A stretch of 64,000 bases of DNA from positions 2,267,001-2,331,000 of the forward strand of contig NZ_CP024920.1 of NCBI RefSeq assembly GCF_002795865.1, in the 5' to 3' direction. The translations under genes were made by a program, and so were the position numbers. Source of the stretch: Qipengyuania seohaensis (GTDB lineage: Bacteria; Pseudomonadota; Alphaproteobacteria; Sphingomonadales; Sphingomonadaceae). Below, in pieces: positions 1 to 64,000 of the stretch (position 1 is its first letter; each line of letters begins with the position of its first letter). Under the pieces are notes generated by a model. The model saw nothing but the letters and a program-made list of their open reading frames with translations. It did not search any database and was not told the DNA's origin.

Positions 1-1
1 G

Positions 2-1510
2 ATGAATGGGCTCTATCTCCAGCTGCACGCCTACATGCTGCGCGTCGCCATTCCCTATGGCACGCTCGACAGCCGGCAGATGCACGCGCTGGCCGATATC
101 GCGGAGAAGTACGACCGCGGGTACGGGCATTTCACCACCCGCCAGAACATCCAGTACAACTGGATCAAGCTGGAAGATGCGGCGGACATCCTGGCCGATC
201 TTGCCAAGGTGGAAATGCACGCCATCCAGACCAGCGGGAACTGCATCCGCAATATCTCATCCGATCACTTCGCGGGCGCAGCCGCCGACGAGGTCGTCGA
301 TCCAAGGCCTTATGCCGAATTGCTGAGGCAATGGTCGAGCTTCCATCCCGAATTCAGCTATCTGCCACGCAAGTTCAAGATCGCGGTGATCGCCAGCGAT
401 ACCGATCGTGCAGCCATGCGGTTGCATGACATCGGCATCCAGATCGTGGAGCAGGACGGCGAATTGGGCGCTGCTTTCTATGTCGGCGGGGGCATGGGCC
501 GCACGCCGATGATCGCGCCTTGCATCAACCCCTTCGTCCCGCTCGACCAGCTGGTCACCTATGCCGAGGCGTGTCTGCGGGTCTACAACCGCCACGGACG
601 GCGCGACAACAAGTACAAGGCGCGGATCAAGATCCTTGTCCACGAAATGGGCGCGGAAGAATACACCCGCCAGGTCGAGGCTGAATTCGCGCATTTACTG
701 GAACAGGGCGTCGAACCACCGTTCGCCGAACTCGAGCGCATCCGCACCTTCTTCGAGGACCCGCTTTTCGAAACGGGCCTGGCCGACGAGATCGACCGTA
801 GCGATCCCGATTTCGCCCTGTGGGTCGACCGCAATACCGTTGCGCACAAGGCTGGTGGATACGTGTCCGCCGTCATCAGCCTGAAGCCCGTGGGCGGAAT
901 TCCCGGCGATGCGACGACCGAACAGATGCACCTCATGGCCGACCTCGCACGAGATTACAGCTTCGACGAGCTGCGCGTAATGCACACGCAGAACATCGTC
1001 CTGCCGCACGTCCGCAAGGCCGATCTCCACGCGCTGTGGACCGCTCTCGATGAAGCAGGGCTGGGCAGCCCGAACCTCGATACGGTCGAGGATATCATCG
1101 CCTGCCCGGGCCTCGATTACTGCAGCCTCGCCAATGCGCGCTCGATCCCCGTTGCGCAGCAGATTTCGGAGCGTTTTGCCGCAAATGGCAAGACCGAAGC
1201 GCTCGGACAGCTCAAGCTGAAGATTTCCGGCTGCATCAACGCCTGCGGCCACCATCACGCGGGCCATATCGGCATCCTTGGCGTCGATAAGAAGGGCGTC
1301 GAAAACTACCAGCTCCTGCTCGGCGGGAGCGAGGCGGAGGACGTCAGCCTCGCCAAGATCACCGGCCCCGGCTTCGACGAAGCAGGGATCGTCGACGCGG
1401 TCGAAACCGCCGCAGACGTCTACCTGCGCGAACGCCAGGACGGCGAACGCTTCCTCGACACTTACCGCCGTATCGGCATGACCCCCTTCAAGGAGGCCCT
1501 TTATGGCTGA
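2..1510 (+). CDS. cysI: Nitrite/sulfite reductase hemoprotein subunit, 5' end outside window
   Basis: Siroheme/[4Fe-4S] reductase that takes sulfite to sulfide in assimilatory sulfate reduction. The 502 visible residues start inside the protein: the ATG at base 2 lies within a conserved N-terminal stretch (LHAYMLRVAIPYG), and relatives run to about 540 residues, so some 40 residues probably lie upstream. The four cluster/siroheme cysteines are visible as C368-x5-C374 (CPGLDYC) and C411-x3-C415 (CINAC followed by GHHH). It overlaps the next gene by 8 bp, so it is translationally coupled to DUF934 and cysH. Pairing with cysH and DUF934 argues for sulfite rather than nitrite as substrate; nitrite cannot be excluded from sequence alone. 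Confidence 0.93.
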   Translation: MNGLYLQLHAYMLRVAIPYGTLDSRQMHALADIAEKYDRGYGHFTTRQNIQYNWIKLEDAADILADLAKVEMHAIQTSGNCIRNISSDHFAGAAADEVVDPRPYAELLRQWSSFHPEFSYLPRKFKIAVIASDTDRAAMRLHDIGIQIVEQDGELGAAFYVGGGMGRTPMIAPCINPFVPLDQLVTYAEACLRVYNRHGRRDNKYKARIKILVHEMGAEEYTRQVEAEFAHLLEQGVEPPFAELERIRTFFEDPLFETGLADEIDRSDPDFALWVDRNTVAHKAGGYVSAVISLKPVGGIPGDATTEQMHLMADLARDYSFDELRVMHTQNIVLPHVRKADLHALWTALDEAGLGSPNLDTVEDIIACPGLDYCSLANARSIPVAQQISERFAANGKTEALGQLKLKISGCINACGHHHAGHIGILGVDKKGVENYQLLLGGSEAEDVSLAKITGPGFDEAGIVDAVETAADVYLRERQDGERFLDTYRRIGMTPFKEALYG

Positions 1511-1949
1511 CTTCGTTTCCGACACCGACACGCTCATCCGCTATCGCGAAGACGAGCCCGTCGATCACGCGGCGGTGACGGTCGATTCCTTCCTCGACCA
1601 GTCGAACGCCAGCGCCGTGCGGGTGGAACCGGGCGACGATGCGCGCGAACTGATCCCGCATCTGGAACGCCTTGCTCTTGTGGAAGTGAACTTCCCCGCT
1701 TTCGGTGACGGGCGCGGATATTCCTCCGCTCGCCTCCTGCGCGAGGCCGGGTACGAGGGCGAATTGCGCGCCGTCGGCGATGTGCTGGTGGACCAGGTCG
1801 CCTATATGCGCCGCTGCGGCTTCGATGCGTTCGAACCCGACGCAGCCCTAAACGAGGCTGACCTCGAAACCGCATTGTCGCGCTGGCCGGAAGTATACCA
1901 GCCCGCCGCCGACAGCCGCACGCCGATCTGGGCCAAGCGTCACGCATGA
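1503..1949 (+). CDS. DUF934 protein of the sulfite reduction operon
   Basis: A 148-residue soluble protein of the DUF934 family, which is usually annotated as an oxidoreductase probably involved in sulfite reduction and is almost always found between cysI and cysH in alpha- and betaproteobacteria. The typical central block is visible (FPAFGDGRGYSSARLLR, about residues 73-89), followed by GELRAVGDVLVDQ and YMRRCGFDAFE. No cofactor motif can be assigned. The start ATG overlaps the end of cysI by 8 bp and the stop overlaps the cysH start in an ATGA, so the three genes form one translationally coupled operon. The biochemical role is not established; an accessory or electron-transfer role in sulfite reduction is inference from context. 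Confidence 0.88.
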   Translation: MADFVSDTDTLIRYREDEPVDHAAVTVDSFLDQSNASAVRVEPGDDARELIPHLERLALVEVNFPAFGDGRGYSSARLLREAGYEGELRAVGDVLVDQVAYMRRCGFDAFEPDAALNEADLETALSRWPEVYQPAADSRTPIWAKRHA

Positions 1950-2701
1950 ACGAAACGCGCGCCATCGACCGGCTCGACACGGGGCCACGCTTCACGGATC
2001 AGGACGCCATCCGCCTGAACCGAATGTTTCGCGGCAGCGAGACGGAAGACTGGCTGCGCGCCGTGGTCGAGGGCAACCTGGTGGGAGACATCGCCCTCGT
2101 GTCCAGTTTCGGCGCGGAAAGTGCGGCGTTGCTGCACCTGGTGTCGCGGGTCGATGACAGCATCCCGATCCTGTTTCTCGACACGGGCAAGCATTTTTCC
2201 GAAACGCTGGCTTATCGCGATGAATTGACCGACCTGCTCGGCCTCAACCGGATCGACCTGTATCCCGAGCTTTCCGACCTCGAAAAGCGCGACGAGACGG
2301 GCCTGCGCTGGTCATACGATCCTGACGGATGCTGCGAATTGCGCAAGGTGCGTCCGCTGGAAAAGGCGCTGGCGCGTTATGATGCCAGCCTCACGGGGCG
2401 CAAGGCGTTCCAGTCCACGACGCGCGCCAATCTGCCGCGCTTCGAAGTGGACACTGCGGATGCACAGGGGCGGATGAAGATAAATCCGCTGATCGACTGG
2501 GACGCGGACCGGATTGCCAGCTATTTCGAAGAACACGACCTCCCGCGCCACCCGCTGGTGGAGCGCGGTTTCCCCTCGATCGGGTGTTCCCCCTGTACCC
2601 GCCAGGTCAAGCCCGGCGAAGACCCCCGCGCTGGCAGGTGGAGCGGCTGGGATAAGGTCGAATGCGGCATCCACAAGCCTGGCGAGGAACCGTTTCTCTA
2701 A
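1946..2701 (+). CDS. cysH: Phosphoadenylyl/adenylyl-sulfate reductase
   Basis: PP-loop reductase that converts activated sulfate to sulfite using thioredoxin. The 251-residue protein has the nucleotide-binding segment SSFGAESA (residues 53-60), LFLDTGKHFSET (77-87) and the catalytic C-terminal ECGIH (C240). It also carries the CC...CxxC set (C129-C130 and C214/C217) that binds a [4Fe-4S] cluster and marks APS-type enzymes, so the substrate is more likely APS than PAPS. The ATG shares an ATGA with the stop of DUF934. A GC-rich hairpin follows the gene at 2710-2737. Start is set by the overlap. Confidence 0.94.
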   Translation: MNETRAIDRLDTGPRFTDQDAIRLNRMFRGSETEDWLRAVVEGNLVGDIALVSSFGAESAALLHLVSRVDDSIPILFLDTGKHFSETLAYRDELTDLLGLNRIDLYPELSDLEKRDETGLRWSYDPDGCCELRKVRPLEKALARYDASLTGRKAFQSTTRANLPRFEVDTADAQGRMKINPLIDWDADRIASYFEEHDLPRHPLVERGFPSIGCSPCTRQVKPGEDPRAGRWSGWDKVECGIHKPGEEPFL

Positions 2702-2709
2702 AGAAAGAG

Positions 2710-2737
2710 GGCGCGAGGGATCGATCCCCCGCGCCCC
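2710..2737 (-). terminator. Likely bidirectional intrinsic terminator between cysH and lipoprotein gene
   Basis: Ten-base-pair GC stem with one A/C mismatch and a six-base ATCGAT loop (5' arm 2710-2720, 3' arm 2727-2737). Leftward the stem is followed by a T-rich run (CTCTTTCTTT), so it best fits termination of the minus-strand lipoprotein gene. It may also stop cysH transcription. Confidence 0.6.
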
Positions 2738-2749
2738 GATTGGTTCAAC

Positions 2750-3172
2750 TCAGCTTTCTACGCGTTCGACGACCGCAGTCTCGCCGGCGGCATTGGTCGA
2801 CGTCCAGACGCCGTCTTCGCCGATCTGCTCGGTGTTGCATTGCTGCTCGGCGGGCGTGTCTTCGTCGACATAGGCTTCGTCGGCAGTGTAGCAGTACTGG
2901 CTCGGCGACTTCTGCTCCCACGTTCCGGTTTCGACCACTTCGCCATTGAGCGACTGGGTGTAGGTTCCGTCGGTGCGAAGATCCTCGTCGTACACGGTCC
3001 CGTCCGAAGACGTGACACGGTACATTCCCGCGGTCGGCTGACCATCGGCGGCAATGCCGGCCTCTTCCACCACGGCGGTTTCTTCCACCGGTTCGTCAAC
3101 GACTTCTTCTTCGGCAGCCTGCGAACAGCCTGCCAGGATCGCCGCGCTTGCGACGAGTATCAGTTTTCTCAT
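2750..3172 (-). CDS. Small acidic lipoprotein of unknown function
   Basis: A 140-residue predicted lipoprotein. The start at 3172 is fixed by a strong Shine-Dalgarno GGAGGTCTTC just upstream and by the signal peptide MRKLILVASAAILAGC, whose LAGC lipobox places the lipidated cysteine at residue 16. The mature part opens with a very acidic Glu/Val-rich linker (EEEVVDEPVEE) and then a compact domain with a repeating TSSDGTVYDEDLRTDGTY pattern and two later cysteines (QYCYTADEAY, QQCNTEQ) that could form a disulfide. I do not recognise the domain. It is a single gene facing cysH across a shared terminator. A structural or stress-related envelope role would be a guess. Confidence 0.8.
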   Translation of the reverse strand: MRKLILVASAAILAGCSQAAEEEVVDEPVEETAVVEEAGIAADGQPTAGMYRVTSSDGTVYDEDLRTDGTYTQSLNGEVVETGTWEQKSPSQYCYTADEAYVDEDTPAEQQCNTEQIGEDGVWTSTNAAGETAVVERVES

Positions 3173-3297
3173 GAAGACCTCCAATGCGACCCGTGAATGA
3201 AGGCGGATTTTTCCGCTCACGACTCGCAACCCTGCGCGGACCCTAGGGGGGAGGAGCGACGAGGGCAATTGCGCCCACGCTGAAATGCAAATCCGGC

Positions 3298-4209
3298 TCA
3301 GAGCCAGCCTTCGTCGCGATACCATTGCGCGGTCAGCTTCAGGCCGTCGCGGCTTTCGATATGGGGCTCCCACACGGCTGCGGGCACCTTCATTGCGGAT
3401 CGCGATACCCAGTTCGGGTGGGTCATGTAGCCGACCCGGTCGGCGGTCAGGCGCGCCTTTTCGCCGCGCAGGATCTCGTCGGCCTTTGCGCCCAGTTCCA
3501 GCACGTTCTTGGGCAGGTGAGGCGCGAAAACGCGGCGGCCCACGGCGTGCCCGATCGCCTTGGCAAGCTCGTCATGACCCCAGCCGCCTTCGCGACCGTC
3601 GTCCGGCTCGAACAGTTTGCGTCTCACCAACGCAGGCGACGCATCGACGAGGTCGAGCAGGAGACGCGCAAGGTCGTGCACATGAATGAGCGAACTGGCA
3701 CCGCGCGGGGGCAGGGGCAGAAACCCGAATTTCGCGCTGCGGAACATCTCGAAATAGTCGACATCGCGAGGACCGTAGACGCCGGGCGGGCGCACGGTGG
3801 TCCAGTCGAGGCCGCTTGCCTCGACCAGCTTTTCTGCTTCCGCCTTCGATGCGCCATAGGCCGACAAGCCCGGCTCGCGCGCGGCGAGGGAAGAGACGAA
3901 GACGAAGCGTTTCACTTTCTTCGCCTTGGCGGCATCGATCAGGCGCGAGGTTCCCTCGACATTCGCCTCGTGGAAAGCAGCGGGATCGGGCGTGTTGGTC
4001 AGGCCTGCCACGTGGATGATGGCGTCGGCGCCTTCGCAAAGTGTTTCCAACGATGCGATGTCGGACAGGCTGCCCTCGATCCACTCCACTCCGGCCGTTT
4101 CGTCCTGCGCACGGCGGGTCAGCGCACGTACCCGGATATCCCGGTCGCCAGCGACGTCGAGCACGGCCCGGCCGACGAAGCCGGTGGCTCCTGTCAGTGC
4201 GATGATCAC
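3298..4209 (-). CDS. NAD-dependent epimerase/dehydratase family protein (extended SDR)
   Basis: A 303-residue Rossmann-fold protein of the extended/atypical SDR group. The N-terminus carries the dinucleotide motif TGATGFVG (residues 6-13), then HVAGLTNTPD, and a Tyr-x3-Lys pair appears as YGASKAEAEK. The GTG at 4209 is chosen because it shares a GTGA with the proB stop; it also starts exactly at the Rossmann strand, while an upstream ATG would add an unrelated 33 residues inside proB. It is the third gene of obgE-proB-epimerase. Substrate cannot be told from sequence; complex I assembly-type or sugar-nucleotide epimerases are possible relatives. Confidence 0.85.
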   Translation of the reverse strand: MIIALTGATGFVGRAVLDVAGDRDIRVRALTRRAQDETAGVEWIEGSLSDIASLETLCEGADAIIHVAGLTNTPDPAAFHEANVEGTSRLIDAAKAKKVKRFVFVSSLAAREPGLSAYGASKAEAEKLVEASGLDWTTVRPPGVYGPRDVDYFEMFRSAKFGFLPLPPRGASSLIHVHDLARLLLDLVDASPALVRRKLFEPDDGREGGWGHDELAKAIGHAVGRRVFAPHLPKNVLELGAKADEILRGEKARLTADRVGYMTHPNWVSRSAMKVPAAVWEPHIESRDGLKLTAQWYRDEGWL

Positions 4210-5327
4210 GCGCGCACCATATGGTCGCGGTGGACGACGGCCGCGCGGGGTGAATAGCCGAGCTTTGCGGCCTGTTCGTCTTCGCGCAGGCCCACGATCT
4301 GGCGGCATTCGGCGGCGCTGTATTCGACGAGGCCCTGGCCCAGCCGCTCGCCCTTGGCGCCGTGGATCGCGACAAGGTCACCGCGCTGGAAATCGCCCTC
4401 GACCGCAGTGAGACCTGCCGCGAGCAGGCTCGCGCCATTGGCGAGTGCAGCTGTGCAACCGGGATCGACCGTCAGGACGCCAGCGGGGGCCAGCCGCCCG
4501 GACAGCCACGCCTTGCGTGCGCTCTCCTCGCCCTGCGCGGTGAACAAGGTGCCGGTCCCGCTGTCCAGCGCCCTGCCGATGGGGGCGTCATATGTGCCGT
4601 TGATGATCGCGAGGCAGATCCCGGCGCGCTCGGCAATGCGCGCGGCCTGCAATTTGGCCACCATGCCGCCCGAGCCCATGCCCGATCCCGATTCGGTGCT
4701 CGCCATGGCGATGACTTCGGGTGAAACGCCCTCGACCTTTTCGATCAGCTGCGCGCCATCCTCGCCCGGGTGGCGATCGTAGAGCCCGTCGACGTCGGAA
4801 AGCAGCAGGACCGCATCCCCGCCTGCGGCCTGCGCCACGCGGGCGGCAAGCCGGTCGTTGTCGCCGAACCGGATTTCTTCGGTCGCCACGCTGTCGTTCT
4901 CGTTGACGACCGGCACCGCGCCGGTTTCGACCAGCCGCTGGAGCGTTGCGGAGGCGTTGAGATAGCGCCTGCGATCCTCGAGATCGCCCAGCGTCACGAG
5001 CATCTGCGCGGCGAGCATGCCATGCGCCGCCAGCGCCTCTCCCCAGACCCGCGCCAGTTCGACCTGCCCGACGGACGCGGCCGCCTGCGCATCGGCGAGG
5101 CTCGCGCGGCCACCCTTCGGCAGGCCGAGGCGCGCAGCACCCAGCGCAATCGCGCCCGAGGATACCACGATGATTTCGGTGCCCGCTTCCCTCAATTCGG
5201 CCAGTTCGCCGGCCAATCCCGCCAGCCAGCCGCGCCGCGCTTCACCGTTTTCGATCAGCAGGGCCGACCCGACCTTGACGATCAGGCGCCTGGCAGAACG
5301 AATGTCGGCGAGGGAGGCTATGGCCAT
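4206..5327 (-). CDS. proB: Glutamate 5-kinase
   Basis: First enzyme of proline biosynthesis, phosphorylating glutamate. The 373-residue protein has an amino-acid kinase domain (LIVKVGSALL near the N-terminus, VVSSGAIALGAARLG, VPVVNENDSVAT, FGDNDRLAARVA) and a C-terminal PUA domain (after about residue 280, ending YSAAECRQIVGL). The ATG at 5327 is preferred over an upstream in-frame ATG because it gives the usual family length and lies 7 nt after the obgE stop. The stop overlaps the next gene in GTGA. proA is not in the window; obgE-proB adjacency is common in bacteria. Confidence 0.95.
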   Translation of the reverse strand: MAIASLADIRSARRLIVKVGSALLIENGEARRGWLAGLAGELAELREAGTEIIVVSSGAIALGAARLGLPKGGRASLADAQAAASVGQVELARVWGEALAAHGMLAAQMLVTLGDLEDRRRYLNASATLQRLVETGAVPVVNENDSVATEEIRFGDNDRLAARVAQAAGGDAVLLLSDVDGLYDRHPGEDGAQLIEKVEGVSPEVIAMASTESGSGMGSGGMVAKLQAARIAERAGICLAIINGTYDAPIGRALDSGTGTLFTAQGEESARKAWLSGRLAPAGVLTVDPGCTAALANGASLLAAGLTAVEGDFQRGDLVAIHGAKGERLGQGLVEYSAAECRQIVGLREDEQAAKLGYSPRAAVVHRDHMVRA

Positions 5328-5334
5328 CGCGTGA

Positions 5335-6405
<1,071 letters not shown>

Positions 6406-6508
6406 CTAATCGTTTTTGCCGCCGATGGCGAGCATTGGTGGCCCCTAAGCTGGGCACCCTGCCGAATTGTCTTTGCGCCGCACCGCTTTCGCACCTACTC
6501 GGGCGCTC

Positions 6509-6778
6509 ATGCAGTTCGACGATCTCATGCGCCGCTATTTCGCTACCCCCGACCTGACCGAGGTGACCCCGGCAGGCATGGAAGCGGGCATAGAACGCTG
6601 CCGCGTGGACCTCGGCCTCGAAACAGACCCGGGCAAACGCTTCGCGCTGTGGTCGCTGCTCTTCATGCTCGGCGCCGCACCCGATCTCGACGTGGCATTC
6701 GAGAACGAGGACGAGCGCGAAGCCGCCCGCAACTTCATGGACCTGATGGCCGCAAGCGAGGCTGGAAACGAGGGCTAA
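6509..6778 (+). CDS. Small hypothetical protein
   Basis: An 89-residue soluble, mostly helical and acidic protein (MQFDDLMRRYFATPDL... to NFMDLMAASEAGNEG). I do not recognise the family. The ATG at 6509 is used; an in-frame TTG at 6467 would add 14 residues of low-complexity basic sequence and seems less likely. There is no clear Shine-Dalgarno. It lies alone between obgE (opposite strand) and tRNA-Thr. Codon use matches the neighbours, so it is probably a real gene. Confidence 0.6.
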   Translation: MQFDDLMRRYFATPDLTEVTPAGMEAGIERCRVDLGLETDPGKRFALWSLLFMLGAAPDLDVAFENEDEREAARNFMDLMAASEAGNEG

Positions 6779-6787
6779 GGGGGCGGG

Positions 6788-6863
<76 letters not shown>

Positions 6864-6892
6864 CTGTTCACCCAACGACGCGCGCCTTTGGG

Positions 6893-7774
6893 CTAAAATG
6901 CGCCGAAGGTCCAGCCCTCTGTGCGTGCAATTTCATCGGTTAGCCCTCGCGGGGCCCAGCGTTCCCGTTCTCCGGCCACTTTGCGCAGCCATGCGGCCGT
7001 CAGCAGCGCGTCGGAAGCGTGGTCGTCGATTGCCCCGCTGCCGGGTACCGAAGGCGACCCGAGGGCGGTAAGCGCCGCATTCAATTCCTCGACCGTGCGC
7101 ATCTTTGCTCGCCCTGCGCTGCGGCCTGCCTCCAGCGCGGCGAGGCTGGTATAAATCTCGACCAGAGCCGAACCGGTGGAGGGTAGCGGGTCGACCGGCC
7201 AGACGGGCAGGCGTCCGCGCAGCTGGTGCAGCATCCGCATGCCGGTGAGGCTGGACTTGCCGACCTGCGCCGCGCCGACGAGGTTGAAGTTCGAATAGGG
7301 TTTGCAGCCCATGCTGGCCTGCACCTGCTCGGTCACGCGAAAGCGCCCGCGCCGGTGGTCGGCTTTGTCGCAGAAGAAATGCGCGCCGGTATCGCTACCG
7401 TCGCGGAAATAGGGACGGTAGGACGGGTGATCGACAAAGGCCTGTGCGCCGAGGTTCACTTCATGCGAGCAGATGTCGTCGATCAGCGCCCAGAGCGAGG
7501 GGGCGTGGGGCAGGAGCACGTCGTTCGCAGGGAAGAACGCGCCGCAATCGGCATGGGGGAGGGAGATGCCCAGATCGACCCCGACCAACGTATCGTCCGG
7601 CAGGTCGTCGCGCAGGATGGTGAGGACATCTTCGCGGCCCCAGCCTTTTCCGCGTTCGACCAGTACCGGCGGGCCGCCGCCTGCATCGGCGATGGCGACG
7701 GCGATGCCTTTCTGCTTCGCCCCTTTCGCCCCCGACCAGTCGATCGCCACGAAATGGTCGAAGCGGTCAGTCAC
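6893..7774 (-). CDS. Conserved hypothetical protein with RNase H-like fold
   Basis: A 293-residue protein with acidic residues spaced as in RNase H-fold nucleases (DUF429-like): FVAIDWSGAKG at residues 8-18, a second strand LVGVDLGISLPHADCG, and a C-terminal DDHASDALLTAAWL helix. No other domain is evident. It is translated just after rarA, whose stop it overlaps by 8 bp, so the two are probably coupled. The activity is unproven; a structure-specific nuclease or an inactive RNase H fold are both possible. Context with the replication-recombination ATPase RarA favours a DNA-related role (inference). Confidence 0.75.
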   Translation of the reverse strand: MTDRFDHFVAIDWSGAKGAKQKGIAVAIADAGGGPPVLVERGKGWGREDVLTILRDDLPDDTLVGVDLGISLPHADCGAFFPANDVLLPHAPSLWALIDDICSHEVNLGAQAFVDHPSYRPYFRDGSDTGAHFFCDKADHRRGRFRVTEQVQASMGCKPYSNFNLVGAAQVGKSSLTGMRMLHQLRGRLPVWPVDPLPSTGSALVEIYTSLAALEAGRSAGRAKMRTVEELNAALTALGSPSVPGSGAIDDHASDALLTAAWLRKVAGERERWAPRGLTDEIARTEGWTFGAF

Positions 7775-9083
7775 GCTCGCGCCTGAGCTTGTCCCAATAG
7801 TCGAGGCGCTTCTTCACTTCGCGCTCGAACCCGCGCTCAACCGGCTGGTAATAGCTTTGCGGCTCCATCTCCTCGGGCCAGTAATTGTCGCCCGAAAAGC
7901 CGTCCTCTGCATCGTGGTCGTAGCTGTAGCCCGAACCATAGCCGATATCCTTCATCAGCTTGGTCGGCGCGTTGAGGATGTTCTGCGGCGGCATCAGGCT
8001 GCCGGTTTCCTTCGCGCTTTTGAACGAGGATTTCTGCGCCTTGTAGACCGCGTTCGATTTGGGCGCGGTGGCGAGATAGGTGCAGGCCTGCACCAGCGCG
8101 AGTTCGCCTTCCGGGCTGCCGAGAAACTCGTAAGCGTCCTTCGCCGCCATGCATTGCACCAGCGCCTGCGGGTCGGCCATGCCGATATCTTCCACGGCCA
8201 TGCGCACCAGCCGTCGTGCTAGGAAGCGCGGCTCTTCGCCAGCGGTTAGCATCCGCGCGAGGTAATAGAGGCTGGCCTGCACATCGCTGCCGCGCACCGC
8301 CTTGTGGAGTGCGGAAATGAGGTTGTAATGGCCTTCGCGATCCTTGTCGTAGACCGCGACGCGTCGCTGGAGGAATTTGCCGAGCGCCGCGGGATCGAGC
8401 GGTTCGGGTATCTTCGCGTTGTACAGCGTTTCCGCCTGGTTGAGCAGGAAGCGCCCGTCGCCATCGGCGCTCGCCACCAGTGCATCGCGCGCCTCTGCTG
8501 TGAGGGGCAGGGGGCCTTCCAGCTCTTCCGCCCGGTCGAGCAATTGCCCGAGAGCCTCGCGGTCGAGGCGCTGGAGGATCAATACCTGCGCGCGGCTGAG
8601 TAGTGCGGCGTTGAGGGCGAAGCTTGGATTTTCCGTCGTCGCGCCCACCAGCGTCACAGTCCCGCGCTCAACGAAAGGCAGGAAACCGTCCTGCTGGGCG
8701 CGGTTGAAGCGATGGATCTCGTCCACGAACAGCAGCGTGCGCTGTCCGGCCTGCGCCGCCTTGTCTGCGGCGGCGAAGGCTTTCTTGAGGTCCGCTACGC
8801 CGGAGAACACCGCGCTCACGCTCTCGAAGCGCATGCCCACGCTGTCCGCCAGCAGGCGCGCGATTGTCGTCTTGCCGGTGCCGGGCGGCCCCCACAGGAT
8901 CATGCTGGAAAGGCGGCCTGCCGCTACCATGCGGCCGATCGCGCCTTCGGGGCCGGTCAGATGGTCCTGTCCGATCACTTCGGCGAGGGAATTGGGACGC
9001 AGCCGGTCGGCAAGCGGTGCATCTTCGCGCACGCTCTCGGTCGCGGGGCTCTGGGGGAGATCTTCGGGAAAGAGGTCGGCCAT
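7767..9083 (-). CDS. rarA: Replication-associated recombination protein A (AAA+ ATPase)
   Basis: Clamp-loader-like AAA+ ATPase that acts at stalled replication forks. The 438-residue protein shows Walker A GPPGTGKT (65-72), Walker B LFVDEIHRFN (118-127), sensor 1 GATTENPSF, and the C-terminal RarA/MgsA tetramerisation region with KAVRGSDVQASLYYLARM and the typical SLMPPQNILNAPTKLMK near the end. The ATG at 9083 (MADLFPEDLP) gives the family length; the upstream in-frame start adds 26 atypical residues. The downstream gene overlaps by 8 bp. Confidence 0.95.
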   Translation of the reverse strand: MADLFPEDLPQSPATESVREDAPLADRLRPNSLAEVIGQDHLTGPEGAIGRMVAAGRLSSMILWGPPGTGKTTIARLLADSVGMRFESVSAVFSGVADLKKAFAAADKAAQAGQRTLLFVDEIHRFNRAQQDGFLPFVERGTVTLVGATTENPSFALNAALLSRAQVLILQRLDREALGQLLDRAEELEGPLPLTAEARDALVASADGDGRFLLNQAETLYNAKIPEPLDPAALGKFLQRRVAVYDKDREGHYNLISALHKAVRGSDVQASLYYLARMLTAGEEPRFLARRLVRMAVEDIGMADPQALVQCMAAKDAYEFLGSPEGELALVQACTYLATAPKSNAVYKAQKSSFKSAKETGSLMPPQNILNAPTKLMKDIGYGSGYSYDHDAEDGFSGDNYWPEEMEPQSYYQPVERGFEREVKKRLDYWDKLRRERD

Positions 9084-9143
9084 TGATCGGATCACATAGT
9101 GCGTTCGCCGACAAATTGCAGGGGGTGCTTGCGCTCGTGGATG

Positions 9144-9157
9144 TAAGATATATCTTA
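9144..9157. promoter_or_regulatory. Perfect 14-bp palindrome upstream of padR (candidate operator 1)
   Basis: TAAGATATATCTTA is a perfect palindrome 28 bp before the padR start codon, standing out in a GC-rich background. PadR proteins usually repress their own promoter through dyad sites, so this is a plausible autoregulatory operator. Confidence 0.55.
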
Positions 9158-9160
9158 GCA

Positions 9161-9173
9161 ATATCGAAGATAT
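9161..9173. promoter_or_regulatory. Second inverted repeat ATATC-GAA-GATAT (candidate operator 2)
   Basis: Five-base arms with a GAA centre, 3 bp after the first palindrome and sharing its GATAT core. It lies immediately upstream of the AGGA ribosome binding site (9174-9177) of padR. Confidence 0.45.
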
Positions 9174-9184
9174 AGGATTATGCG

Positions 9185-9832
9185 ATGCACAAGGCTCATA
9201 AATGGCGCAAGATGCGCAAGCTCGGAAAAATGCCCTACGCGGCGATGATGGCCGGTGGCTGGGACGATGCCTTCGGGCGTGACGGTCCGTTCGGACCCGG
9301 AGGGCCGTTTGGCCCGGGCGGACCGTTTGGCCCCGGCGGCCCCTTCGGCAAAGGCGGTGGCGGTCGCCGTCGTCGCCGCATGTTCGGTTCGGGCGAACTG
9401 CGCCTCGTCCTGCTCAAGCTGCTCGCCGATGAAGCGCGCCATGGCTACGAACTGATCAAGGCGGTCGAGGACCTGACCGGCGGCAGCTATGCGCCCAGCC
9501 CGGGCACGGTTTATCCCACTCTCTCGCTGCTCGAGGACGAGGGCGCAATCGTGCCGGCCAAGGGCGACGAAACACGCAAGGCCTTCGAGGTAAGCGATGC
9601 CGGACGTGAAGAGCTGGAGGAGCGCGCCGACGAGGTTGAGGCCTTGTTCGACCGGCTTGCAGGACATGGAGAGCGCCGCCGGGCCTATGCCACGCCGGAG
9701 ATGTTCCGCGCGGTCGGCAACCTTGCCAACGTACTCAAGAACCGCGCTCGCTCGGGAAAGCTGGACGACGACACAATCCGAGAAATCGTCGATTTGGTGG
9801 ACGAGCTGGCGAAGAAGATCGAACGGCTCTGA
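9185..9832 (+). CDS. PadR family transcriptional regulator with Gly-Pro-Phe repeat N-terminus
   Basis: Winged-helix regulator of 215 residues. The PadR domain runs from about residue 66 (GSGELRLVLLKLLADEARHGYELIKAVED, SPGTVYPTLSLLEDEGAI) and is followed by a helical C-terminal part (EELEERADEVEALFDRL, DEIVDLVDELAKKIERL-type helices) for dimerisation. The first 65 residues are unusual: a basic stretch, then four copies of GPFGPG (the last GPFGKG) and a GGGGRRRRR segment. The ATG has AGGA 8 nt upstream. AT-rich dyads just before the gene suggest autoregulation. No target gene is adjacent on the same strand except a small membrane protein 75 bp downstream. Confidence 0.9.
   Translation: MHKAHKWRKMRKLGKMPYAAMMAGGWDDAFGRDGPFGPGGPFGPGGPFGPGGPFGKGGGGRRRRRMFGSGELRLVLLKLLADEARHGYELIKAVEDLTGGSYAPSPGTVYPTLSLLEDEGAIVPAKGDETRKAFEVSDAGREELEERADEVEALFDRLAGHGERRRAYATPEMFRAVGNLANVLKNRARSGKLDDDTIREIVDLVDELAKKIERL
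9284..9355 (+). repeat. Four 18-bp tandem repeats inside padR
   Basis: In-frame tandem units encoding GPFGPG x3 and GPFGKG. The DNA units differ at wobble positions, so the peptide, rather than the DNA, appears conserved. Confidence 0.85.
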
Positions 9833-9907
9833 TCTGCCCTCAATCTTGCGTCTCCCGGTCCGGGCGCTAGTCTAGCGGCCGAGGGACGCGAGAGGGAGGA
9901 TTATCAG

Positions 9908-10345
9908 ATGGATAGTGCGACTAAGGCACCTTGGCACCTATGGGTGGTCGGGATCGTGACGCTGTTGTGGAACGGCTTCGGCGCTAACGATTACACGCAG
10001 ACGCAGCTGCGGAACATGGATTACCTCAATTCCATGGGGTACCCGCAGGCGGGCATCGATTATCTCGACCAGTTTCCCGCCTGGGCGGAAGCTGGTTGGG
10101 CACTCGGCGTATGGGGCGCGGTGATGGGCTCGGTCCTGCTTTTGCTGCGCAGCCGCTTCGCCGTCTGGTCCTTCGTCATCTCGCTCATCGGTATAGCGCT
10201 GACGACAGTCTATGAAGCGGGAGCGGATATGCCTGCCGAACTGGCGGAAATGCAGCCCGGCTGGTTCCCGATCCTTTTGTGGGGTCTAGCCATCTTCCAG
10301 CTCTGGTATGCCTGGTCGATGAAGAAGAAGGGCGTCCTGCGCTAG
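9908..10345 (+). CDS. Integral membrane protein of unknown function
   Basis: A 145-residue protein with about four hydrophobic segments: residues 10-26 (LWVVGIVTLLWNGFGA), about 64-80 (GWALGVWGAVMGSVLLLL), about 83-102 (FAVWSFVISLIGIALTTVY) and about 117-134 (WFPILLWGLAIFQLWYAW), ending in a basic KKKGVLR tail. A loop with NDYTQTQLRNMDYLNSMGY follows the first helix. Strong ribosome site GAGGGAGG lies just upstream. Proteins of this type occur in sphingomonads as uncharacterised sugar-transporter-like membrane proteins; I cannot assign a function. It may belong with padR. Confidence 0.8.
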   Translation: MDSATKAPWHLWVVGIVTLLWNGFGANDYTQTQLRNMDYLNSMGYPQAGIDYLDQFPAWAEAGWALGVWGAVMGSVLLLLRSRFAVWSFVISLIGIALTTVYEAGADMPAELAEMQPGWFPILLWGLAIFQLWYAWSMKKKGVLR

Positions 10346-10357
10346 GACCAGCACCTG

Positions 10358-11527
10358 TTATGCGGCTGTGCGAGAGGCGTGCAGCCGCAGATAGGTTTCG
10401 ACCACCGCTTGGTTGATCGCGTCCCATGAATAGGCGCGTGCGGCTTTCTCTCCGTTCGCGCCATGGGCAAGCCGCAGGGCATCGTCGGTGCAATAGGGCG
10501 CCAGTGCTTCGGCACAGGCCGGGGCGAAAACCTCGGGCTTGCCCGGAGGGACCAGGCATCCCGTCTCGCCGTCCGTCACAAGGCTGGCCGCGCCCGTCGC
10601 GCCTGCCGCCACCACGGGCAACCCGCAGGCCATCGCCTCCAGCGTCACATTGCCGAAAGTCTCGGTGATCGAAGGGTTGAAGAAGATGTCCCCGCTCGCC
10701 AGCGCCTTGCCGAGATCGGCACCGGTCTTGAAGCCTGCAAAAGTGCCGCCGGGAAGCGCCTTTTCGAACCAGCTGCGCGCCGGACCGTCACCGATGACGA
10801 GCACCTTGTGCGGAACCTGCCGCTTGCGCAACTGGACGATCGTTTCGGCAAAGACGTCGAGACCCTTTTCCATGACCAATCGGCCGAGGAAAACGATCGC
10901 CACGTCGTCGTCTGCAAGGCCGTGCGCGCGGCGCCATTCCATGTCCCGTCGCGAGGGATCGAAGACTTCGCGGTCGACCCCGCGCGACCAGATCGAGATG
11001 TCATCGTGCATCCCCTGGGCCTTCAGTTCGTCGATCTGGCTCTGCGAAGGTGCCACCAGCGCATCGGTGCGCTGGTAATAGCGCCTCAGCAGCGCGACTA
11101 CCGCAGGTTCGAGGAAACCCGCGCCGTAATATTGCGGGTAGGTCTCGAAGCGTGTGTGTACCGAGGCCAGCACGGGAATATCGCGCTTGCGCGCCCAGTT
11201 AAGCGCCGAATGACCGGTGAAGTCGGGCGCCGAAAGGTGGATGGTATTGGGGGCAAAAGCTTCCAGATCCGCGCGCGCCTTCGCATCGAGCGGGAGGCCG
11301 AGGCGATATTCGCCGCGATTCTTCACCGGCATGCGCATGTTCGGCACATTTACGAGGTCGCCGGTGGGCGGGAAATCTGGCTCGGCCACTACCGGCGCGT
11401 AGACGCGCAGGGCTGCCCCTTGCCGCAGGAGATACTCGGCCAGGCGGTTCAAGGCCTGATTGCACCCGTCGCGGGTGTAGTTGTAGTTCCCGCTGAACAG
11501 CGCGATGCGTAGATCCGTAACGTCCAT
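10358..11527 (-). CDS. Glycosyltransferase family 4 (GT-B)
   Basis: A 389-residue retaining GT-B glycosyltransferase. The N-terminal acceptor half starts with LRIALFSGNYNYTRDGCN and the donor half carries FLGRLVMEKGLDVFAE, VIGDGPAR and the GT4 E-x7-E signature ETFGNVTLE within SITETFGNVTLEAMACGLPVV. This resembles alpha-mannosyl/digalactosyl or sulfoquinovosyl transferases acting on glycolipids, but donor and acceptor cannot be read from sequence. ATG at 11527 chosen because the longer frame to 11605 adds 26 unrelated residues. It is a single gene divergent from serC. Confidence 0.87.
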   Translation of the reverse strand: MDVTDLRIALFSGNYNYTRDGCNQALNRLAEYLLRQGAALRVYAPVVAEPDFPPTGDLVNVPNMRMPVKNRGEYRLGLPLDAKARADLEAFAPNTIHLSAPDFTGHSALNWARKRDIPVLASVHTRFETYPQYYGAGFLEPAVVALLRRYYQRTDALVAPSQSQIDELKAQGMHDDISIWSRGVDREVFDPSRRDMEWRRAHGLADDDVAIVFLGRLVMEKGLDVFAETIVQLRKRQVPHKVLVIGDGPARSWFEKALPGGTFAGFKTGADLGKALASGDIFFNPSITETFGNVTLEAMACGLPVVAAGATGAASLVTDGETGCLVPPGKPEVFAPACAEALAPYCTDDALRLAHGANGEKAARAYSWDAINQAVVETYLRLHASRTAA

Positions 11528-11650
11528 CAGCGCGGGCTTTAGGCAAGTGGAACGATTTTGGCGAGAGGGCGCTTGTTTCAACACACCCACCCTTTTCCGA
11601 CGCATACCTATTTCGCATTGACTCGCCGCACCGCAACATTATTGCCGCCG

Positions 11651-11701
11651 ACGGGCCACGCGGTCCCAACGCCGCGCGAGCTCTCTGCAAGGAGAGAATA
11701 C
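11651..11701 (+). promoter_or_regulatory. Candidate structured serC leader (serC RNA motif-like)
   Basis: Directly before serC a hairpin CTCTC-TGCAAG-GAGAG (11681-11696) places the Shine-Dalgarno AGGAGAG in its 3' arm. Upstream, two mutually exclusive stems can form: GGGCC/GGTCC (11653-11657 with 11662-11666) or CGCGG/CCGCG (11659-11663 with 11672-11676). A conserved serC RNA motif is known from 5' leaders of serC in Alphaproteobacteria; I cannot confirm that this matches its consensus. Confidence 0.4.
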
Positions 11702-12859
11702 ATGACTGCCGAACCGACGCTCAAACCCGAGCGCCCTTTCTTTTCGTCCGGACCGACTGCCAAGCACAAGGGCTGGTCCGCTTCCAACCTCAAAACCGAA
11801 TCGCTCGGACGCTCGCATCGCAGCGCCCTTGGCAAGTCGCGGCTGAAATATGCCATCGACCTGTCGAAGGAGATGCTCGGCGTGCCCGAGGATTACCTGG
11901 TCGGCATCATGCCCGCCTCGGACACCGGCGCGCTGGAATGCGCGATGTGGACGATGCTGCGCCCCGATCGCCCGGCCACGGTCGCGGCGTGGGAAAGTTT
12001 CGGCAACGTCTGGATCCAGGACGCGGTCAAGCAGCTCAAGCTGCCCAAGCTGACCACGCTGGATGCCGATTACGGCGAAATTCCCGATCTCGCGTCGATC
12101 CCGCAGGAAAATGACGTCGTCTTCACCTGGAACGGCACGACCTCGGGCGCGAAGATCCCCAACACCGACTGGCTGGCCGAAGGCCGTGAAGGTCTGGCGA
12201 TCAACGATGCGACCAGCGCGGTCTTCGCGATGGAGATGGACTGGGCCAAGCTCGATGCCACGACCTACAGCTGGCAGAAGGTGATGGGCAGCGAAGCCCA
12301 GCACGGCATGCTGATCCTGAGCCCCAAGGCGGTGAACCGGATCGAGGAATACGATCCCCAGTGGCCGCTGCCCAAGCTCTTCCGCCTGAAGAAGGGCGAC
12401 AAGATCAACCGCGGCATTTTCGAAGGCGCAACGATCAACACGCCGTCCATGCTGGCGACCGAAGATTACATCGATGCGCTCGAATGGGCGCAGGCGATGG
12501 GCGGGCGCAAGGCGATGTTCGAACGCGCCGATGCCAATGCCAAGATCGTGCTCGACTGGATCGAGGCGACGCCGTGGCTGCGCAACATGGTCTCCGACCC
12601 TGCCAAGCGCACCAACACCGGCGTGTGCTTCGTCTTCCAGGGCGACTGGTACGACAGCCTGTCCGACGAGGACAAAGCTGGCGTGCCCAAGAAAATCGTC
12701 AAGCTGCTGGAAGAGCGCGACGTGGGCTACGATTTCAACGGCTATCGCGACGCCCCGCCGTCCCTGCGCATCTGGTGCGGCGGCACGGTCGAGCAGGAAG
12801 ACCTGAAGCGTCTCCTGCCCTGGATCGAGTGGGCCTACGAGACCGTCAAGAACGGCTGA
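11702..12859 (+). CDS. serC: Phosphoserine aminotransferase
   Basis: PLP enzyme converting 3-phosphohydroxypyruvate to phosphoserine. The 385-residue protein is of the alphaproteobacterial/archaeal SerC type: FSSGPTAKHKGW near the N-terminus, GIMPASDTGALECAMW, the pyridoxal lysine region TYSWQKVMGSEAQHG and INTPSMLATEDYIDALEWA. The ATG at 11702 follows AAGGAGAGAATAC, the only good ribosome site in the leader, and gives family length. It is followed by a terminator-like hairpin and then serA, the preceding step of the same pathway. Confidence 0.95.
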   Translation: MTAEPTLKPERPFFSSGPTAKHKGWSASNLKTESLGRSHRSALGKSRLKYAIDLSKEMLGVPEDYLVGIMPASDTGALECAMWTMLRPDRPATVAAWESFGNVWIQDAVKQLKLPKLTTLDADYGEIPDLASIPQENDVVFTWNGTTSGAKIPNTDWLAEGREGLAINDATSAVFAMEMDWAKLDATTYSWQKVMGSEAQHGMLILSPKAVNRIEEYDPQWPLPKLFRLKKGDKINRGIFEGATINTPSMLATEDYIDALEWAQAMGGRKAMFERADANAKIVLDWIEATPWLRNMVSDPAKRTNTGVCFVFQGDWYDSLSDEDKAGVPKKIVKLLEERDVGYDFNGYRDAPPSLRIWCGGTVEQEDLKRLLPWIEWAYETVKNG

Positions 12860-12866
12860 TCCGGCT

Positions 12867-12889
12867 GGCGGCCCGCGCATCGGGCCGCC
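12867..12889 (+). terminator. Intrinsic terminator or attenuator between serC and serA
   Basis: Perfect 9-bp GC stem GGCGGCCCG/CGGGCCGCC with a five-base loop, followed by GCCTTTTCCCTT. It lies 8 bp after the serC stop and would separate or dose serA expression. Confidence 0.65.
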
Positions 12890-12909
12890 GCCTTTTCCCT
12901 TATCAATGC

Positions 12910-12926
12910 CCCGGCGCAAAGCCGGG
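12910..12926 (+). promoter_or_regulatory. Hairpin CCCGGC-GCAAA-GCCGGG ahead of serA
   Basis: Six-base-pair GC stem-loop 23 nt before the serA start, just upstream of the putative AGGA ribosome site (12935-12938). It may be part of an RNA-level control of serA, or simply a second termination hairpin. Confidence 0.35.
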
Positions 12927-12948
12927 AGAACGACAGGAATATTCCGTC

Positions 12949-14532
12949 ATGAGCAAACCAAAAGTCCTCATCAGCGACAAGATGGACCCGAACGCGGCGC
13001 GCATTTTCGAAGAGCGCGGCTGCAACGTCGACGTCATCACCGGTGAAACGCCGGAAGAACTGAAAGCCCGCATCGGCGAATACGATGGCCTCGCCATCCG
13101 GTCGTCGACCAAGGTTACCAAGGAAATCCTCGACGCGGCGACCAATCTCAAGGTCATCGGCCGCGCCGGTATCGGCGTCGACAATGTCGATATCCCCTAT
13201 GCCAGCGGCAAGGGCGTGGTCGTGATGAACACCCCGTTCGGCAACTCGATCACCACCGCCGAACACGCCATCGCGATGATCATGGCGCTTGCCCGCCAGA
13301 TCCCGGCCGCCGATCGCCGCACGCAGGCGGGCGAATGGCCGAAGAACGATTTCATGGGTGTGGAAGTTACCGGCAAGACGCTGGGTCTGATCGGCGCAGG
13401 CAATATCGGCTCGATCGTCGCCAGCCGCGCACAGGGCCTCAAGATGAAGGTCATCGCATTCGATCCTTTCCTGACCGAAGACCGCGCAGTCGAGATCGGA
13501 GTCGAGAAGGTCGATCTCGACACGTTGCTCGCCCGTGCCGATTTCATCACGCTGCACACGCCGCTGACCGATGAAACCCGCAACATCCTCAGCCGCGAAA
13601 ACCTCGCCAAGACCAAGAAGGGCGTGCGCATCGTCAACTGTGCGCGCGGCGGCCTCATCGACGAAGCGGCGCTGGCCGATGCGCTCGACAGCGGCCAGGT
13701 GGCAGGTGCGGCGCTGGACGTATTCCAGACCGAACCGGCCAAGGAATCGCCGCTTTTCGGCAAGCCCAACTTCATCTGCACGCCGCACCTCGGCGCCAGC
13801 ACGAATGAAGCGCAGGTCAATGTCGCCTTGCAGGTGGCCGAACAACTGGCGGATTACCTCGTCAACGGCGGCGTCACCAATGCGCTCAACATGCCTTCAC
13901 TCAGTGCCGAGGAAGCGCCGAAGCTGCGCCCCTACATGGGTCTTGCCGAAAACCTCGGCAGCCTCGTGGGCCAGCTCGCCCACGGCAATCTCACCAAGAT
14001 CAGCATCGAGCGCGAAGGCGCCGCAGCCCAGCTTTCGGGCAAGCCGATCGAAGGTGCGGTGCTGGCCGGCCTGATGCGCCAGTATTCGGACACGGTGAAC
14101 ATGGTCAACGCGCCCTTCCTCGCGAAGGAACGCGGCCTCGATATCCGTTCGATCCGTCACGAAAAGGAAGGCGCCTACAACACGCTACTGCGCGTGACCG
14201 TGGGCACCGATAGCGGCGATCGTTCGGTTGCCGGCACGCTGTTCGGCGCCGATGCGCCGCGCCTGACCGAAATCTTCGGGGTTCGGATCGAAGCGGAGCT
14301 CGACGGCCACATGCTCTACATTGTCAACGAAGACGCGCCAGGCTTCATCGGCCGTATCGGTTCGCTGTTGGGCGAAAACGGCATCAACATCGGCACCTTC
14401 AACCTCGGCCGCCGCGAAGCGGGCGGGGAAGCGATCCTGTTGCTCAGCGTCGACCAGCCGATCCCGCAGGACGTCGTCGACAAGGCCTGCGCGCTGGAAG
14501 GCGTGAAGACCGTAATGCCACTGGCATTCTGA
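12949..14532 (+). CDS. serA: D-3-phosphoglycerate dehydrogenase
   Basis: First committed enzyme of serine biosynthesis. The 527-residue protein is the long form: catalytic domain with GRAGIGVDNVD, NAD-binding GAGNIG at 149-154, the catalytic region with NCARGG and CTPHLGAST, an intervening ASB domain, and a C-terminal ACT domain (from about 455: LDGHMLYIVNEDAPGFIG and NIGTFNLGRR) for serine feedback. Start ATG at 12949 has AGGA upstream. It follows serC after an 89-bp gap holding two hairpins; hisZ begins 28 bp downstream. Confidence 0.96.
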   Translation: MSKPKVLISDKMDPNAARIFEERGCNVDVITGETPEELKARIGEYDGLAIRSSTKVTKEILDAATNLKVIGRAGIGVDNVDIPYASGKGVVVMNTPFGNSITTAEHAIAMIMALARQIPAADRRTQAGEWPKNDFMGVEVTGKTLGLIGAGNIGSIVASRAQGLKMKVIAFDPFLTEDRAVEIGVEKVDLDTLLARADFITLHTPLTDETRNILSRENLAKTKKGVRIVNCARGGLIDEAALADALDSGQVAGAALDVFQTEPAKESPLFGKPNFICTPHLGASTNEAQVNVALQVAEQLADYLVNGGVTNALNMPSLSAEEAPKLRPYMGLAENLGSLVGQLAHGNLTKISIEREGAAAQLSGKPIEGAVLAGLMRQYSDTVNMVNAPFLAKERGLDIRSIRHEKEGAYNTLLRVTVGTDSGDRSVAGTLFGADAPRLTEIFGVRIEAELDGHMLYIVNEDAPGFIGRIGSLLGENGINIGTFNLGRREAGGEAILLLSVDQPIPQDVVDKACALEGVKTVMPLAF

Positions 14533-14560
14533 TGCGCGATGGGGCAGGGGCGCTGGCCGT

Positions 14561-15673
14561 ATGACACAGCCTGACGATCTCCTGCCCATCGGGCTCGAAG
14601 ACGCGCTGCCTGCGCGTGCCGCCGCCATCACCAGCGCCATGCGCCAGGTGCTACAATCGATGGACGCGCACGGTTACGACCGTGTGCGCCCACCGCTGGT
14701 GGAATTCGAGCATTCGCTTGCCGGACGCATGGAAGGCGTGGCGACGCGCCGCATGATCCGCTTCACCGATCCCGAAAGCCTGCGCACGCTGGCCCTGCGC
14801 AGCGACATGACCGTGCAGGTCGGCCGTATTGCCGCCACCTCCCTGCGCGATGCGCCGCGCCCGCTGCGCCTTTGCTATGCAGGTGAGGTCGCCACGATCA
14901 AGGCGGACCAGCTCGATCCTGCACGCCAGCGATTGCAGCTGGGTGCCGAACTGGTCGGCAGCGACAGCGTGGCAGCCGCCGCCGAAGCTGTTTCCGTTGC
15001 GCTGGATGCGCTGGAGGCAGCCGGCGTCGATGGCCTGTCGGTCGATTTCACCATGCCCGATCTCGTCGATACGCTGGCCGAAGAAGCGCTACCGCTCGGT
15101 GTGGAGCAGCGTGAAGCGGTGCGCCGCGAACTCGACATGAAAGACGCAGGTGGCCTCAAGGCTGTCGGCGGCGCTGCCTATCTCCCGCTGCTCTATGCCG
15201 CAGGGCCGATGGAGCAGGCGCTGGAGAAGCTGTCGGCGTTGGATGTCGGCGGCGTGCTCGCCAGCCGGACTGCGGCGCTGCGCGAAGTGGCTGCGATCCT
15301 TGGCGACCGCGTGCGCCTGACGCTGGACCCGTCCGAACGCCACGGTTTCGGATACCAGAGCTGGTTCGGTTTCACGCTGCACACCGACAAGGCACGCGGT
15401 GCGCTGGGCCGCGGCGGCACCTATTCCATCAAGGGCAGCGACGAGGCGGCCACCGGCTTCTCGCTCTACATGGAACCGATTTTGGAAGCCTTGGGCAAGG
15501 GCGAAGCGGAGCAGCGCGACACCGTGTTCCTGCCGCTCGGCCACGACCGCTCTGCAGCGGCAGCCCTTCGCGCCAATGGCTGGCGCACCCGTGCAGCCGT
15601 CAACGCAGAGGACGACGCGGCATCGCTGGGGTGCACACACCGCCTCGATAACGGCGAACCGAAACCGCTCTAG
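14561..15673 (+). CDS. hisZ: ATP phosphoribosyltransferase regulatory subunit
   Basis: HisRS-like paralogue that lacks tRNA synthetase activity and is required with short HisG for the first step of histidine synthesis. The 370-residue protein has class II aaRS-like segments: YDRVRPPLVEFEHSLAG, motif-2-like RPLRLCYAGEV, and HGFGYQSWFGFTLH near the C-terminus. It is shorter than HisRS (about 420) and has no anticodon domain. hisG is not in the window. The stop TAG overlaps the convergent GST stop at a CTAG. Confidence 0.9.
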   Translation: MTQPDDLLPIGLEDALPARAAAITSAMRQVLQSMDAHGYDRVRPPLVEFEHSLAGRMEGVATRRMIRFTDPESLRTLALRSDMTVQVGRIAATSLRDAPRPLRLCYAGEVATIKADQLDPARQRLQLGAELVGSDSVAAAAEAVSVALDALEAAGVDGLSVDFTMPDLVDTLAEEALPLGVEQREAVRRELDMKDAGGLKAVGGAAYLPLLYAAGPMEQALEKLSALDVGGVLASRTAALREVAAILGDRVRLTLDPSERHGFGYQSWFGFTLHTDKARGALGRGGTYSIKGSDEAATGFSLYMEPILEALGKGEAEQRDTVFLPLGHDRSAAAALRANGWRTRAAVNAEDDAASLGCTHRLDNGEPKPL

Positions 15674-16281
15674 GCCGCTTCCGGCTCCCACTTCGGATAT
15701 TTGGTCATGATGGCTGCGAAGAGGTCGGACGTCACATGGCGTTCGAGCCATGCGGCGACGTTGGCAATCCCTGCACTGCCGAACCAGTCGCGATCGTGAT
15801 TGGCGCATTGCCGCACGAAGGGGAAAATCGCGATATCGGCGAAACCGCGCTGCTCGCCGCACAGGTTGGGCTGATCCTCCAGTCGCTCGTCCAGGCGTTT
15901 AAGGTGGTTGAGGCACTGCGCGCGGTGCTCGAGCGGGTCGGCATCCTCGTAGCGCGTGTGGTATTTGTAACGGTCGAGGTGATGCTTGAACGGCCCGTCG
16001 GTCGCTTCCAGCAGGTCTGCGTCCTGACGCTCCAGCCAGCCTTCGGGATCGTTCTTGCCGAGAGCCCAGCGCATGATGTCGAGGCTTTCCTCCAGCACCG
16101 TGCCGTCATCGGTGACGAACACGGGGACGGTCCCCTTGGGCGAGACTTCCAGCATCGCTGAGGGCTTGTCGCGCAGCACGACCTCGCGGTGTTCTTTCTC
16201 CACCCCGCTTATGTGCAGCGCCATGCGCGCCCGCATGGCAAAGGGGCAGCGGCGGAAGCTGTAGAGGACAGGTTCAGCCAT
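15670..16281 (-). CDS. Glutathione S-transferase family protein
   Basis: A 203-residue GST-fold protein. The thioredoxin-like N-terminus starts [17 protein letters not shown] with a CPFA motif (C12) as in omega-type or glutaredoxin-like GSTs, then [10 protein letters not shown] with the cis-Pro and EESLDIMRW. The helical C-terminal domain holds [13 protein letters not shown]. The ATG at 16281 lies 8 bp inside the end of trhO, so the pair is coupled. Presence of Cys instead of Ser/Tyr suggests thioltransferase-type chemistry (family knowledge); the substrate is unknown. Confidence 0.88.
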
Positions 16282-17227
16282 CGTCCTCGTCCCGGTCCAG
16301 CACCTTGCCGACATGGGCCTCGCCCCGCTCGCGTGCGAGCTTCGACTGGCGCTGGCGCTCGGCATAGCGGGCGCGCTGTTCGTCGGTGCGCTCTGCGTGG
16401 CAATGGCGGCAGGAGACGCCTTCCTCGTAGGTTTCGTGCAAGAGGTCGTCGGGCGACAGCGGCATGCGGCAGGCGCGGCACAGCGTGTGTTCCCCGATTT
16501 CGAGGCCGTGTTTGACGCTCACCCGCTCGTCGAAGACGAAGCATTCGCCTTTCCAGAGGCTTTCTTCTTCGGGCACTTCCTCGAGGTATTTGAGGATACC
16601 GCCCTTGAGGTGGTAAACCTCGTCCAGCCCTTCGGATTTGACGAAAGCGGTCGATTTCTCGCAGCGGATGCCGCCGGTGCAGAACATGGCGATCTTTGGC
16701 GTCTTGCCCTCGGCCTCGAATTCGGCGCGGCGGGCGCGGAACCATTCGGGAAATTCGCGAAAGCTCTTGGTTTCCGGGTCGATCGCGCCCTCGAACGAAC
16801 CGATCTGCACCTCGTAATCGTTGCGCGTGTCGATCACGATGGTGTCGGGATCGGAAATCAGCGCGTTCCAGTCCTCCGGCGCGACATAGGTGCCCACACC
16901 CTCGACAGGGTCGAGGTCGGGCTGGCCCATGGTGACGATTTCCGCCTTCACGCGCACCTTGCTGCGATAGAAGGGCATGGTGTCGGCGCGCGATTCCTTC
17001 ACTTCCAGATCCTCGCAGCCCGGCAGGGCGCGGATGTGGTCGAGCACCGCCTGGATGCCCGCATCGGTTCCGGCGATCGTGCCGTTGATGCCTTCATGCG
17101 CCAGCAGCAGCGTGCCCTTGACGCCGTGCTCGTCGCACAGCGCGGCAAGGGCGGGGCGCAGGGCGGCTGGATCGTCGAACCGCGTGAAGTGATAGAGCGC
17201 GGCAATACGGATGGGGTGCTCGGTCAT
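16274..17227 (-). CDS. trhO: tRNA uridine(34) hydroxylase, rhodanese family
   Basis: YceA/TrhO family enzyme that makes 5-hydroxyuridine at tRNA position 34 using oxygen. The 317-residue protein has an N-terminal acylphosphatase-like domain ([25 protein letters not shown]), a rhodanese domain with the active-site loop [12 protein letters not shown], and a C-terminal part with two CxxC pairs (LCRACRMP and VSCRHC) that look zinc-binding. Start at 17227 matches the family N-terminus. It is transcribed ahead of and overlaps the GST gene by 8 bp. Confidence 0.92.
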
Positions 17228-17274
17228 GATGGCGCGCCTTTAGCAGCGTGCACGCGGCCTCGCACCCCTCCTGT

Positions 17275-18090
17275 TCAGCAGAATTCGCTTGGGTCGGGGC
17301 CCATGCGACCATCTTCGCTGTCGAGGGCGTCGATCCGCGCCATCTGGTCGTCCGACAGTTCGAACGACAAGGCCTTGAAATTGGCCTCGATATGCTTGCG
17401 GCTGCTGGCCTTGGGGATCGTCGAGAAACCGTGCTGGATGTGCCAGCGGATGATAACCGCGCTGGCGGGCTGGCCGGTGTCTTCCGCAATCGCCTCGATG
17501 GTCTCGTTCGAGAGGCCTTCGCCCTGGCCGAGCGGCGACCAGCTTTGCGTGACGATGCCCATTTCCTCATGCACCTTGCGCAGGGCGCGCTGCTGGAAGC
17601 TGGGGTGCAGTTCCACCTGGTTGAGCGCCGGGGTCACCCCTGTTTCGTCGACCAGCTTTCGCAAATCCTGTTCGCGGAAGTTGGAAACGCCGATGGACTT
17701 GGCCTTGCCCTCCTCGCGCAGTTCGATGAACGCCTTCCACGTGTCCACGAATTCGCCCTTGTCGGGGCAGGGCCAGTGGATCAGCAGCATGTCGACATGG
17801 TCGCGGCCCAGCCGCTTCAGGCACTTGTCCGCAGCACGCTTGGCCCGCTCGTACCCCTGGCTCTCGTTCCAGACCTTGGTCTGCAGGAAGATGTCGGACC
17901 ATTCGCCCACGCCTTTGCCGACGCCCTTCTCGTTCTGGTAGATCGCCGCAGTGTCGATCAGCCAGTAGCCCACGTCGATCGCGGTCGAGACGGCTTCGGG
18001 CGCCTTGTCCTCGTCGATCTTGTAGGTGCCGAAGCCGAGCTGCGGAATCTGGCGGCCGTCGTTCAGGTTGAGCGTGGGATAGTCGGTCAT
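17275..18090 (-). CDS. Aldo/keto reductase
   Basis: A 271-residue NADPH-dependent (beta/alpha)8 reductase of the 2,5-diketo-D-gluconate reductase type. The catalytic tetrad is complete: D46 and Y51 (DTAAIYQNE), K72 (TKVW), H105 (LLIHWPCPDKG). SIGVSNF and the C-terminal cofactor loop IPKASSRKHIEAN are also present. It is the first gene of a minus-strand trio with trhO (47 bp downstream) and GST that sits between hisZ and purA. The physiological carbonyl substrate is unknown. Confidence 0.92.
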   Translation of the reverse strand: MTDYPTLNLNDGRQIPQLGFGTYKIDEDKAPEAVSTAIDVGYWLIDTAAIYQNEKGVGKGVGEWSDIFLQTKVWNESQGYERAKRAADKCLKRLGRDHVDMLLIHWPCPDKGEFVDTWKAFIELREEGKAKSIGVSNFREQDLRKLVDETGVTPALNQVELHPSFQQRALRKVHEEMGIVTQSWSPLGQGEGLSNETIEAIAEDTGQPASAVIIRWHIQHGFSTIPKASSRKHIEANFKALSFELSDDQMARIDALDSEDGRMGPDPSEFC

Positions 18091-18161
18091 AAATTCTCCT
18101 TTGCCTGAACAATGGAGAAGTGGCGTCGAAGTTTCCCCGATCTGCCTTGCCCCCTTCGCTC

Positions 18162-18187
18162 CAAACGCCTAACGCGACGCGCGTTTG
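18162..18187. promoter_or_regulatory. Inverted repeats upstream of purA
   Basis: CAAACGC (18162-18168) pairs perfectly with GCGTTTG (18181-18187) across 12 nt, and inside it AACGCG-ACG-CGCGTT (18171-18185) forms an alternative dyad. It lies 30 bp before purA in the divergent AKR-purA promoter region. No known operator is recognised. Confidence 0.4.
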
Positions 18188-18198
18188 TGCATCCCTAG

Positions 18199-19506
<1,308 letters not shown>

Positions 19507-19534
19507 TTGATCGGGCAATGGCAGGATGCGCCCG

Positions 19535-20047
19535 ATGCGTATCCTTTCGCTGTTCTGCCTCTTTCTCCTGACGGCCTGCTCGCAAGCCGTACCGGAAGCG
19601 CGTGCACAACAGGCGCAGGAGGGGGAGCGGGCGGATTTCGTGCTGGTCGACAAGTCGGATCGCACGCTGTGGGTTTACCAAGCGGGCAAGATCATCCGCA
19701 CTTATGACGGCCTGCAATATGGCGACCAGCCGGTCGGCCATAAACGCTTCGAAGGGGACGAGCGCACGCCCGAAGGCCGCTACACCATTACATACGGCAA
19801 CGAGCAGTCGAGCTACTACCTCAGCCTCTACATCGACTATCCCAATGCCGCCGACAAAGCCTATGCCAAGGCGCGGGGGCGCTCGCCCGGCGGGCTGATT
19901 TTCCTGCACGGCCAGCCCAATGGAATGCCCTTCGATGCGCGCGTTCCGGGCGACTGGACCGATGGCTGCATTGCCCTTTCCAACCGCGAGATCGCGGAGC
20001 TGTGGTCGCTGATCCCCGACGGGACACCGATCGAAATACGCCCCTGA
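19535..20047 (+). CDS. L,D-transpeptidase family lipoprotein (YkuD domain)
   Basis: A 170-residue YkuD-domain protein, likely anchored as a lipoprotein: MRILSLFCLFLLTAC ends in an LTAC lipobox (C15). The domain carries DFVLVDKSDRTLWVYQAGK, TPEGRYTI, IFLHGQP and the catalytic GCIALSN with the active cysteine. It would act on peptidoglycan cross-links in the periplasm or hydrolyse/attach at diaminopimelate. The ATG at 19535 is chosen over 19526 because it leaves room for the AGGA at 19522-19525. Some family members are amidases rather than transpeptidases, so the exact reaction is open. Confidence 0.88.
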   Translation: MRILSLFCLFLLTACSQAVPEARAQQAQEGERADFVLVDKSDRTLWVYQAGKIIRTYDGLQYGDQPVGHKRFEGDERTPEGRYTITYGNEQSSYYLSLYIDYPNAADKAYAKARGRSPGGLIFLHGQPNGMPFDARVPGDWTDGCIALSNREIAELWSLIPDGTPIEIRP

Positions 20048-20051
20048 ATTC

Positions 20052-20084
20052 TTGACACGATCACTGTTTGTTCTCACAAAGTTC
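20052..20084 (+). promoter_or_regulatory. TTGACA -35 with overlapping LexA-type box GTTC-N7-GTTC
   Basis: A consensus -35 TTGACA (20052-20057) is followed by GTTCTCACAAAGTTC at 20070-20084, a perfect match to the alphaproteobacterial SOS box GTTC-N7-GTTC, placed over the expected -10 position. A shorter dyad TTTGT-TCTC-ACAAA (20067-20080) overlaps it. The gene at 20114 starts 29 bp after the box. Confidence 0.6.
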
Positions 20085-20113
20085 TCCTACAGAGACTCGT
20101 GAGAGGTGATTCC

Positions 20114-21085
20114 ATGCAGGCCGATTTCAGTTACGAGCCGGTGTATGACGGGGCCGGATGCCAGCTTGGCGTGACCATATTGGCGGACCGCGACGCCGTG
20201 CGCGCGCAGATGCGTGACGACGCTGTGGCAGCGGGCTTTCGCGTGCTGGAATGCTGCCGGCTTGACGAGTTTGCCAGCGGCTCGATCGCAGCGCTGGGCG
20301 ACCTCGTGCTGGTCGATTGCCTTGCGGCCGATGCGGAAACGATGGCGCTGCTTGCGCGGCTGGACATGCGGGCAGGCAAGTCGGGCGCGCAGATGGTGAT
20401 CTCCACCGGGATGGAAGCGCTCGATGCGGTGTTCGGCTGTTTCTCCATGTCGGGGGCGCAGATCCTCGTGGAACCGGGACGCGCCGAACGCATCATCGCG
20501 GTGGGCCGAGTGCTGGCCGATGTGCCGAACCTGCGATTGCGCGAACTCGCCGAAGAAGACCGCCTGATGCTCCTTCGCCTGACCGAACAGGTCGGCAAGA
20601 TGGCGGAACGGATCGAACGCCTGTCTCCCGGTCAGCGGGAAGGCGGGGGCGCATTTCGATTGGAAGCCGCAGCGCAGGCGTGGCGCGGACAGGATGCGGA
20701 GAGTGTTCGGGCAGAAGTGCCGAGCCTGCCCGATGCGGCCGCGATCCGCGCGGTCATTCGCCGCCGCCAGATGCGGGCCAAGTTCTTCGATGCAGACCTC
20801 TTCGCCGATCCGGCGTGGGACATATTGCTCGACCTCGCTGCCGCGCGCGCCGGAAGGGAGCGGGTCAGCGTGACTTCACTGTGCATCGCGGCGGGCGTTC
20901 CTGCCACCACGGCTCTGCGCTGGATAGCGCAAATGGTCGAAAGCGGCCTGTTGCTGCGCATTCCCGATCCTGCCGACCGTCGCCGCGCGCATATCGCGCT
21001 GGCCGACAGCACGGCCGATGCGATGGCACGGTATTTTCGCGAAGCCGGTATCGGCGCGCGCCAACGGGTCGAGGCTGTAGCCTAG
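20114..21085 (+). CDS. Winged helix-turn-helix (MarR-like) protein, possibly SOS-controlled
   Basis: A 323-residue protein with a C-terminal MarR-like winged helix (about residues 235-310: AWDILLDLAAARAGRERVSVTSLCIAAGVPATTALRWIAQMVESGLLLRIPDPADRRR-type pattern, split here as RVSVTSLCIAAGVPATTALR and ESGLLLRIPDPADRRR). The N-terminal 170 residues resemble a receiver-like alpha/beta fold (LVLVDCLAADAETMALL) but lack a clear phosphoacceptor pocket. A linker with LTEQVGKMAERIERL could be coiled coil. ATG at 20114 follows GAGAGGTGA. A LexA-type box lies in its promoter. Its stop overlaps the convergent siroheme synthase stop at a CTAG. Targets unknown. Confidence 0.8.
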   Translation: MQADFSYEPVYDGAGCQLGVTILADRDAVRAQMRDDAVAAGFRVLECCRLDEFASGSIAALGDLVLVDCLAADAETMALLARLDMRAGKSGAQMVISTGMEALDAVFGCFSMSGAQILVEPGRAERIIAVGRVLADVPNLRLRELAEEDRLMLLRLTEQVGKMAERIERLSPGQREGGGAFRLEAAAQAWRGQDAESVRAEVPSLPDAAAIRAVIRRRQMRAKFFDADLFADPAWDILLDLAAARAGRERVSVTSLCIAAGVPATTALRWIAQMVESGLLLRIPDPADRRRAHIALADSTADAMARYFREAGIGARQRVEAVA

Positions 21086-21855
21086 CCTTTCCTGATCACG
21101 ACCCGGCGCCCGCTGGTCGGCGGATCGTCGCACGGCAATGCATGACGCGCCGCATCGGCCCGGGCACGGATCAGGATCGCTTCGGGAATATCGCTATCGT
21201 GCAGCACGTGGTCGGCTTCTCCCAGCGCGCGTGCCTGCCGGATAGTGAGGTCTTCCGGATCATCGCTCGTCAACACGATTTCGAGGACCTCGTCCGCTAC
21301 AGGATGGTCGCCATCCTCTATCCAGCGCTCTACATCCTCTACACTCTTCGCGGCCATTACATCGAGCGCGCCGCCTTGCGAGAGCGCGCCGTCGAGCGCG
21401 CGCCGGCGGTCGTCGCCGGAAGGGAATTTCGCCCGGATTTTCTCGCGCGCGTTGGATAATGCCTCGGCCAATCCGCCAAGATGTTGCGGCAGGATAGCTT
21501 CCAGTCGCAGGCGCAGGTGCTTCGCCAGGCCGGCCGATGCCCCGCCAGTGCTCACCGCAACCAGCACGGGATCGCGTTCAAGCAGGCTGGGCAGTGTAAA
21601 GTCGCACAGGTCCGGCCTATCCGCGACGTTTACCAAGAGGCCGAGCCGTTTCAGTCGCAGCGCCGCCGCCTCTGCCGCGCGCTCGTCCTCGAGCGCCACG
21701 AAGGCGAGTTTCGCGTGATGAGCCTCGGTCTCCCCGCAGGGAATGCCTCCCGCGCGTCCTACGAGACGGGCCTTGGCATCCGCCATCTCGCCGCTGCCCA
21801 CTACGACCACCCGCTGGCCGGAAATACGATGGAATAGCGGGAGCGAATGCAACAT
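21082..21855 (-). CDS. Precorrin-2 dehydrogenase / sirohydrochlorin ferrochelatase
   Basis: Siroheme synthase of the Met8/CysG-B type: NAD-dependent oxidation of precorrin-2 and iron insertion. The 257-residue protein starts LHSLPLFHRISGQRVVVVGSGEMADAKARL-like (Rossmann motif GSGEMADAKARL, about residues 18-29), then LVNVADRPDLCDFTLPSLLERDPVLVAVST-type strands (seen as VNVADRPDLCDFTLPS and VLVAVSTGGASAGLAK). No SUMT methyltransferase domain is attached. The start at 21855 overlaps the lysA stop in TGATG. It would supply siroheme to the sulfite reductase at the left of the window. Confidence 0.87.
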   Translation of the reverse strand: MLHSLPLFHRISGQRVVVVGSGEMADAKARLVGRAGGIPCGETEAHHAKLAFVALEDERAAEAAALRLKRLGLLVNVADRPDLCDFTLPSLLERDPVLVAVSTGGASAGLAKHLRLRLEAILPQHLGGLAEALSNAREKIRAKFPSGDDRRRALDGALSQGGALDVMAAKSVEDVERWIEDGDHPVADEVLEIVLTSDDPEDLTIRQARALGEADHVLHDSDIPEAILIRARADAARHALPCDDPPTSGRRVVIRKG

Positions 21856-23114
21856 CAGTCGAGCCATTCCGGCACGCGTTCCGCGTCCATGATCGCGCCT
21901 GCCGCAATCCGGTCGGCGACGGTCGCGAAACGGTCCCCGTCGACCAGCACTTCGGCCACGAAACCGCGGCTGTTGTAGCTTGACGCCATGGTCGCGCCAT
22001 AAGCGCCTGCGGTGCGGAAAACCGCCAATTCTCCGGCGACCAGTGCATCGCATTCGCGGTCCATCGCGAAGGTGTCACCCGTTTCGCAGATCGGGCCGAC
22101 GATGTGGGCGGTCATCCGCTGTCCGGTAGGTTCCACCGCTTCGAAATCATGCCACGCACCGTACATGGCAGGGCGGGCGAGGTCGTTCATCGCCGCATCG
22201 ACGACCACGAAAGGCCGCTCGATCCCGCGCTTCACGCGCACTACCCGGGTGAGAAGGACTCCGGCATTCCCGGCAATCACGCGCCCCGGTTCAAACATCA
22301 GGCGCACGTCCCATCCGTTGGAGACCCTTGCGACCATTTCGCCATAGGCTGCAGGTGAGGGATATTCCTCGCCGCTCTTGTACGGCACGCCGAGCCCGCC
22401 GCCGAGATCGGCATGCGTGACCTTGCACCCTTGCGCGCGCAGGTCGGAGATGAGCGCACCGACCTTGCCGAAAGCGGTTTCGAGCGGCTCGAGGTCGGCC
22501 AACTGACTGCCGATGTGAACGGCAACGCCGCGCATATCGAGACCGTCTTCACCCGACAGCGCCGCGTAGATTTCGACTGCACGATCGATCGGCACGCCGA
22601 ACTTGTTCTCACGCTTGCCGGTCGAGATTTTCTCGTGCGTGCGCGCATCGACATCGGGATTGACGCGCAGGCCGCAGGCGGCCGTCTTGCCGAAGCGGCG
22701 GGCGATCGCCGCCAGTTCGTAGCCCTCTTCCTCGCTCTCTATGTTGAACTGGCCGATCCCGCATTCGAGACCCTGCTGGAGTTCGTCATGCGTTTTGCCG
22801 ACGCCGGAAAACACGATGTCTTCAGGCTTCATCCTGGCGGCCAGGGCGCGCGTCAGTTCGCCACCCGAAACGACGTCGGCGCCATAGCCCATGTTGGCAA
22901 GCACGCGCAGAACGGCGAGGTTGGGGTTGGATTTGACCGCAAAGGCAATGTGCGGATTGTCGAGCGCGGACAGCCCTTCACGATAGACGCGCGCGTGACG
23001 TTCAAGCGTGGCGCGCGAATAGACGTAAACGGGCGTGCCGACCGCTTCTGCGATCTGGGTAAGCGGCACGTCCTCGGCATGGAGGACGCCATCGCGGATC
23101 TGGAAATGGTCCAT
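21855..23114 (-). CDS. lysA: Diaminopimelate decarboxylase
   Basis: PLP enzyme for the last step of lysine synthesis. The 419-residue protein is a fold-type III decarboxylase: pyridoxal lysine K61 in FAVKSNPN, HIGSQL, the glycine-rich phosphate site GGGLGVPY, EPGR and the active-site cysteine in GPICETGDTF. Start matches the family (DHFQIRDGVLHAEDVPL). It follows the LptM-like gene by 63 bp and overlaps the siroheme synthase start by one base. argH-lptM-lysA order mirrors other proteobacteria. Confidence 0.96.
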   Translation of the reverse strand: MDHFQIRDGVLHAEDVPLTQIAEAVGTPVYVYSRATLERHARVYREGLSALDNPHIAFAVKSNPNLAVLRVLANMGYGADVVSGGELTRALAARMKPEDIVFSGVGKTHDELQQGLECGIGQFNIESEEEGYELAAIARRFGKTAACGLRVNPDVDARTHEKISTGKRENKFGVPIDRAVEIYAALSGEDGLDMRGVAVHIGSQLADLEPLETAFGKVGALISDLRAQGCKVTHADLGGGLGVPYKSGEEYPSPAAYGEMVARVSNGWDVRLMFEPGRVIAGNAGVLLTRVVRVKRGIERPFVVVDAAMNDLARPAMYGAWHDFEAVEPTGQRMTAHIVGPICETGDTFAMDRECDALVAGELAVFRTAGAYGATMASSYNSRGFVAEVLVDGDRFATVADRIAAGAIMDAERVPEWLD

Positions 23115-23177
23115 GGCCAGCGCGTTTGCCGAATGGCCTTGGACAAGTCTAGCAAGCCTTCCTTGTCGCGCTGCAAC

Positions 23178-23414
23178 CTACTCGGGCGGGAGATCGAAGG
23201 GATCGTCCTCGCGTTCTTCGGAACGGGTGCGCAATTCTGTGCTGCGCTCCGGAGCGGCCTGGGGATCGAGCTGGAGCAGGTCGTCGGCATCCGGCTGCAC
23301 TTCGGCACCGAAGGGCGCAGGCGGCAGCGTCTCGCCTGCCAGGGGCTTGAGCTGCGCCTTCTGCCCGCAGGCGGACAGCAGGGTGAGGGCAATTAAGAGG
23401 GCGCCAAGGCGCAT
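23178..23414 (-). CDS. lptM: Small LptM-like lipoprotein (YifL family)
   Basis: A 78-residue lipoprotein: [16 protein letters not shown] with an LSAC lipobox (C16), then GQKAQLKPLAGETLPPAPFG, which resembles the CGxKGPLxxP pattern of E. coli LptM (YifL). LptM assists maturation of the LptD/E LPS translocon at the outer membrane. The gene lies directly between argH and lysA, the usual place of this family, and its ATG overlaps the argH stop in TGATG. The C-terminus is acidic (REDDPFDLPPE). Assignment rests on the short conserved motif and location. Confidence 0.7.
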   Translation of the reverse strand: MRLGALLIALTLLSACGQKAQLKPLAGETLPPAPFGAEVQPDADDLLQLDPQAAPERSTELRTRSEEREDDPFDLPPE

Positions 23415-24787
23415 CAGAACTTCTCCAGCCGCTTGCGGGCATCTTCCACTTGCTGCCTTACCCGCTCGGGCGCGGTCCCGCCATAGGAAGAACGCGCAGC
23501 GACCGATGCATCGACCGAAAGCGCGTCGAACACGCGTTCGTCGATCCGGCTGTCGATGGCCTCTAGATCCTCGATGGCGAGGCCGTCGAGGGCGACACCT
23601 TTCTCGTCGGCCAGCTTTACCGCTGCACCGGTGATGTGATGCGCCTCCCGGAAAGGGATGTCAGCCTGCCGCACGAGCCAGTCGGCAAGGTCGGTTGCAG
23701 TTGCATGACCGGCCTCTGCGGCCTTGCGCATGCGGGCCTTGTCGAACCCGCTATCGGCCACCATTCCCGCCATTGCGGCAAGCGAAAGGTCCATCAAGCC
23801 GGCGGCTTCGAAGACCGGCGGCTTGTCGTCCTGCATGTCCTTGGAATAGGCCAGCGGGAGGCCCTTCATCGTCACCATCAGCGCCGTGGTGCAGCCGATC
23901 ACGCGCCCTGCATGGCCGCGCACCAGTTCGGCGGCGTCGGGATTGCGCTTTTGCGGCATGATCGAGCTGCCGGTCGACAGCGTATCGGGCAGTTTCACGA
24001 AGCCGAAGGGCTGGCTGGCCCAGATGATAAATTCCTCCGCCAGGCGCGAAAGGTGCAAGGCGCACTGGCTGGCCGCCATGAGGTAATCGAGCGCGAAATC
24101 GCGATCCGACACCGCATCGAGGCTGTTGCGAGTGGGCCGGGCGAAGCCCAGCGCCTGCGCGGTCATCTCGCGGTTGAGGTCGAAGCCGGTTCCGGCAAGC
24201 GCCGCCGAACCGAGCGGGCATTCGTCCATCCGCGCCAGCGCGTCTGAGAACCGCGAGCGGTCGCGCACCAGCATTTCGAAATAGGCGAGCAGGTGGTGGC
24301 CGAGCGTCACAGGCTGCGCGGTCTGCAAATGGGTGAAGCCCGGCATGATCGTGTCGGCATGCTCGTCGGCGCGGGCGACCAGCGCGTGGAGCACCGCGTC
24401 TATCCCCGCGATCGCGCGGCGATTGGCGCTGCGCACCCACATCCGAAAATCGGTCGCGACCTGGTCGTTGCGACTGCGCGCGGTGTGGAGGCGCCCCGCG
24501 ACCGGACCGACGATTTCGGTCAGCCGCGCCTCGACGGTCATGTGGATGTCCTCGAGGTCCCAGTCCTCGGGCACGCCGTCCGCTTCGTATTCCTCGGCGA
24601 TCTGCGCGAGACCCTTGTCGATCGCGGCGGCATCGGCTTCGCTGACGATGCCCTGCTTGGCCAGCATGGCGACATGCGCGCGGCTTCCCGCGATATCTTC
24701 GCGCCACAGCGCCTTGTCGAAGGGGATCGAGGCGTTGATTTCGCGCATGATGGCGCTAGGTCCTTCGGCGAACCTGCCGCCCCACAT
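23414..24787 (-). CDS. argH: Argininosuccinate lyase
   Basis: Last step of arginine biosynthesis, splitting argininosuccinate to arginine and fumarate. The 457-residue protein starts [14 protein letters not shown], has [32 protein letters not shown]-type segments ([19 protein letters not shown]) and the fumarase/lyase signature [12 protein letters not shown]. Start ATG at 24787 gives the family length; the longer frame to 24931 adds 48 unrelated residues. It heads the argH-lptM-lysA-siroheme synthase operon and is divergent from the TlpA-like gene with 16 bp between starts. Confidence 0.96.
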
Positions 24788-24803
24788 TGCATTGGAGCCT
24801 TGA

Positions 24804-25361
24804 TTGTCCCGCTTATCGCTCACGCTGATCATCACCCTGGGTCTTGCTGTGTCCGCTTGCGATAGGAGCGCGCCCGATGAGGCGCAAGAAAGCGGTGCTT
24901 CACAGATCACAACCGGCGAGATCGACCGCACCTATGCCGACAGCCTGATGCCAGCCATCAATGTGAGCAATCCCGACGGACGCCAGCTCAATCTGGACGC
25001 ATTGCAGGGAACGCCGGTGCTGCTGAATTTGTGGGCGACATGGTGCGCGCCGTGCAAGAAGGAGATGCCGCTGCTCGATGCGCTTGCTGCGGATTTCGAC
25101 GAACAATTGCACGTCATCACGGTGAGCCAGGACGCGGGCGGGGCCGAAAAGGTCGCGCCATACTTCGAAGCGAACGCGTTCGGTTACCTCGAGCCGTGGA
25201 TGGATCCGCAGAACGAGCTTGGCCTGCACTACGACAACACGCCGCTGCCGACCACGATCCTCTACGATGCGCAGGGGCTGGAAGTCTGGCGCGTCGTCGG
25301 CGACTACGACTGGTCGAGCGACGAAGCGCGCGCGGCCGTGGCGGAGGTTTTCGGGGAGTGA
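24804..25361 (+). CDS. TlpA-like thioredoxin-fold lipoprotein
   Basis: Periplasmic thiol-disulfide reductase of the TlpA/ResA type, 185 residues. The signal peptide ends in VSAC (C19), so it is probably membrane-anchored. The thioredoxin domain has the active site WCAPC (C81, C84) and the cis-Pro loop LPTTILYD. It starts at a TTG (24804) preceded by GGAG at 24793-24796; no ATG fits. Candidates for its role are cytochrome c maturation or general thiol reduction. It faces argH and its stop codon abuts the 3' CCA end of tRNA-Val. Confidence 0.88.
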
Positions 25362-25437
25362 TGGTGGGCGCTGACGGGCTCGAACCGCCGACCCTCTCGG
25401 TGTAAACGAGATGCTCTACCAACTGAGCTAAGCGCCC
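25362..25437 (-). tRNA. tRNA-Val (anticodon TAC)
   Basis: Minus-strand cloverleaf: acceptor GGGCGCT/AGCGCCC, D arm GCTC...GAGC, anticodon stem TCTCG/CGAGA with loop TTTACAC (anticodon TAC), T arm GGCGG-TTCGAGC-CCGTC, CCA encoded at 25364-25362. Length 76 nt. Confidence 0.95.
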
Positions 25438-25493
25438 CCAATCGGGGTGAAGCGCGCATGTAGCGCGGTTTCGCGCCGGGTCAAGCGCGAGTA

Positions 25494-26267
25494 TCAGTTC
25501 CAGCCTTCGTCCAGCTTCAGCGCGCCGTCGCCGTAAAGGTAGTCGGCATTGAACCGCGCATAGCGCTGCAGGCGCTCCCAATCCTCGGTGTAAAGGTCGC
25601 CGCGGCGGATTTCGGCAACGCCCAACTCGCGCAACTTGCCGACCGCGCGATTGGCGTGGATGGCGCTGACCCCGCACATGTCGGCAAGGTCGATCTGGGT
25701 GAAAGGAGTGCGCAAGGTGCGCGGTACGTTGCGGCCGACCAGCTCCAGCCGCTTGTGCAGTTCGGCATAGAGATGCGCGATCCGCTTTGGCGCATCGAGC
25801 TGTTCGAGGATCTGGATCCATTTGCGATGGATCGAAGCGTCGAGCAGCGTCGCAAACCACATGGCACGAGCGATATTGGGACGTTCCTGCATGACCCTGC
25901 GCAGACTCTCGTGGCTTACGGTGCCGACCTTGACCGGTCCTGCCGCGACGATGCTGTGGTCGAGGCGCTTCAACGCGAACCCGTGCAGGTCGACGAAATC
26001 ACCCGGCACCTGCACCCCGACTATATATCGGCGATCCCCGCTTTCGATCGTGCGGAACACGTAACCTTCGATCAGCATCGTGCTCCTGTCGGTGACATCG
26101 CCCCTTTCCAGCAGGCGCGTGCCATCACCGTGTTCTTCCACGGAGTCGATGAGTCTCTCGATGTATTCAAGGTCGTCCACGTCCAGGTGTTCCCTCAGCC
26201 GTCCGGCGAGGAATTCACCGGTCAGAGGGTATTGGGCAGACCTTATGTCACCACGAATTGCGTCCAT
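25494..26267 (-). CDS. Crp/Fnr family transcriptional regulator
   Basis: A 257-residue regulator with an N-terminal cyclic-nucleotide-type beta-roll (RLLERGDVTDRSTMLIEGYVFR, GVQVPGDFVDLHGF) and a C-terminal winged HTH (FTQIDLADMCGVSAIHANRAVGKLRELGVAE). No Fnr-type N-terminal cysteine cluster is visible, so it is not an oxygen-sensing Fe-S protein of the Fnr class. The cAMP-contact Arg-Ser of CRP is not evident in the PGDFVDLHGF segment. Ligand and targets are unknown. It is divergent from the asparaginase gene, with a 158-bp AT-richer gap between. Confidence 0.88.
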   Translation of the reverse strand: MDAIRGDIRSAQYPLTGEFLAGRLREHLDVDDLEYIERLIDSVEEHGDGTRLLERGDVTDRSTMLIEGYVFRTIESGDRRYIVGVQVPGDFVDLHGFALKRLDHSIVAAGPVKVGTVSHESLRRVMQERPNIARAMWFATLLDASIHRKWIQILEQLDAPKRIAHLYAELHKRLELVGRNVPRTLRTPFTQIDLADMCGVSAIHANRAVGKLRELGVAEIRRGDLYTEDWERLQRYARFNADYLYGDGALKLDEGWN

Positions 26268-26425
26268 TGCGCGCGATAAAGCAAGGTGCTCCCACGAGGT
26301 CCATTAACCCATGTTAGCTTTATGTTCGTTTCTGCAGATGCGACGCATTTTTAGCGCATGACCTTTGTCCTATGTTAAAATTTCGCGCCGTGACCTGATG
26401 TATCTTTCCCGCTATCGCGCGGCAG

Positions 26426-27403
26426 ATGACGACAAGACTGCATGTCCTTGCCACCGGAGGCACGATCGCGGGAATCGCCGGGTCGGCGATAGCGAGCGAT
26501 TACCGCTCGGGCGAAATCGGGATCGAGGACTATCTCGAGAAGGTCGGGGGCCTGGGGCTGGAGGCGGAATTGTCCGGCCGCCAGATCGCCAATATCGATT
26601 CTGGAGATATCGGTCCGGCGGTGTGGAACCAACTCCATGCCGCGATTTCGGAGAGTTTGGCCGATGATAGGTGCGATGGAGTGGTGGTCACGCACGGCAC
26701 CGATACGCTGGAAGAAACGGCCTTCCTGCTCGACCTGACCCTGCCTGCGACCAAGCCGGTCGTTGTCGTCGGCGCCATGCGGCCTGCCGATGCGGTCGGG
26801 TATGACGGCCTGCGCAATTTCGCCAATGCGGTGCGCGTCGCGAGCGATCCGGATGCGTCGGGTCGCGGCGTGCTGGTCGTGATGGGCGACCGCGTGTTCG
26901 GCGCGCGCGATGTGCGCAAGGTCCGCACCCGGGGAACCGACGCTTTCAGGGGCTTCCCCCGCGAATCCGTTGGTCTCGTGACGCCAGCGTCACTCGAATG
27001 GTTCGGCGCTCCCTGGCGCGAGGACGAGGCGGCTGCGTTCACGTGGTGCGACGATTTGCCTCAGGTCGTGATCGCTTATGCCCATGCGGGTTTGTGTGCC
27101 GAGGAAGTGCTTCGCCTCGTTGGCGAGGAAACGCGCGGTATCGTCGTTGCAGGCGTGGGCGAGGGCAATATGCCCGAACGCGTGCGGCAGGAACTGGCGC
27201 TGTTGGCTAAGGGCGGCATCGCCGTCGTTCGCGCAAGTCGGACCGATGAAGGGCTGGTCGATCGCGAGGCCGAGGACACGCCGAACGGCTTTGTCGCCGC
27301 CCGCGCGCTCAACCCGCAGAAGGCGCGCATCCTGCTGCAATTGCTGCTGGCCAGCGGAACCAGCGATCCCGCGGCCATCCAGCGCGCCTTCGACGGTCGC
27401 TAA
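26426..27403 (+). CDS. Asparaginase
   Basis: A 325-residue amidohydrolase that hydrolyses asparagine to aspartate and ammonia. Both catalytic threonine motifs are present: ATGGTIAG (T13) near the N-terminus and VVTHGTDTLEET. VVVVGAMRPADAVGYDG and the C-terminal ARALNPQKARILLQLLL complete the fold. No signal peptide is seen, so the enzyme is probably cytosolic. Start ATG at 26426 has no clear Shine-Dalgarno. It lies opposite a Crp/Fnr gene, which could regulate it (inference). Glutaminase side activity is possible. Confidence 0.93.
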   Translation: MTTRLHVLATGGTIAGIAGSAIASDYRSGEIGIEDYLEKVGGLGLEAELSGRQIANIDSGDIGPAVWNQLHAAISESLADDRCDGVVVTHGTDTLEETAFLLDLTLPATKPVVVVGAMRPADAVGYDGLRNFANAVRVASDPDASGRGVLVVMGDRVFGARDVRKVRTRGTDAFRGFPRESVGLVTPASLEWFGAPWREDEAAAFTWCDDLPQVVIAYAHAGLCAEEVLRLVGEETRGIVVAGVGEGNMPERVRQELALLAKGGIAVVRASRTDEGLVDREAEDTPNGFVAARALNPQKARILLQLLLASGTSDPAAIQRAFDGR

Positions 27404-27406
27404 GCC

Positions 27407-28516
27407 TTAGCCGTTGGGCAGGACGAGGTATTTCTCGCCCGTCTTCATCTGGCGATAATCGAGGATCGCTTCCTTCGTCAGCATGCCTTCCAAATCGACC
27501 TTGGTCTTGTAGCTGCTGGCGAAAGTGGTGGTGAGGTTGTCGAGCACGCGCTTGCGCATCCGCATCACCGTTTCCATGCCCGCCGTCTGGAGGAAGGGCG
27601 TCAGCAGCCAGCCCGACAGCGTCCAGCCGAAGCCGTAGGAGGGTGTCAGCGTGGTCGGCCCGAAGTCGAGGCGGCCGTAGATGAACATCCGCTTCTGCTG
27701 GTTCGAACCATAGCGCGAATATTCGGTCATCTTGGCCACGGCGACCTGTTCCATCGCCTTGAAGCAGGTGTCGACCATCTGGCCGCCGCCGATGGGGTCG
27801 AAGCCGTAGAAAGCGTCGGTTTCGTCGATGGCCGCCTTGAGGTTGGCCATGAAATCCCCGTCCGAGGAATTGACGACATGGCTGGCGCCAAGGCCTTTCA
27901 GCAGGTCCACCTGGTCCTGCTTGCGCACGATGTTGACGAGGCCGAGGCCGTCTTCCTGGCAGATCTTGACCAGCATCTGCCCGAGGTTCGATGCGCCGAC
28001 CGTGTGCAGGATCGCCTTCTGGCCGTCCATCTTGGCGTTTTCGGCAAAGCCGAGCGCGGTCATCGGGTTGACGAAGCTGGACGCGCCCGCTTCCGCGCTG
28101 TGATCGCCGAGCGGCAGGCACATGGCAGCATCCGCGATGGCGTACTGGCTGTAGGCGTTGCCCGGAACGCAGGCGACGCGCTGGCCCATCAGCGCCTTGG
28201 CCATATCGCTATCGCCGGTGGCGACGACGGTGCCGGCGCCTTCGTTACCAGCAGGCAGGCGCTGGCCGTGGCGAGCCTTGGAGCCGGTGTTGAAGGGTTC
28301 GGGCATTTTCGCGACGACCTTGCCGGGCGAATATTCCGCATTCTCGAAATCCGCCGCGCCGGTGAGGATGGCGAGGTCGGATGGATTGATCGGAGCCGCT
28401 TCCATCTTGACCAGGACCTGGTTGCCGGTCGGTTCGGGGAAGGTGCTTTCGGCGATCTCGACGGTCAGCGTGCCGTCCGATTCCAGAGTGGTGAAAAGCT
28501 GTTTGCCGGTGGTCAT
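27407..28516 (-). CDS. MDR-superfamily NAD(P)-dependent oxidoreductase (quinone oxidoreductase-like)
   Basis: A 369-residue medium-chain dehydrogenase/reductase. It has the GroES-like N-terminus (PEPTGNQVLVKMEAAPINPSD), GNEGAGTVVATG, and a Rossmann part with LHTVGASNLGQMLVKICQ. The usual catalytic zinc ligands and the structural zinc cysteine cluster are not visible, so it belongs with zinc-independent quinone/enoyl reductases. YGRLDFGPTTL and a C-terminal KTGEKYLVLPNG are as in family members. It ends 3 bp from the convergent asparaginase stop. Substrate unknown. Confidence 0.87.
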   Translation of the reverse strand: MTTGKQLFTTLESDGTLTVEIAESTFPEPTGNQVLVKMEAAPINPSDLAILTGAADFENAEYSPGKVVAKMPEPFNTGSKARHGQRLPAGNEGAGTVVATGDSDMAKALMGQRVACVPGNAYSQYAIADAAMCLPLGDHSAEAGASSFVNPMTALGFAENAKMDGQKAILHTVGASNLGQMLVKICQEDGLGLVNIVRKQDQVDLLKGLGASHVVNSSDGDFMANLKAAIDETDAFYGFDPIGGGQMVDTCFKAMEQVAVAKMTEYSRYGSNQQKRMFIYGRLDFGPTTLTPSYGFGWTLSGWLLTPFLQTAGMETVMRMRKRVLDNLTTTFASSYKTKVDLEGMLTKEAILDYRQMKTGEKYLVLPNG

Positions 28517-28598
28517 CCAATTCCCTTTCGTTGCTTTACGAAACCTGTTTGCGGCCTCGCTACGCCTCGAAATCGGGCTTGGCTAGGGTGCCGTTACG

Positions 28599-29348
28599 TC
28601 AGTTGTCGTCCGGATAGGTCGCCGCAACGAAATAGAGGCCGTGCGGCGGCGCGTTGAGGCCCAGTTCCTGCCGGTCGCGCGCTTCCAGCGCCTTTTTCAC
28701 ATCACCGACAGCCCAGCGGCCCATGCCGACGAGTGCAAGGCAGCCGACCATAGAGCGCACCTGGTGATGCAGGAAACTGCGCGCCGCAGCATGGATCAGG
28801 ACGTGATCCCCGTCACGTTCCACCTCCAGCCGGTCGAGCGTCTTTTGTGGACTGGCCGACTGGCAATGAGCAGACCGGAAGGTCGTGAAGTCGTGGTTGC
28901 CGACCAGCGCCTGCGCGGCCTCATGCATGGCTTTTTCGTCGAGCGGCTGGGGCACCTGCCAGGCGCGGTTTTTCTCCAGCGTCAGCGGCGCGCGGCGATT
29001 GGCGATCCTGTAGACATAGCTGCGCCCGGTGCAGGTGAAGCGCGCGTGCCAATCGTCCGGTACGACCTCACATTGCGTCACTGCCACCGGATCGGGGCGG
29101 AGCTTTGCGTTGAGTGCCTCCATAAGTCGAAAAGGTTCGATATCCTTTTCGATGTCGAGATGGCTGCGCATCGCCAGCGCGTGCACGCCCGTATCTGTCC
29201 GCCCGGCGCTGGCCAGCCGCACTTCCTCGCCGGTTACCGCGAAGGCCGCTTCCTCGACGGCCTGTTGCACGCTCGGCCCGTGCGGCTGGCGCTGCAGGCC
29301 GAAAAACGGCGTTCCGTCGAATTCCAGGGTGAGCGCGAAACGGGTCAC
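28599..29348 (-). CDS. truA: tRNA pseudouridine(38-40) synthase
   Basis: Makes pseudouridine at positions 38-40 of tRNAs. The 249-residue protein has the catalytic aspartate D52 in [29 protein letters not shown]-like segment ([15 protein letters not shown]) and the C-terminal [11 protein letters not shown] motif. It starts in an ATGA overlap with the fmt stop, forming the fmt-truA pair common in alphaproteobacteria. Confidence 0.96.
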
Positions 29349-30253
29349 GAAAGGCGGGTGCCTTGCGCAATCGGATTGCCGCGCAGGAAAGTCTCGAGGT
29401 CCATGCGCGGCTTGCCCGCCCGTTGCAATTCGAGCGGCCGGATCGCCCCTTCTCCGCAGGCGATGGCGAGGCGGTCGTCCAGCACCTCTCCCGCATCACC
29501 CGACCCCTCGCATAACTCTGCCCGCAGCAGTTTCACCCGCTGCCCGTCATGGTCGAACCATGCGCCGGGGAAGGGTGACAGGCCGTGTACGTGACGCACG
29601 ACCTCTTCTGCCGGACGGGTCCAGTCCAGTCGGGCCTCGGCCTTGTCGATCTTGGCGGCATAGGTCGCCTCGGCATCGTCCTGCTCGACCGCGTGCAAGG
29701 CGCCGAGATCGATGAGCGTGCCGACCATCAACTGCGCACCCAGTTCGGCCAGTTCCTCGGTCAATTCGCCCGTGGTCTTGTCCTCGATCGGTGTGCGCAC
29801 GGTGGCGAGCATGGGGCCGGTATCGAGGCCCGCTTCCATCTGCATGATCGTGACGCCCGTCACCTCGTCACCCGCCATGATCGAGCGGTGGATGGGCGCC
29901 GCGCCGCGCCAGTGCGGCAGGATGGAGGCATGGACATTGAGGCAGCCGTGTTCCGGCGCATCGAGGATCGCCTGCGGCAGGATCAGGCCATAGGCCGCGA
30001 CCACCGCGATATCGGCATCGAGCGCAGCAAAAGCCACCTGCTCCTCGGCCGATTTCAGCGATTTGGGATGGCGCACCTCGATCCCCAGCCGGTCTGCACG
30101 CTCGTGCACGGCGGTTTTGGTCAGTGCCTTGCCGCGCCGACCGCCGGGGCGGGGCGGCTGCGTATAGACGCACACCACTTCATGCGCCGCATCGACCAGC
30201 GCCTGCAGCGTGGGCACGGCGAAATCCGGGCTTCCCATGAAGATTATGCGCAT
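29345..30253 (-). CDS. fmt: Methionyl-tRNA formyltransferase
   Basis: Formylates initiator Met-tRNA with 10-formyl-THF. The 302-residue protein starts [20 protein letters not shown], has the folate/catalytic segment [16 protein letters not shown] with the catalytic His, then [12 protein letters not shown] with the catalytic Asp, and a C-terminal OB-like tRNA-binding domain. The start at 30253 is the family start; the open frame continues upstream to 30757 only by chance. def, its functional partner, lies 0.7 kb away on the other strand. recR is divergent with a 52-bp gap. Confidence 0.96.
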
Positions 30254-30305
30254 GACGTGTTCTATGGCCTTTCTTGGTCGCGCTTGCGCCCCTATCTGTG
30301 CATCT

Positions 30306-30902
30306 ATGGCATCGCAAGAGATCGAGACGCTGGCCGCCGCGCTGGCGCGCCTTCCCGGCCTCGGCCCGCGCAGCGCGCGCCGTGCCGTGCTGTGGCTGGT
30401 GAAACGGCGCGAGAGCGCGCTGCCCGCGCTGCTCGAGGCACTCGCCACAGTGGGCGAGGCGCTGGTCGAATGCGACACCTGCGGCAATGTCGACACCACC
30501 AACCCCTGCGGCATCTGCGCCGATCCGCGCCGCGACGGCAAGGGGCTGTGCGTGGTAGAGGACGTGGCGGATCTATGGGCGCTCGACCGGGCGAAGCTGT
30601 TTACCGGCAAGTACCACGTGCTCGGCGGCAAGCTGTCGGCACTGGACGGTATTCGCCCTGAAGACCTCAATATCGCCAGCCTGCTTTCGCGCGTCGAGGC
30701 GGGCGGGGTGGACGAAGTGGTCCTCGCCATGAACGCAACTCTCGAAGGCCAGACCACCGCGCATTACATCGCCGAACGGCTGGAGGATTTCCCGATCCGC
30801 ATCACGCAGCTGGCGCACGGCCTGCCGGTCGGCGGAGAGCTGGACTATCTTGACGAGGGCACTCTGGCGCAGGCGCTGCGTGCGCGGCGGCCGCTCGGCT
30901 AA
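30306..30902 (+). CDS. recR: Recombination protein RecR
   Basis: RecFOR pathway protein that helps load RecA at gaps. The 198-residue protein has the HhH segment [16 protein letters not shown], the four-cysteine zinc finger C56-C59...C68-C71 ([16 protein letters not shown]), a Toprim domain with [12 protein letters not shown] and the C-terminal [25 protein letters not shown] at 30306 chosen to match the family N-terminus. Confidence 0.96.
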
Positions 30903-30965
30903 TCGATCAGTGAGTGCAGGCCAATTCGATTGAATTGGTCGCATTCAGCGCCTATCTGACCCCTC

Positions 30966-31532
30966 ATGGCTATCCGTGAAATCCTCGAAGTGCCGGATTC
31001 CCGGCTCAAGACCGTGTCCGAACCCGTAACCGAGTTCGACGACGAGCTGAAAACGCTGGTCGAGGACATGTTCGAAACCATGTATGCCGCGCCCGGCATC
31101 GGCCTCGCCGCGATCCAGGTCGGCGTGCCCAAGCGCCTGCTCGTCATCGATCTTCAGCCCGAAGACACCGATGCAGAGCCGGAAGAGTGCGATCACGGCG
31201 GTCATCACCACCACCACTATCCGACGAAGAAGGAACCGCGGGTCTTCGTGAACCCTGAAATCCTCGATCCGGCGGAAGATCTGGCGAGCTACCAGGAAGG
31301 CTGCCTTTCGGTCCCCGACATCTTCGCCGATGTGGATCGTCCGGCCACTTGCCGCGTGCGCTACCAGGACCTCGACGGCAAGGTTCACGAAGAAGAGATG
31401 GAAGGCCTGATGGCCACCTGCATCCAGCACGAGATGGACCACCTCGAAGGCATTCTCTTCATCGACCATCTTTCGCGCCTCAAGCGCAACATGGCCCTGA
31501 AGAAGCTGAAGAAACTGCGTGAGGCAGCCTGA
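30966..31532 (+). CDS. def: Peptide deformylase with histidine-rich insertion
   Basis: Metalloenzyme that removes the formyl group from nascent proteins. The three family motifs are intact in the 188-residue protein: GIGLAAIQVG (44-53), EGCLSVP (111-117, metal ligand C113) and QHEMDHLEG (154-162, ligands H155 and H159 with catalytic E156). Between the first two motifs an acidic loop and a natural polyhistidine run DHGGHHHHHYP (76-86) are inserted. The C-terminus is Lys/Arg-rich. The gene overlaps the next small membrane-protein gene by 14 bp. Confidence 0.95.
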   Translation: MAIREILEVPDSRLKTVSEPVTEFDDELKTLVEDMFETMYAAPGIGLAAIQVGVPKRLLVIDLQPEDTDAEPEECDHGGHHHHHYPTKKEPRVFVNPEILDPAEDLASYQEGCLSVPDIFADVDRPATCRVRYQDLDGKVHEEEMEGLMATCIQHEMDHLEGILFIDHLSRLKRNMALKKLKKLREAA

Positions 31533-31716
31533 CCGGATCAGCTGGTCGCAGGCGGCACTGGCCGGACTGCTGTTCGCCCTGCTCAGCTGCACCTGGCGCT
31601 ATTTCAGCGACGGAACGGGTTTCGACGAGCTCGCGATCCGCTTCGCCGCCTATTTCCTCGCCTTCACGGTGGGGTTTTATTTCCTCTACAACCTCGTGGT
31701 GAAACGCCAGCGGTAG
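31519..31716 (+). CDS. Small two-helix membrane protein
   Basis: A 65-residue protein with two hydrophobic segments (about residues 11-25, ALAGLLFALLSCTWR, and about 42-59, AAYFLAFTVGFYFLYNLV) and a basic tail KRQR. It starts at a GTG inside the last codons of def (14-bp overlap), so translation would be coupled to def. No family is recognised. It lies 53 bp before rmuC. Confidence 0.62.
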   Translation: MRQPDRISWSQAALAGLLFALLSCTWRYFSDGTGFDELAIRFAAYFLAFTVGFYFLYNLVVKRQR

Positions 31717-31738
31717 ATAGCTTTCCGCGCCCTCTGGC

Positions 31739-31753
31739 GTTCTCTCTCCGTTC
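31739..31753 (+). promoter_or_regulatory. LexA-type SOS box GTTC-N7-GTTC before rmuC
   Basis: GTTCTCTCTCCGTTC matches the alphaproteobacterial LexA consensus exactly and ends 16 bp before the rmuC start codon, in the sense orientation. rmuC is a DNA-repair-linked gene, which fits SOS control. Confidence 0.6.
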
Positions 31754-31769
31754 CGCCTAATGTCGCGGC

Positions 31770-33167
31770 ATGGATCCGATGATTTTCATTCTTATCGCAT
31801 TGTTCGGCGGCCTCCTTGTCGGAGGGCTCGCAGGCTGGTTTTTCGGCTCGCGCCCGGTGGCGGAATGGAAGGCCCGCCATGCGGATCGCGATGGCGAGGC
31901 AAAGGACCTGTCCGAAAAGCTGTCACGCATGGCGCCCGAACTGGCGACCATGTCCGATCGCGCGGCGCGGGCGGACGAGCTGGCGCGCAAGCTGGACGAA
32001 GAGCGCGAGGCGCATGGCGCGCTGAAAGCGCGGGCCGCCGGTTTTGAGGAACAGAAGCGCCTGCTGGAAGAATCGCGGGCCAACCTGCTCAAGGAATTCG
32101 AGAATACCGGTGCGAAAGTCCTCGGCGCAGCGCAGGAGAAGTTTCTCGAACGGGCGAGCGAACGGCTGGGCCACTCGGAAAAGACTTCGGAAGAAAAGAT
32201 CAAGGCCCTGCTGCAACCGGTCGGGGAACGGCTGGCCAAGTACGAACGCCAGGTTGCCGATCTCGAAGAAAAGCGCACCGACGCCTTCGGGCGCCTTTAC
32301 CAGCAAATCACCGAAATGCAGCGCGGGCAGGAAGAGGTCCGGCGTGAGGCGCAGCGGCTTGGCAACAGCCTCACCAACGCTCCCAAGGCGCGCGGTCGCT
32401 GGGGTGAGCGGGCCTTGCAGAACGTGCTGGAACAGTGCGGCCTGTCGGAGCACACCGATTTCATTCTCGAACAGTCGGTCGATACCGAAAGCGGACGCCT
32501 GCGACCCGATGCCATCGTCAACGTGCCGGGCCAGAAGAAGCTGGTGATCGATGCGAAGGTCTCGCTCAATGCCTACCAGGCCGCGTTCGAGGCTGAGGAC
32601 GATGGTGAGCGCGCACGGCACATGGACCAGCATGCCAAGTCGATGCGCGGCCACGTCCAGACGCTCGGCTCCAAGGGCTACCAGAGCCAGTTCGACGACG
32701 CGCCCGACTATGTGGTCATGTTCGTCCCCGGCGAACATTTCGTGGCCGCCGCGCTCGAACACGATCCGGAACTGTGGGACTTCGCGTTCCACAACAAGGT
32801 GCTGCTTGCAACGCCGACCAACCTTGTCGCAATCGCGCGAACCGTCGCGCAGGTCTGGCGGCAGGACACGATCGCCCAGGAAGCGGTCGCCATCGGTAAA
32901 GCGGGGGCAGAGCTCTACGACCGTCTTGCGGTTGCTGCGGAACACATGAAGCGCGTCGGCGGCGGGTTGGAAACCGCGGTCAACAATTACAACAAGTTCG
33001 TGGGCAGTTTCGAGCGTAATGTGCTGTCTGCCGGACGTCGTCTTTCCGAACAGGGCATCGAGATCGGCAAGCGCGAGATCGAGGAAGTGCCCAAGGTCGA
33101 GGCGACCCCGCGCTACAATGCCGAGGATGCGGCACAGATTGAAGACGGCCGCGAGGCGGCCGAATAG
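31770..33167 (+). CDS. rmuC: DNA recombination protein RmuC
   Basis: RmuC limits DNA rearrangements, and the family carries a predicted restriction-endonuclease-like core. The 465-residue protein begins with one membrane helix (MIFILIALFGGLLVGGLAGWFF), continues as a long coiled coil to about residue 200, then the RmuC core with RGRWGERALQNVLEQCGL, LRPDAIVNVPGQKKLVIDAKVSL-type nuclease signature (PDAIVN... VIDAKVSLNAY) and FVPGEHFVAAALEHDPEL. Start ATG at 31770 fits the membrane helix. A LexA-type box lies in its promoter. Confidence 0.94.
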   Translation: MDPMIFILIALFGGLLVGGLAGWFFGSRPVAEWKARHADRDGEAKDLSEKLSRMAPELATMSDRAARADELARKLDEEREAHGALKARAAGFEEQKRLLEESRANLLKEFENTGAKVLGAAQEKFLERASERLGHSEKTSEEKIKALLQPVGERLAKYERQVADLEEKRTDAFGRLYQQITEMQRGQEEVRREAQRLGNSLTNAPKARGRWGERALQNVLEQCGLSEHTDFILEQSVDTESGRLRPDAIVNVPGQKKLVIDAKVSLNAYQAAFEAEDDGERARHMDQHAKSMRGHVQTLGSKGYQSQFDDAPDYVVMFVPGEHFVAAALEHDPELWDFAFHNKVLLATPTNLVAIARTVAQVWRQDTIAQEAVAIGKAGAELYDRLAVAAEHMKRVGGGLETAVNNYNKFVGSFERNVLSAGRRLSEQGIEIGKREIEEVPKVEATPRYNAEDAAQIEDGREAAE

Positions 33168-33170
33168 GCG

Positions 33171-34922
33171 CTATCTCTCGAAGACGATCTCGCCGTTGAC
33201 GATTGTCATTACGATCCCGCCTTCCAGTATCTTCGCGGGATCGGTCCGGGCGAGGGTGAACGGGTCGATGTCCATGACCGTCAGATCGGCCCAGCGGCCG
33301 GGAGCGATGATGCCGGTCTCGTCTTCGCGGAAGCCCGCATAGGCCGACCACGAAGTATAGGCGCGGATCGCTTCCTCGATGGTTACCGCCTCTTCGGGAT
33401 ACCACCCGCCGTCGGGCTGCAGGTCCTTGTCGCGCCGCGTAACGGCTGCGTGAAGCCCGTAGAAGATGCTGTGATCGCTGCCTGGATTGTCGGCGTTGAA
33501 AGTCATCCGTGCGCCATTTCGCAGCAAGGTGCGCCAGGCATAGGCCCCGCGAATACGCTTTGACCCGAGCCTGTCTTCGGCCCAGGTCTTGTCCTCCACC
33601 GCGTGCGGCGGTTCCATCGATGCGATGACGCCCAGTTCGGCAAAGCGGTCCATGTCTTCGGGGGCGATGACCTGTGCGTGCTCGATCCGGTGGCGATTGT
33701 CGCGTGCAGCGGGGGCCTCTGCAAAGACGTTTTCGAGAATGTCGAGCGCCTCGCGGTTGCCCGCGTCACCGATGGCGTGGATGCCGGTCTGGAAGCCCGC
33801 TTTCATGGCCGCTTCGTTCAATTCGCGATCGAAGCCGTATCCGCTCCCGCTGACGCCGCGATGGCCGGGACGGTCCGCGTAATCTTCCAACAGCCGCGCC
33901 CCGCGCGAGCCCAGCGCCCCGTCGTAATAGGCCTTCACGGATCGCGTCACGAGCATGGAATCCGTGTCGCTGTCCGGTCCCCTCGCGATCCAGCGGCGCA
34001 TCAGTGGCTCATCGCGCAAGGAAAGCATGGCGTAGACGCGGATCGGAAAGGTACCGGCCTCTTCCAAGGCGGCGAACGTCTCCATCGCGTGCGTATCAGC
34101 GCCTGCTTCATGGACCGTGACATAGCCGTCGCGCGCCATCTGCATCAGGCCCTTTTGCGTCTGCCGCATACGGGTTTCGAGAGATGCCGTGGGGATCGCC
34201 TCGTCCAGCATGGTCGTGGCCCGGTTGAGAAACAGGCCGCTGGGCGCGCCATCGTCGCCGAGCCGCATTTCGCCACCTTCCGGCACTGCGCTCTGCGCCG
34301 TGATCCCGGCCGCATCGAGAGCCGCTTGGTTGGCCCATAGCCCGAAACCGTGAAGGCTCCGCATGACGACCGGATGATCGGGCACGGCTTCGCTTAGGAG
34401 CGCCTTGTCGGGATAGGCATTGGCCCATGCGCCTTCGTCCCAACCTGCGCCGATAATCCATTCTCCGGCAGGCAGCATCTTCGCGCGTTCGGCAACGAGC
34501 GCGACGGCTTCGGCTTCGGTCGCGACATCGGTGAGATCGACGGCATCCAGCTTTGCGCCGAATTCGACCACATGGGTGTGCGTGTCTACAAGGCCCGGGA
34601 GGACAGTCGCGCCGCGAAGATCGACTATGCGCGTTTCGGCACCCTGCCACGCAAGAGCATCCTGCGCGCTTCCGGCAAACACGATTGCGCCATCGTCGAT
34701 CGCGACTGCTTCGGCGTCAGGTCGCCAGTTCGAGCCATCGAAAGGCGCGTCGGCAGCAGGCTTGCCGTCCCCGTCAGGGTCGCCCCAGGCGAGCGAATAG
34801 ACCCGCGCGTTGGTAAGAATCAGATCGGCCGGATCGGCCTGTGCCACTTCGACGGGGGCAGTGACGCAGGCTGACAGGAGCAAGGCCCCAGCTACTCCGG
34901 CAAACCTTGCGCTTTTCATCAT
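33171..34922 (-). CDS. Amidohydrolase family lipoprotein (YtcJ-like)
   Basis: A 583-residue metal-dependent hydrolase of the amidohydrolase-3 type, exported as a lipoprotein: MMKSARFAGVAGALLLSAC ends in LSAC (C19). The metal-binding start VLPGLVDTHTHV, the central IHAIGDAGNREALD, RIEHAQVI and the final NADNPGSDHSIFY and APGRWADLTVMD stretches are all present. Substrate unknown; relatives are annotated as N-substituted formamide deformylases without strong proof. It ends 3 bp from the convergent rmuC stop. Confidence 0.9.
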   Translation of the reverse strand: MMKSARFAGVAGALLLSACVTAPVEVAQADPADLILTNARVYSLAWGDPDGDGKPAADAPFDGSNWRPDAEAVAIDDGAIVFAGSAQDALAWQGAETRIVDLRGATVLPGLVDTHTHVVEFGAKLDAVDLTDVATEAEAVALVAERAKMLPAGEWIIGAGWDEGAWANAYPDKALLSEAVPDHPVVMRSLHGFGLWANQAALDAAGITAQSAVPEGGEMRLGDDGAPSGLFLNRATTMLDEAIPTASLETRMRQTQKGLMQMARDGYVTVHEAGADTHAMETFAALEEAGTFPIRVYAMLSLRDEPLMRRWIARGPDSDTDSMLVTRSVKAYYDGALGSRGARLLEDYADRPGHRGVSGSGYGFDRELNEAAMKAGFQTGIHAIGDAGNREALDILENVFAEAPAARDNRHRIEHAQVIAPEDMDRFAELGVIASMEPPHAVEDKTWAEDRLGSKRIRGAYAWRTLLRNGARMTFNADNPGSDHSIFYGLHAAVTRRDKDLQPDGGWYPEEAVTIEEAIRAYTSWSAYAGFREDETGIIAPGRWADLTVMDIDPFTLARTDPAKILEGGIVMTIVNGEIVFER

Positions 34923-34967
34923 CCCGTCTCTCCCTTGCCGCGATTAGGCAGCAATTCGGACGCGGGA

Positions 34968-35798
34968 TCAAGCGCTTCCACTGTCGAGTGCTGCCAGCAC
35001 CTCGTAGCCAAGCACTGCAGCCGCAACCGCGGCATTGAGGCTGTCGGCGCGGCCTTTCATTGGCATGGTCACGCGAAGGTCGCACGCCATCTCGTATTCT
35101 TCGGGCAGGCCCCGGCTTTCGTTGCCGACCATGACGAAACAGGGCGCGGCATAAGGTGCGCTGCGATAGGGTTCGGCATCGCGCAGCGAAGCGGCGACCA
35201 GCTGGCCGTCGCCGGCACGCAGCCATTGTTCGAACTCGGTCCATGCAGCGCGCGCAACGCGCCGCGTGAAGATGGCGCCCATGCTGGCGCGTACTGTTTC
35301 GACACTGAAGGGGTCTGCGCAATCGTCGATCAGGATGACGCCACCTGCACCGATGGCATCGGCGGTTCGGAGCATCGTGCCAAGATTGCCGGGATCGCGC
35401 AGCGCCTGCGCCACCAACCAGATATCGGCAGCATTCCTGTCGAGCGCGGCAAGCGAAGTGTCGAATTCGGCGAATACACCGGCGACCGCCTGCGGATTAT
35501 CCTTGCCGGTGATCTTGGCGAGGATGTCGGGCGAGGTTTCGATGATCTCGCCGCCCGATGCCTCGACCGCTCGCTCCAGTTCGGACAGCAGCGGATGCGG
35601 GTCGCGCTTGTCGGACAGGACCAGCGTCTCCGGCACATGACCGCATTCTCGCGCATCGGTGAGCAGGCGGAGACCCTCTGCGAGGAACTTGCCCGCCGCC
35701 TTGCGGTGCTTCTTTTCGCGCAGGGCACGCAGCGCCTTGACCGTGGGATTGGAAAAGCCGGTGATGATCCGGCGCGCGTCGCTGCGCTCGCCCATCAT
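34968..35798 (-). CDS. TrmH/SpoU-family RNA methyltransferase
   Basis: SPOUT-class 2'-O-ribose methyltransferase of 276 residues. The N-terminal substrate-binding part (NPTVKALRALREKKHR, FLAEGLRLLTDA) is followed by the knotted domain motifs DPGNLGTMLRTADAIGAGG, VMVGNESRGLPEE and ADSLNAAVAAAVLGYE. Target could be 23S rRNA or tRNA; RlmB-like and TsnR-like proteins share this layout. Two ATGs are possible (35798 and 35795). It follows ptsH by 1 bp, at the end of the PTS operon strand. Confidence 0.9.
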   Translation of the reverse strand: MMGERSDARRIITGFSNPTVKALRALREKKHRKAAGKFLAEGLRLLTDARECGHVPETLVLSDKRDPHPLLSELERAVEASGGEIIETSPDILAKITGKDNPQAVAGVFAEFDTSLAALDRNAADIWLVAQALRDPGNLGTMLRTADAIGAGGVILIDDCADPFSVETVRASMGAIFTRRVARAAWTEFEQWLRAGDGQLVAASLRDAEPYRSAPYAAPCFVMVGNESRGLPEEYEMACDLRVTMPMKGRADSLNAAVAAAVLGYEVLAALDSGSA

Positions 35799-35799
35799 G

Positions 35800-36078
35800 T
35801 CAGGGCTCTCCGAAACCGTCCTCGATCATGGCGGACAGGTCGGCCATGACAGTGTCCGCACCGTTTCCCGCAACGATAAGTTCGATCGTGTCGCCCTTGG
35901 CCGCTCCGAGCATCATGAGGCCAAGGATGCTTCCCCCTGCAGCTTCGTTGCTGCCCTTCGCAACGCGTACCGAGCAGCCTTCGGGTACTTCCGCGACCGC
36001 GCCGACGAACTTGGCGCTGGCCCGTGCATGAAGCCCGCGCTGATTGACGACGGTGAGGGTCCTGCGAAGCTCGCTCAA
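35800..36078 (-). CDS. ptsH: HPr-family phosphocarrier protein
   Basis: Phosphocarrier of the regulatory PTS, 92 residues. The active histidine is H17 in NQRGLHARASAKF and the HprK target serine is S50 in AAGGSILGLMML. Overlaps the EIIA gene in ATGA. No sugar-specific EIIB/C/D gene is near, so it probably works in regulation (PTS-Ntr or carbon sensing). HprK, its kinase/phosphorylase, is two genes upstream. Confidence 0.94.
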   Translation of the reverse strand: MSELRRTLTVVNQRGLHARASAKFVGAVAEVPEGCSVRVAKGSNEAAGGSILGLMMLGAAKGDTIELIVAGNGADTVMADLSAMIEDGFGEP

Positions 36079-36500
36079 CTTGCCTTCCGTTCGCTATCGA
36101 TTTCCTGGCCGAGGAACTCGCTCGCCACGGTAATGTAATTGCGGCCCGCCGTCTGCGCGGCGTTCACGGCATCGACAACGTTCATCGACTTGCGCGCGCC
36201 TGCAAGGCGGATCAGCATCGGCAGGTTGATCCCGGCGATCACCTCGATCCTACCGGTATCGAGCAGCGAGATCGCGAGATTGGACGGCGTGCCGCCGAAC
36301 AGGTCTGTCAGGATGATCGCGCCATCGCCGTCATCGACCTTCTCGATGGCATCGGCGATATCCTTCCGCCGCAATTCCATATCGTCGTTCGGACCGATGC
36401 AGATGGTGGCGACACCTTCCTGCCGGCCAACGACGTGCTCCATCGCATCAATAAAGTGCTCGGCCAGTTTGCCGTGGGTAACGAGAATCATTCCGATCAT
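36075..36500 (-). CDS. PTS EIIA component, mannose family
   Basis: A 141-residue EIIA(Man)-type domain. The phosphoaccepting histidine is H9 in MILVTHGKLAEHF and the LTDLFGGTPSNLA loop is typical. The lack of EIIB, EIIC and EIID genes nearby marks this as the orphan regulatory EIIA that alphaproteobacteria keep beside HPr and ChvIG. It overlaps ptsH in ATGA and follows rapZ by 69 bp. Confidence 0.93.
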   Translation of the reverse strand: MIGMILVTHGKLAEHFIDAMEHVVGRQEGVATICIGPNDDMELRRKDIADAIEKVDDGDGAIILTDLFGGTPSNLAISLLDTGRIEVIAGINLPMLIRLAGARKSMNVVDAVNAAQTAGRNYITVASEFLGQEIDSERKAS

Positions 36501-36569
36501 GGGAAGTGAGCCGTGCTGTGCTTTCCGAAGGTGTTAGCTTTGTCTGTCGACCATTATGCGGCGAGGGAA

Positions 36570-37466
36570 TCAGCGGCGCTCGAGCGGATCGGCGGGGCGG
36601 CTTCCCAGATTTCGGTGTATGACCGTGGGCGAAAATCCTGCCTCGCGCAAGACCTCGGCTGCGCGTTCGGCGCTGTAGACAGAACGGTGGCGTCCGCCGG
36701 TGCAGCCGAAAGCGATGTTCAGGTAGCTACGGCCCTGTGCGGCATAGCGTGGCAGCAATTCCCGCAAAGTGTCTGAAATGCGCGCGAAAGACGGCCCGAA
36801 TGCCGGATCCGCGGCGATGTGCTCTGCGACATCTTCATCCAGTCCGGTCTGTTCGCGCAGGCCGTCGATCCAGTGTGGATTATCGAGAAATCGCATGTCG
36901 AAAACGAGGTCGGCGAGCGGGGGCATACCCCGGGCGAAACCGAAGCTCGATACGGTGATCGTCATGTCGCGGGCTTCGCTGTCGGCAAAGCGTTCGCGGA
37001 CGACTTGTTGCAGCTGGTTGGTCGAAAAGCCGGTCGTGTCGATGACGCTGTCGGCCCAGCGCCTGAGCGGTTCGAGAACCTCGCGTTCGGCGGCGATCCC
37101 GCCAGCGACCGGACGGCCGCGGGCCATGGGATGGGGACGGCGGGTTTCGTTGTAACGGCGCTCCAGCTCGGCAGTGGAGCAGTCGATGAAAAGGGTCATC
37201 AACTCGATGTCATCGCGCTGTGAGATCAGTTTGCATTGTTCGATGGTCTCGGACGGGACGAAGCCGCGGGTCCGCGAATCGAAGCCGATGGCAATCGGTG
37301 CAGGGTGGTCGCTTTCGGTCCCGACGAGCCCGGTGAGCAGGCGGATCGGAAAGTTGTCGATCGCTTCCCATCCGAGGTCTTCCAGGACCTGCAAGGCGGT
37401 GCTCTTGCCCGCGCCGGACAGGCCGGTGACCAAAAGTACGCGTTGCTTTTGCGAGTCGTCGCTCAT
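36570..37466 (-). CDS. rapZ: RNase adapter/nucleotide-binding protein RapZ
   Basis: P-loop protein of the RapZ/YvcJ family, 298 residues. Walker A is GLSGAGKS (15-22), DNFPIRLL follows, and the conserved C-terminal domain contains GCTGGRHRSVYSAERAAEVL. In enterobacteria RapZ guides RNase E to sRNAs that control amino-sugar metabolism; the target in this lineage is not known. It is coupled to hprK in an ATGA overlap. Confidence 0.94.
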   Translation of the reverse strand: MSDDSQKQRVLLVTGLSGAGKSTALQVLEDLGWEAIDNFPIRLLTGLVGTESDHPAPIAIGFDSRTRGFVPSETIEQCKLISQRDDIELMTLFIDCSTAELERRYNETRRPHPMARGRPVAGGIAAEREVLEPLRRWADSVIDTTGFSTNQLQQVVRERFADSEARDMTITVSSFGFARGMPPLADLVFDMRFLDNPHWIDGLREQTGLDEDVAEHIAADPAFGPSFARISDTLRELLPRYAAQGRSYLNIAFGCTGGRHRSVYSAERAAEVLREAGFSPTVIHRNLGSRPADPLERR

Positions 37467-37921
37467 CGCGCCTTCGTAGCACCCCCGGGGGAGGGGGATG
37501 GAACCCTCAGGCCATGTTTATCCAACGCGTATTGTGCGCGCAGGGCCTGGACGGCGTCTCCCGGCCGGAAATCGATTAGCGGGATCTGGATGCCGAGGAA
37601 TTTGCGATGCTGGTCTTCAAGGGGGAAGCGCGGTGCTTCAGGGTTGAGGTGCAACACCAGGGCGACTGGAGCCGTTGTGGTCGGCAGTTCGACGATGCCC
37701 ACATTGCGGACTTCCATCTTGCCAGCGGTTTCGGGGGGAGGGCTGGCCACCAGAACATCGTCCGAAATATCGAGCGATATTCCATCGTCCCCGACAAGCT
37801 GTGCTCCGCGATCTATTAGCGCAAGCGCCAAAGACGACTTGCCGCTGCCCGGCGGGCCGCTGATCAGGATCGCGCGGCCGCCCAGGCTCACGCAGCTGAC
37901 GTTGAAGAGCGTTTCGGTCAC
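37463..37921 (-). CDS. hprK: HPr kinase/phosphorylase, short alphaproteobacterial form
   Basis: Phosphorylates and dephosphorylates HPr on serine. At 152 residues it holds only the C-terminal kinase domain (family members in Firmicutes are about 310): Walker A SGPPGSGKSS (21-30), LVGDDGISLD, VRNVGIVELP and PLIDFRPGD. The GTG at 37921 is preferred because it forms a GTGA with the chvG stop and begins just before the first strand; the longer frame adds 10 residues. It overlaps rapZ in ATGA. Confidence 0.92.
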   Translation of the reverse strand: MTETLFNVSCVSLGGRAILISGPPGSGKSSLALALIDRGAQLVGDDGISLDISDDVLVASPPPETAGKMEVRNVGIVELPTTTAPVALVLHLNPEAPRFPLEDQHRKFLGIQIPLIDFRPGDAVQALRAQYALDKHGLRVPSPSPGGATKAR

Positions 37922-39483
37922 CGTGCAGCGGGAAGGCTGAGCACGAGGCACGCGCCTTCGACCCCGCCCGGACGCATCTCTGCGTGCAGCGTGCCATCAT
38001 GCGCCTCTGCGATGGTGCGCGCAATCGCGAGGCCGAGGCCGGAGTGGTTGCCGAAATCCTCGCCATCGGGACGGTCGGAATGGAAGCGGTGGAAGACTTT
38101 CTCGCGCTTTTCTTCCGGAATGCCGGGGCCGCAGTCCTCGACCGCGAGGTCGACGATTCCGTCGCGGCGGGAAAGGTGGACCGCGATCGGGGCATCTTCC
38201 GGCGAGAAAGACACCGCATTGTCGAGCAGGTTGTCGATCACCCTTTCAAGGCGCATTGCAACACCCATGACGGTATAGGATCCGCCACCTGCATGGATTT
38301 CGACCTTACGGCCCTCGTTCTCTCCGCGCTCTTCGCGGCTGCTAACGATATTGCGCACAAGCGTGTCGAGATCCACGGGCTCGAATTCGGCGCGCGAGAG
38401 TTCCGCGTCGATCCGGCTGGCATCGGAAATCTCGGTGACCAGCCTGTCGATCCGGCGGACATCATGCGTCGCGATATCGAGAAGCTGGGCGCGCAATTCG
38501 GGGTCATCGACCTTGGCCAGGCTTTCGGTCGCGCTACGCAGGCTCGCCAGCGGGTTCTTGATTTCGTGCGCCACGTCGGCCGCGAAACTTTCCACCGCGT
38601 CGATCCGATGGCGCAAGGCGGCGGTCATGTCCGAGATCGACCGCGCCAGCATGCCGATTTCGTCGCGGCGCTGGGGCAGGCGGGGGACTTCCACCGCGCG
38701 GTCGCGGCCTTGGCGCACACGCACGGCTGCCTGCACGAGTTCGCGCAAGGGCCGCACGATCGTCTGCGCGAGGAAGAAGGACAGCAGCGTTGAAACAAGC
38801 AGGAACAGCAGCACGATCAGCGCGACTGTGGTGCGGGCAGAACGTACGCTCTCCGTGATGTCGACGGGATTGCGGGTCAGCAGCAAGGTATCGCCATCCA
38901 GCCCGACGGGTGCGGCCGCGTTGATCACGTGTGTACCGTCGGGCGCATCGCGCAGCACGATTTGGGTCAGGCTTTCTTCGCGGGCGCGGACCAGTTCCGG
39001 CCAGGCAGAAGCCTCGTCACTCTTTGGCTCGACATAGTCGGGCAGAGCGGGTGCCCCCACGATGCGGTCGAACCAGCGGTCCATCCTGTACGCGATGTCG
39101 CGCTGGTCGACCTCTGCCGGTTCGGGGAGGTCGAAACTGGGTGGAGCGAGCGCGAAACTGTCCGATTCCAGCTCTCCCCCGGGACCATAGACCCTGAGGC
39201 GCAGGCGCTGTTCCTTGCCGATCTGGATCAGCAAGGCTTCCTGTCGCTGGACCGTAGCACCGGCCAGGGCCTCTGCCGTGATCTGCGCTTCCACCAGCGC
39301 GAGCTTGAACCGCTCGTCCAGCAATTGCTTGCGATAGCTGTCGAGATAGAGGACGCCGCCGCCAAGGAGCACCAGCGGCAGGACATTCACGAACAGGATG
39401 CGGCTGGTGAGCGAAAGGCGGCGCGACCAGCGCAATTTCTCAAGTCGTGGATCGCCCCTGAGGACGCTGTCCTTCTCAGCCAT
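37918..39483 (-). CDS. chvG: Sensor histidine kinase, ChvG type
   Basis: Inner-membrane two-component sensor of 521 residues. Two membrane helices (about 29-46 and 219-241) flank a periplasmic sensor domain of about 170 residues. A HAMP domain follows ([18 protein letters not shown]), then the dimerisation helix with phosphoacceptor H306 in [21 protein letters not shown]-box [18 protein letters not shown] and G boxes DCGPGIPE and GLGLAI. In rhizobia and brucellae ChvG senses acidity or envelope stress. The start at 39483 overlaps the chvI stop by 8 bp. Confidence 0.92.
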
Positions 39484-40240
39484 CGCTGAAGCTGTAGCCG
39501 GCGCCGTAAAGCGTTTCGATCGAGGAAAAATCATTGTCCACGCTGCGGAACTTGCGCCGCATTCGCTTGATATGGCTGTCCACGGTGCGATCGTCGACAT
39601 AGGTGTCGTCGGGATATGCAGCATCCATCAACTGGTTGCGGCTCTTGATGACGCCCGGATGCAGCGCGAGCGCCTCCAGCAGCAGGAACTCCGTCACGGT
39701 CAGCGACACCGGCTTGCCATCCCATGTGACGTGATGGCGGGCCGGATCCATGCGCAGGCGCCCACGCTCGATGATCTCGGCAGCCTTCTCGCCGACTTCG
39801 AGCGGCAGGGGGCGCCGGGCATCGCTACGGCGCAGGATCGCGCGGATGCGCGCCAGCAGCAAGCGGAGCGAGAAGGGTTTGGCGATATAATCGTCCGCAC
39901 CCATCTGCAGCCCGGCTTCCTCGTCCTGCTCGTCGTCCTTGCTGGTCAGGAAAATGACGGGGAGGGCGGAGTTTTCGCGCAGGCGACGCAGCAATTCCAT
40001 GCCGTCCATCTTGGGCATCTTGATGTCGAAGATCGCGAGGTCCGGCGGATTGTCGAGCAGCGCCGTCAGCGCGGCCTCCCCGTCGGAATAGACGCGCGTG
40101 GCAAAACCTTCTGCCTGCAGCGCGATAGAAACTGTTGTCAGGATGTTGCGATCGTCATCGACCAGCGCAATGGTCGTGCGGTCGTCCGCTTGCGGTGTGG
40201 CGCCCTGCGGGGCGGTGGCCTGTTCGCCTTGGTTTTCCAT
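39476..40240 (-). CDS. chvI: Response regulator, ChvI type (OmpR family)
   Basis: A 254-residue OmpR-type regulator. Receiver domain with acidic pocket VDDD (27-30), phosphoacceptor D72 in [11 protein letters not shown], and the K of the conserved loop in [18 protein letters not shown]-terminal winged HTH contains [19 protein letters not shown] and [12 protein letters not shown]. About 20 extra Gln/Ala-rich residues precede the receiver, and the start at 40240 is the best ATG. It heads chvI-chvG-hprK-rapZ-EIIA-ptsH and is divergent from pckA. Confidence 0.93.
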
Positions 40241-40361
40241 GGTTTGTGTCGGGTAACGCTTTTCCTTACGCAAGACAACGCACGCCGCACACGTTCTGGG
40301 CATTCTTGGTCTATGGTGGTTTGACGTTGCGGCGGGGCCGGACTAAGGGACCGGTAAGGGC

Positions 40362-40379
40362 GGCGCATTCGTATGCGCC
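40362..40379. promoter_or_regulatory. Inverted repeat GGCGCAT-TCGT-ATGCGCC in pckA leader
   Basis: Perfect 7-bp arms with a 4-nt centre, 44 bp upstream of the pckA start in the chvI-pckA divergent region. A TTGACG (40321-40326) with TAAGGG 17 nt later is a weak promoter candidate just before it. It may be an operator or an RNA hairpin; ChvI binding is a guess. Confidence 0.4.
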
Positions 40380-40423
40380 AGCGATTCCCGGACACAATTC
40401 GCTCACCAGCGCTGGAGATTTCA

Positions 40424-42013
40424 GTGACCTTTCCGCTTTCCACCTCGCTTGCCGCGCAGGGCTTCGAGATCGATGCGACGATCCATCCCAATCTCACTTC
40501 CGAAGAACTGACCGCCGCGGCGCTCGAGCGGGGCGAAGGCCGCCGCGCCAAGCATGGCCCGCTGGTCGTCCAGACCGGAAAGCACACCGGCCGCAGCGCG
40601 AAGGACAAGTTCATCGTCCGCAACGCCGAAACCGAAGACACGGTCTGGTGGGACAACAACGCTTCGATGAAGCCGGAGCACTTCGCTGCCCTGAAACAGG
40701 ACTTCATGGCGGCGCTCGCCGACAAGGAAGAGCTGTTCGTGGCCGACCTGTTCGGCGGTTCGCAGCCGGAATACCGCGTCAACGTGCGCGTCATCAACGA
40801 GCTCGCCTGGCACAACCAGTTCATCCGCACCCTGCTGGTGCGCCCGACCGAAGCCGAACTCGAAGGTTTCGTGCCCGAATACACCATCGTCGACCTGCCG
40901 AGCTTCAAGGCCGATCCGGACCGCCACGGTACTCGCAGCGAGACCGTGATTGCGGTCAACCTCGAAGAAAAGCTGATCCTGATCGGCGGCACCAAATATG
41001 CCGGCGAAATGAAGAAGAGTGTCTTCGGCATCCTCAACTACCTGCTGCCGCCCAAGGGCGTCATGCCGATGCACTGTTCGGCCAATATCGGCCCCGACGG
41101 CAAGAGCGCGGTGTTCTTCGGCCTCTCCGGCACCGGCAAGACCACGCTTTCGGCCGATGCCAGCCGTACGCTGATCGGCGATGACGAGCATGGCTGGTCG
41201 GACACGGCAGTCTTCAATTTCGAAGGTGGCTGCTACGCAAAGATGATCCGCCTCAACCCCGAGGCCGAACCGGAAATCTACGCCACCACTCGCATGGAGG
41301 GCACCGTCCTCGAAAACGTGGTGATGGACGATAATGGCGAAATCGATCTCGACGACAACAGCCTCGCGGAGAACACCCGCGGCGCCTATCCTCTGTCCTC
41401 GATCCCGAACACGTCGGACGACAACATGGGCCCGCCGCCCAGCAATGTGATCATGCTGACAGCCGATGCCTTCGGTGTCCTGCCTCCGATCGCGCGTCTT
41501 ACACCCGACCAGGCGATGTATCACTTCCTGTCGGGCTACACCGCCAAGGTCGCTGGCACCGAAATCGGCGTGACCGAGCCTGAAGCGACGTTCTCGACCT
41601 GCTTCGGCGCACCCTTCATGCCCCGCCACCCGAGCGTTTACGGAAACCTTCTGAAGAAGCGTATCGCCGAAGGCGGCGCGCAGTGCTGGCTGGTCAACAC
41701 CGGCTGGACCGGCGGCAAGTACGGCACCGGCAACCGCATGCCGATCAAGGCGACCCGCGCCCTGCTCAATGCGGCGCTCGACGGCAGCCTCAACGAAGCG
41801 GAATTCCGCAAGGATCCGAACTTCGGCTTCGAAGTGCCGATTGCGGTCCCGGGCGTCGACAGCCAGATCCTCGACCCGCGTTCCACTTGGGACGACAAGG
41901 ACGAATACGACCGCACCGCAACCAAGCTGGTGCAGCTGTTCGTGGACAATTTCGAACCTTTCGCAGCCCATGTCGACCAGGGCGTACGCGACGCGGCACC
42001 TGCTGCCGCCTGA
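40424..42013 (+). CDS. pckA: Phosphoenolpyruvate carboxykinase (ATP)
   Basis: Gluconeogenic enzyme turning oxaloacetate and ATP into PEP. The 529-residue protein has [12 protein letters not shown], the metal/substrate region [11 protein letters not shown] and the kinase P-loop [13 protein letters not shown], with [18 protein letters not shown] and [12 protein letters not shown] at 40424 is chosen because GGAG lies 6 nt upstream and the length matches the family; the upstream ATG at 40373 adds 17 non-family residues. A strong terminator follows. Divergence from chvI suggests shared control of carbon flow. Confidence 0.95.
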
Positions 42014-42038
42014 CGGTTCATCAAGTTGGAGAGGAGAG

Positions 42039-42074
42039 CCCCCGGGCCGCGATCAAACGCGGCCCGGGGGTTTT
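42039..42074 (+). terminator. Strong intrinsic terminator of pckA
   Basis: Perfect 13-bp GC stem (CCCCCGGGCCGCG with its complement), loop ATCAAA, followed directly by TTTT at 42071-42074. The symmetrical stem could also act on the convergent gene at 42090. Confidence 0.92.
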
Positions 42075-42089
42075 CGTATCGGGATCGGG

Positions 42090-43634
42090 TCAGTCTTCGC
42101 CTTCGTCGGCGTCGATTTCCGGTATATCGACAATGATAGCCGACGGCCACCAGGGCTCGCCCTCGGTCGCATTTCCAAGTTGTCCGAGATAGAGCCTGGC
42201 GCGCTTGGCAAGGCCGCCGCCATGCGGGTCGGCCGATAGCGGACCCAATGTATCCATCGCGAGCGCGATTTTTCCCTCTCCGGCCTGCATCATGGCCACA
42301 TTCATGCCGAGTCCCTTGTCGAAGGGCGCGAGCTGGTAGGCCCGCTCGAGTGCGTGACGAGCGCTTTCGCTCGGCATCATTCTGCGATTGACGAAGCTGC
42401 GGTAGAAATAGATCAGCGGGAGAGGATGGTCCACTTCCAGCGCATTGAGCTGGCTGAACGGAACCATCGCAGCTTCGAATGCCGCGTCTTCATCGTCGGC
42501 CTCTTCCGCCTTGCGGAACAGTGCGTAACCCTTTTGGACATAGGCATTCTTGCGGGACGGATCGAGCGCGATTGCGGCATCGGCCGCCGCGATGGCAGCA
42601 TCGTCGTTGCCTGCGTCGTATTCCGCCTCCGCCAGAGCGGTCATCACGCCCGCATCGCCCGGATATTCGACCGCGATCTTGCGCGCGTCCGCAACAACCT
42701 CGGCGGCGGTTTCTTCATCGACCCCGCGCTGCGAGCGCATCCGCACGCTCATCATCTCCCCTTCGCCTTCGGACAACTGCCGTATCTCGACGGGGCTGAA
42801 GGGTATCATTTCCGGCTTCAGGACATAGTTCATCATGCGTTTTTGCTGCAGATAACTGTCGAGTTCGCGGTCGAGCGCATCAAGATCGCCGAAGACTTCC
42901 CGCCCGGCGTCGATCGACGGCATACCGCGGGCTACCCTGAGCCAATATTGCCCCAGCTGCCCCTGCCGATCCTCGCTGAAGGTCAGCATATGGTACAGCG
43001 CCCAGCTGCGACCGTAGAATGCGTCGTATCGACCGCTCCTGCTGTTCTCATAAAGCTCTTGGTCAAGCAGCTGCTCCACCGTCACCCTTTCGGCATAGGC
43101 CAGTTCAAGGCCGCGATGCTGGGCAGGACGTCCGATCTGGACGGTGCCGTCGCCGTTGAAGCTGGCGGCAGCGAAGAACTCTGCGGCGCCCTCACTCATC
43201 CAGCGGGGCATTTCGTAGCGTGTGGTCGAGATCAGGAAGTGGTGCGCATATTCGTGCAGCAGCACCGTGGTCGAAAAGCTCGGATACCCCTTCTTGTTGC
43301 GGATATCCTGGACGAACGCGCGCGATGCACCGGCACGCGGCAGGTAGAACCCGGCGAGCGTCTTGTCCTTCGTTCCCGCCAGTTCACGGATGTCCCGCTG
43401 GTTGCCCGCGACGAAGATGACGACACGATTTGACGGGCTCGGTCGATCCAGCTTCTGATTGAGGACGTGGGCCATCGCGGAATGATAGCGTTCGAGGTTC
43501 TCGGCAAAGCGCCGGATATCCTTCTCCTTGTCATCCGCGTAGATGACGAAATGCTCACTCGATGCTTCGTACCAATCTGCGTACGCAGGCGAGGCAAGCG
43601 CAAAAAGCGCCAGAAAAGCGACCCAATACTTCAT
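42090..43634 (-). CDS. Secreted gluzincin-type metallopeptidase-like protein with TPR region
   Basis: A 514-residue exported protein. Signal peptide MKYWVAFLALFALASPAYA with cleavage after residue 19. The N-terminal half has HEYAH (127-131) and a downstream E148 in SEGAAEFF, the zinc and catalytic pattern of gluzincin peptidases, as in DUF1570-like proteins. The C-terminal half (about 310-480) is a TPR-like helical repeat (DAGVMTALAEAEYDAGNDDAAIAAADAAIAL in parts). Good ribosome site GGAGGG lies upstream. Substrate unknown. Confidence 0.82.
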   Translation of the reverse strand: MKYWVAFLALFALASPAYADWYEASSEHFVIYADDKEKDIRRFAENLERYHSAMAHVLNQKLDRPSPSNRVVIFVAGNQRDIRELAGTKDKTLAGFYLPRAGASRAFVQDIRNKKGYPSFSTTVLLHEYAHHFLISTTRYEMPRWMSEGAAEFFAAASFNGDGTVQIGRPAQHRGLELAYAERVTVEQLLDQELYENSRSGRYDAFYGRSWALYHMLTFSEDRQGQLGQYWLRVARGMPSIDAGREVFGDLDALDRELDSYLQQKRMMNYVLKPEMIPFSPVEIRQLSEGEGEMMSVRMRSQRGVDEETAAEVVADARKIAVEYPGDAGVMTALAEAEYDAGNDDAAIAAADAAIALDPSRKNAYVQKGYALFRKAEEADDEDAAFEAAMVPFSQLNALEVDHPLPLIYFYRSFVNRRMMPSESARHALERAYQLAPFDKGLGMNVAMMQAGEGKIALAMDTLGPLSADPHGGGLAKRARLYLGQLGNATEGEPWWPSAIIVDIPEIDADEGED

Positions 43635-43661
43635 TCAGACCCTCCAGTTAGTCGATATCCT

Positions 43662-43673
43662 AGTATATATACT
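43662..43673. promoter_or_regulatory. Perfect AT palindrome AGTATATATACT
   Basis: A 12-bp perfect palindrome 28 bp upstream of the metallopeptidase start (minus strand), within the divergent gap to the DUF937 gene. It could be an operator or include the -10 of the minus-strand promoter. Confidence 0.4.
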
Positions 43674-43692
43674 TTGGATGGCAACGTTTCTG

Positions 43693-43708
43693 CTCGGAAT
43701 TATCCGAG
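43693..43708. promoter_or_regulatory. Inverted repeat CTCGGA-ATTA-TCCGAG
   Basis: Perfect 6-bp arms with a 4-nt centre, midway in the metallopeptidase/DUF937 divergent gap. Operator or small hairpin; no regulator is assigned. Confidence 0.35.
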
Positions 43709-43816
43709 AAATCTGAGGCGTGTTCCTTCATCGGCGACAGATCGGTTCATTGGCGGGCTTTGAAATCGGTGCCGGGTGGCGCAATGTGCGTTTTCGATTC
43801 GATAGGGAGAGTAAGA

Positions 43817-44293
43817 ATGAGCTTGGCCAGGATGCTTCAGGACAGCGGCGCGATTGCCAGCATGGCACGCGAGCTGAACATCGACGAGCAAACCGCACGC
43901 ACAGGCGCGGGCGCCCTGCTTCCGGCCATTGTTGCCGGTATGGGTAGGACCACGGCGGGGACTTCTGGCCTTGGCGGGCTTGGCAGCATCATCGGCGGCC
44001 TTGGCGGTGGCGGCCTGCTCGAATCCGTCCTCGGCGGCGGTCCGACCGATACGGGCAAGGGTAACGACATCCTTGGCACGATCTTCGGCGGCAAGGAAAC
44101 CAGCCGCGGCGTCGCCAGCGAAGTGTCGGCCATCACCGGGCTCGACGAGAACCTGCTCAAGAAGATGCTGCCGATCCTCGCGATGGCGGTCGCCGGCTAC
44201 ATGGCGAAGCAGGCGGGTGGTGGCAGCGCCCAGCAGGGCGGCGGCCTTGGCGGAATCCTGGGCTCGATCGTGGGCGGGCTCGCCGCGCGGTGA
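43817..44293 (+). CDS. DUF937-type glycine-rich protein
   Basis: A 158-residue protein of the DUF937/YidB-like kind: MARELNIDEQTARTGAGALLPAIVAGM at the start, glycine-rich low-complexity linkers (GGLGSIIGGLGGGGLLESV and QQGGGLGGILGSIVGGL) and a central KETSRGVASEVSAITGLDENLLKKMLPILAMAVAGYM. No signal peptide. Start ATG at 43817 has GGGAGAG upstream. Function unknown in the family; the glycine-rich tail is reminiscent of aggregation or membrane-associating proteins. It ends 3 bp from the convergent reductase gene. Confidence 0.82.
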   Translation: MSLARMLQDSGAIASMARELNIDEQTARTGAGALLPAIVAGMGRTTAGTSGLGGLGSIIGGLGGGGLLESVLGGGPTDTGKGNDILGTIFGGKETSRGVASEVSAITGLDENLLKKMLPILAMAVAGYMAKQAGGGSAQQGGGLGGILGSIVGGLAAR

Positions 44294-44296
44294 CGC

Positions 44297-45928
44297 CTAA
44301 GCGGCGGGCTGTTCTCGCAACAGCCCGTCGATGTAGTTCCAGATCCGGCTGACCACGACCGATCCTTCGCCGACGGCGCTGGCGACCCGTTTGACGGATC
44401 CTGCGCGCACATCGCCGACGGCAAAAATACCGTCTGCGCTGGTTTCATAGGGCGAACTGCGCCCGGCATCGCTGCCTGTCACGACGAACCCGCCCTCATC
44501 GGTCTGCGCCAGGTCCGATAGCCATTGCGTGTTGGGCGCGGCGCCGATCATGATGAACAGCGCCCTGGTCGCGATCTCCTCTTCGCCATTGGGGCCGCTC
44601 AGCGTTACGCCTTCCAGGTGATCGTCGCCATGCAACGCGCTCGCCTCGGTCTGGTAGTGTATGGTGATCGACGGGTCGGCAATCAGCCTGTCCGTCAGAT
44701 ATTTCGACATGCTTTCGGCAAGGCTGTCGCCGCGCACGACGATGTGGACATGGCGCGCAGTGCGGCTGAGATACATTGCAGCCTGCCCCGCCGAATTGCC
44801 ACCACCGATGACGACCGCTTCGGTCTTCGCGCAGAAGCGGGATTCCATGTCGGTGGCGGCGTAGAAAATGCCCTTGCTCTCGAATTCGGCGAGCCGGTCG
44901 AGGGGCAGGCGGCGGTACTGCACGCCGGTGGCGACCAGCACCGTTCTTGCGCAGACCTGGTCGCCATCGTCGAGATCGGCACAAAAGGTGCCGTCATCGC
45001 GGCGGACCAGCCCGCAGACCTGGCGAGGCATGGCGAAGCGGGTGCCGAATTTCATCGCCTGGATCTGCCCACGATAGACCAAGTCGGCGCCGCTGATGCC
45101 GGTCGGGAAACCCATGTAGTTCTCGATCCGGCTGCTGGTGCCTGCCTGCCCGCCGATGGCGGTGTCTTCCACCACTAGTGCCTGCAGCCCTTCGCTACCG
45201 GCATAGACTGCGGCTGCGACGCCTGCGGGTCCGGCTCCGACGATCAAAAGGTCGTAAACCGTCTCGCGGCAGACATCCATGTCGAGTCCCAAGTACTGGG
45301 CCATCTTGCGCGGGCTGGGATCGTCAATCACCCGGTCCTGTCCGAGGATCACTGCCGGGCGATGTTCCACCAGCCGGCACGCCTCCAGCGCCTCGTCGTC
45401 GTCCCCGTCGAGATCCAGCGTCTGGAAGGGTACGCGGTTGCGGCTGAGGAAGCGTTCGACCGATTGCACTGCCGCATCCTGGTCTGCACCGATCAGCTTG
45501 ATCGCGCTGTTGTTGCCTTCGAACTGCTTGCGCCTGCGGGCGGCGAAAACGCCCAGCACGTGGTCCGATAATTCCGGGATGCGCGACATGAGGTCCAGCA
45601 TGGCCTCGCGCGGCACTTCCAGCGTACGCGTGTCCTGCGCCGCGCGCATGGGAAGCGTATGCGAACCGGCATTGAGGAAGGCGATCTCGCCCATGAACTG
45701 AGTCGGGCCGAGGGCACTTTCGAGCAGGCGCTCTCCGGAAAACGGGTCGACGACCTCGATCTCTCCGTCGAGCACATAGACGAAGCGATCCATGACATCG
45801 CCCGCCTCGGCCACCATCGCGCCCTTGTCGTAAGTCTGCTCGGTACCGAGTTCGCGCAGGCAGGCGACATGTTCGTCGGCCAGTGGAACGCGCGGCATCG
45901 TCTCCAGGTCTTCGCCGATCTGTTCCAT
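44297..45928 (-). CDS. cNMP-binding, Grx-like, thioredoxin-reductase-like fusion without redox CxxC
   Basis: A 543-residue three-part protein. Residues 1-130 form a cyclic-nucleotide-binding beta-roll (MVAEAGDVMDRFVYVLDGEIEVV, MGEIAFLNAG). Residues about 140-215 look like a glutaredoxin-type domain (IKLIGADQDAAVQSVERFL, RPAVILGQ) but have no CxxC. Residues 222-540 are a thioredoxin-reductase-like flavoprotein: FAD site GAGPAG (231-236), GGQAGTSSRIENYMGFP, NADPH site GGGNSA (375-380) and GIFAVGDVR. Where thioredoxin reductase has CATC the protein reads AATD (357-360), so it cannot reduce thioredoxin by the usual route. The catalytic partner is unknown. Confidence 0.9.
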   Translation of the reverse strand: MEQIGEDLETMPRVPLADEHVACLRELGTEQTYDKGAMVAEAGDVMDRFVYVLDGEIEVVDPFSGERLLESALGPTQFMGEIAFLNAGSHTLPMRAAQDTRTLEVPREAMLDLMSRIPELSDHVLGVFAARRRKQFEGNNSAIKLIGADQDAAVQSVERFLSRNRVPFQTLDLDGDDDEALEACRLVEHRPAVILGQDRVIDDPSPRKMAQYLGLDMDVCRETVYDLLIVGAGPAGVAAAVYAGSEGLQALVVEDTAIGGQAGTSSRIENYMGFPTGISGADLVYRGQIQAMKFGTRFAMPRQVCGLVRRDDGTFCADLDDGDQVCARTVLVATGVQYRRLPLDRLAEFESKGIFYAATDMESRFCAKTEAVVIGGGNSAGQAAMYLSRTARHVHIVVRGDSLAESMSKYLTDRLIADPSITIHYQTEASALHGDDHLEGVTLSGPNGEEEIATRALFIMIGAAPNTQWLSDLAQTDEGGFVVTGSDAGRSSPYETSADGIFAVGDVRAGSVKRVASAVGEGSVVVSRIWNYIDGLLREQPAA

Positions 45929-45951
45929 CAGGCCTTCCGTTCAACTCCGCC

Positions 45952-47805
45952 CTAGGCGGAGGCGGACGCGATATAGCGCTCCACATTCCGCTCCAGCACA
46001 TCCATCGGCACATTGCCGCCGAGGATCACTGCATCGTTGAACGCCTTGAAATCGTATCGGCTCCCCAACTCGCGCTCTGCACGCGAGCGCTGGTCGACGA
46101 TGCGGCTGTGGCCGAGCTTGTAGCCGGTCGCCTGCCCCGGCCAGCTGCAATAGCGATCGACTTCGCTCTCCACCTCGCCGCGCTTGCTGCCGTTGCGTTC
46201 GACGAAGAACTGGACGGCGCGCTCGCGGCTCCAGCCCTTGGCGTGAAGGCCGGTATCCACCACCATGCGGCACGCGCGGAAGGCGAGACTTTGCAGATAG
46301 CCGAGGCGGCCGACCGTGAATTCGTCGTATGCGCCCAGTTCTTCGGCCATCTGTTCGCCATAGAGAGCCCAGCCTTCGCTGAACGGGTTGAAGGCGAGGA
46401 TCGAGCGGATGAGCGGCAGGCGATTGGAATATTCGCCCTCCCACACGTGACCGGGGATCGTCTCGTGATAGGTCAGGTCGGCGAGATCGTATTTGCGATG
46501 CAGGTCGGTGTCTCGCAGATTGATCCAGAAGCGGCCCGGGATGGAGCCGTCCTTGCTGCCCGCGCCGCCATAGGCGCCCGGCGCGCCGACTTCTTCGGCC
46601 GGCGGGATGCGCTTCACTTCCATGTTGGGATCGACCAGCGTGTTGAAGGCGCGCGGCATCTGGCCCTTGATCCAGTTCACCCGGTCCCAGATGAACTCCA
46701 TGATCTCTTCGCGGCCCGGATCGCCTTCTGCGAACTTGTAGCGCGGATCGTTGCCGAGTTCCTGCATCCGTTCGCCGACCGAGCCACTGGTGTAGCCGAT
46801 ATCGCGCAGGATCGGGTCCATGCGCGCGTGCAGCGCATCGAGTTCTTCGAGGCCCTGGTTGTGGACCTCGTCGGGGGTGAGGCGCGTGGTCGTGCTGGAG
46901 CGCAGGGCCCAGGCGTAGAATTCCTCGCCCTGAGGGCGCGCGGAAATGCCCGGCGCGTCGCTGGCGACGGCGCGTTCGGCGCGAAGTTCGGCAAGCTGGC
47001 GCTGCAGTGCCTCGGCAATCGGACCGGTTTCCAGTGTCAGGGCGCGGTTGGCGTGGCTTTCCGGCATGCCCTTGGCATCGAGCTTGGCGCGCAGATCGTC
47101 GGCGAAAAGCTCGCCCTTGCCGGCGCTGGCGATGGTCTGCTCCATCTGGCCGATCGCCTTGTCGAGCAGGAAGGAGGGCGGCACGACCCCCATGCCGCGC
47201 GCTGCGCGAATGCGGGCCAGCTCGCCATCGAAGACCGAGGGCATCTGCTCCATGCGCTCGATATAGGCGTCGGCATCGTCGCCGTTTTCGACATTGTGGC
47301 TCGACTGCATGAAGCGCGGCAGGGCGAGGTATTCGCGCACGTTCTGGATCACGACATAGGGCGCGGTCCGCCAGTTGCCGACCGGCGTGTCGCCATAAGG
47401 AAGCGCAAAGCCGTCGAGCGCGAGTTCGTAGGCGCTTTCGACGACTTCGAGATTGGTCAGGTTTTCGCTGTCCAGGCCTTCGCGCGGGAAGGCGCGGACG
47501 CGCTCGAGGTCTTGCCTGAGAGTGTTCGCATAGGCCTGTTGCCCCGCGGGCGACTGGTCTTCCAGCTTGCCGCGAAGATGCGCGTATTGGCCGGTATCGA
47601 CGCCAAGTCCGGTAGCGCGCTCCGGCTCGTGGGCGAGCAGGTTGTAGCCGACGACTTCAAGCAGGCGCTCGGCACCGATCGTCTGAGCCGCCGAAATGCC
47701 TTCTGGACGGGGGATTGCGGCGCATCCGCCGAGGGTGAGAGCGCTGGTCGCGCCAAGTCCTGCGATGAACTGGCGGCGGGTGGTTTCAAAGGTTTGGGTG
47801 GTCAT
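45952..47805 (-). CDS. DUF885 family Tat-exported lipoprotein
   Basis: A 617-residue protein of the DUF885 family, which is zincin-like. The N-terminus has a twin-arginine motif TRRQFIAGL (R10-R11) and a lipobox GGC (C28), so it is likely a Tat-exported lipoprotein. The probable zinc site is YHETIPGHVWE. Long helical segments surround it, with a TDEVHNQGLEELDALHARM stretch typical of the family. Peptide or peptidoglycan-related hydrolase activity is possible but unproven. It lies 23 bp upstream of the flavoprotein gene on the same strand. Confidence 0.9.
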   Translation of the reverse strand: MTTQTFETTRRQFIAGLGATSALTLGGCAAIPRPEGISAAQTIGAERLLEVVGYNLLAHEPERATGLGVDTGQYAHLRGKLEDQSPAGQQAYANTLRQDLERVRAFPREGLDSENLTNLEVVESAYELALDGFALPYGDTPVGNWRTAPYVVIQNVREYLALPRFMQSSHNVENGDDADAYIERMEQMPSVFDGELARIRAARGMGVVPPSFLLDKAIGQMEQTIASAGKGELFADDLRAKLDAKGMPESHANRALTLETGPIAEALQRQLAELRAERAVASDAPGISARPQGEEFYAWALRSSTTTRLTPDEVHNQGLEELDALHARMDPILRDIGYTSGSVGERMQELGNDPRYKFAEGDPGREEIMEFIWDRVNWIKGQMPRAFNTLVDPNMEVKRIPPAEEVGAPGAYGGAGSKDGSIPGRFWINLRDTDLHRKYDLADLTYHETIPGHVWEGEYSNRLPLIRSILAFNPFSEGWALYGEQMAEELGAYDEFTVGRLGYLQSLAFRACRMVVDTGLHAKGWSRERAVQFFVERNGSKRGEVESEVDRYCSWPGQATGYKLGHSRIVDQRSRAERELGSRYDFKAFNDAVILGGNVPMDVLERNVERYIASASA

Positions 47806-47843
47806 GCGCGGCGGTTTGGGGCCGCCGCGCTCACCTTGTCAAA

Positions 47844-48209
47844 TCAATCGAGGAATTCGGGCGGGACGCGGCCACCATTGGCCGACAATTCCTGCATGGT
47901 GCGGCGGTGCAGCCAGATGTTGTCTTCCGCCGTGCCGCTGTAATCTTCGCGGCCAAGCTCCTGGGCCAGAGCCTTGCGGTTTTCATAGCTGGAATCGACG
48001 TTGATCAGCTTCATCAGGTCGACAATGCTGGTGCGCCAGTTGAGGCGATCGGCGCCGGGCATGGAATCGAGACTGTTCTCGACATTGACCATGGGCACGC
48101 TCCGGTCCTGCTGCGGGGGGACACCGGCCGGGGTATTGGCAGGCGGCGCTTCCTGCGCCTTGGCTTCCTTGCCGAAAATCGCGTCCTTGATCTTGCTGAA
48201 AATACCCAT
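47844..48209 (-). CDS. DUF3597 domain protein, candidate general-stress gene
   Basis: A 121-residue soluble protein. The N-terminus is GIFSKIKDAIFGKEAKAQE, followed by a Pro/Ala linker and a C-terminal DUF3597 domain (RLNWRTSIVDLMKLINVDSS, YENRKALAQELGREDYSG, WLHRRTMQELSANGG). Such proteins sometimes sit with peptidoglycan-binding or stress genes; the function is unknown. An EcfG-type promoter and a leader hairpin lie upstream (48264-48288 and 48237-48253). Ribosome site GGGGATT precedes the ATG. Confidence 0.85.
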   Translation of the reverse strand: MGIFSKIKDAIFGKEAKAQEAPPANTPAGVPPQQDRSVPMVNVENSLDSMPGADRLNWRTSIVDLMKLINVDSSYENRKALAQELGREDYSGTAEDNIWLHRRTMQELSANGGRVPPEFLD

Positions 48210-48236
48210 CGCTGAATCCCCTTTGTGAAAGATTTC

Positions 48237-48253
48237 GCAGTCAGAGTGACTGC
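48237..48253 (-). promoter_or_regulatory. Leader hairpin/inverted repeat GCAGTCA-GAG-TGACTGC
   Basis: Perfect 7-bp arms with a 3-nt centre, between the EcfG-type promoter and the DUF3597 start codon. As RNA it would form a stem at the very 5' end of the transcript. Confidence 0.5.
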
Positions 48254-48263
48254 ACCTTTGTTA

Positions 48264-48288
48264 AACGATAAAGACGTTCGGACGTTCC
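48264..48288 (-). promoter_or_regulatory. EcfG (general stress sigma) promoter GGAAC-N16-CGTT
   Basis: On the minus strand GGAAC (48288-48284) is followed after exactly 16 nt by CGTT (48267-48264), the consensus of the alphaproteobacterial EcfG sigma factor. Transcription would start near 48257, about 48 nt before the DUF3597 ATG. Confidence 0.65.
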
Positions 48289-48330
48289 GCCGCCAAACGC
48301 CGGATACACCCATCGAAAATCGGGGAAATC

Positions 48331-48540
48331 ATGCTCGACACTGTTCTATCGCTCACCGTTCTTGCTGCGGCCCTGCTGGTTTTCGGCGCGTGGATGCTGT
48401 GGAAGCGGACGGGCAATCTCAGGAATGCGGGCCTGATGGTGCTGCTGGCGATCATCGCCGTCGTGAACGTGATGATCTGGACGGTACCCACCGCAGACGG
48501 AGAAGCCCCGCTCGACAAGGTCGAACGGGGCTCTCGCTGA
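48331..48540 (+). CDS. Small two-helix membrane protein
   Basis: A 69-residue protein with two hydrophobic segments (about 4-22 and 33-52: LSLTVLAAALLVFGAWML and GLMVLLAIIAVVNVMIW) and a short acidic-basic tail (EAPLDKVERGSR). Ribosome site GGGGA is 7 nt upstream. The family is not recognised. It is divergent from DUF3597 and convergent with tonB. Confidence 0.65.
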   Translation: MLDTVLSLTVLAAALLVFGAWMLWKRTGNLRNAGLMVLLAIIAVVNVMIWTVPTADGEAPLDKVERGSR

Positions 48541-48559
48541 CGCTGCCCGATCGGGAGGC

Positions 48560-49231
48560 TCAGTCGGGCAGCTGCCAGAGGACGGAGCCGGTATAGCTTC
48601 CCGCCACCGGCTCGCCCGAGCGACCTCGGGCGGGCTCGAACTTCGCGCGTTTCTGGACCAGCACGCAGGTTGCGGCATCGAGTTCGGAGTGTCCGGTGGA
48701 ACGGGTCACCTGGCACCCGGTCACCTTGCCGGTCGCCGCGATATCGAGCTTGAAAGTTGCGGTGCCGGTCAGGTCGCGGCGCGCCCAGCTCGACTTGTAG
48801 TCACGATCGCTCAGCCAGCGGCCCGGATCGTTGCGCGGCTTGGCACCTACGGGATCGAAGCCGCTGGGTGTGGGCGAGGGGACCGGATCGAGCTTGGTCG
48901 GACCCGGCTTGGGCATGGGCTGCGGCGGCAGGATCAGATCGGTGGTGGGGATGACGGGCTTGATATCCGACAGCGACAGGTCCGGCTTGGGCACCGTGAT
49001 GGGCGGTGTCGTGGCGACTTCCGGTACGGCATCGGTGGCGGGTTCCGGCGGAGGCGGAGCCGGGGGCGGCGGCTCGTCCTTGATGTCCCAGGTGTCGAGT
49101 ATGTCCGGCTTTTCGACGATGCCTGCCGTTACGGTCAGGCCGGTGATGACGGCAAAGCCGATGGCAGCCTGCACACCGATGGCGGCGAGCATGCCGGCCG
49201 GCGATGCCTTCCTTGTATCTGCATAGGCCAT
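48560..49231 (-). CDS. Energy transducer TonB
   Basis: A 223-residue TonB-family protein that links the inner-membrane proton motive force to outer-membrane receptors. Residues about 15-36 form the N-terminal membrane anchor (LAAIGVQAAIGFAVITGLTV), followed by a long Pro-rich spacer (EPPPPAPPPPEPA and many PKP/PTP runs) and a C-terminal TonB domain (GTATFKLDIAATGKVTGCQVTRSTGHSELDAATC). exbB/exbD are not beside it. The ATG at 49231 is preferred; the longer frame lacks a ribosome site. Confidence 0.9.
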   Translation of the reverse strand: MAYADTRKASPAGMLAAIGVQAAIGFAVITGLTVTAGIVEKPDILDTWDIKDEPPPPAPPPPEPATDAVPEVATTPPITVPKPDLSLSDIKPVIPTTDLILPPQPMPKPGPTKLDPVPSPTPSGFDPVGAKPRNDPGRWLSDRDYKSSWARRDLTGTATFKLDIAATGKVTGCQVTRSTGHSELDAATCVLVQKRAKFEPARGRSGEPVAGSYTGSVLWQLPD

Positions 49232-49262
49232 AGTCTTTCCTCTCCTTGCGACTCTAGGCTGC

Positions 49263-49276
49263 AATGTTACAACATT
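49263..49276. promoter_or_regulatory. Inverted repeat AATGTT-AC-AACATT upstream of tonB
   Basis: Perfect 6-bp arms with a 2-nt centre, 32 bp before the tonB start codon. It lies where the tonB promoter should be, so it may be an operator. The regulator is not known. Confidence 0.45.
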
Positions 49277-49385
49277 ACACCATGAATGCAAGAGGTACGA
49301 GTTTGGACGCGCGGATGACGCAGCGATCCTGTCAGGAAAGGCTTTAATTTACTGATAAATCGGGTCGGAGCCGCCCGTCAGCAGA

Positions 49386-50042
49386 TCACTTGATCGGGCA
49401 GCTCGGATCGAGGCGGAAGTCGAGGTAATTGTCGACCGACTTCATCAGTTCTTCCTGCTCGTTCTCGAAGAAGTGGTTCGCACGCGGGATTTCTTCGTGG
49501 TGCACGGTGATGTGCTTCTGCGTGCGCAGCTTTTCGACGAGCTTGGTAACGGCGCCCGGCTGGACCACCGTGTCCTGCGCGCCGTGGATGAAGATCCCGC
49601 TGGCGGGGCAGGGTGCGAGGAACGAGAAATCGTACATGCTGGCAGGCGCGCCGATGCTGATCCAGCCGCGGATTTCCGGGCGGCGCATGAGCAGCTGCAT
49701 ACCGATGAGCGAACCGAAGCTGACACCGGCAACCCAGGTCACCTGCGCTTCGGGATGGACCTGCTGCACCCAGTCGAGCGCGGCTGCGGCATCGGACAAT
49801 TCGCCGATCCCGTTGTCGAAGCTGCCCTGGCTGCGGCCAACGCCGCGGAAGTTGAAGCGCAGCGTGGCGAAGCCGCGATTGACGAAGGTCTTGTAGAGCC
49901 GCTGCGTAATCTGCTCGTTCATGGTGCCGCCGCCCTGCGGGTGCGGGTGGAGGATCATCGCTACGGGCGCGCGCGGACGCGGTGCGGGAGAGAAACGGCC
50001 TTCGAGGCGGCCTTCGGGGCCGGGAAAGATCACGGTCGGCAT
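49386..50042 (-). CDS. Alpha/beta hydrolase
   Basis: A 218-residue alpha/beta hydrolase. The oxyanion/early strand region is ILHPHPQGGG, the nucleophile elbow is GVSFGS (Ser in GxSxG), the acid is in HGAQDTVV and the catalytic His is in RANHFF. RFNFRGVGRSQGSF is typical of the family. ATG at 50042 begins PTVIFPGPEGRLEG, while the longer frame to 50138 is not homologous. The gene is divergent from the cysteine desulfurase pair, and this neighbourhood is recurrent in sphingomonads. Substrate unknown. Confidence 0.88.
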   Translation of the reverse strand: MPTVIFPGPEGRLEGRFSPAPRPRAPVAMILHPHPQGGGTMNEQITQRLYKTFVNRGFATLRFNFRGVGRSQGSFDNGIGELSDAAAALDWVQQVHPEAQVTWVAGVSFGSLIGMQLLMRRPEIRGWISIGAPASMYDFSFLAPCPASGIFIHGAQDTVVQPGAVTKLVEKLRTQKHITVHHEEIPRANHFFENEQEELMKSVDNYLDFRLDPSCPIK

Positions 50043-50125
50043 GGGGAGATGTACCCTGTCGGAAATTTTCGATGGCGCAGGCCGGATATGGCTTGCGCGA
50101 GGTTGCGCGCTATATAGGGTTTCGC

Positions 50126-50137
50126 TGCGAAATCGCA
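50126..50137. promoter_or_regulatory. Dyad TGCGA-AA-TCGCA before the cysteine desulfurase pair
   Basis: Inverted repeat directly upstream of an AT-rich -10-like TATATT (50140-50145). It overlaps an imperfect TTTCG-CTG-CGAAA repeat. It might be an operator for the desulfurase-ferredoxin operon; no regulator is identified. Confidence 0.35.
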
Positions 50138-50222
50138 ATTATATTGAGCACGTCCCGTCAAGACACGAATTTATCTCGATCATGCCGCCACCACGCCGCT
50201 GCGCCCCGAAGCGCGCGCCGCG

Positions 50223-51215
50223 ATGGAAGAAGGCTTCGACCTTTGGGCAAATCCCAGTAGTCCGCACGCCGAAGGCCGCAAGGCCCGCGCCGCGCTGGAA
50301 GATGCCCGCGAACGGGTGAAACAGGCGCTCGGCTGGGAGGGGGAGGTGATCTTCACCTCCGGAGCGAGCGAGGCAGCGGCGCTGGCGCTGGGTCAGGCAA
50401 AAACGGGCGCACGGCTGGTTTCGGCGGTGGAGCACGATGCCATCCTGAAAGCGGCTCCCGATGCAGAAAGGCTGCCGGTCCTGCCCGATGGAGCGCTCGA
50501 TCTGGAGGTCCTGTCCGAAGCCGTCCAGCGAGAGCGACCGCTTGTCGCCGTACAGCAAATCAATTCCGAAACAGGCAATCGGCAGGACCTCGCCCCGATT
50601 GCCGGAATGGTGCACCAAGCTGGTGGTCTCGTGCTCGCCGATTGCGCCCAAAGCGCAGGCAAGCTCGCGCTTCCGCCTTGCGACTTGGCAATAGTCTCTG
50701 CGCATAAATTTGGCGGTCCTATCGGAGTTGGCGCACTGCTTGTGAAAGACTTCGCGATGCTCGAACCGGCGGGTGGGCAAGAACGCGGGTACCGACGCGG
50801 CACCGAGAATTTGCCTGGCGCGGCTGGCATGGCGGCAGCGCTGGAAGCTGCGCACTCTCCCTATCTCGATCCCTTCGTGCTCGAACCGCTCGATGCAATT
50901 ATTGCCCACTGCCGCGAAAGCGGTGGCAAATTCCTGTCTGACGGCCTTTCCGACCCCACGCCTTATATCCGCGCCATCGCCATGCCCAAGATGAGCGGTA
51001 GCGCGCAGGTCATGCGGTTCGACATGGCGGGTATCTCGGTCTCGCAAGGCAGCGCCTGTTCGTCCGGCACGATGAAGACCAGCCACGTGCTACAGGCGAT
51101 GCAGGTCGAAGCCGACGTTGCCGACCGGACCATTCGCGCCAGTTTCGGCTGGAACACCACGCGCGAAGAAGTGGAACGCTTCTGCGAGGTATGGCTTGAA
51201 TTGGCGAAGGCATGA
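50223..51215 (+). CDS. Cysteine desulfurase (first of two), true start uncertain
   Basis: PLP enzyme of the NifS/IscS group supplying sulfur for Fe-S clusters. The first standard start, ATG 50223, gives 330 residues, but the conserved N-terminus IYLDHAATTPLRPEAR is encoded in frame upstream (50169-50216) with no ATG, GTG or TTG between the stop at 50145-50147 and 50223. In the 330-residue numbering the Schiff-base lysine is K162 (SAHKFGGP) and the catalytic cysteine C279 (GSACSSG). It is smaller than the typical 380-400 residues and divergent from its neighbour. Both residues are intact, so it is probably active if translated. Confidence 0.85.
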   Translation: MEEGFDLWANPSSPHAEGRKARAALEDARERVKQALGWEGEVIFTSGASEAAALALGQAKTGARLVSAVEHDAILKAAPDAERLPVLPDGALDLEVLSEAVQRERPLVAVQQINSETGNRQDLAPIAGMVHQAGGLVLADCAQSAGKLALPPCDLAIVSAHKFGGPIGVGALLVKDFAMLEPAGGQERGYRRGTENLPGAAGMAAALEAAHSPYLDPFVLEPLDAIIAHCRESGGKFLSDGLSDPTPYIRAIAMPKMSGSAQVMRFDMAGISVSQGSACSSGTMKTSHVLQAMQVEADVADRTIRASFGWNTTREEVERFCEVWLELAKA

Positions 51216-51432
51216 CGTTCATCGCGGCCGCCTGCGCCGCCAATCCCTTTCCTACTCCGGAACGACGGGCCACGATCCGATCCATGACGAATTCAGTTTT
51301 TCTCCGCGCAAAGCAGCAAAGTGTCACCCTGGTGGCTCGTGCGAAAAATCCCGCAATTCCGGGCGTCTCGACGCGTTCAGGGCGGGTGACAGGGTGTAAA
51401 CTTCGTCGCCTTTGCCCGGCACGGGCAGCGGC

Positions 51433-52539
51433 ATGATCTACCTTGACTACCAAGCCACGACCCCGCTCGCCCCCGAAGCGCGCGATGCCATGATGCGCTG
51501 GCTCGACGGGCCGGGCGGTACCGGGTTCGGCAATCCGCACTCCCCTCACAAGATGGGCCGCGAGGCCAAGGCCGCGATCGAATTCGCGCGCGACCAGGTG
51601 GCGGCGCTCTTCCCCGCCGGCGGGAAGGTGATCTTCACCTCCGGCGCGACCGAAGCGCTCAATCTCGCCATTCGCGGGACGCGGGCAAGGGACGGAGGCA
51701 GCGGGACCGTCAGCGTGTCCGCCATCGAACATTCCGCCGTGCTCGACACGGCGAAGGATGCGGGCAAATGCCATGTGCTGAACGTCGCCAAGGACGGGCA
51801 GTGCAATACCAAGCAGGACCTGCCGCAGGACACCCGGCTGGTCTGCCTGATGCAGGTGAACAACGAGATCGGCGTGATCCAGCCCACGGTCGAATGGCAC
51901 CGCAAGGCGAAGGAGAACAACGCGCTTTACCTGTGCGATGCGGTGCAGGCCTATGGGAAGATCGAGGTCACCGGCGCGGACATGATCGCGATCAGCGCGC
52001 ACAAATTCCATGGGCCCAAGGGCGTGGGCGCTTTGTGGGTGCGCGACGGGGTCGATTTGCACGAGGTCCAGACGGGCGGCGGGCAGGAATTCGGCCTTCG
52101 CTCCGGCACGCTATCGCCTGCGCTGATTGCGGGCATGGGCGCTGCCGCTGCCGAGGCCAAGGATCGCATGGAGCAGGATGCCGAGCACGTGCAGAAGCTC
52201 TGGAAACGGGCGACCGAAATCTTCGACAAGTGGGAACTCAACGGCAGCGCGGAGGCGCGCTATCACGGCAATCTCAACATCCGCCCGCGTGGTCCCAATG
52301 GCGGCGGCCTCGATGTGGGCCGGTTGATGAGCGAGTGCCGCAACGTGATGTTCTCGGCAGGGTCCGCCTGCGCCAGCGGATCTGGACGCACCAGCCATGT
52401 GCTCGAAGCCATCGGCCTGCCTAAGAAACTCACCAAGGCGTCCATCCGCCTTGGTTTCGGGCGCTACACCACGCTTGATGAAATCGAGGAGGCGGGGCGC
52501 ATCATCAACGAGGCAGCAGAGGCGCAGGGATCGCTATGA
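51433..52539 (+). CDS. Cysteine desulfurase (second of two)
   Basis: A 368-residue NifS/IscS-like desulfurase. N-terminus IYLDYQATTPLAPEAR, pyridoxal lysine K191 (SAHKFHGPKG), catalytic cysteine C313 in SAGSACASGSGRTSHVL. ATG at 51433 matches the family start. It is separated from the first copy by 217 bp and overlaps the ferredoxin start in ATGA. The two copies differ widely in sequence and are not a recent duplication. Together with the ferredoxin they suggest a local Fe-S/sulfur-transfer unit distinct from a full suf operon, which is not visible here. Confidence 0.92.
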   Translation: MIYLDYQATTPLAPEARDAMMRWLDGPGGTGFGNPHSPHKMGREAKAAIEFARDQVAALFPAGGKVIFTSGATEALNLAIRGTRARDGGSGTVSVSAIEHSAVLDTAKDAGKCHVLNVAKDGQCNTKQDLPQDTRLVCLMQVNNEIGVIQPTVEWHRKAKENNALYLCDAVQAYGKIEVTGADMIAISAHKFHGPKGVGALWVRDGVDLHEVQTGGGQEFGLRSGTLSPALIAGMGAAAAEAKDRMEQDAEHVQKLWKRATEIFDKWELNGSAEARYHGNLNIRPRGPNGGGLDVGRLMSECRNVMFSAGSACASGSGRTSHVLEAIGLPKKLTKASIRLGFGRYTTLDEIEEAGRIINEAAEAQGSL

Positions 52540-52865
52540 GGGTCGTTTTTCACACTACCGATGGCAAGCGGGTGGAAGCCGAGGGAATCGCTGGCGACAG
52601 CCTGTTGAAGGTGGCGCAAGCAGCAGGCATGCCGCTGGAAGGTACGTGCGAGGGGCAGATGGCCTGTTCGACATGCCATGTGGTCGTGGACGCCGACTGG
52701 TTCGACCGGCTTCCCGAGGCAAGCGAGGAAGAGGAAGACATGCTCGACCTAGCTGCAGGCGTGCGCCGCACCAGCCGCCTGTCCTGCCAGATCTTGCTTG
52801 AGGACGGCCTCGACGGGTTGAGCGTGGCGATCCCGGCGGAAAGCCACGACATGAGCAGGGGCTAA
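52536..52865 (+). CDS. 2Fe-2S ferredoxin, adrenodoxin/Isc type
   Basis: A 109-residue ferredoxin. Cluster ligands are C38, C44, C47 and C84 (CEGQMACSTC spacing C-x5-C-x2-C, then SCQI), typical of the adrenodoxin-like group used in Fe-S cluster assembly and cytochrome P450 electron supply. The stretch DADWFDRLPEASEEEEDMLD is the usual acidic partner-binding face. It is coupled to the second desulfurase by ATGA, supporting a role in cluster assembly. Its stop overlaps the convergent mscS gene by 4 bp. Confidence 0.93.
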   Translation: MRVVFHTTDGKRVEAEGIAGDSLLKVAQAAGMPLEGTCEGQMACSTCHVVVDADWFDRLPEASEEEEDMLDLAAGVRRTSRLSCQILLEDGLDGLSVAIPAESHDMSRG

Positions 52866-54550
52866 CCCGCCTCGTCCATGCGCACTTCGCGTTCGCGCGG
52901 GATGTAGGCGGGTACGGGTTCGTTGCCTGCCGCCGCGTCCATCTTGGAGGCCGCTGCCAGCATGTGTTCGCGAAGGCGGCAATGCATTGCCCAGCCGACC
53001 TTGGGATCGACGGCGCGGACCATGAAGCGCACGACCATCGCCTTGGCGTTCTGGTTGATGACTTCGCAAACGGCATCTTCGGGATCGATGACGTCGTCGT
53101 CGTTCTCGATGAATTGGGAGAATGGTTCGCGCAGCGCTTCGACATCGGCGCGGTTGTCGAGTTCCAACTCGACATGCATCATCAGGCTGGCGTCCTTCTT
53201 GGTCCAGTTCTCAAAGCTTTCGCTGGTGAAGGCGCTGACAGGGGCGATGACGCGGCGCTCGTCCCAAGTGCGCAGGCGCAAGTGGGTGAAACCGATCTTT
53301 TCGACGTAGCACCACTGGCCGTCGTAATGGACCGCATCGCCGATCCGCGCGGTCTGAGCGAAAGCGATCTGGACGCTGGCCATGATGTCGCCCAGCACCT
53401 TTCGCGCGGCGAAGACGAGGACGAGGCCGAGCACGCCGGCCGACGCGATGATGGAGAAGCCGAGGGTGGTAGAGATATTGCTGGCGACCAGCAGGAAGCC
53501 CACACCCGCCAATAAGAGCGCTGCGGTTATGATGCGCCGGATGGCACTGAGCTTGGTGTAGAAATTGCGGTCTTCGTTGTTTTCCGGCGCCTCCAGCTTG
53601 GTCGTCCGGCGGTCGGTGGCGAAATCGAAGAGCGCTTCGATCACGGAGAGCGCGATCCCGAGGATGGCGGCGACGATGAGGATGAGCTGTAAGGGATCGA
53701 GCAGGTCGCGCACCGGACCGGAGAGGCGGAAAAAGGTTTCCCTTACGAGCGCGATGGTCCCGGCAAAGGCCAGCAGCGTCGCCGGCAGGTGGACCGCGCT
53801 CACGACACCGTGCCGCTTGGTCTCTTCGTCGAGATGCTTGCGCCAACGGTTGAGCGCGAAATAGGTCAGCGCGGCGGCCAGCGCACCGACGAGCAGGATA
53901 ATTGGCAGGGCGATGACTTCCCACCAGGCCAGCGTCCAGAACGCTTGCTTGCGCAAGGGTGCCGGCAGCATCTCTTCGAATTTGGTCGGGCCGTAGACTT
54001 CGTAGAGCGCTGGGACATTGTCGACGGTCTGGCGGCTGAAAACCCACAGCGGTTCGCCGTCTGGTGCCTGGACACGGGCGATGCGGATCGGGACGGACCG
54101 GTTGTCCAACGCCAGCCTGCCGATCGTGATCGAACGGCGCGGCACGCCAGCCATGGGGTCCTTGCTGCTCGTGCCGGTGTCTACCGCATCGGGGCGGTCC
54201 GGCAGTGCGGCCCAGTCGACCGGAACGGAGCGATGGACGAGGTCATAGAGTTTTGCCGCAAGATCCTGCGGGTCTCCGTCGGCGATATTGGCCATGTCGA
54301 GACCGGCGGCGGCGCTTTCCCAGTCGCCCGCTTCGCCTGCCGCGAGGAAGCTTTCCATCAGCCCCATCGGGGTGTCGAGATCGAGCGGCGCGGTCGGCCC
54401 GGCCTCGAATTCGAGTTGCTCGACCTCGTAGACGTAAGGCTCGCTATCTTCCGCAACCGCGATGCCTTGCGCCATCACCGGCGGAGCGGACAAGCCGGCG
54501 GCCGCGAGCAACAGGACCAGGATCGAGCGAAGTAGTTGTTGTTTCCCCAT
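52862..54550 (-). CDS. Mechanosensitive ion channel family protein (MscS)
   Basis: A 562-residue MscS-family channel. A signal peptide (QQLLRSILVLLLAAAGLSA) leads to a periplasmic region, then several membrane helices between about residues 206 and 400. The MscS core has the pore-lining helix SIIASAGVLGLVLVFAARKVLGDIMA in parts (ASAGVLGLVLVFAARKVLGD) and the beta domain (IGDAVHYDGQWCYVEKIGFTHLRLRT split). It protects cells from hypo-osmotic shock. The start at 54550 places the signal peptide at the N-terminus. Confidence 0.9.
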   Translation of the reverse strand: MGKQQLLRSILVLLLAAAGLSAPPVMAQGIAVAEDSEPYVYEVEQLEFEAGPTAPLDLDTPMGLMESFLAAGEAGDWESAAAGLDMANIADGDPQDLAAKLYDLVHRSVPVDWAALPDRPDAVDTGTSSKDPMAGVPRRSITIGRLALDNRSVPIRIARVQAPDGEPLWVFSRQTVDNVPALYEVYGPTKFEEMLPAPLRKQAFWTLAWWEVIALPIILLVGALAAALTYFALNRWRKHLDEETKRHGVVSAVHLPATLLAFAGTIALVRETFFRLSGPVRDLLDPLQLILIVAAILGIALSVIEALFDFATDRRTTKLEAPENNEDRNFYTKLSAIRRIITAALLLAGVGFLLVASNISTTLGFSIIASAGVLGLVLVFAARKVLGDIMASVQIAFAQTARIGDAVHYDGQWCYVEKIGFTHLRLRTWDERRVIAPVSAFTSESFENWTKKDASLMMHVELELDNRADVEALREPFSQFIENDDDVIDPEDAVCEVINQNAKAMVVRFMVRAVDPKVGWAMHCRLREHMLAAASKMDAAAGNEPVPAYIPREREVRMDEAG

Positions 54551-54594
54551 GCCATTCCCAATGCTTGCACGCACTCAAGGGTCCAAAAAGGGAC

Positions 54595-54622
54595 AAAACC
54601 CCGCCGCATTGCTGCGACGGGG
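54595..54622 (-). terminator. Intrinsic terminator of the DJ-1/PfpI gene
   Basis: Minus-strand stem CCCCG-(T)-CGCA / TGCG-(G)-CGGGG with one mismatch and a four-base loop, followed by TTTT (complement of 54595-54598). It lies between the DJ-1 stop and mscS start. Confidence 0.75.
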
Positions 54623-54653
54623 CCATCCTCTCTCCTCGAGAGTGATCTAGCGG

Positions 54654-55211
54654 TTAGGCGCTTTCGAGTTCGCGCTTCTCGGCAGTTTGACCGAGCATTT
54701 CGATCAGCGCCTTGCTGAATGCCGGAATGTCGTCGGGGTTGCGGCTGGTAATGAGGTTGCCATCGACGACGGCTTCCTTGTCGACCACGTTCGCACCTGC
54801 ATTCTTCAGGTCGGTACGGATCGAGGGCCATGCGGTGACCGTCTTGCCCTTGATGAGATCGGCTTCGGCGAGCAGCCACGGTGCGTGGCAGATCGCGGCG
54901 ATCGGCTTGCCCGCCATGTCGAATTCGCGGACGATCGCAATGGCGCGCTCGTTCATACGCAGGATGTCGGGATTCATCTGGCCACCCGGGAGGAGCAGAG
55001 CGTCGTAGCCCGAACAGTCGGAAATCTCGTCGACCGTCTTCTCTACGGCAACGCTGTCGCCCCAATCCTTCTGGTCCCAACCCTTGATTTCGCCCTTTTC
55101 GAGACTCACGACAGTGGTTTCGAAACCGGCGTCTTCCAGATTGGCCATGGGCTTCATCAGCTCCGACTGCTCGAAGCCGTTGGTGGCGAGGATCATGATG
55201 CGCTTTGTCAT
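54654..55211 (-). CDS. DJ-1/PfpI family protein, candidate general-stress gene
   Basis: A 185-residue type 1 glutamine amidotransferase-like protein of the PfpI/YhbO group, linked elsewhere to deglycation and stress survival. The nucleophile elbow is AAICHAPW with the cysteine, and the glutamate appears early in FEQSELMKPM. NPDILRMNERAIAIVREF and SRNPDDIPAFSKALIEML complete the fold. Start at 55211 has AAGGAG within the leader. An EcfG-type promoter (55244-55269) and a leader hairpin sit upstream. Whether it is a protease, deglycase or chaperone is unsettled in the family. Confidence 0.9.
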   Translation of the reverse strand: MTKRIMILATNGFEQSELMKPMANLEDAGFETTVVSLEKGEIKGWDQKDWGDSVAVEKTVDEISDCSGYDALLLPGGQMNPDILRMNERAIAIVREFDMAGKPIAAICHAPWLLAEADLIKGKTVTAWPSIRTDLKNAGANVVDKEAVVDGNLITSRNPDDIPAFSKALIEMLGQTAEKRELESA

Positions 55212-55212
55212 A

Positions 55213-55239
55213 GGGTAACTCCTTGATTTTCTGTTACCC
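55213..55239 (-). promoter_or_regulatory. Leader hairpin over the ribosome binding site of the DJ-1 gene
   Basis: Minus-strand GGGTAAC and GTTACCC form a perfect 7-bp stem around a 13-nt loop. The Shine-Dalgarno AAGGAG lies at the loop end running into the 3' arm, and the ATG follows one base after the stem. Melting or opening would be needed for efficient translation. Confidence 0.55.
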
Positions 55240-55243
55240 ATGC

Positions 55244-55269
55244 AACGTGTGGGGACAGCGCTGTGTTCC
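55244..55269 (-). promoter_or_regulatory. EcfG (general stress sigma) promoter GGAAC-N17-CGTT
   Basis: Minus-strand GGAAC (55269-55265), 17 nt, CGTT (55247-55244), the consensus of alphaproteobacterial EcfG. The start of transcription would fall near 55238, at the first base of the leader hairpin. Confidence 0.65.
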
Positions 55270-55309
55270 GTACTGACAGCCGAGCCGTGGCTCTGATAGG
55301 GCAGGGCGT

Positions 55310-57607
55310 ATGGCCACTACCGATCTTGATGATTCTGGCGTCGATCCGTTCGACGCGATCGTTGATGCACCTTTCGACTCCGCCCTGTCGGAACGCTATC
55401 TCGTCTACGCGCTGAGCACGATTACCGCACGCTCGCTGCCCGATCTTCGTGACGGGTTGAAGCCGGTCCACCGGCGCCTGCTGTGGACCATGCGCCAGCT
55501 CAAGCTGGACCCATCGAGCGGGTTCAAGAAGTCCGCCCGCGTGGTCGGCGAAGTCATCGGTAAGTACCACCCGCACGGCGACACGGCCGCTTATGATGCG
55601 ATGGTCCGTCTCGCCCAGGATTTCGCGCTGCGCTATCCGCTCGTCGAAGGGCAGGGCAACTTCGGCAATATCGATGGCGATAACGCTGCCGCATATCGCT
55701 ACACCGAAGCGCGCCTGACCAAGACCGCGATGCGCCTGATGGAGGGGCTGGACGCGGGCACGGTCGACTTCATCCCGACCTACAATAACGAGGAAGAAGA
55801 ACCGGAAATCATGCCGGGTCTCTTCCCCAACCTGCTCGCCAACGGCGCGAGCGGGATCGCGGTGGGCATGGCGACCAATATCCCCTCGCATAACGTCGCC
55901 GAGATCGTCGATGCGACGCTGGAGGTGATCGACAATCCCCATGTCGAACACCCGCGCCTGATGGAGTTGTTCAAGGGGCCGGACTTCGCCACGGGCGGGG
56001 TCGTTCCCGAAAGCGCGGATACGATCAGCCATGCCTATGAAACGGGACGCGGGTCGTTCCGCGTGCGTGGGCGCTTCCATGCGGAAGAGGCGGAGAAGGC
56101 CGAAGATCGCGAAGCGGGGATCGAGCGGCTGGGCGGCGGCCAGTGGCAACTGGTCATTTCCGAAATTCCCTACCAGGTCGCGAAGGGCAAGCTAATTGAG
56201 CAGATCGCACAAGCGATTGCCGACAAGAAGCTGCCGATCCTGGAGGACGTGCGCGACGAAAGCGACGAGTCCATCCGCATCGTGCTCGTGCCGCGCAGCC
56301 GCAATGTCGATCCCGAGCTGCTCAAGGAGAGCATCTACAAGCTCACCGACATGGAAACGCGTTTCGGCCTCAACCTCAATGTGCTGAATGCCAGCCGCAC
56401 GCCGATGGTCATGGGGCTGAAGGAACTGCTCGAAAATTGGATCGCCAGCCAGATCGACATCCTCCAGCGCCGCAGCCGCCACCGGCTCGAACAGATCGCC
56501 AAGCGGCTGGAGCTGGTCGAAGGCTATATCATCGCCTTCCTCAACCTCGACCGCGTTATCGAGATCATCCGGACGGAGGACGAGCCGAAGCCGGTCATGA
56601 TGGAGGAATTCAAGCTTACCGACCGGCAGGCCGAAGCGATCCTCAACATGCGCCTGCGGTCCTTGCGCAAGCTGGAGGAAATGCAGCTTCGCAATGAGAA
56701 GGACGAGTTGCTGAAAGAACAGGACGAGCTTGAGAAACTGCTTGGCTCCCCGGCTCGCCAGCGCACGCGCCTGAAGCGCGATCTCAATGCGCTGCGCAAG
56801 GAATACGGACCTGACACCGATCTGGGCCGCCGCCGCACGACGATCGAAGAGGCGGCACCAGCAGTCGAATTCAGCATGGACGCGATGATCGAGAAAGAGC
56901 CGGTCACCGTGATCCTGTCGCAGAAGGGCTGGGTACGCGGTGCCAAGGGCCACCTGCCGCTGGACCAGGAATTCAAATACAAGGAAGGCGACGCTCCGGC
57001 CTTTGTCCTGCACGCGCAAACGACCGACAAGCTACTGCTGGTCGGTGCCGACGGCCGTGTCTTCACGCTCGGGGCCGACAAACTGCCGGGTGCGCGCGGG
57101 TTCGGTGAACCGGTCCGCAATACGCTCGACATCGAGACGAGTACCCAGATCGCGGCCGTAATCGTCCATCGCGAAGGGCAGGAAGTCCTGCTCGCCGCAG
57201 ATACCGGCAAGGGTTTTGCCGCAACCACCGACGCCATGCTCGCCGAAACGCGAAAGGGCCGCCAGGTCGTCAATCTGAAGGGCGATGCGAAGCTGGTCGT
57301 TGCGCGGGCTATCGAGCAAGGGCACGACCACGTCGCCGTCGTCGGCGACAACCGCAAGCTGGTGGTTTTCAACCTCGAGGAATTGCCGCGCCTCGCAAAG
57401 GGCCAGGGCGTGAAGCTGCAAAGCTATCGCGATGGTGGCCTGTCGGATGCGACCACGTTCAAGCTGGAAGAGGGGCTCAGCTGGACGATGGGCGGCAAGG
57501 GCGACCGGACCCGTACCGAAGGCGACATGTGGCAGTGGAAGGTTGCGCGTGGCGGTGCAGGCCGCCTCCCGCCGCAAGGCTTCCCGCGCGACAACCGGTT
57601 CGGATAG
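55310..57607 (+). CDS. parC: DNA topoisomerase IV subunit A
   Basis: Type IIA topoisomerase subunit that decatenates daughter chromosomes. The 765-residue protein has the winged-helix/tower start [28 protein letters not shown]-type block (in part [17 protein letters not shown]), the quinolone pocket [12 protein letters not shown] with Thr92 and Asp96, the catalytic tyrosine Y131 (YRYTEARL), and a C-terminal beta-pinwheel shorter than in GyrA with no GyrA box visible, which supports ParC. ATG at 55310 has GGGCAGGGC upstream. parE is not in the window. Confidence 0.95.
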
Positions 57608-57613
57608 CAGAAA

Positions 57614-57641
57614 GGCCGGAAGCGCTTTCGCACTCCCGGCC
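57614..57641 (-). terminator. Imperfect hairpin between parC and the periplasmic protein gene
   Basis: GGCCGG/CCGGCC stem extended by AG/CT and GC/GC with mismatches, loop TTTC. Leftward it is followed by TTTCTGCT, so it fits a weak terminator for the minus-strand gene, and possibly parC. Confidence 0.5.
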
Positions 57642-57685
57642 CCTTGCGACCCTGAAACTGGGCTCAGGGAATTTGTAGTCTTCGC

Positions 57686-58264
57686 TTACTCGGCAGCATC
57701 GCCTGCAGCGGCTTCGGCCTGCTTTGCGCGAGCCTGTGCCGGCGTCAGGATTTCGGCGCCTTCCGGAACCGGGGTGAAGCTCGGTGCGATATCGGCAGCG
57801 TTGAACAGAACTATCAACGCGCCGTTAGCGTCCAGGGCGAAGTTATCGCGTGTCATCGTGACGATGCCAGCGTCGCTCTTGATGATCGCCATGTCTTCGC
57901 TGTCGATGGTGTAGACCGTGCCGAGCATCTGACCGTCGGCGCTGAGTACCGCTGCGTCGACAACAAGTGCGGCGTCACGCTTGGCGTTGGCTTCTGCGAT
58001 TTGTGCATCGATCATGCCGTCGAGCTGGGCCTTGGTCACGGTAATGGTCGGGCCGGTTTCGCCCTGGCCGTACATTTCGACGCCCAGCGGAACCTTGTGC
58101 TTGCCGGTGTCGAGCACGGCTTGGCCGTTTTCGACCGAAACGATAGTTCCGACGGCATTGCCTTCGGGACCGGTCACGGTAGCGCCTGCAGCGACCTGCT
58201 CGTTGGCGAGGGCGGGGGTGGCGGCGAGTGCGACGGCAGCGACGGCCAGCTTTGCGAACTTCAT
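57686..58264 (-). CDS. Periplasmic protein of unknown function
   Basis: A 192-residue exported protein with signal peptide MKFAKLAVAAVALAATPALA. The mature part has two similar segments with repeating GxxVGTI/GTVYTI themes (VTGPEGNAVGTIVSVENGQAVL and LSADGQMLGTVYTIDSEDMAII in part), which may be two PRC-barrel-like units; this is a guess from the pattern. A C-terminal Ala-rich AKQAEAAAGDAAE tail follows. Ribosome site TAGGAG precedes the ATG. The 276-bp leader region upstream contains short repeats. Confidence 0.78.
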   Translation of the reverse strand: MKFAKLAVAAVALAATPALANEQVAAGATVTGPEGNAVGTIVSVENGQAVLDTGKHKVPLGVEMYGQGETGPTITVTKAQLDGMIDAQIAEANAKRDAALVVDAAVLSADGQMLGTVYTIDSEDMAIIKSDAGIVTMTRDNFALDANGALIVLFNAADIAPSFTPVPEGAEILTPAQARAKQAEAAAGDAAE

Positions 58265-58540
58265 GGACGAACTCCTAAACTTGTTCAGATTATGCGAACC
58301 CCATGCGCATCTGTGCGCGCTAAGGGTCCTGTGGAAAATTTGAGCGGCTGCGGAGAACAAAGCCTCACGCCGATGCCGCATGCCCCCTCCAGGAAGCGGG
58401 CGCTCTATGACAAACCGATCGCTGGGAAGCAACCGCGTGAGCCAGTTATGCTGCAGTGCAGCTTAAGCCAAGCTGAAGCCGGGGATGAACCGAAGGATCG
58501 GCGCGACGAACTGTCCTGGATACGTGCTGCAACGCTGCAA

Positions 58541-59725
58541 TCAACCAGGCGAACGGGCGGACAGCTCTTCTTCAAGCAATTGCGCGACGCGGCTGGCGTC
58601 GGGAAATTCTTCCTCGACCCAGCGGGCCTCGACGGCTTGCAGGATGCGTGCAACCTCCGGACCCGCGCCGACCCCGCGCGCAACGATCTCGCCGCCTTTC
58701 AACGGCAATCGCGGGACATCCCAACCGGACAGCGGGGCTATGTCGGAGCCCCCGATAAGCAGCCGGTCGCGCGCGCATTCCATACCTTCGGCATAGGCAA
58801 GAGCGCGCGGGGCCTCTGCATCCGCATCCTTGCGCTCGGCAGCGCAGGACAAGCGCGCACGCTGAGCGCGCGAAAGGCGTAGCCGGGCGGCGACGGCCTG
58901 AGCGATGGAGGGAATTGGCGGGAGGAGAGCGGCCAGACGACGGACGGGATCACCTTCTAGATCGAGCTGCGCCTCATGGGCGACAAGCGCGGCAAGGACT
59001 TTCTGCTCCCTCTCGCGTGCTTCGGGAAGGATAACCTCGAGCACGCCATGCTCTGCCATCAACGCTATCGAACCACGCGGGTCGGGAAGGGCAAGGATGC
59101 CCAGCAATTCCATCGCCACCCGTTCGCGGCTGAGACCCTTGAGCGTGTGCGCCAGATCGGAGCATGCCGAGATCGCCTCGCTTTCGGGACTATCGCCAAA
59201 CCGCGCCTGGAATCGGAAATACCGGAGGATCCGCAGGTGATCTTCCCGAATACGTTCCCGAGCGTCGCCGATGAACCGCACCCGGCGCTCTGCCAGATCG
59301 GCCAATCCGCCGAAATAATCGTCGATCTCAAGTGTGTCGGGGTGTGCGTAGAGCGCGTTGATCGTGAAATCGCGACGCGCCGCATCTTCGCGCCATTCTT
59401 CAGCGAATGCGACCGTGGCGCGTCGACCGTCGGTCGAGACATCGCGACGCAGGGTCGTGATTTCGACCGGGCCATTCGGCAGGATCGCCGTCACCGTTCC
59501 GTGGTCGATACCGGTCGGAACCGTACGGATGCCCGCCTCCTTGCAGCGATCGATAACGGCATGGGGCACGAGTGTGGTGGCGAGGTCGATATCGTGGATC
59601 GCCTTGGCCAGCAGCGTGTCGCGCACAGCGCCGCCGACATAGCGGGTGTTGTCGGCACCCAGCGCCGCCACGAGGGCGGCGAGGTCGGTGCGCTTCGTCC
59701 AGGCGGCGTCGGGCAGGCGGGTCAT
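58541..59725 (-). CDS. cca: CCA tRNA nucleotidyltransferase/poly(A) polymerase family
   Basis: Adds or repairs the CCA end of tRNAs; the family also includes poly(A) polymerases. The 394-residue protein has the nucleotidyltransferase motif YVGGAVRDTLL with the metal aspartates in DIDLATT, the basic RRDVSTDGRRA and RDFTINALYAHP segments, and the RNA-binding RRVRFIGDARERIREDHLRILRYFRF region (seen as RFIGDARERIREDHLRILRY). Both tRNAs in the window encode CCA, so repair rather than de novo addition may be its main task for those. It follows NUDIX by 19 bp. Confidence 0.93.
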   Translation of the reverse strand: MTRLPDAAWTKRTDLAALVAALGADNTRYVGGAVRDTLLAKAIHDIDLATTLVPHAVIDRCKEAGIRTVPTGIDHGTVTAILPNGPVEITTLRRDVSTDGRRATVAFAEEWREDAARRDFTINALYAHPDTLEIDDYFGGLADLAERRVRFIGDARERIREDHLRILRYFRFQARFGDSPESEAISACSDLAHTLKGLSRERVAMELLGILALPDPRGSIALMAEHGVLEVILPEAREREQKVLAALVAHEAQLDLEGDPVRRLAALLPPIPSIAQAVAARLRLSRAQRARLSCAAERKDADAEAPRALAYAEGMECARDRLLIGGSDIAPLSGWDVPRLPLKGGEIVARGVGAGPEVARILQAVEARWVEEEFPDASRVAQLLEEELSARSPG

Positions 59726-59744
59726 GGCAGCGCCTTTAGAACGC

Positions 59745-60338
59745 TCATGCCTTCCACGCCAGCCGCCGCGAGAGGTTGATGCAGATCGCAGCGGTCACAC
59801 CCCAGATGCGGTAGCCTTCGTGATCCATCTCGTAATAGCGGCGCATCGCGCCTTTCCAGAAAACCTCGTTCTCCCGCCAGTTCTCCGGATGCATGAGGAG
59901 CGATAGCGGCGCTTCGAACCAGCTTTCGACTTCGCGCGGGTCGGGACGAATAGGCAGGTCGTGAGGAACGGTGGCAAGGACCGGCGTGATGTCGAAACCC
60001 GTACCGGTCTGGTAGCGGTCTGTCGTGCCGATCACCCGCACGTGCTGCCGCTCGATGCCCAGTTCCTCCCACGCCTCGCGCAGGGCGGCGTCCACGGCAT
60101 GCTCGCCTTCGTCGAGTTTGCCACCGGGGAAAGCGACCTGGCCGGGATGGTCGCGCATGGTCCGCGGACGCTGGGTGAGTAGCACTGTCGGGTCGGCGCG
60201 GTCCGTCACCGCGATGAGGACTGCCGCATCGGCCGTGCGGTCTAGATCAGCAAAACGTTCGTCGCTCAGCAGCTCGGGCGAGGGCGCGGCGTGGCCCTGC
60301 TCGAACAAGTGGGTGAGGCGATCGAACAGTTCGCTCAT
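59745..60338 (-). CDS. NUDIX hydrolase (CoA pyrophosphatase-like)
   Basis: A 197-residue NUDIX hydrolase. The box GKLDEGEHAVDAALREAWEELGI fits GX5EX7REUXEEXGU (shown in part: LDEGEHAVDAALREAWEEL). LLTQRPRTMRDHPGQVAFPGGK is the CoA-pyrophosphatase (NudL) signature. It would cleave CoA or related diphosphates. It overlaps DUF1285 in ATGA and precedes cca; this three-gene order is common in alphaproteobacteria. Confidence 0.92.
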   Translation of the reverse strand: MSELFDRLTHLFEQGHAAPSPELLSDERFADLDRTADAAVLIAVTDRADPTVLLTQRPRTMRDHPGQVAFPGGKLDEGEHAVDAALREAWEELGIERQHVRVIGTTDRYQTGTGFDITPVLATVPHDLPIRPDPREVESWFEAPLSLLMHPENWRENEVFWKGAMRRYYEMDHEGYRIWGVTAAICINLSRRLAWKA

Positions 60339-60883
60339 GCAGGCTGTAGCGAGAACCGCTCTCCGCCGCTGGTCACACTCCAGTCCTCGCCGTTCCCCAG
60401 CGCAATCTGGGCGAGCTGTTCGTAGGTCGAGCGATTGAGGCGTGCCTCGCAGCCGCGCCTGACGTGGACATAGAGGCGCGGTTTCTCGGTATCGCCAGCC
60501 GCGCGGATGGGGTTGTCCGGTCCCGCGACCACCAACTCATCGGTATTGATGCGGAAGGCGAGGTTGCCCTCCGTCTCGCTGACGTCGGTGGCGATGAAGC
60601 AGGCGTCCTCGACGTCGATGGATAGCTTCTGGAACGGGGTGACAAGCCAATACCGCCCATCGTCCTCCCGCCTTAATAGCCCCGCGAAAGCCCGGACCAT
60701 CGCCGGCCTGGAGATAGGGCTGCCTTCGTGTAGCCAGGTGCCGTCTTCCAGGATTTGCATATGGCTCTCACCGACCTGTTCGGGTGTCCATTGTTCAACA
60801 GGAGGCAGCTTGCGCGCCTCGACCTGCTCGGCAATCTGGGCCAGCGACAGTCCGGCAAGTTCCGGGGGAGGGGTATATACCAT
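60335..60883 (-). CDS. DUF1285 protein
   Basis: A 182-residue protein of the DUF1285 family, found in alphaproteobacteria before NUDIX-cca. Recognisable stretches are WLHEGSPISRPAMVRAFAGLLRRE, YWLVTPFQKLSIDVEDACF and a basic RRGCEARLNRSTYEQL near the end. The solved family fold is a small alpha/beta protein; no activity is established. Its stop overlaps the NUDIX start in ATGA. Confidence 0.85.
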   Translation of the reverse strand: MVYTPPPELAGLSLAQIAEQVEARKLPPVEQWTPEQVGESHMQILEDGTWLHEGSPISRPAMVRAFAGLLRREDDGRYWLVTPFQKLSIDVEDACFIATDVSETEGNLAFRINTDELVVAGPDNPIRAAGDTEKPRLYVHVRRGCEARLNRSTYEQLAQIALGNGEDWSVTSGGERFSLQPA

Positions 60884-60921
60884 GCCCCGCTATTTGGGGC
60901 GGCGCGCGGCTTAGCGCAACT

Positions 60922-61443
60922 CTATGCGGGCCACGGTCCAAGCATGCCTTCGTTCGGAAGCACGCCGGGATTGCTGGTCCGCACCAGCAGCCGATCTTTT
61001 TCGAAGGGCCCGGGGCAGTGCCAACCGCCCGTATGCTGCGCGGTGAAGTCCCAGCGCGCGTAGTATTCCGGGTCGCCGATCATGACCTGCGGCAAGGGCA
61101 TGGCACCGGTTTCGAAACCGCTTTCGATTGCACCGAGGCTTGCCGCCATCAGCGCCTTGCCGAAACCTTCGCCCTGCCGTCCAGGCATGACCGCAACCGG
61201 GCCGACCATGATCATAGGGTGAGGCCTGCCCTCGGGATCGACGAGGGCGACGGGCCACAGCTGGATGGTTCCGGCAAGGTATTCGTCTTCGTCGAGCACG
61301 GCGAAGCTCAGCGCCTCGAGCGCTTCAACCCCTTCGCGGATCCGATAGGCGGTGCGCGCGTGCCGCTGCTGCCCGAATGCCGCGTCGAGCAATTGCTCGA
61401 CCAGTGCAGGGTCGATTGCGGAAAGGGGTACGATAGTCGCCAT
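60922..61443 (-). CDS. GNAT family N-acetyltransferase
   Basis: A 173-residue GNAT-fold protein. Acetyl-CoA site motif A is VGPVAVMPGRQGEGFGKALM with the Q/R-x-x-G-x-G/A pattern, followed by an AAGLGF-like helix (SLGAIESGFE). C-terminal residues EYYARWDFTAQ are the usual FYxxxGF position. Substrate is unknown. It lies between DUF1285 (38 bp downstream) and the sugar dehydrogenase gene. Confidence 0.88.
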   Translation of the reverse strand: MATIVPLSAIDPALVEQLLDAAFGQQRHARTAYRIREGVEALEALSFAVLDEDEYLAGTIQLWPVALVDPEGRPHPMIMVGPVAVMPGRQGEGFGKALMAASLGAIESGFETGAMPLPQVMIGDPEYYARWDFTAQHTGGWHCPGPFEKDRLLVRTSNPGVLPNEGMLGPWPA

Positions 61444-61493
61444 AGCGGCGCGGCGATTAGGGCCGCACCGCCATCAAGTCGACCAAGTTTCGC

Positions 61494-62678
61494 TTATTCG
61501 GGGCGAAGTTCCAGCAGGCGGCCCGTTTCCCCGTCTTCGAGGACCCAGAGTGCGCCGTCCGGGCCTTCGATGACAGAGCGGATGCGGTTGCCCATGTCGT
61601 AACGCGCCACTTCGCGCGCGTTCTCGCCATCCACTTCGACCCGGATCAAGGCCTTGGTCTTGAGGCCGGAGATCATCGCATCGCCCTTGAGCCCGGGAAA
61701 CAGGTCCCCGCGATAGAAAATCATGTTTCCAGGCGCGATGACCGGCGTCCAGTTGATCGCGAACTTCTCGAACCCGTCGTCGGCGGTATGATCGGGAATG
61801 TCGTCGCCATCGTAGTGATCGCCGTTCGAGCGTAGCGGCCATCCATAGTTGGCGCCGCGCTTGACGAGATTCAATTCGTCGCCGCCTGCCGGACCGTGCT
61901 CGATTTCCCACAAGCGGCCGCTCGCATCGAAGTCGATGCCGAGGAGGTTGCGATGGCCCCACGACCAGATCTGGTCGCTCGGGCTGCCCTGTCCGGCCAG
62001 CGGGTTACCGGCAGCGGGAGTGCCGTCGAGGTTGAGGCGCACCACGGTGCCGAGCGTGTTCGAAGTGTCTTGCGCCGGTTGCATCTTCTGGCGGTCGCCG
62101 CTCGTGATGAAAAGATATCGCTCGTCCGGGCTGAACGCGATGCGGTGGGAATAATGGCCGCGGCCCGTCACCTTGGGCGCCTGGCGCCAGATGACGTCGA
62201 GCCCCTCAATGCTGCACTCGTCGGCCTGCTGGCACACCAATGTGCCACGACCAACCACGGCACCGCGCGTATCGCCTTCACCCGCTTCTGCCCAGCTCAG
62301 ATAGATCGTGCGGCGGTCGGTGCCCTGGCCTGCCTCGCTGGGTAGGAAAGCGATTTCGCCCAAGCCACCCTGGCCGCCATAATCGACCTCGGGCACGCCG
62401 GTGACAGTGCCCAGCCTTCCACTGGCGAGATCCTTGAACTTGATGCTGCCTGCCTGTTCGGTGATGAAGATCATTCGGGTGCCGGGGAGGAAGGCCGAAG
62501 CCCATGGATCGGCGAACGATCCGTGTTCGGTAATCGCGAACTCGCCTGAGAATTCGCCTGCCACCGGGGTTGGCGTCGATGTCGCCGAGCTGCCTCCATC
62601 GGTGGAGTAACCGCCTCCACAGCTTGCGGCCATCAGCAGCGGGGATAGGGTGGCGGCAATAACCGATAGGCGTTTCAT
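61494..62678 (-). CDS. PQQ-dependent sugar dehydrogenase family protein (sorbosone/glucose type)
   Basis: A 394-residue six-bladed beta-propeller of the GSDH family. The signal peptide MKRLSVIAATLSPLLMAASC may be lipidated at C20, although AASC is a weak lipobox. Propeller motifs include GQGGLGEIAFLPSEAGQG, HYSHRIAFSPDERYLFI, WGHRNLLGIDFDASGRLWE, GPAGGDELN and NYGWP. It would oxidise aldoses or related alcohols in the periplasm with PQQ, if PQQ is made. Its ATG overlaps the rnhB ATG on the other strand at a CATG. Confidence 0.88.
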   Translation of the reverse strand: MKRLSVIAATLSPLLMAASCGGGYSTDGGSSATSTPTPVAGEFSGEFAITEHGSFADPWASAFLPGTRMIFITEQAGSIKFKDLASGRLGTVTGVPEVDYGGQGGLGEIAFLPSEAGQGTDRRTIYLSWAEAGEGDTRGAVVGRGTLVCQQADECSIEGLDVIWRQAPKVTGRGHYSHRIAFSPDERYLFITSGDRQKMQPAQDTSNTLGTVVRLNLDGTPAAGNPLAGQGSPSDQIWSWGHRNLLGIDFDASGRLWEIEHGPAGGDELNLVKRGANYGWPLRSNGDHYDGDDIPDHTADDGFEKFAINWTPVIAPGNMIFYRGDLFPGLKGDAMISGLKTKALIRVEVDGENAREVARYDMGNRIRSVIEGPDGALWVLEDGETGRLLELRPE

Positions 62679-63303
62679 GATCTCTTCATCTCCCGAACAA
62701 GGTCTGGGCCAAGCTCCGCTGATCATCGGCGTGGACGAGGCCGGTCGCGGACCGCTTGCCGGTCCTGTTGTCGCTGCCGCCGTGGTCTTGTGCAACCCGT
62801 GCCCCGAAGGCCTCGACGATTCCAAAAAGCTCAGCGCCGCTCGCCGTTCCGCGCTGGAGCCGCAAATCGTCGAAAATTGTGCTTGGGGCCTCGGCATCGT
62901 CGGCGTTGAGGAGATCGACAGGATTAATATCTTCCAGGCCACAATGCTCGCAATGACGCTCGCCGTTTCCCGTCTGGTGGACACTTTGGGAGAGGAGCCC
63001 GAAGCTGTGCTCATCGACGGGAACCAGACGCCGCATGGCCGCTGCGATGCCTGGCGCTGGCCCGCGCGTGCGATCGTGGGGGGCGACGGCAAAGAAAAGG
63101 CAATCGGCGCCGCGTCGATCCTGGCCAAGGAATATCGCGACCGCGTCATGCGCGATGCGGCGGATCGTTTTCCCCACTACGGATGGGAGCGCAACGCCGG
63201 TTATGGAACGCCCCAGCATCTCGAAGCATTGCGAACACACGGACCGAGCCCGCTGCACCGCCGCAGCTTTGCGCCGGTATCGCAAATGGAGATGTTCGCG
63301 TGA
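62677..63303 (+). CDS. rnhB: Ribonuclease HII
   Basis: Removes ribonucleotides from DNA. The 208-residue protein has the catalytic start IIGVDEAGRGPLAGPVVAAAV with the first acidic pair, VEEIDRINIFQATMLAM, and the late acidic EAVLIDGNQTP. ATG at 62677 gives a normal length and is preceded by GATAGG. A GTG at 62650 is an alternative. The start codon is face to face with that of the sugar dehydrogenase. It overlaps the next gene in GTGA. Confidence 0.95.
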   Translation: MISSSPEQGLGQAPLIIGVDEAGRGPLAGPVVAAAVVLCNPCPEGLDDSKKLSAARRSALEPQIVENCAWGLGIVGVEEIDRINIFQATMLAMTLAVSRLVDTLGEEPEAVLIDGNQTPHGRCDAWRWPARAIVGGDGKEKAIGAASILAKEYRDRVMRDAADRFPHYGWERNAGYGTPQHLEALRTHGPSPLHRRSFAPVSQMEMFA

Positions 63304-64000
63304 CCTTTGCCTATTCCGATATTCCCGACCAGAGCGGCAAGACCGCGATCGTCACCGGCTCCAATACCGGCATCGGGCTGGAAATCGCCCGCGGCCTGTC
63401 GCGCAAGGGCGCGCGTGTGATCCTAGCTTGCCGCGATGGGGACAAGGCCAAAGCGGCGATGGACGATATCGCGAGCGGGCCGGAGGAGGCGGATCTCGAT
63501 TACCTGCACCTCGATCTCGGCAATCTCGCTTCGATCCGCGAGGCCGCCGAAAAGGTGAAGGGGGAGAAGAAGATCGACATCCTGGTGAACAATGCCGGGA
63601 TCATGGTGCCGCCGCTATCGCACTCGATCGGCGGCACGGAATCTCAATTCGCGGTGAACCATCTCGGACATTTCGCATTCACCGGCCTGTTGCTCGACAA
63701 GCTGGCGCAGGACGGCGGTGCGCGGGTCGTGTCGCAGTCGTCCATCGCGCATAAGGGCGCCAAGATCGATTTCGACAATCTCGACGCGAGGCACGGCTAT
63801 TCGCGCACGAAGTTCTACGGCCAGAGCAAGCTGGCCAACCTTCTCTTTGCGCTCGAACTGGACCGCAGGCTGCGCGCCGCGAACTCGCCGGTCGTATCGA
63901 TTGCCTGCCACCCGGGCGTCGCGCAGACGGAACTGACACGTCACCTCGGCCTGCTCGGCAGCGTTTTTGGCCCCGTCATCGGGCTCGCCCTAAATTCTGC
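63300..64000 (+). CDS. SDR-family oxidoreductase, cut off by window end
   Basis: Start of a short-chain dehydrogenase of the retinol-dehydrogenase/protochlorophyllide-reductase-like subgroup; 233 residues are visible and no stop is reached. GTG at 63300 shares a GTGA with the rnhB stop. Motifs seen: TGSNTGIG (cofactor), NNAGIM, and the catalytic Y-x3-K as YGQSK (in SRTKFYGQSKLANLLF). CHPGVAQTEL follows. Family length is about 300, so about 70 residues lie outside. Substrate unknown. Confidence 0.9.
   Translation, partial: MTFAYSDIPDQSGKTAIVTGSNTGIGLEIARGLSRKGARVILACRDGDKAKAAMDDIASGPEEADLDYLHLDLGNLASIREAAEKVKGEKKIDILVNNAGIMVPPLSHSIGGTESQFAVNHLGHFAFTGLLLDKLAQDGGARVVSQSSIAHKGAKIDFDNLDARHGYSRTKFYGQSKLANLLFALELDRRLRAANSPVVSIACHPGVAQTELTRHLGLLGSVFGPVIGLALNS

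Follow-up and report, generated by a model that had tools for sequence, protein, structure and literature searches.

The PhyR-NepR mechanism is established in other species, and relatives of DJ-1/PfpI found elsewhere, such as YhbO and YfkM, are under the control of stress sigma factors. A study of EcfG in Erythrobacter has reportedly been published. At the level of RNA, thermometers of the fourU and ROSE types place a hairpin close to the start codon of a stress gene. Among sphingomonads, the EcfG promoters described in Sphingopyxis granuli TFA and Sphingomonas melonis Fr1 have the form GGAAC-N16/17-CGTT, with CATT variants (PMC7083833, PMC6599016). In S. granuli TFA the nepR-ecfG pair is reported to lie behind its own GGAAC-type promoter (PMC7083833), and for S. 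melonis Fr1 DUF3597 is tabulated among the EcfG-regulated genes, with a motif score of 7.8, below that paper's cut-off of 10 (PMC6599016). The words PfpI and DJ-1 are absent from the main texts of these two papers, supplements aside, and a literature search for EcfG together with PfpI found none. The DJ-1/PfpI promoter that we describe here has the same general form and is a sound new addition to the EcfG-type promoters.

The gene lies in a stretch of 64 kb that was analysed as a whole (the window hereafter), which is part of the 2.94 Mb single-contig genome of a marine bacterium whose nearest named relatives are Qipengyuania and Erythrobacter. It occupies 54654..55211 on the minus strand and encodes a protein of 185 aa. 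Profile scores assign this protein to the DJ-1/PfpI/YhbO deglycase-protease family, with a match to PF01965 at 2.1e-53 and 182.9 bits against TIGR01382 (cut-off 139.05), whereas it scores below the equivalog cut-off of the NCBIfam-type profile for deglycase PfpI. The solved structures nearest to it include PfpI, protease I and YhbO. Divergent from it is a gene that we name parC here (topoisomerase IV/gyrase A-type; 55310..57607, plus strand; PF00521, 1.8e-139). Past the DJ-1 stop, a GC-rich inverted repeat followed by T-rich sequence was read by eye at about 54599-54623 of the window (minus strand), and a scan near the stop lists a weaker site at 54602-54590; the repeat and the T-rich sequence suggest that the transcript may carry this single gene. 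A second DJ-1/PfpI paralogue with 44% identity is seen elsewhere in the genome (G000:C1:2122572-2123075, plus strand). Another GGAAC-N17-CGTT site (2121510) is found some 1 kb upstream of this paralogue, and a different reading frame (L276) begins right after that motif.

Upstream of the DJ-1/PfpI gene, the minus strand carries GGAAC-N17-CGTT at 55269-55244, just as the earlier note had read it, with GGAAC as the -35 element (55265..55269) and CGTT as the -10 element (55244..55247). The tetranucleotide GCAT separates CGTT from the GGGTAAC with which the leader hairpin begins. The GGAAC -35 element, the CGTT-like -10 element, the gap of 16-17 nt and the short distance to the start codon are together those of an EcfG-type promoter. 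Occurrences of the motif as such are no evidence, since the window has two copies of GGAAC-N16-18-CGTT where 1.63 would be expected, and the whole genome has 57, fewer than the 146 of a reversed control pattern. With no excess over chance at either scale, the motif count was rejected as promoter evidence; motif frequency is a non-defining test for a single promoter, and the case for this one rests on conservation.

We searched 60 genomes of the genus and obtained a match to the gene at E 1e-60 or better in 54, all of whose leaders were read; G013 and G029 contain just end pieces of the gene and are not part of the leader set. Under a relaxed pattern, which alone recovered the three leaders without GGAAC, the spacing is 17 in all 54. 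The -35 element is an exact GGAAC in 51, GGGAG in two and GGATC in one, and the -10 element reads CGTT in 42, CATT in 7 and CGTA in 5. Relative column rates are 0.08 for the -35 element (mean over 52 leaders) and 0.84 for the -10 element, against 5.83 for spacer positions +5..+13. In a wider set, 54 of 80 loci were read, and 48 remain once six copies of genus leaders (L082, L084, L086-L089) are taken out. The promoter is present in 43 of these 48, namely in 42 that were parsed, with a spacing of 17 in 35 and 16 in 7, and in L099, which was counted by eye. No promoter was detected by pattern in L091, L113, L123 and L124; L099 and L132 gave no Shine-Dalgarno, and inspection of L132 by eye showed no promoter. 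The 26 loci L055-L080 were left out as genus copies; 25 of them are copies and L068 is not. This last leader, which stands outside all counts, has by eye the promoter and no full stem.

The genome also encodes NepR (match at 1.3e-16), directly followed by an EcfG-like sigma gene with the domains PF04542, PF08281 and PF22029, and a GGAAC-N16-CGTT starts 189 bp ahead of the NepR match, the same layout as in S. granuli TFA. No EcfG-specific model exceeded its cut-off for this sigma gene, which we call EcfG because of its position beside nepR and its domains. The conservation of the leaders, along with the nepR-ecfG pair, gives strong support to the proposal that the DJ-1/PfpI gene carries a stress-sigma promoter of the EcfG type, and, as judged by sequence comparison, one that is conserved across the genus.

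What sets this promoter apart from its counterparts in S. granuli TFA and S. melonis Fr1 is a conserved TCCCC block in the spacer (55251..55255, minus strand), with 81-96% conservation per column in the 54 genus leaders and 86-100% in the 35 others with a spacing of 17. The composite pattern GGAAC-N7..11-TCCCC-N2..4-CRTT has a single occurrence in the genome, which is the DJ-1 promoter. In a slightly longer form, TGTCCCC (window 55251-55257, minus strand), the block is often CTTTCCCC in relatives and keeps its register within the genus and beyond. It is possibly the site of a second regulator, or it may act through an effect on the spacer.

The leader itself contains, as described in the earlier note, a 7-bp stem with a 13-nt loop that spans 55239-55213 on the minus strand and ends one base short of the ATG. 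Its 5' arm, GGGTAAC (55233..55239), lies near the predicted transcript start, and its 3' arm, GTTACCC (55213..55219), lies between the Shine-Dalgarno and the ATG, with T at 55212 followed by the ATG at 55211-55209. The description of this hairpin as one that holds the Shine-Dalgarno, AAGGAG (55219..55224), stands in so far as AAGGA, five of the six bases, lies within the loop AGAAAATCAAGGA (55220..55232), but these five bases are predicted to be unpaired and the stem takes in only the last G. For the 32-nt leader including the ATG the fold energy is -9.1 kcal/mol and z is -2.5, a fold matched in 4 of 200 dinucleotide shuffles; lengthening the segment by roughly 20 or 30 nt of coding sequence brings z to -1.8 or -0.5, respectively. 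Given this range of -0.5 to -2.5 by segment, folding of the single leader was set aside as evidence for the stem. A Watson-Crick stem of at least 7 pairs arose in 32 of 20000 mononucleotide shuffles of the 28-nt leader; such a stem is unlikely by chance for one leader, and less so as the best of many leaders in a 64-kb window. The predicted stem also depends on the start site, its probability being 0.51 at 30 C for a transcript that starts 2 nt further in than 55239.

Among the relatives, 17 of the 54 genus leaders (31%) have a stem of 6 bp or more in register, as against 0.5% of shuffles, and an uninterrupted stem of this kind is missing from the other 37. Intact stems are clustered on the tree of these genomes, requiring 8 changes versus a mean of 14.7 for shuffled labels; several branches of this tree are weak, and L040 is placed differently in the two trees that were built. 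A constrained energy of -4 kcal/mol or lower is reached by 24 of the 54 genus leaders, in some of which the stem is interrupted or out of register, and by 1 of the 38 other scored leaders; no stem score was given to L103, L107, L111 and L130, where the Shine-Dalgarno or ATG was parsed wrongly. Fold z averages -0.90 for genus leaders and -0.15 for those outside, and the lowest genus values come mostly from stem-bearing leaders. Column rates average 2.15 in the 5' arm, and the 3' arm evolves about as fast as the free promoter spacer (5.38 without the Shine-Dalgarno G versus 5.83).

Covariation in relatives, by which the earlier note had proposed to judge the stem, does not bear it out. RNAalifold returned no pairs and no consensus fold for the 47 distinct genus leaders, in which 68.6% of the stem cells pair and pair 4 (T-A) is unpaired in 27. 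When the alignment was shuffled, three of five measures proved high, with equally high values in 8 of 500 shuffles for cells paired, 20 of 500 for changes on both sides and 21 of 500 for the covariation score, and there was no excess in the number of pairs with a double change (295 of 500 as high) or in pair types (429 of 500). A swap test preferred own partners at nearly every distance cut (-3.54 kcal/mol, as against -2.4 with the arm of a distant genome; median permutation p 0/500), with p 0.016 for about nine very distant genus representatives and 0 for about 20 drawn from the wider set of 66. Since this test also scores high when the two arms have eroded together in diverged genomes, we added a tree-based simulation and non-pairing control windows, which took away much, though not all, of the signal. 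Under independent evolution on the tree (L053 and L054 being left out of these simulations and of alignment A1), the 52 genus leaders gave P 0.12 for double-changed cells, 0.29 for pairs per leader, 0.14 for pair types and 0.09 for five contiguous pairs; with 10 leaders added, the corresponding values were 0.18, 0.07, 0.09 and 0.02. Seven contiguous pairs exceed this null clearly (0.29 versus 0.06, P 0.001; P 0.0005 in the wider set). Joint conservation with the 3' arm likewise exceeded the null (P at or below 0.05) in 41 of 54 non-pairing windows, or 33 of 54 under a stricter criterion, so that much of the association between the arms reflects conservation of the whole leader in close relatives.

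One reading of the hairpin, put forward in the earlier note, is that of an RNA thermometer or ligand switch, whose stem would occlude the ribosome site and open with heat or binding, thereby adding a second level of control to EcfG. The stem is real and sits between the Shine-Dalgarno and the AUG, the swap test and the excess of 7-bp stems are positive, and the leader in the window has a second, weak helix between the AUG and coding sequence that loosens by degrees on warming (probability of an unpaired AUG 0.08 at 30 C and 0.35 at 45 C). However, this helix is able to form in just 13 of the 54 genus leaders, and 37 of the 54 lack the in-register stem; there is no consensus fold, and Rfam 15 at gathering threshold reports two tRNAs only in the window, with no match at the leader. 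Furthermore, ViennaRNA gives the stem a probability of 1.00 between 4 and 45 C that is still 0.97 at 60 C. For AAGGA the predicted unpaired probability never drops below 0.94 between 4 and 70 C, and within the Shine-Dalgarno the last G alone is paired. A stem predicted to be closed from 4 to 60 C, beside a Shine-Dalgarno core that stays unpaired, is the opposite of a thermometer, and with AAGGA predicted to be open in the loop the idea of an occluded ribosome site giving two-level control loses its footing. Unlike the fourU and ROSE-type elements, this hairpin has the core in its loop and a perfect stem of excessive stability, and there is no conservation of marginal pairing. The DJ-1 leader hairpin is probably no temperature switch, and we give next to no credence to regulated opening of the stem in general.

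A second explanation is a hairpin at the 5' end that makes the mRNA more stable or has a constitutive tuning effect on initiation, and that is selected in some lineages only (L001-L004, L010/L012/L015/L018, L013/L019, L026-L028, L040, L041, L046 and L052). The clustering of intact stems on the tree points in this direction, as does L040, which keeps seven pairs in a different sequence, with three of them changed on both sides; L010 and L030 also have double changes that keep single pairs. The association between intact 5' and 3' arms (phi 0.53) is above that in all 54 control windows, but narrowly (0.51 at most), and double-changed cells remain within the independent null. The excess over that null in most of the non-pairing windows also counts against such selection, and where C occupies the fourth 5' position, as in 22 genus leaders, G is opposite in just 2. 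On balance, we regard constitutive selection of this type as unlikely. Its more ambitious extension, that in the lineages keeping the hairpin a loop-presented Shine-Dalgarno or a protected 5' end is selected as a post-transcriptional layer on EcfG control, with replacement of the whole stem in L040 and loss elsewhere, and that together with the TCCCC block this would make DJ-1 a multi-input stress gene, appears distinctly improbable. The arms might alternatively function at the level of DNA, with GGGTAAC-N13-GTTACCC, immediately past the start, as the operator to which a regulator would bind. Their centres are 20 bp apart, which fits one face of the helix, and the 13-nt loop length is constant in intact copies except L040; yet the arms are eroded separately in many genomes, and a genome count of GTAAC-N12..16-GTTAC gives 4 sites as opposed to 12 for the reversed control, which makes an operator very improbable.

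The other motif-bearing gene in the window encodes DUF3597 (PF12200, 6.5e-35) and has an EcfG-type promoter, GGAAC-N16-CGTT, at 48264..48288 (minus strand), with a leader of about 50 nt. The earlier note ascribed to it the same plan as DJ-1, but its anatomy is different: soon after the predicted start, a stable hairpin (48236..48254, minus strand) lies upstream of the Shine-Dalgarno. The 38-nt stretch ahead of the Shine-Dalgarno has a fold z of -3.2, as opposed to -0.1 for the 73-nt fold, in which a weak second helix does touch the Shine-Dalgarno. Fifty genus loci (L195-L244) were sought, yielding starts in 48 and an anchored leader in 43 (31 long, 12 short), with L211-L213 anchored by hand on AGTT. 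In the 31 long leaders z for the stretch ahead of the Shine-Dalgarno is always negative (mean -1.57; below -1 in 23; p < 0.05 in 12), these statistics ignoring kinship. A hairpin of 5-8 bp recurs with varying stem letters, such as GCAGTC/GACTGC, GCGGC/GCCGC, GCGAC/GTCGC and others, and the predicted fold differs among the long leaders. Outside the genus, the motif was found by pattern in 7 of 28 loci, with mixed folds. Compared with the DJ-1 stem, this hairpin is the stronger candidate for a genuine RNA element.

A general rule of a hairpin at the Shine-Dalgarno of EcfG-motif leaders was also considered and rejected, the mean z being -0.21 over the 17 leaders that remained after filtering from 45 of the 57 genome sites. 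Separately, another EcfG-motif leader, L164 (G000:C1:1716116-1716141, plus strand), folds TGCAAAGGAGATTTTGCA over its Shine-Dalgarno and start with a z of -3.4.

Taken together, we hold it to be very probable that the DJ-1/PfpI gene belongs to the general stress regulon, with transcriptional control by EcfG and a stem that is an eroding inherited feature, neither thermometer nor switch. In this proposed scheme, PhyR would draw NepR off the sigma factor EcfG, and RNA polymerase with EcfG would read GGAAC-N17-CGTT upstream of the gene, giving a leader some 27 nt long whose Shine-Dalgarno site is open, so that the regulation of DJ-1 would be transcriptional. The 7-bp stem, which is real in the window, would be an inherited part of the initially transcribed sequence and of the segment from the Shine-Dalgarno to the ATG. 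We infer that the stem probably dates back to an ancestor inside the genus and has since decayed in many of the lineages; in those that retain it, it may slightly adjust how translation begins or shield the 5' end. Most likely, its role is at most a minor one.

Orthologous leaders offer a way to test a striking hairpin at a ribosome site, and in this instance they allowed it to be largely set aside; the same work points to the DUF3597 leader hairpin as a better RNA candidate nearby. For the organism and many related bacteria, conservation alone assigns a DJ-1/PfpI protein to the general stress regulon.
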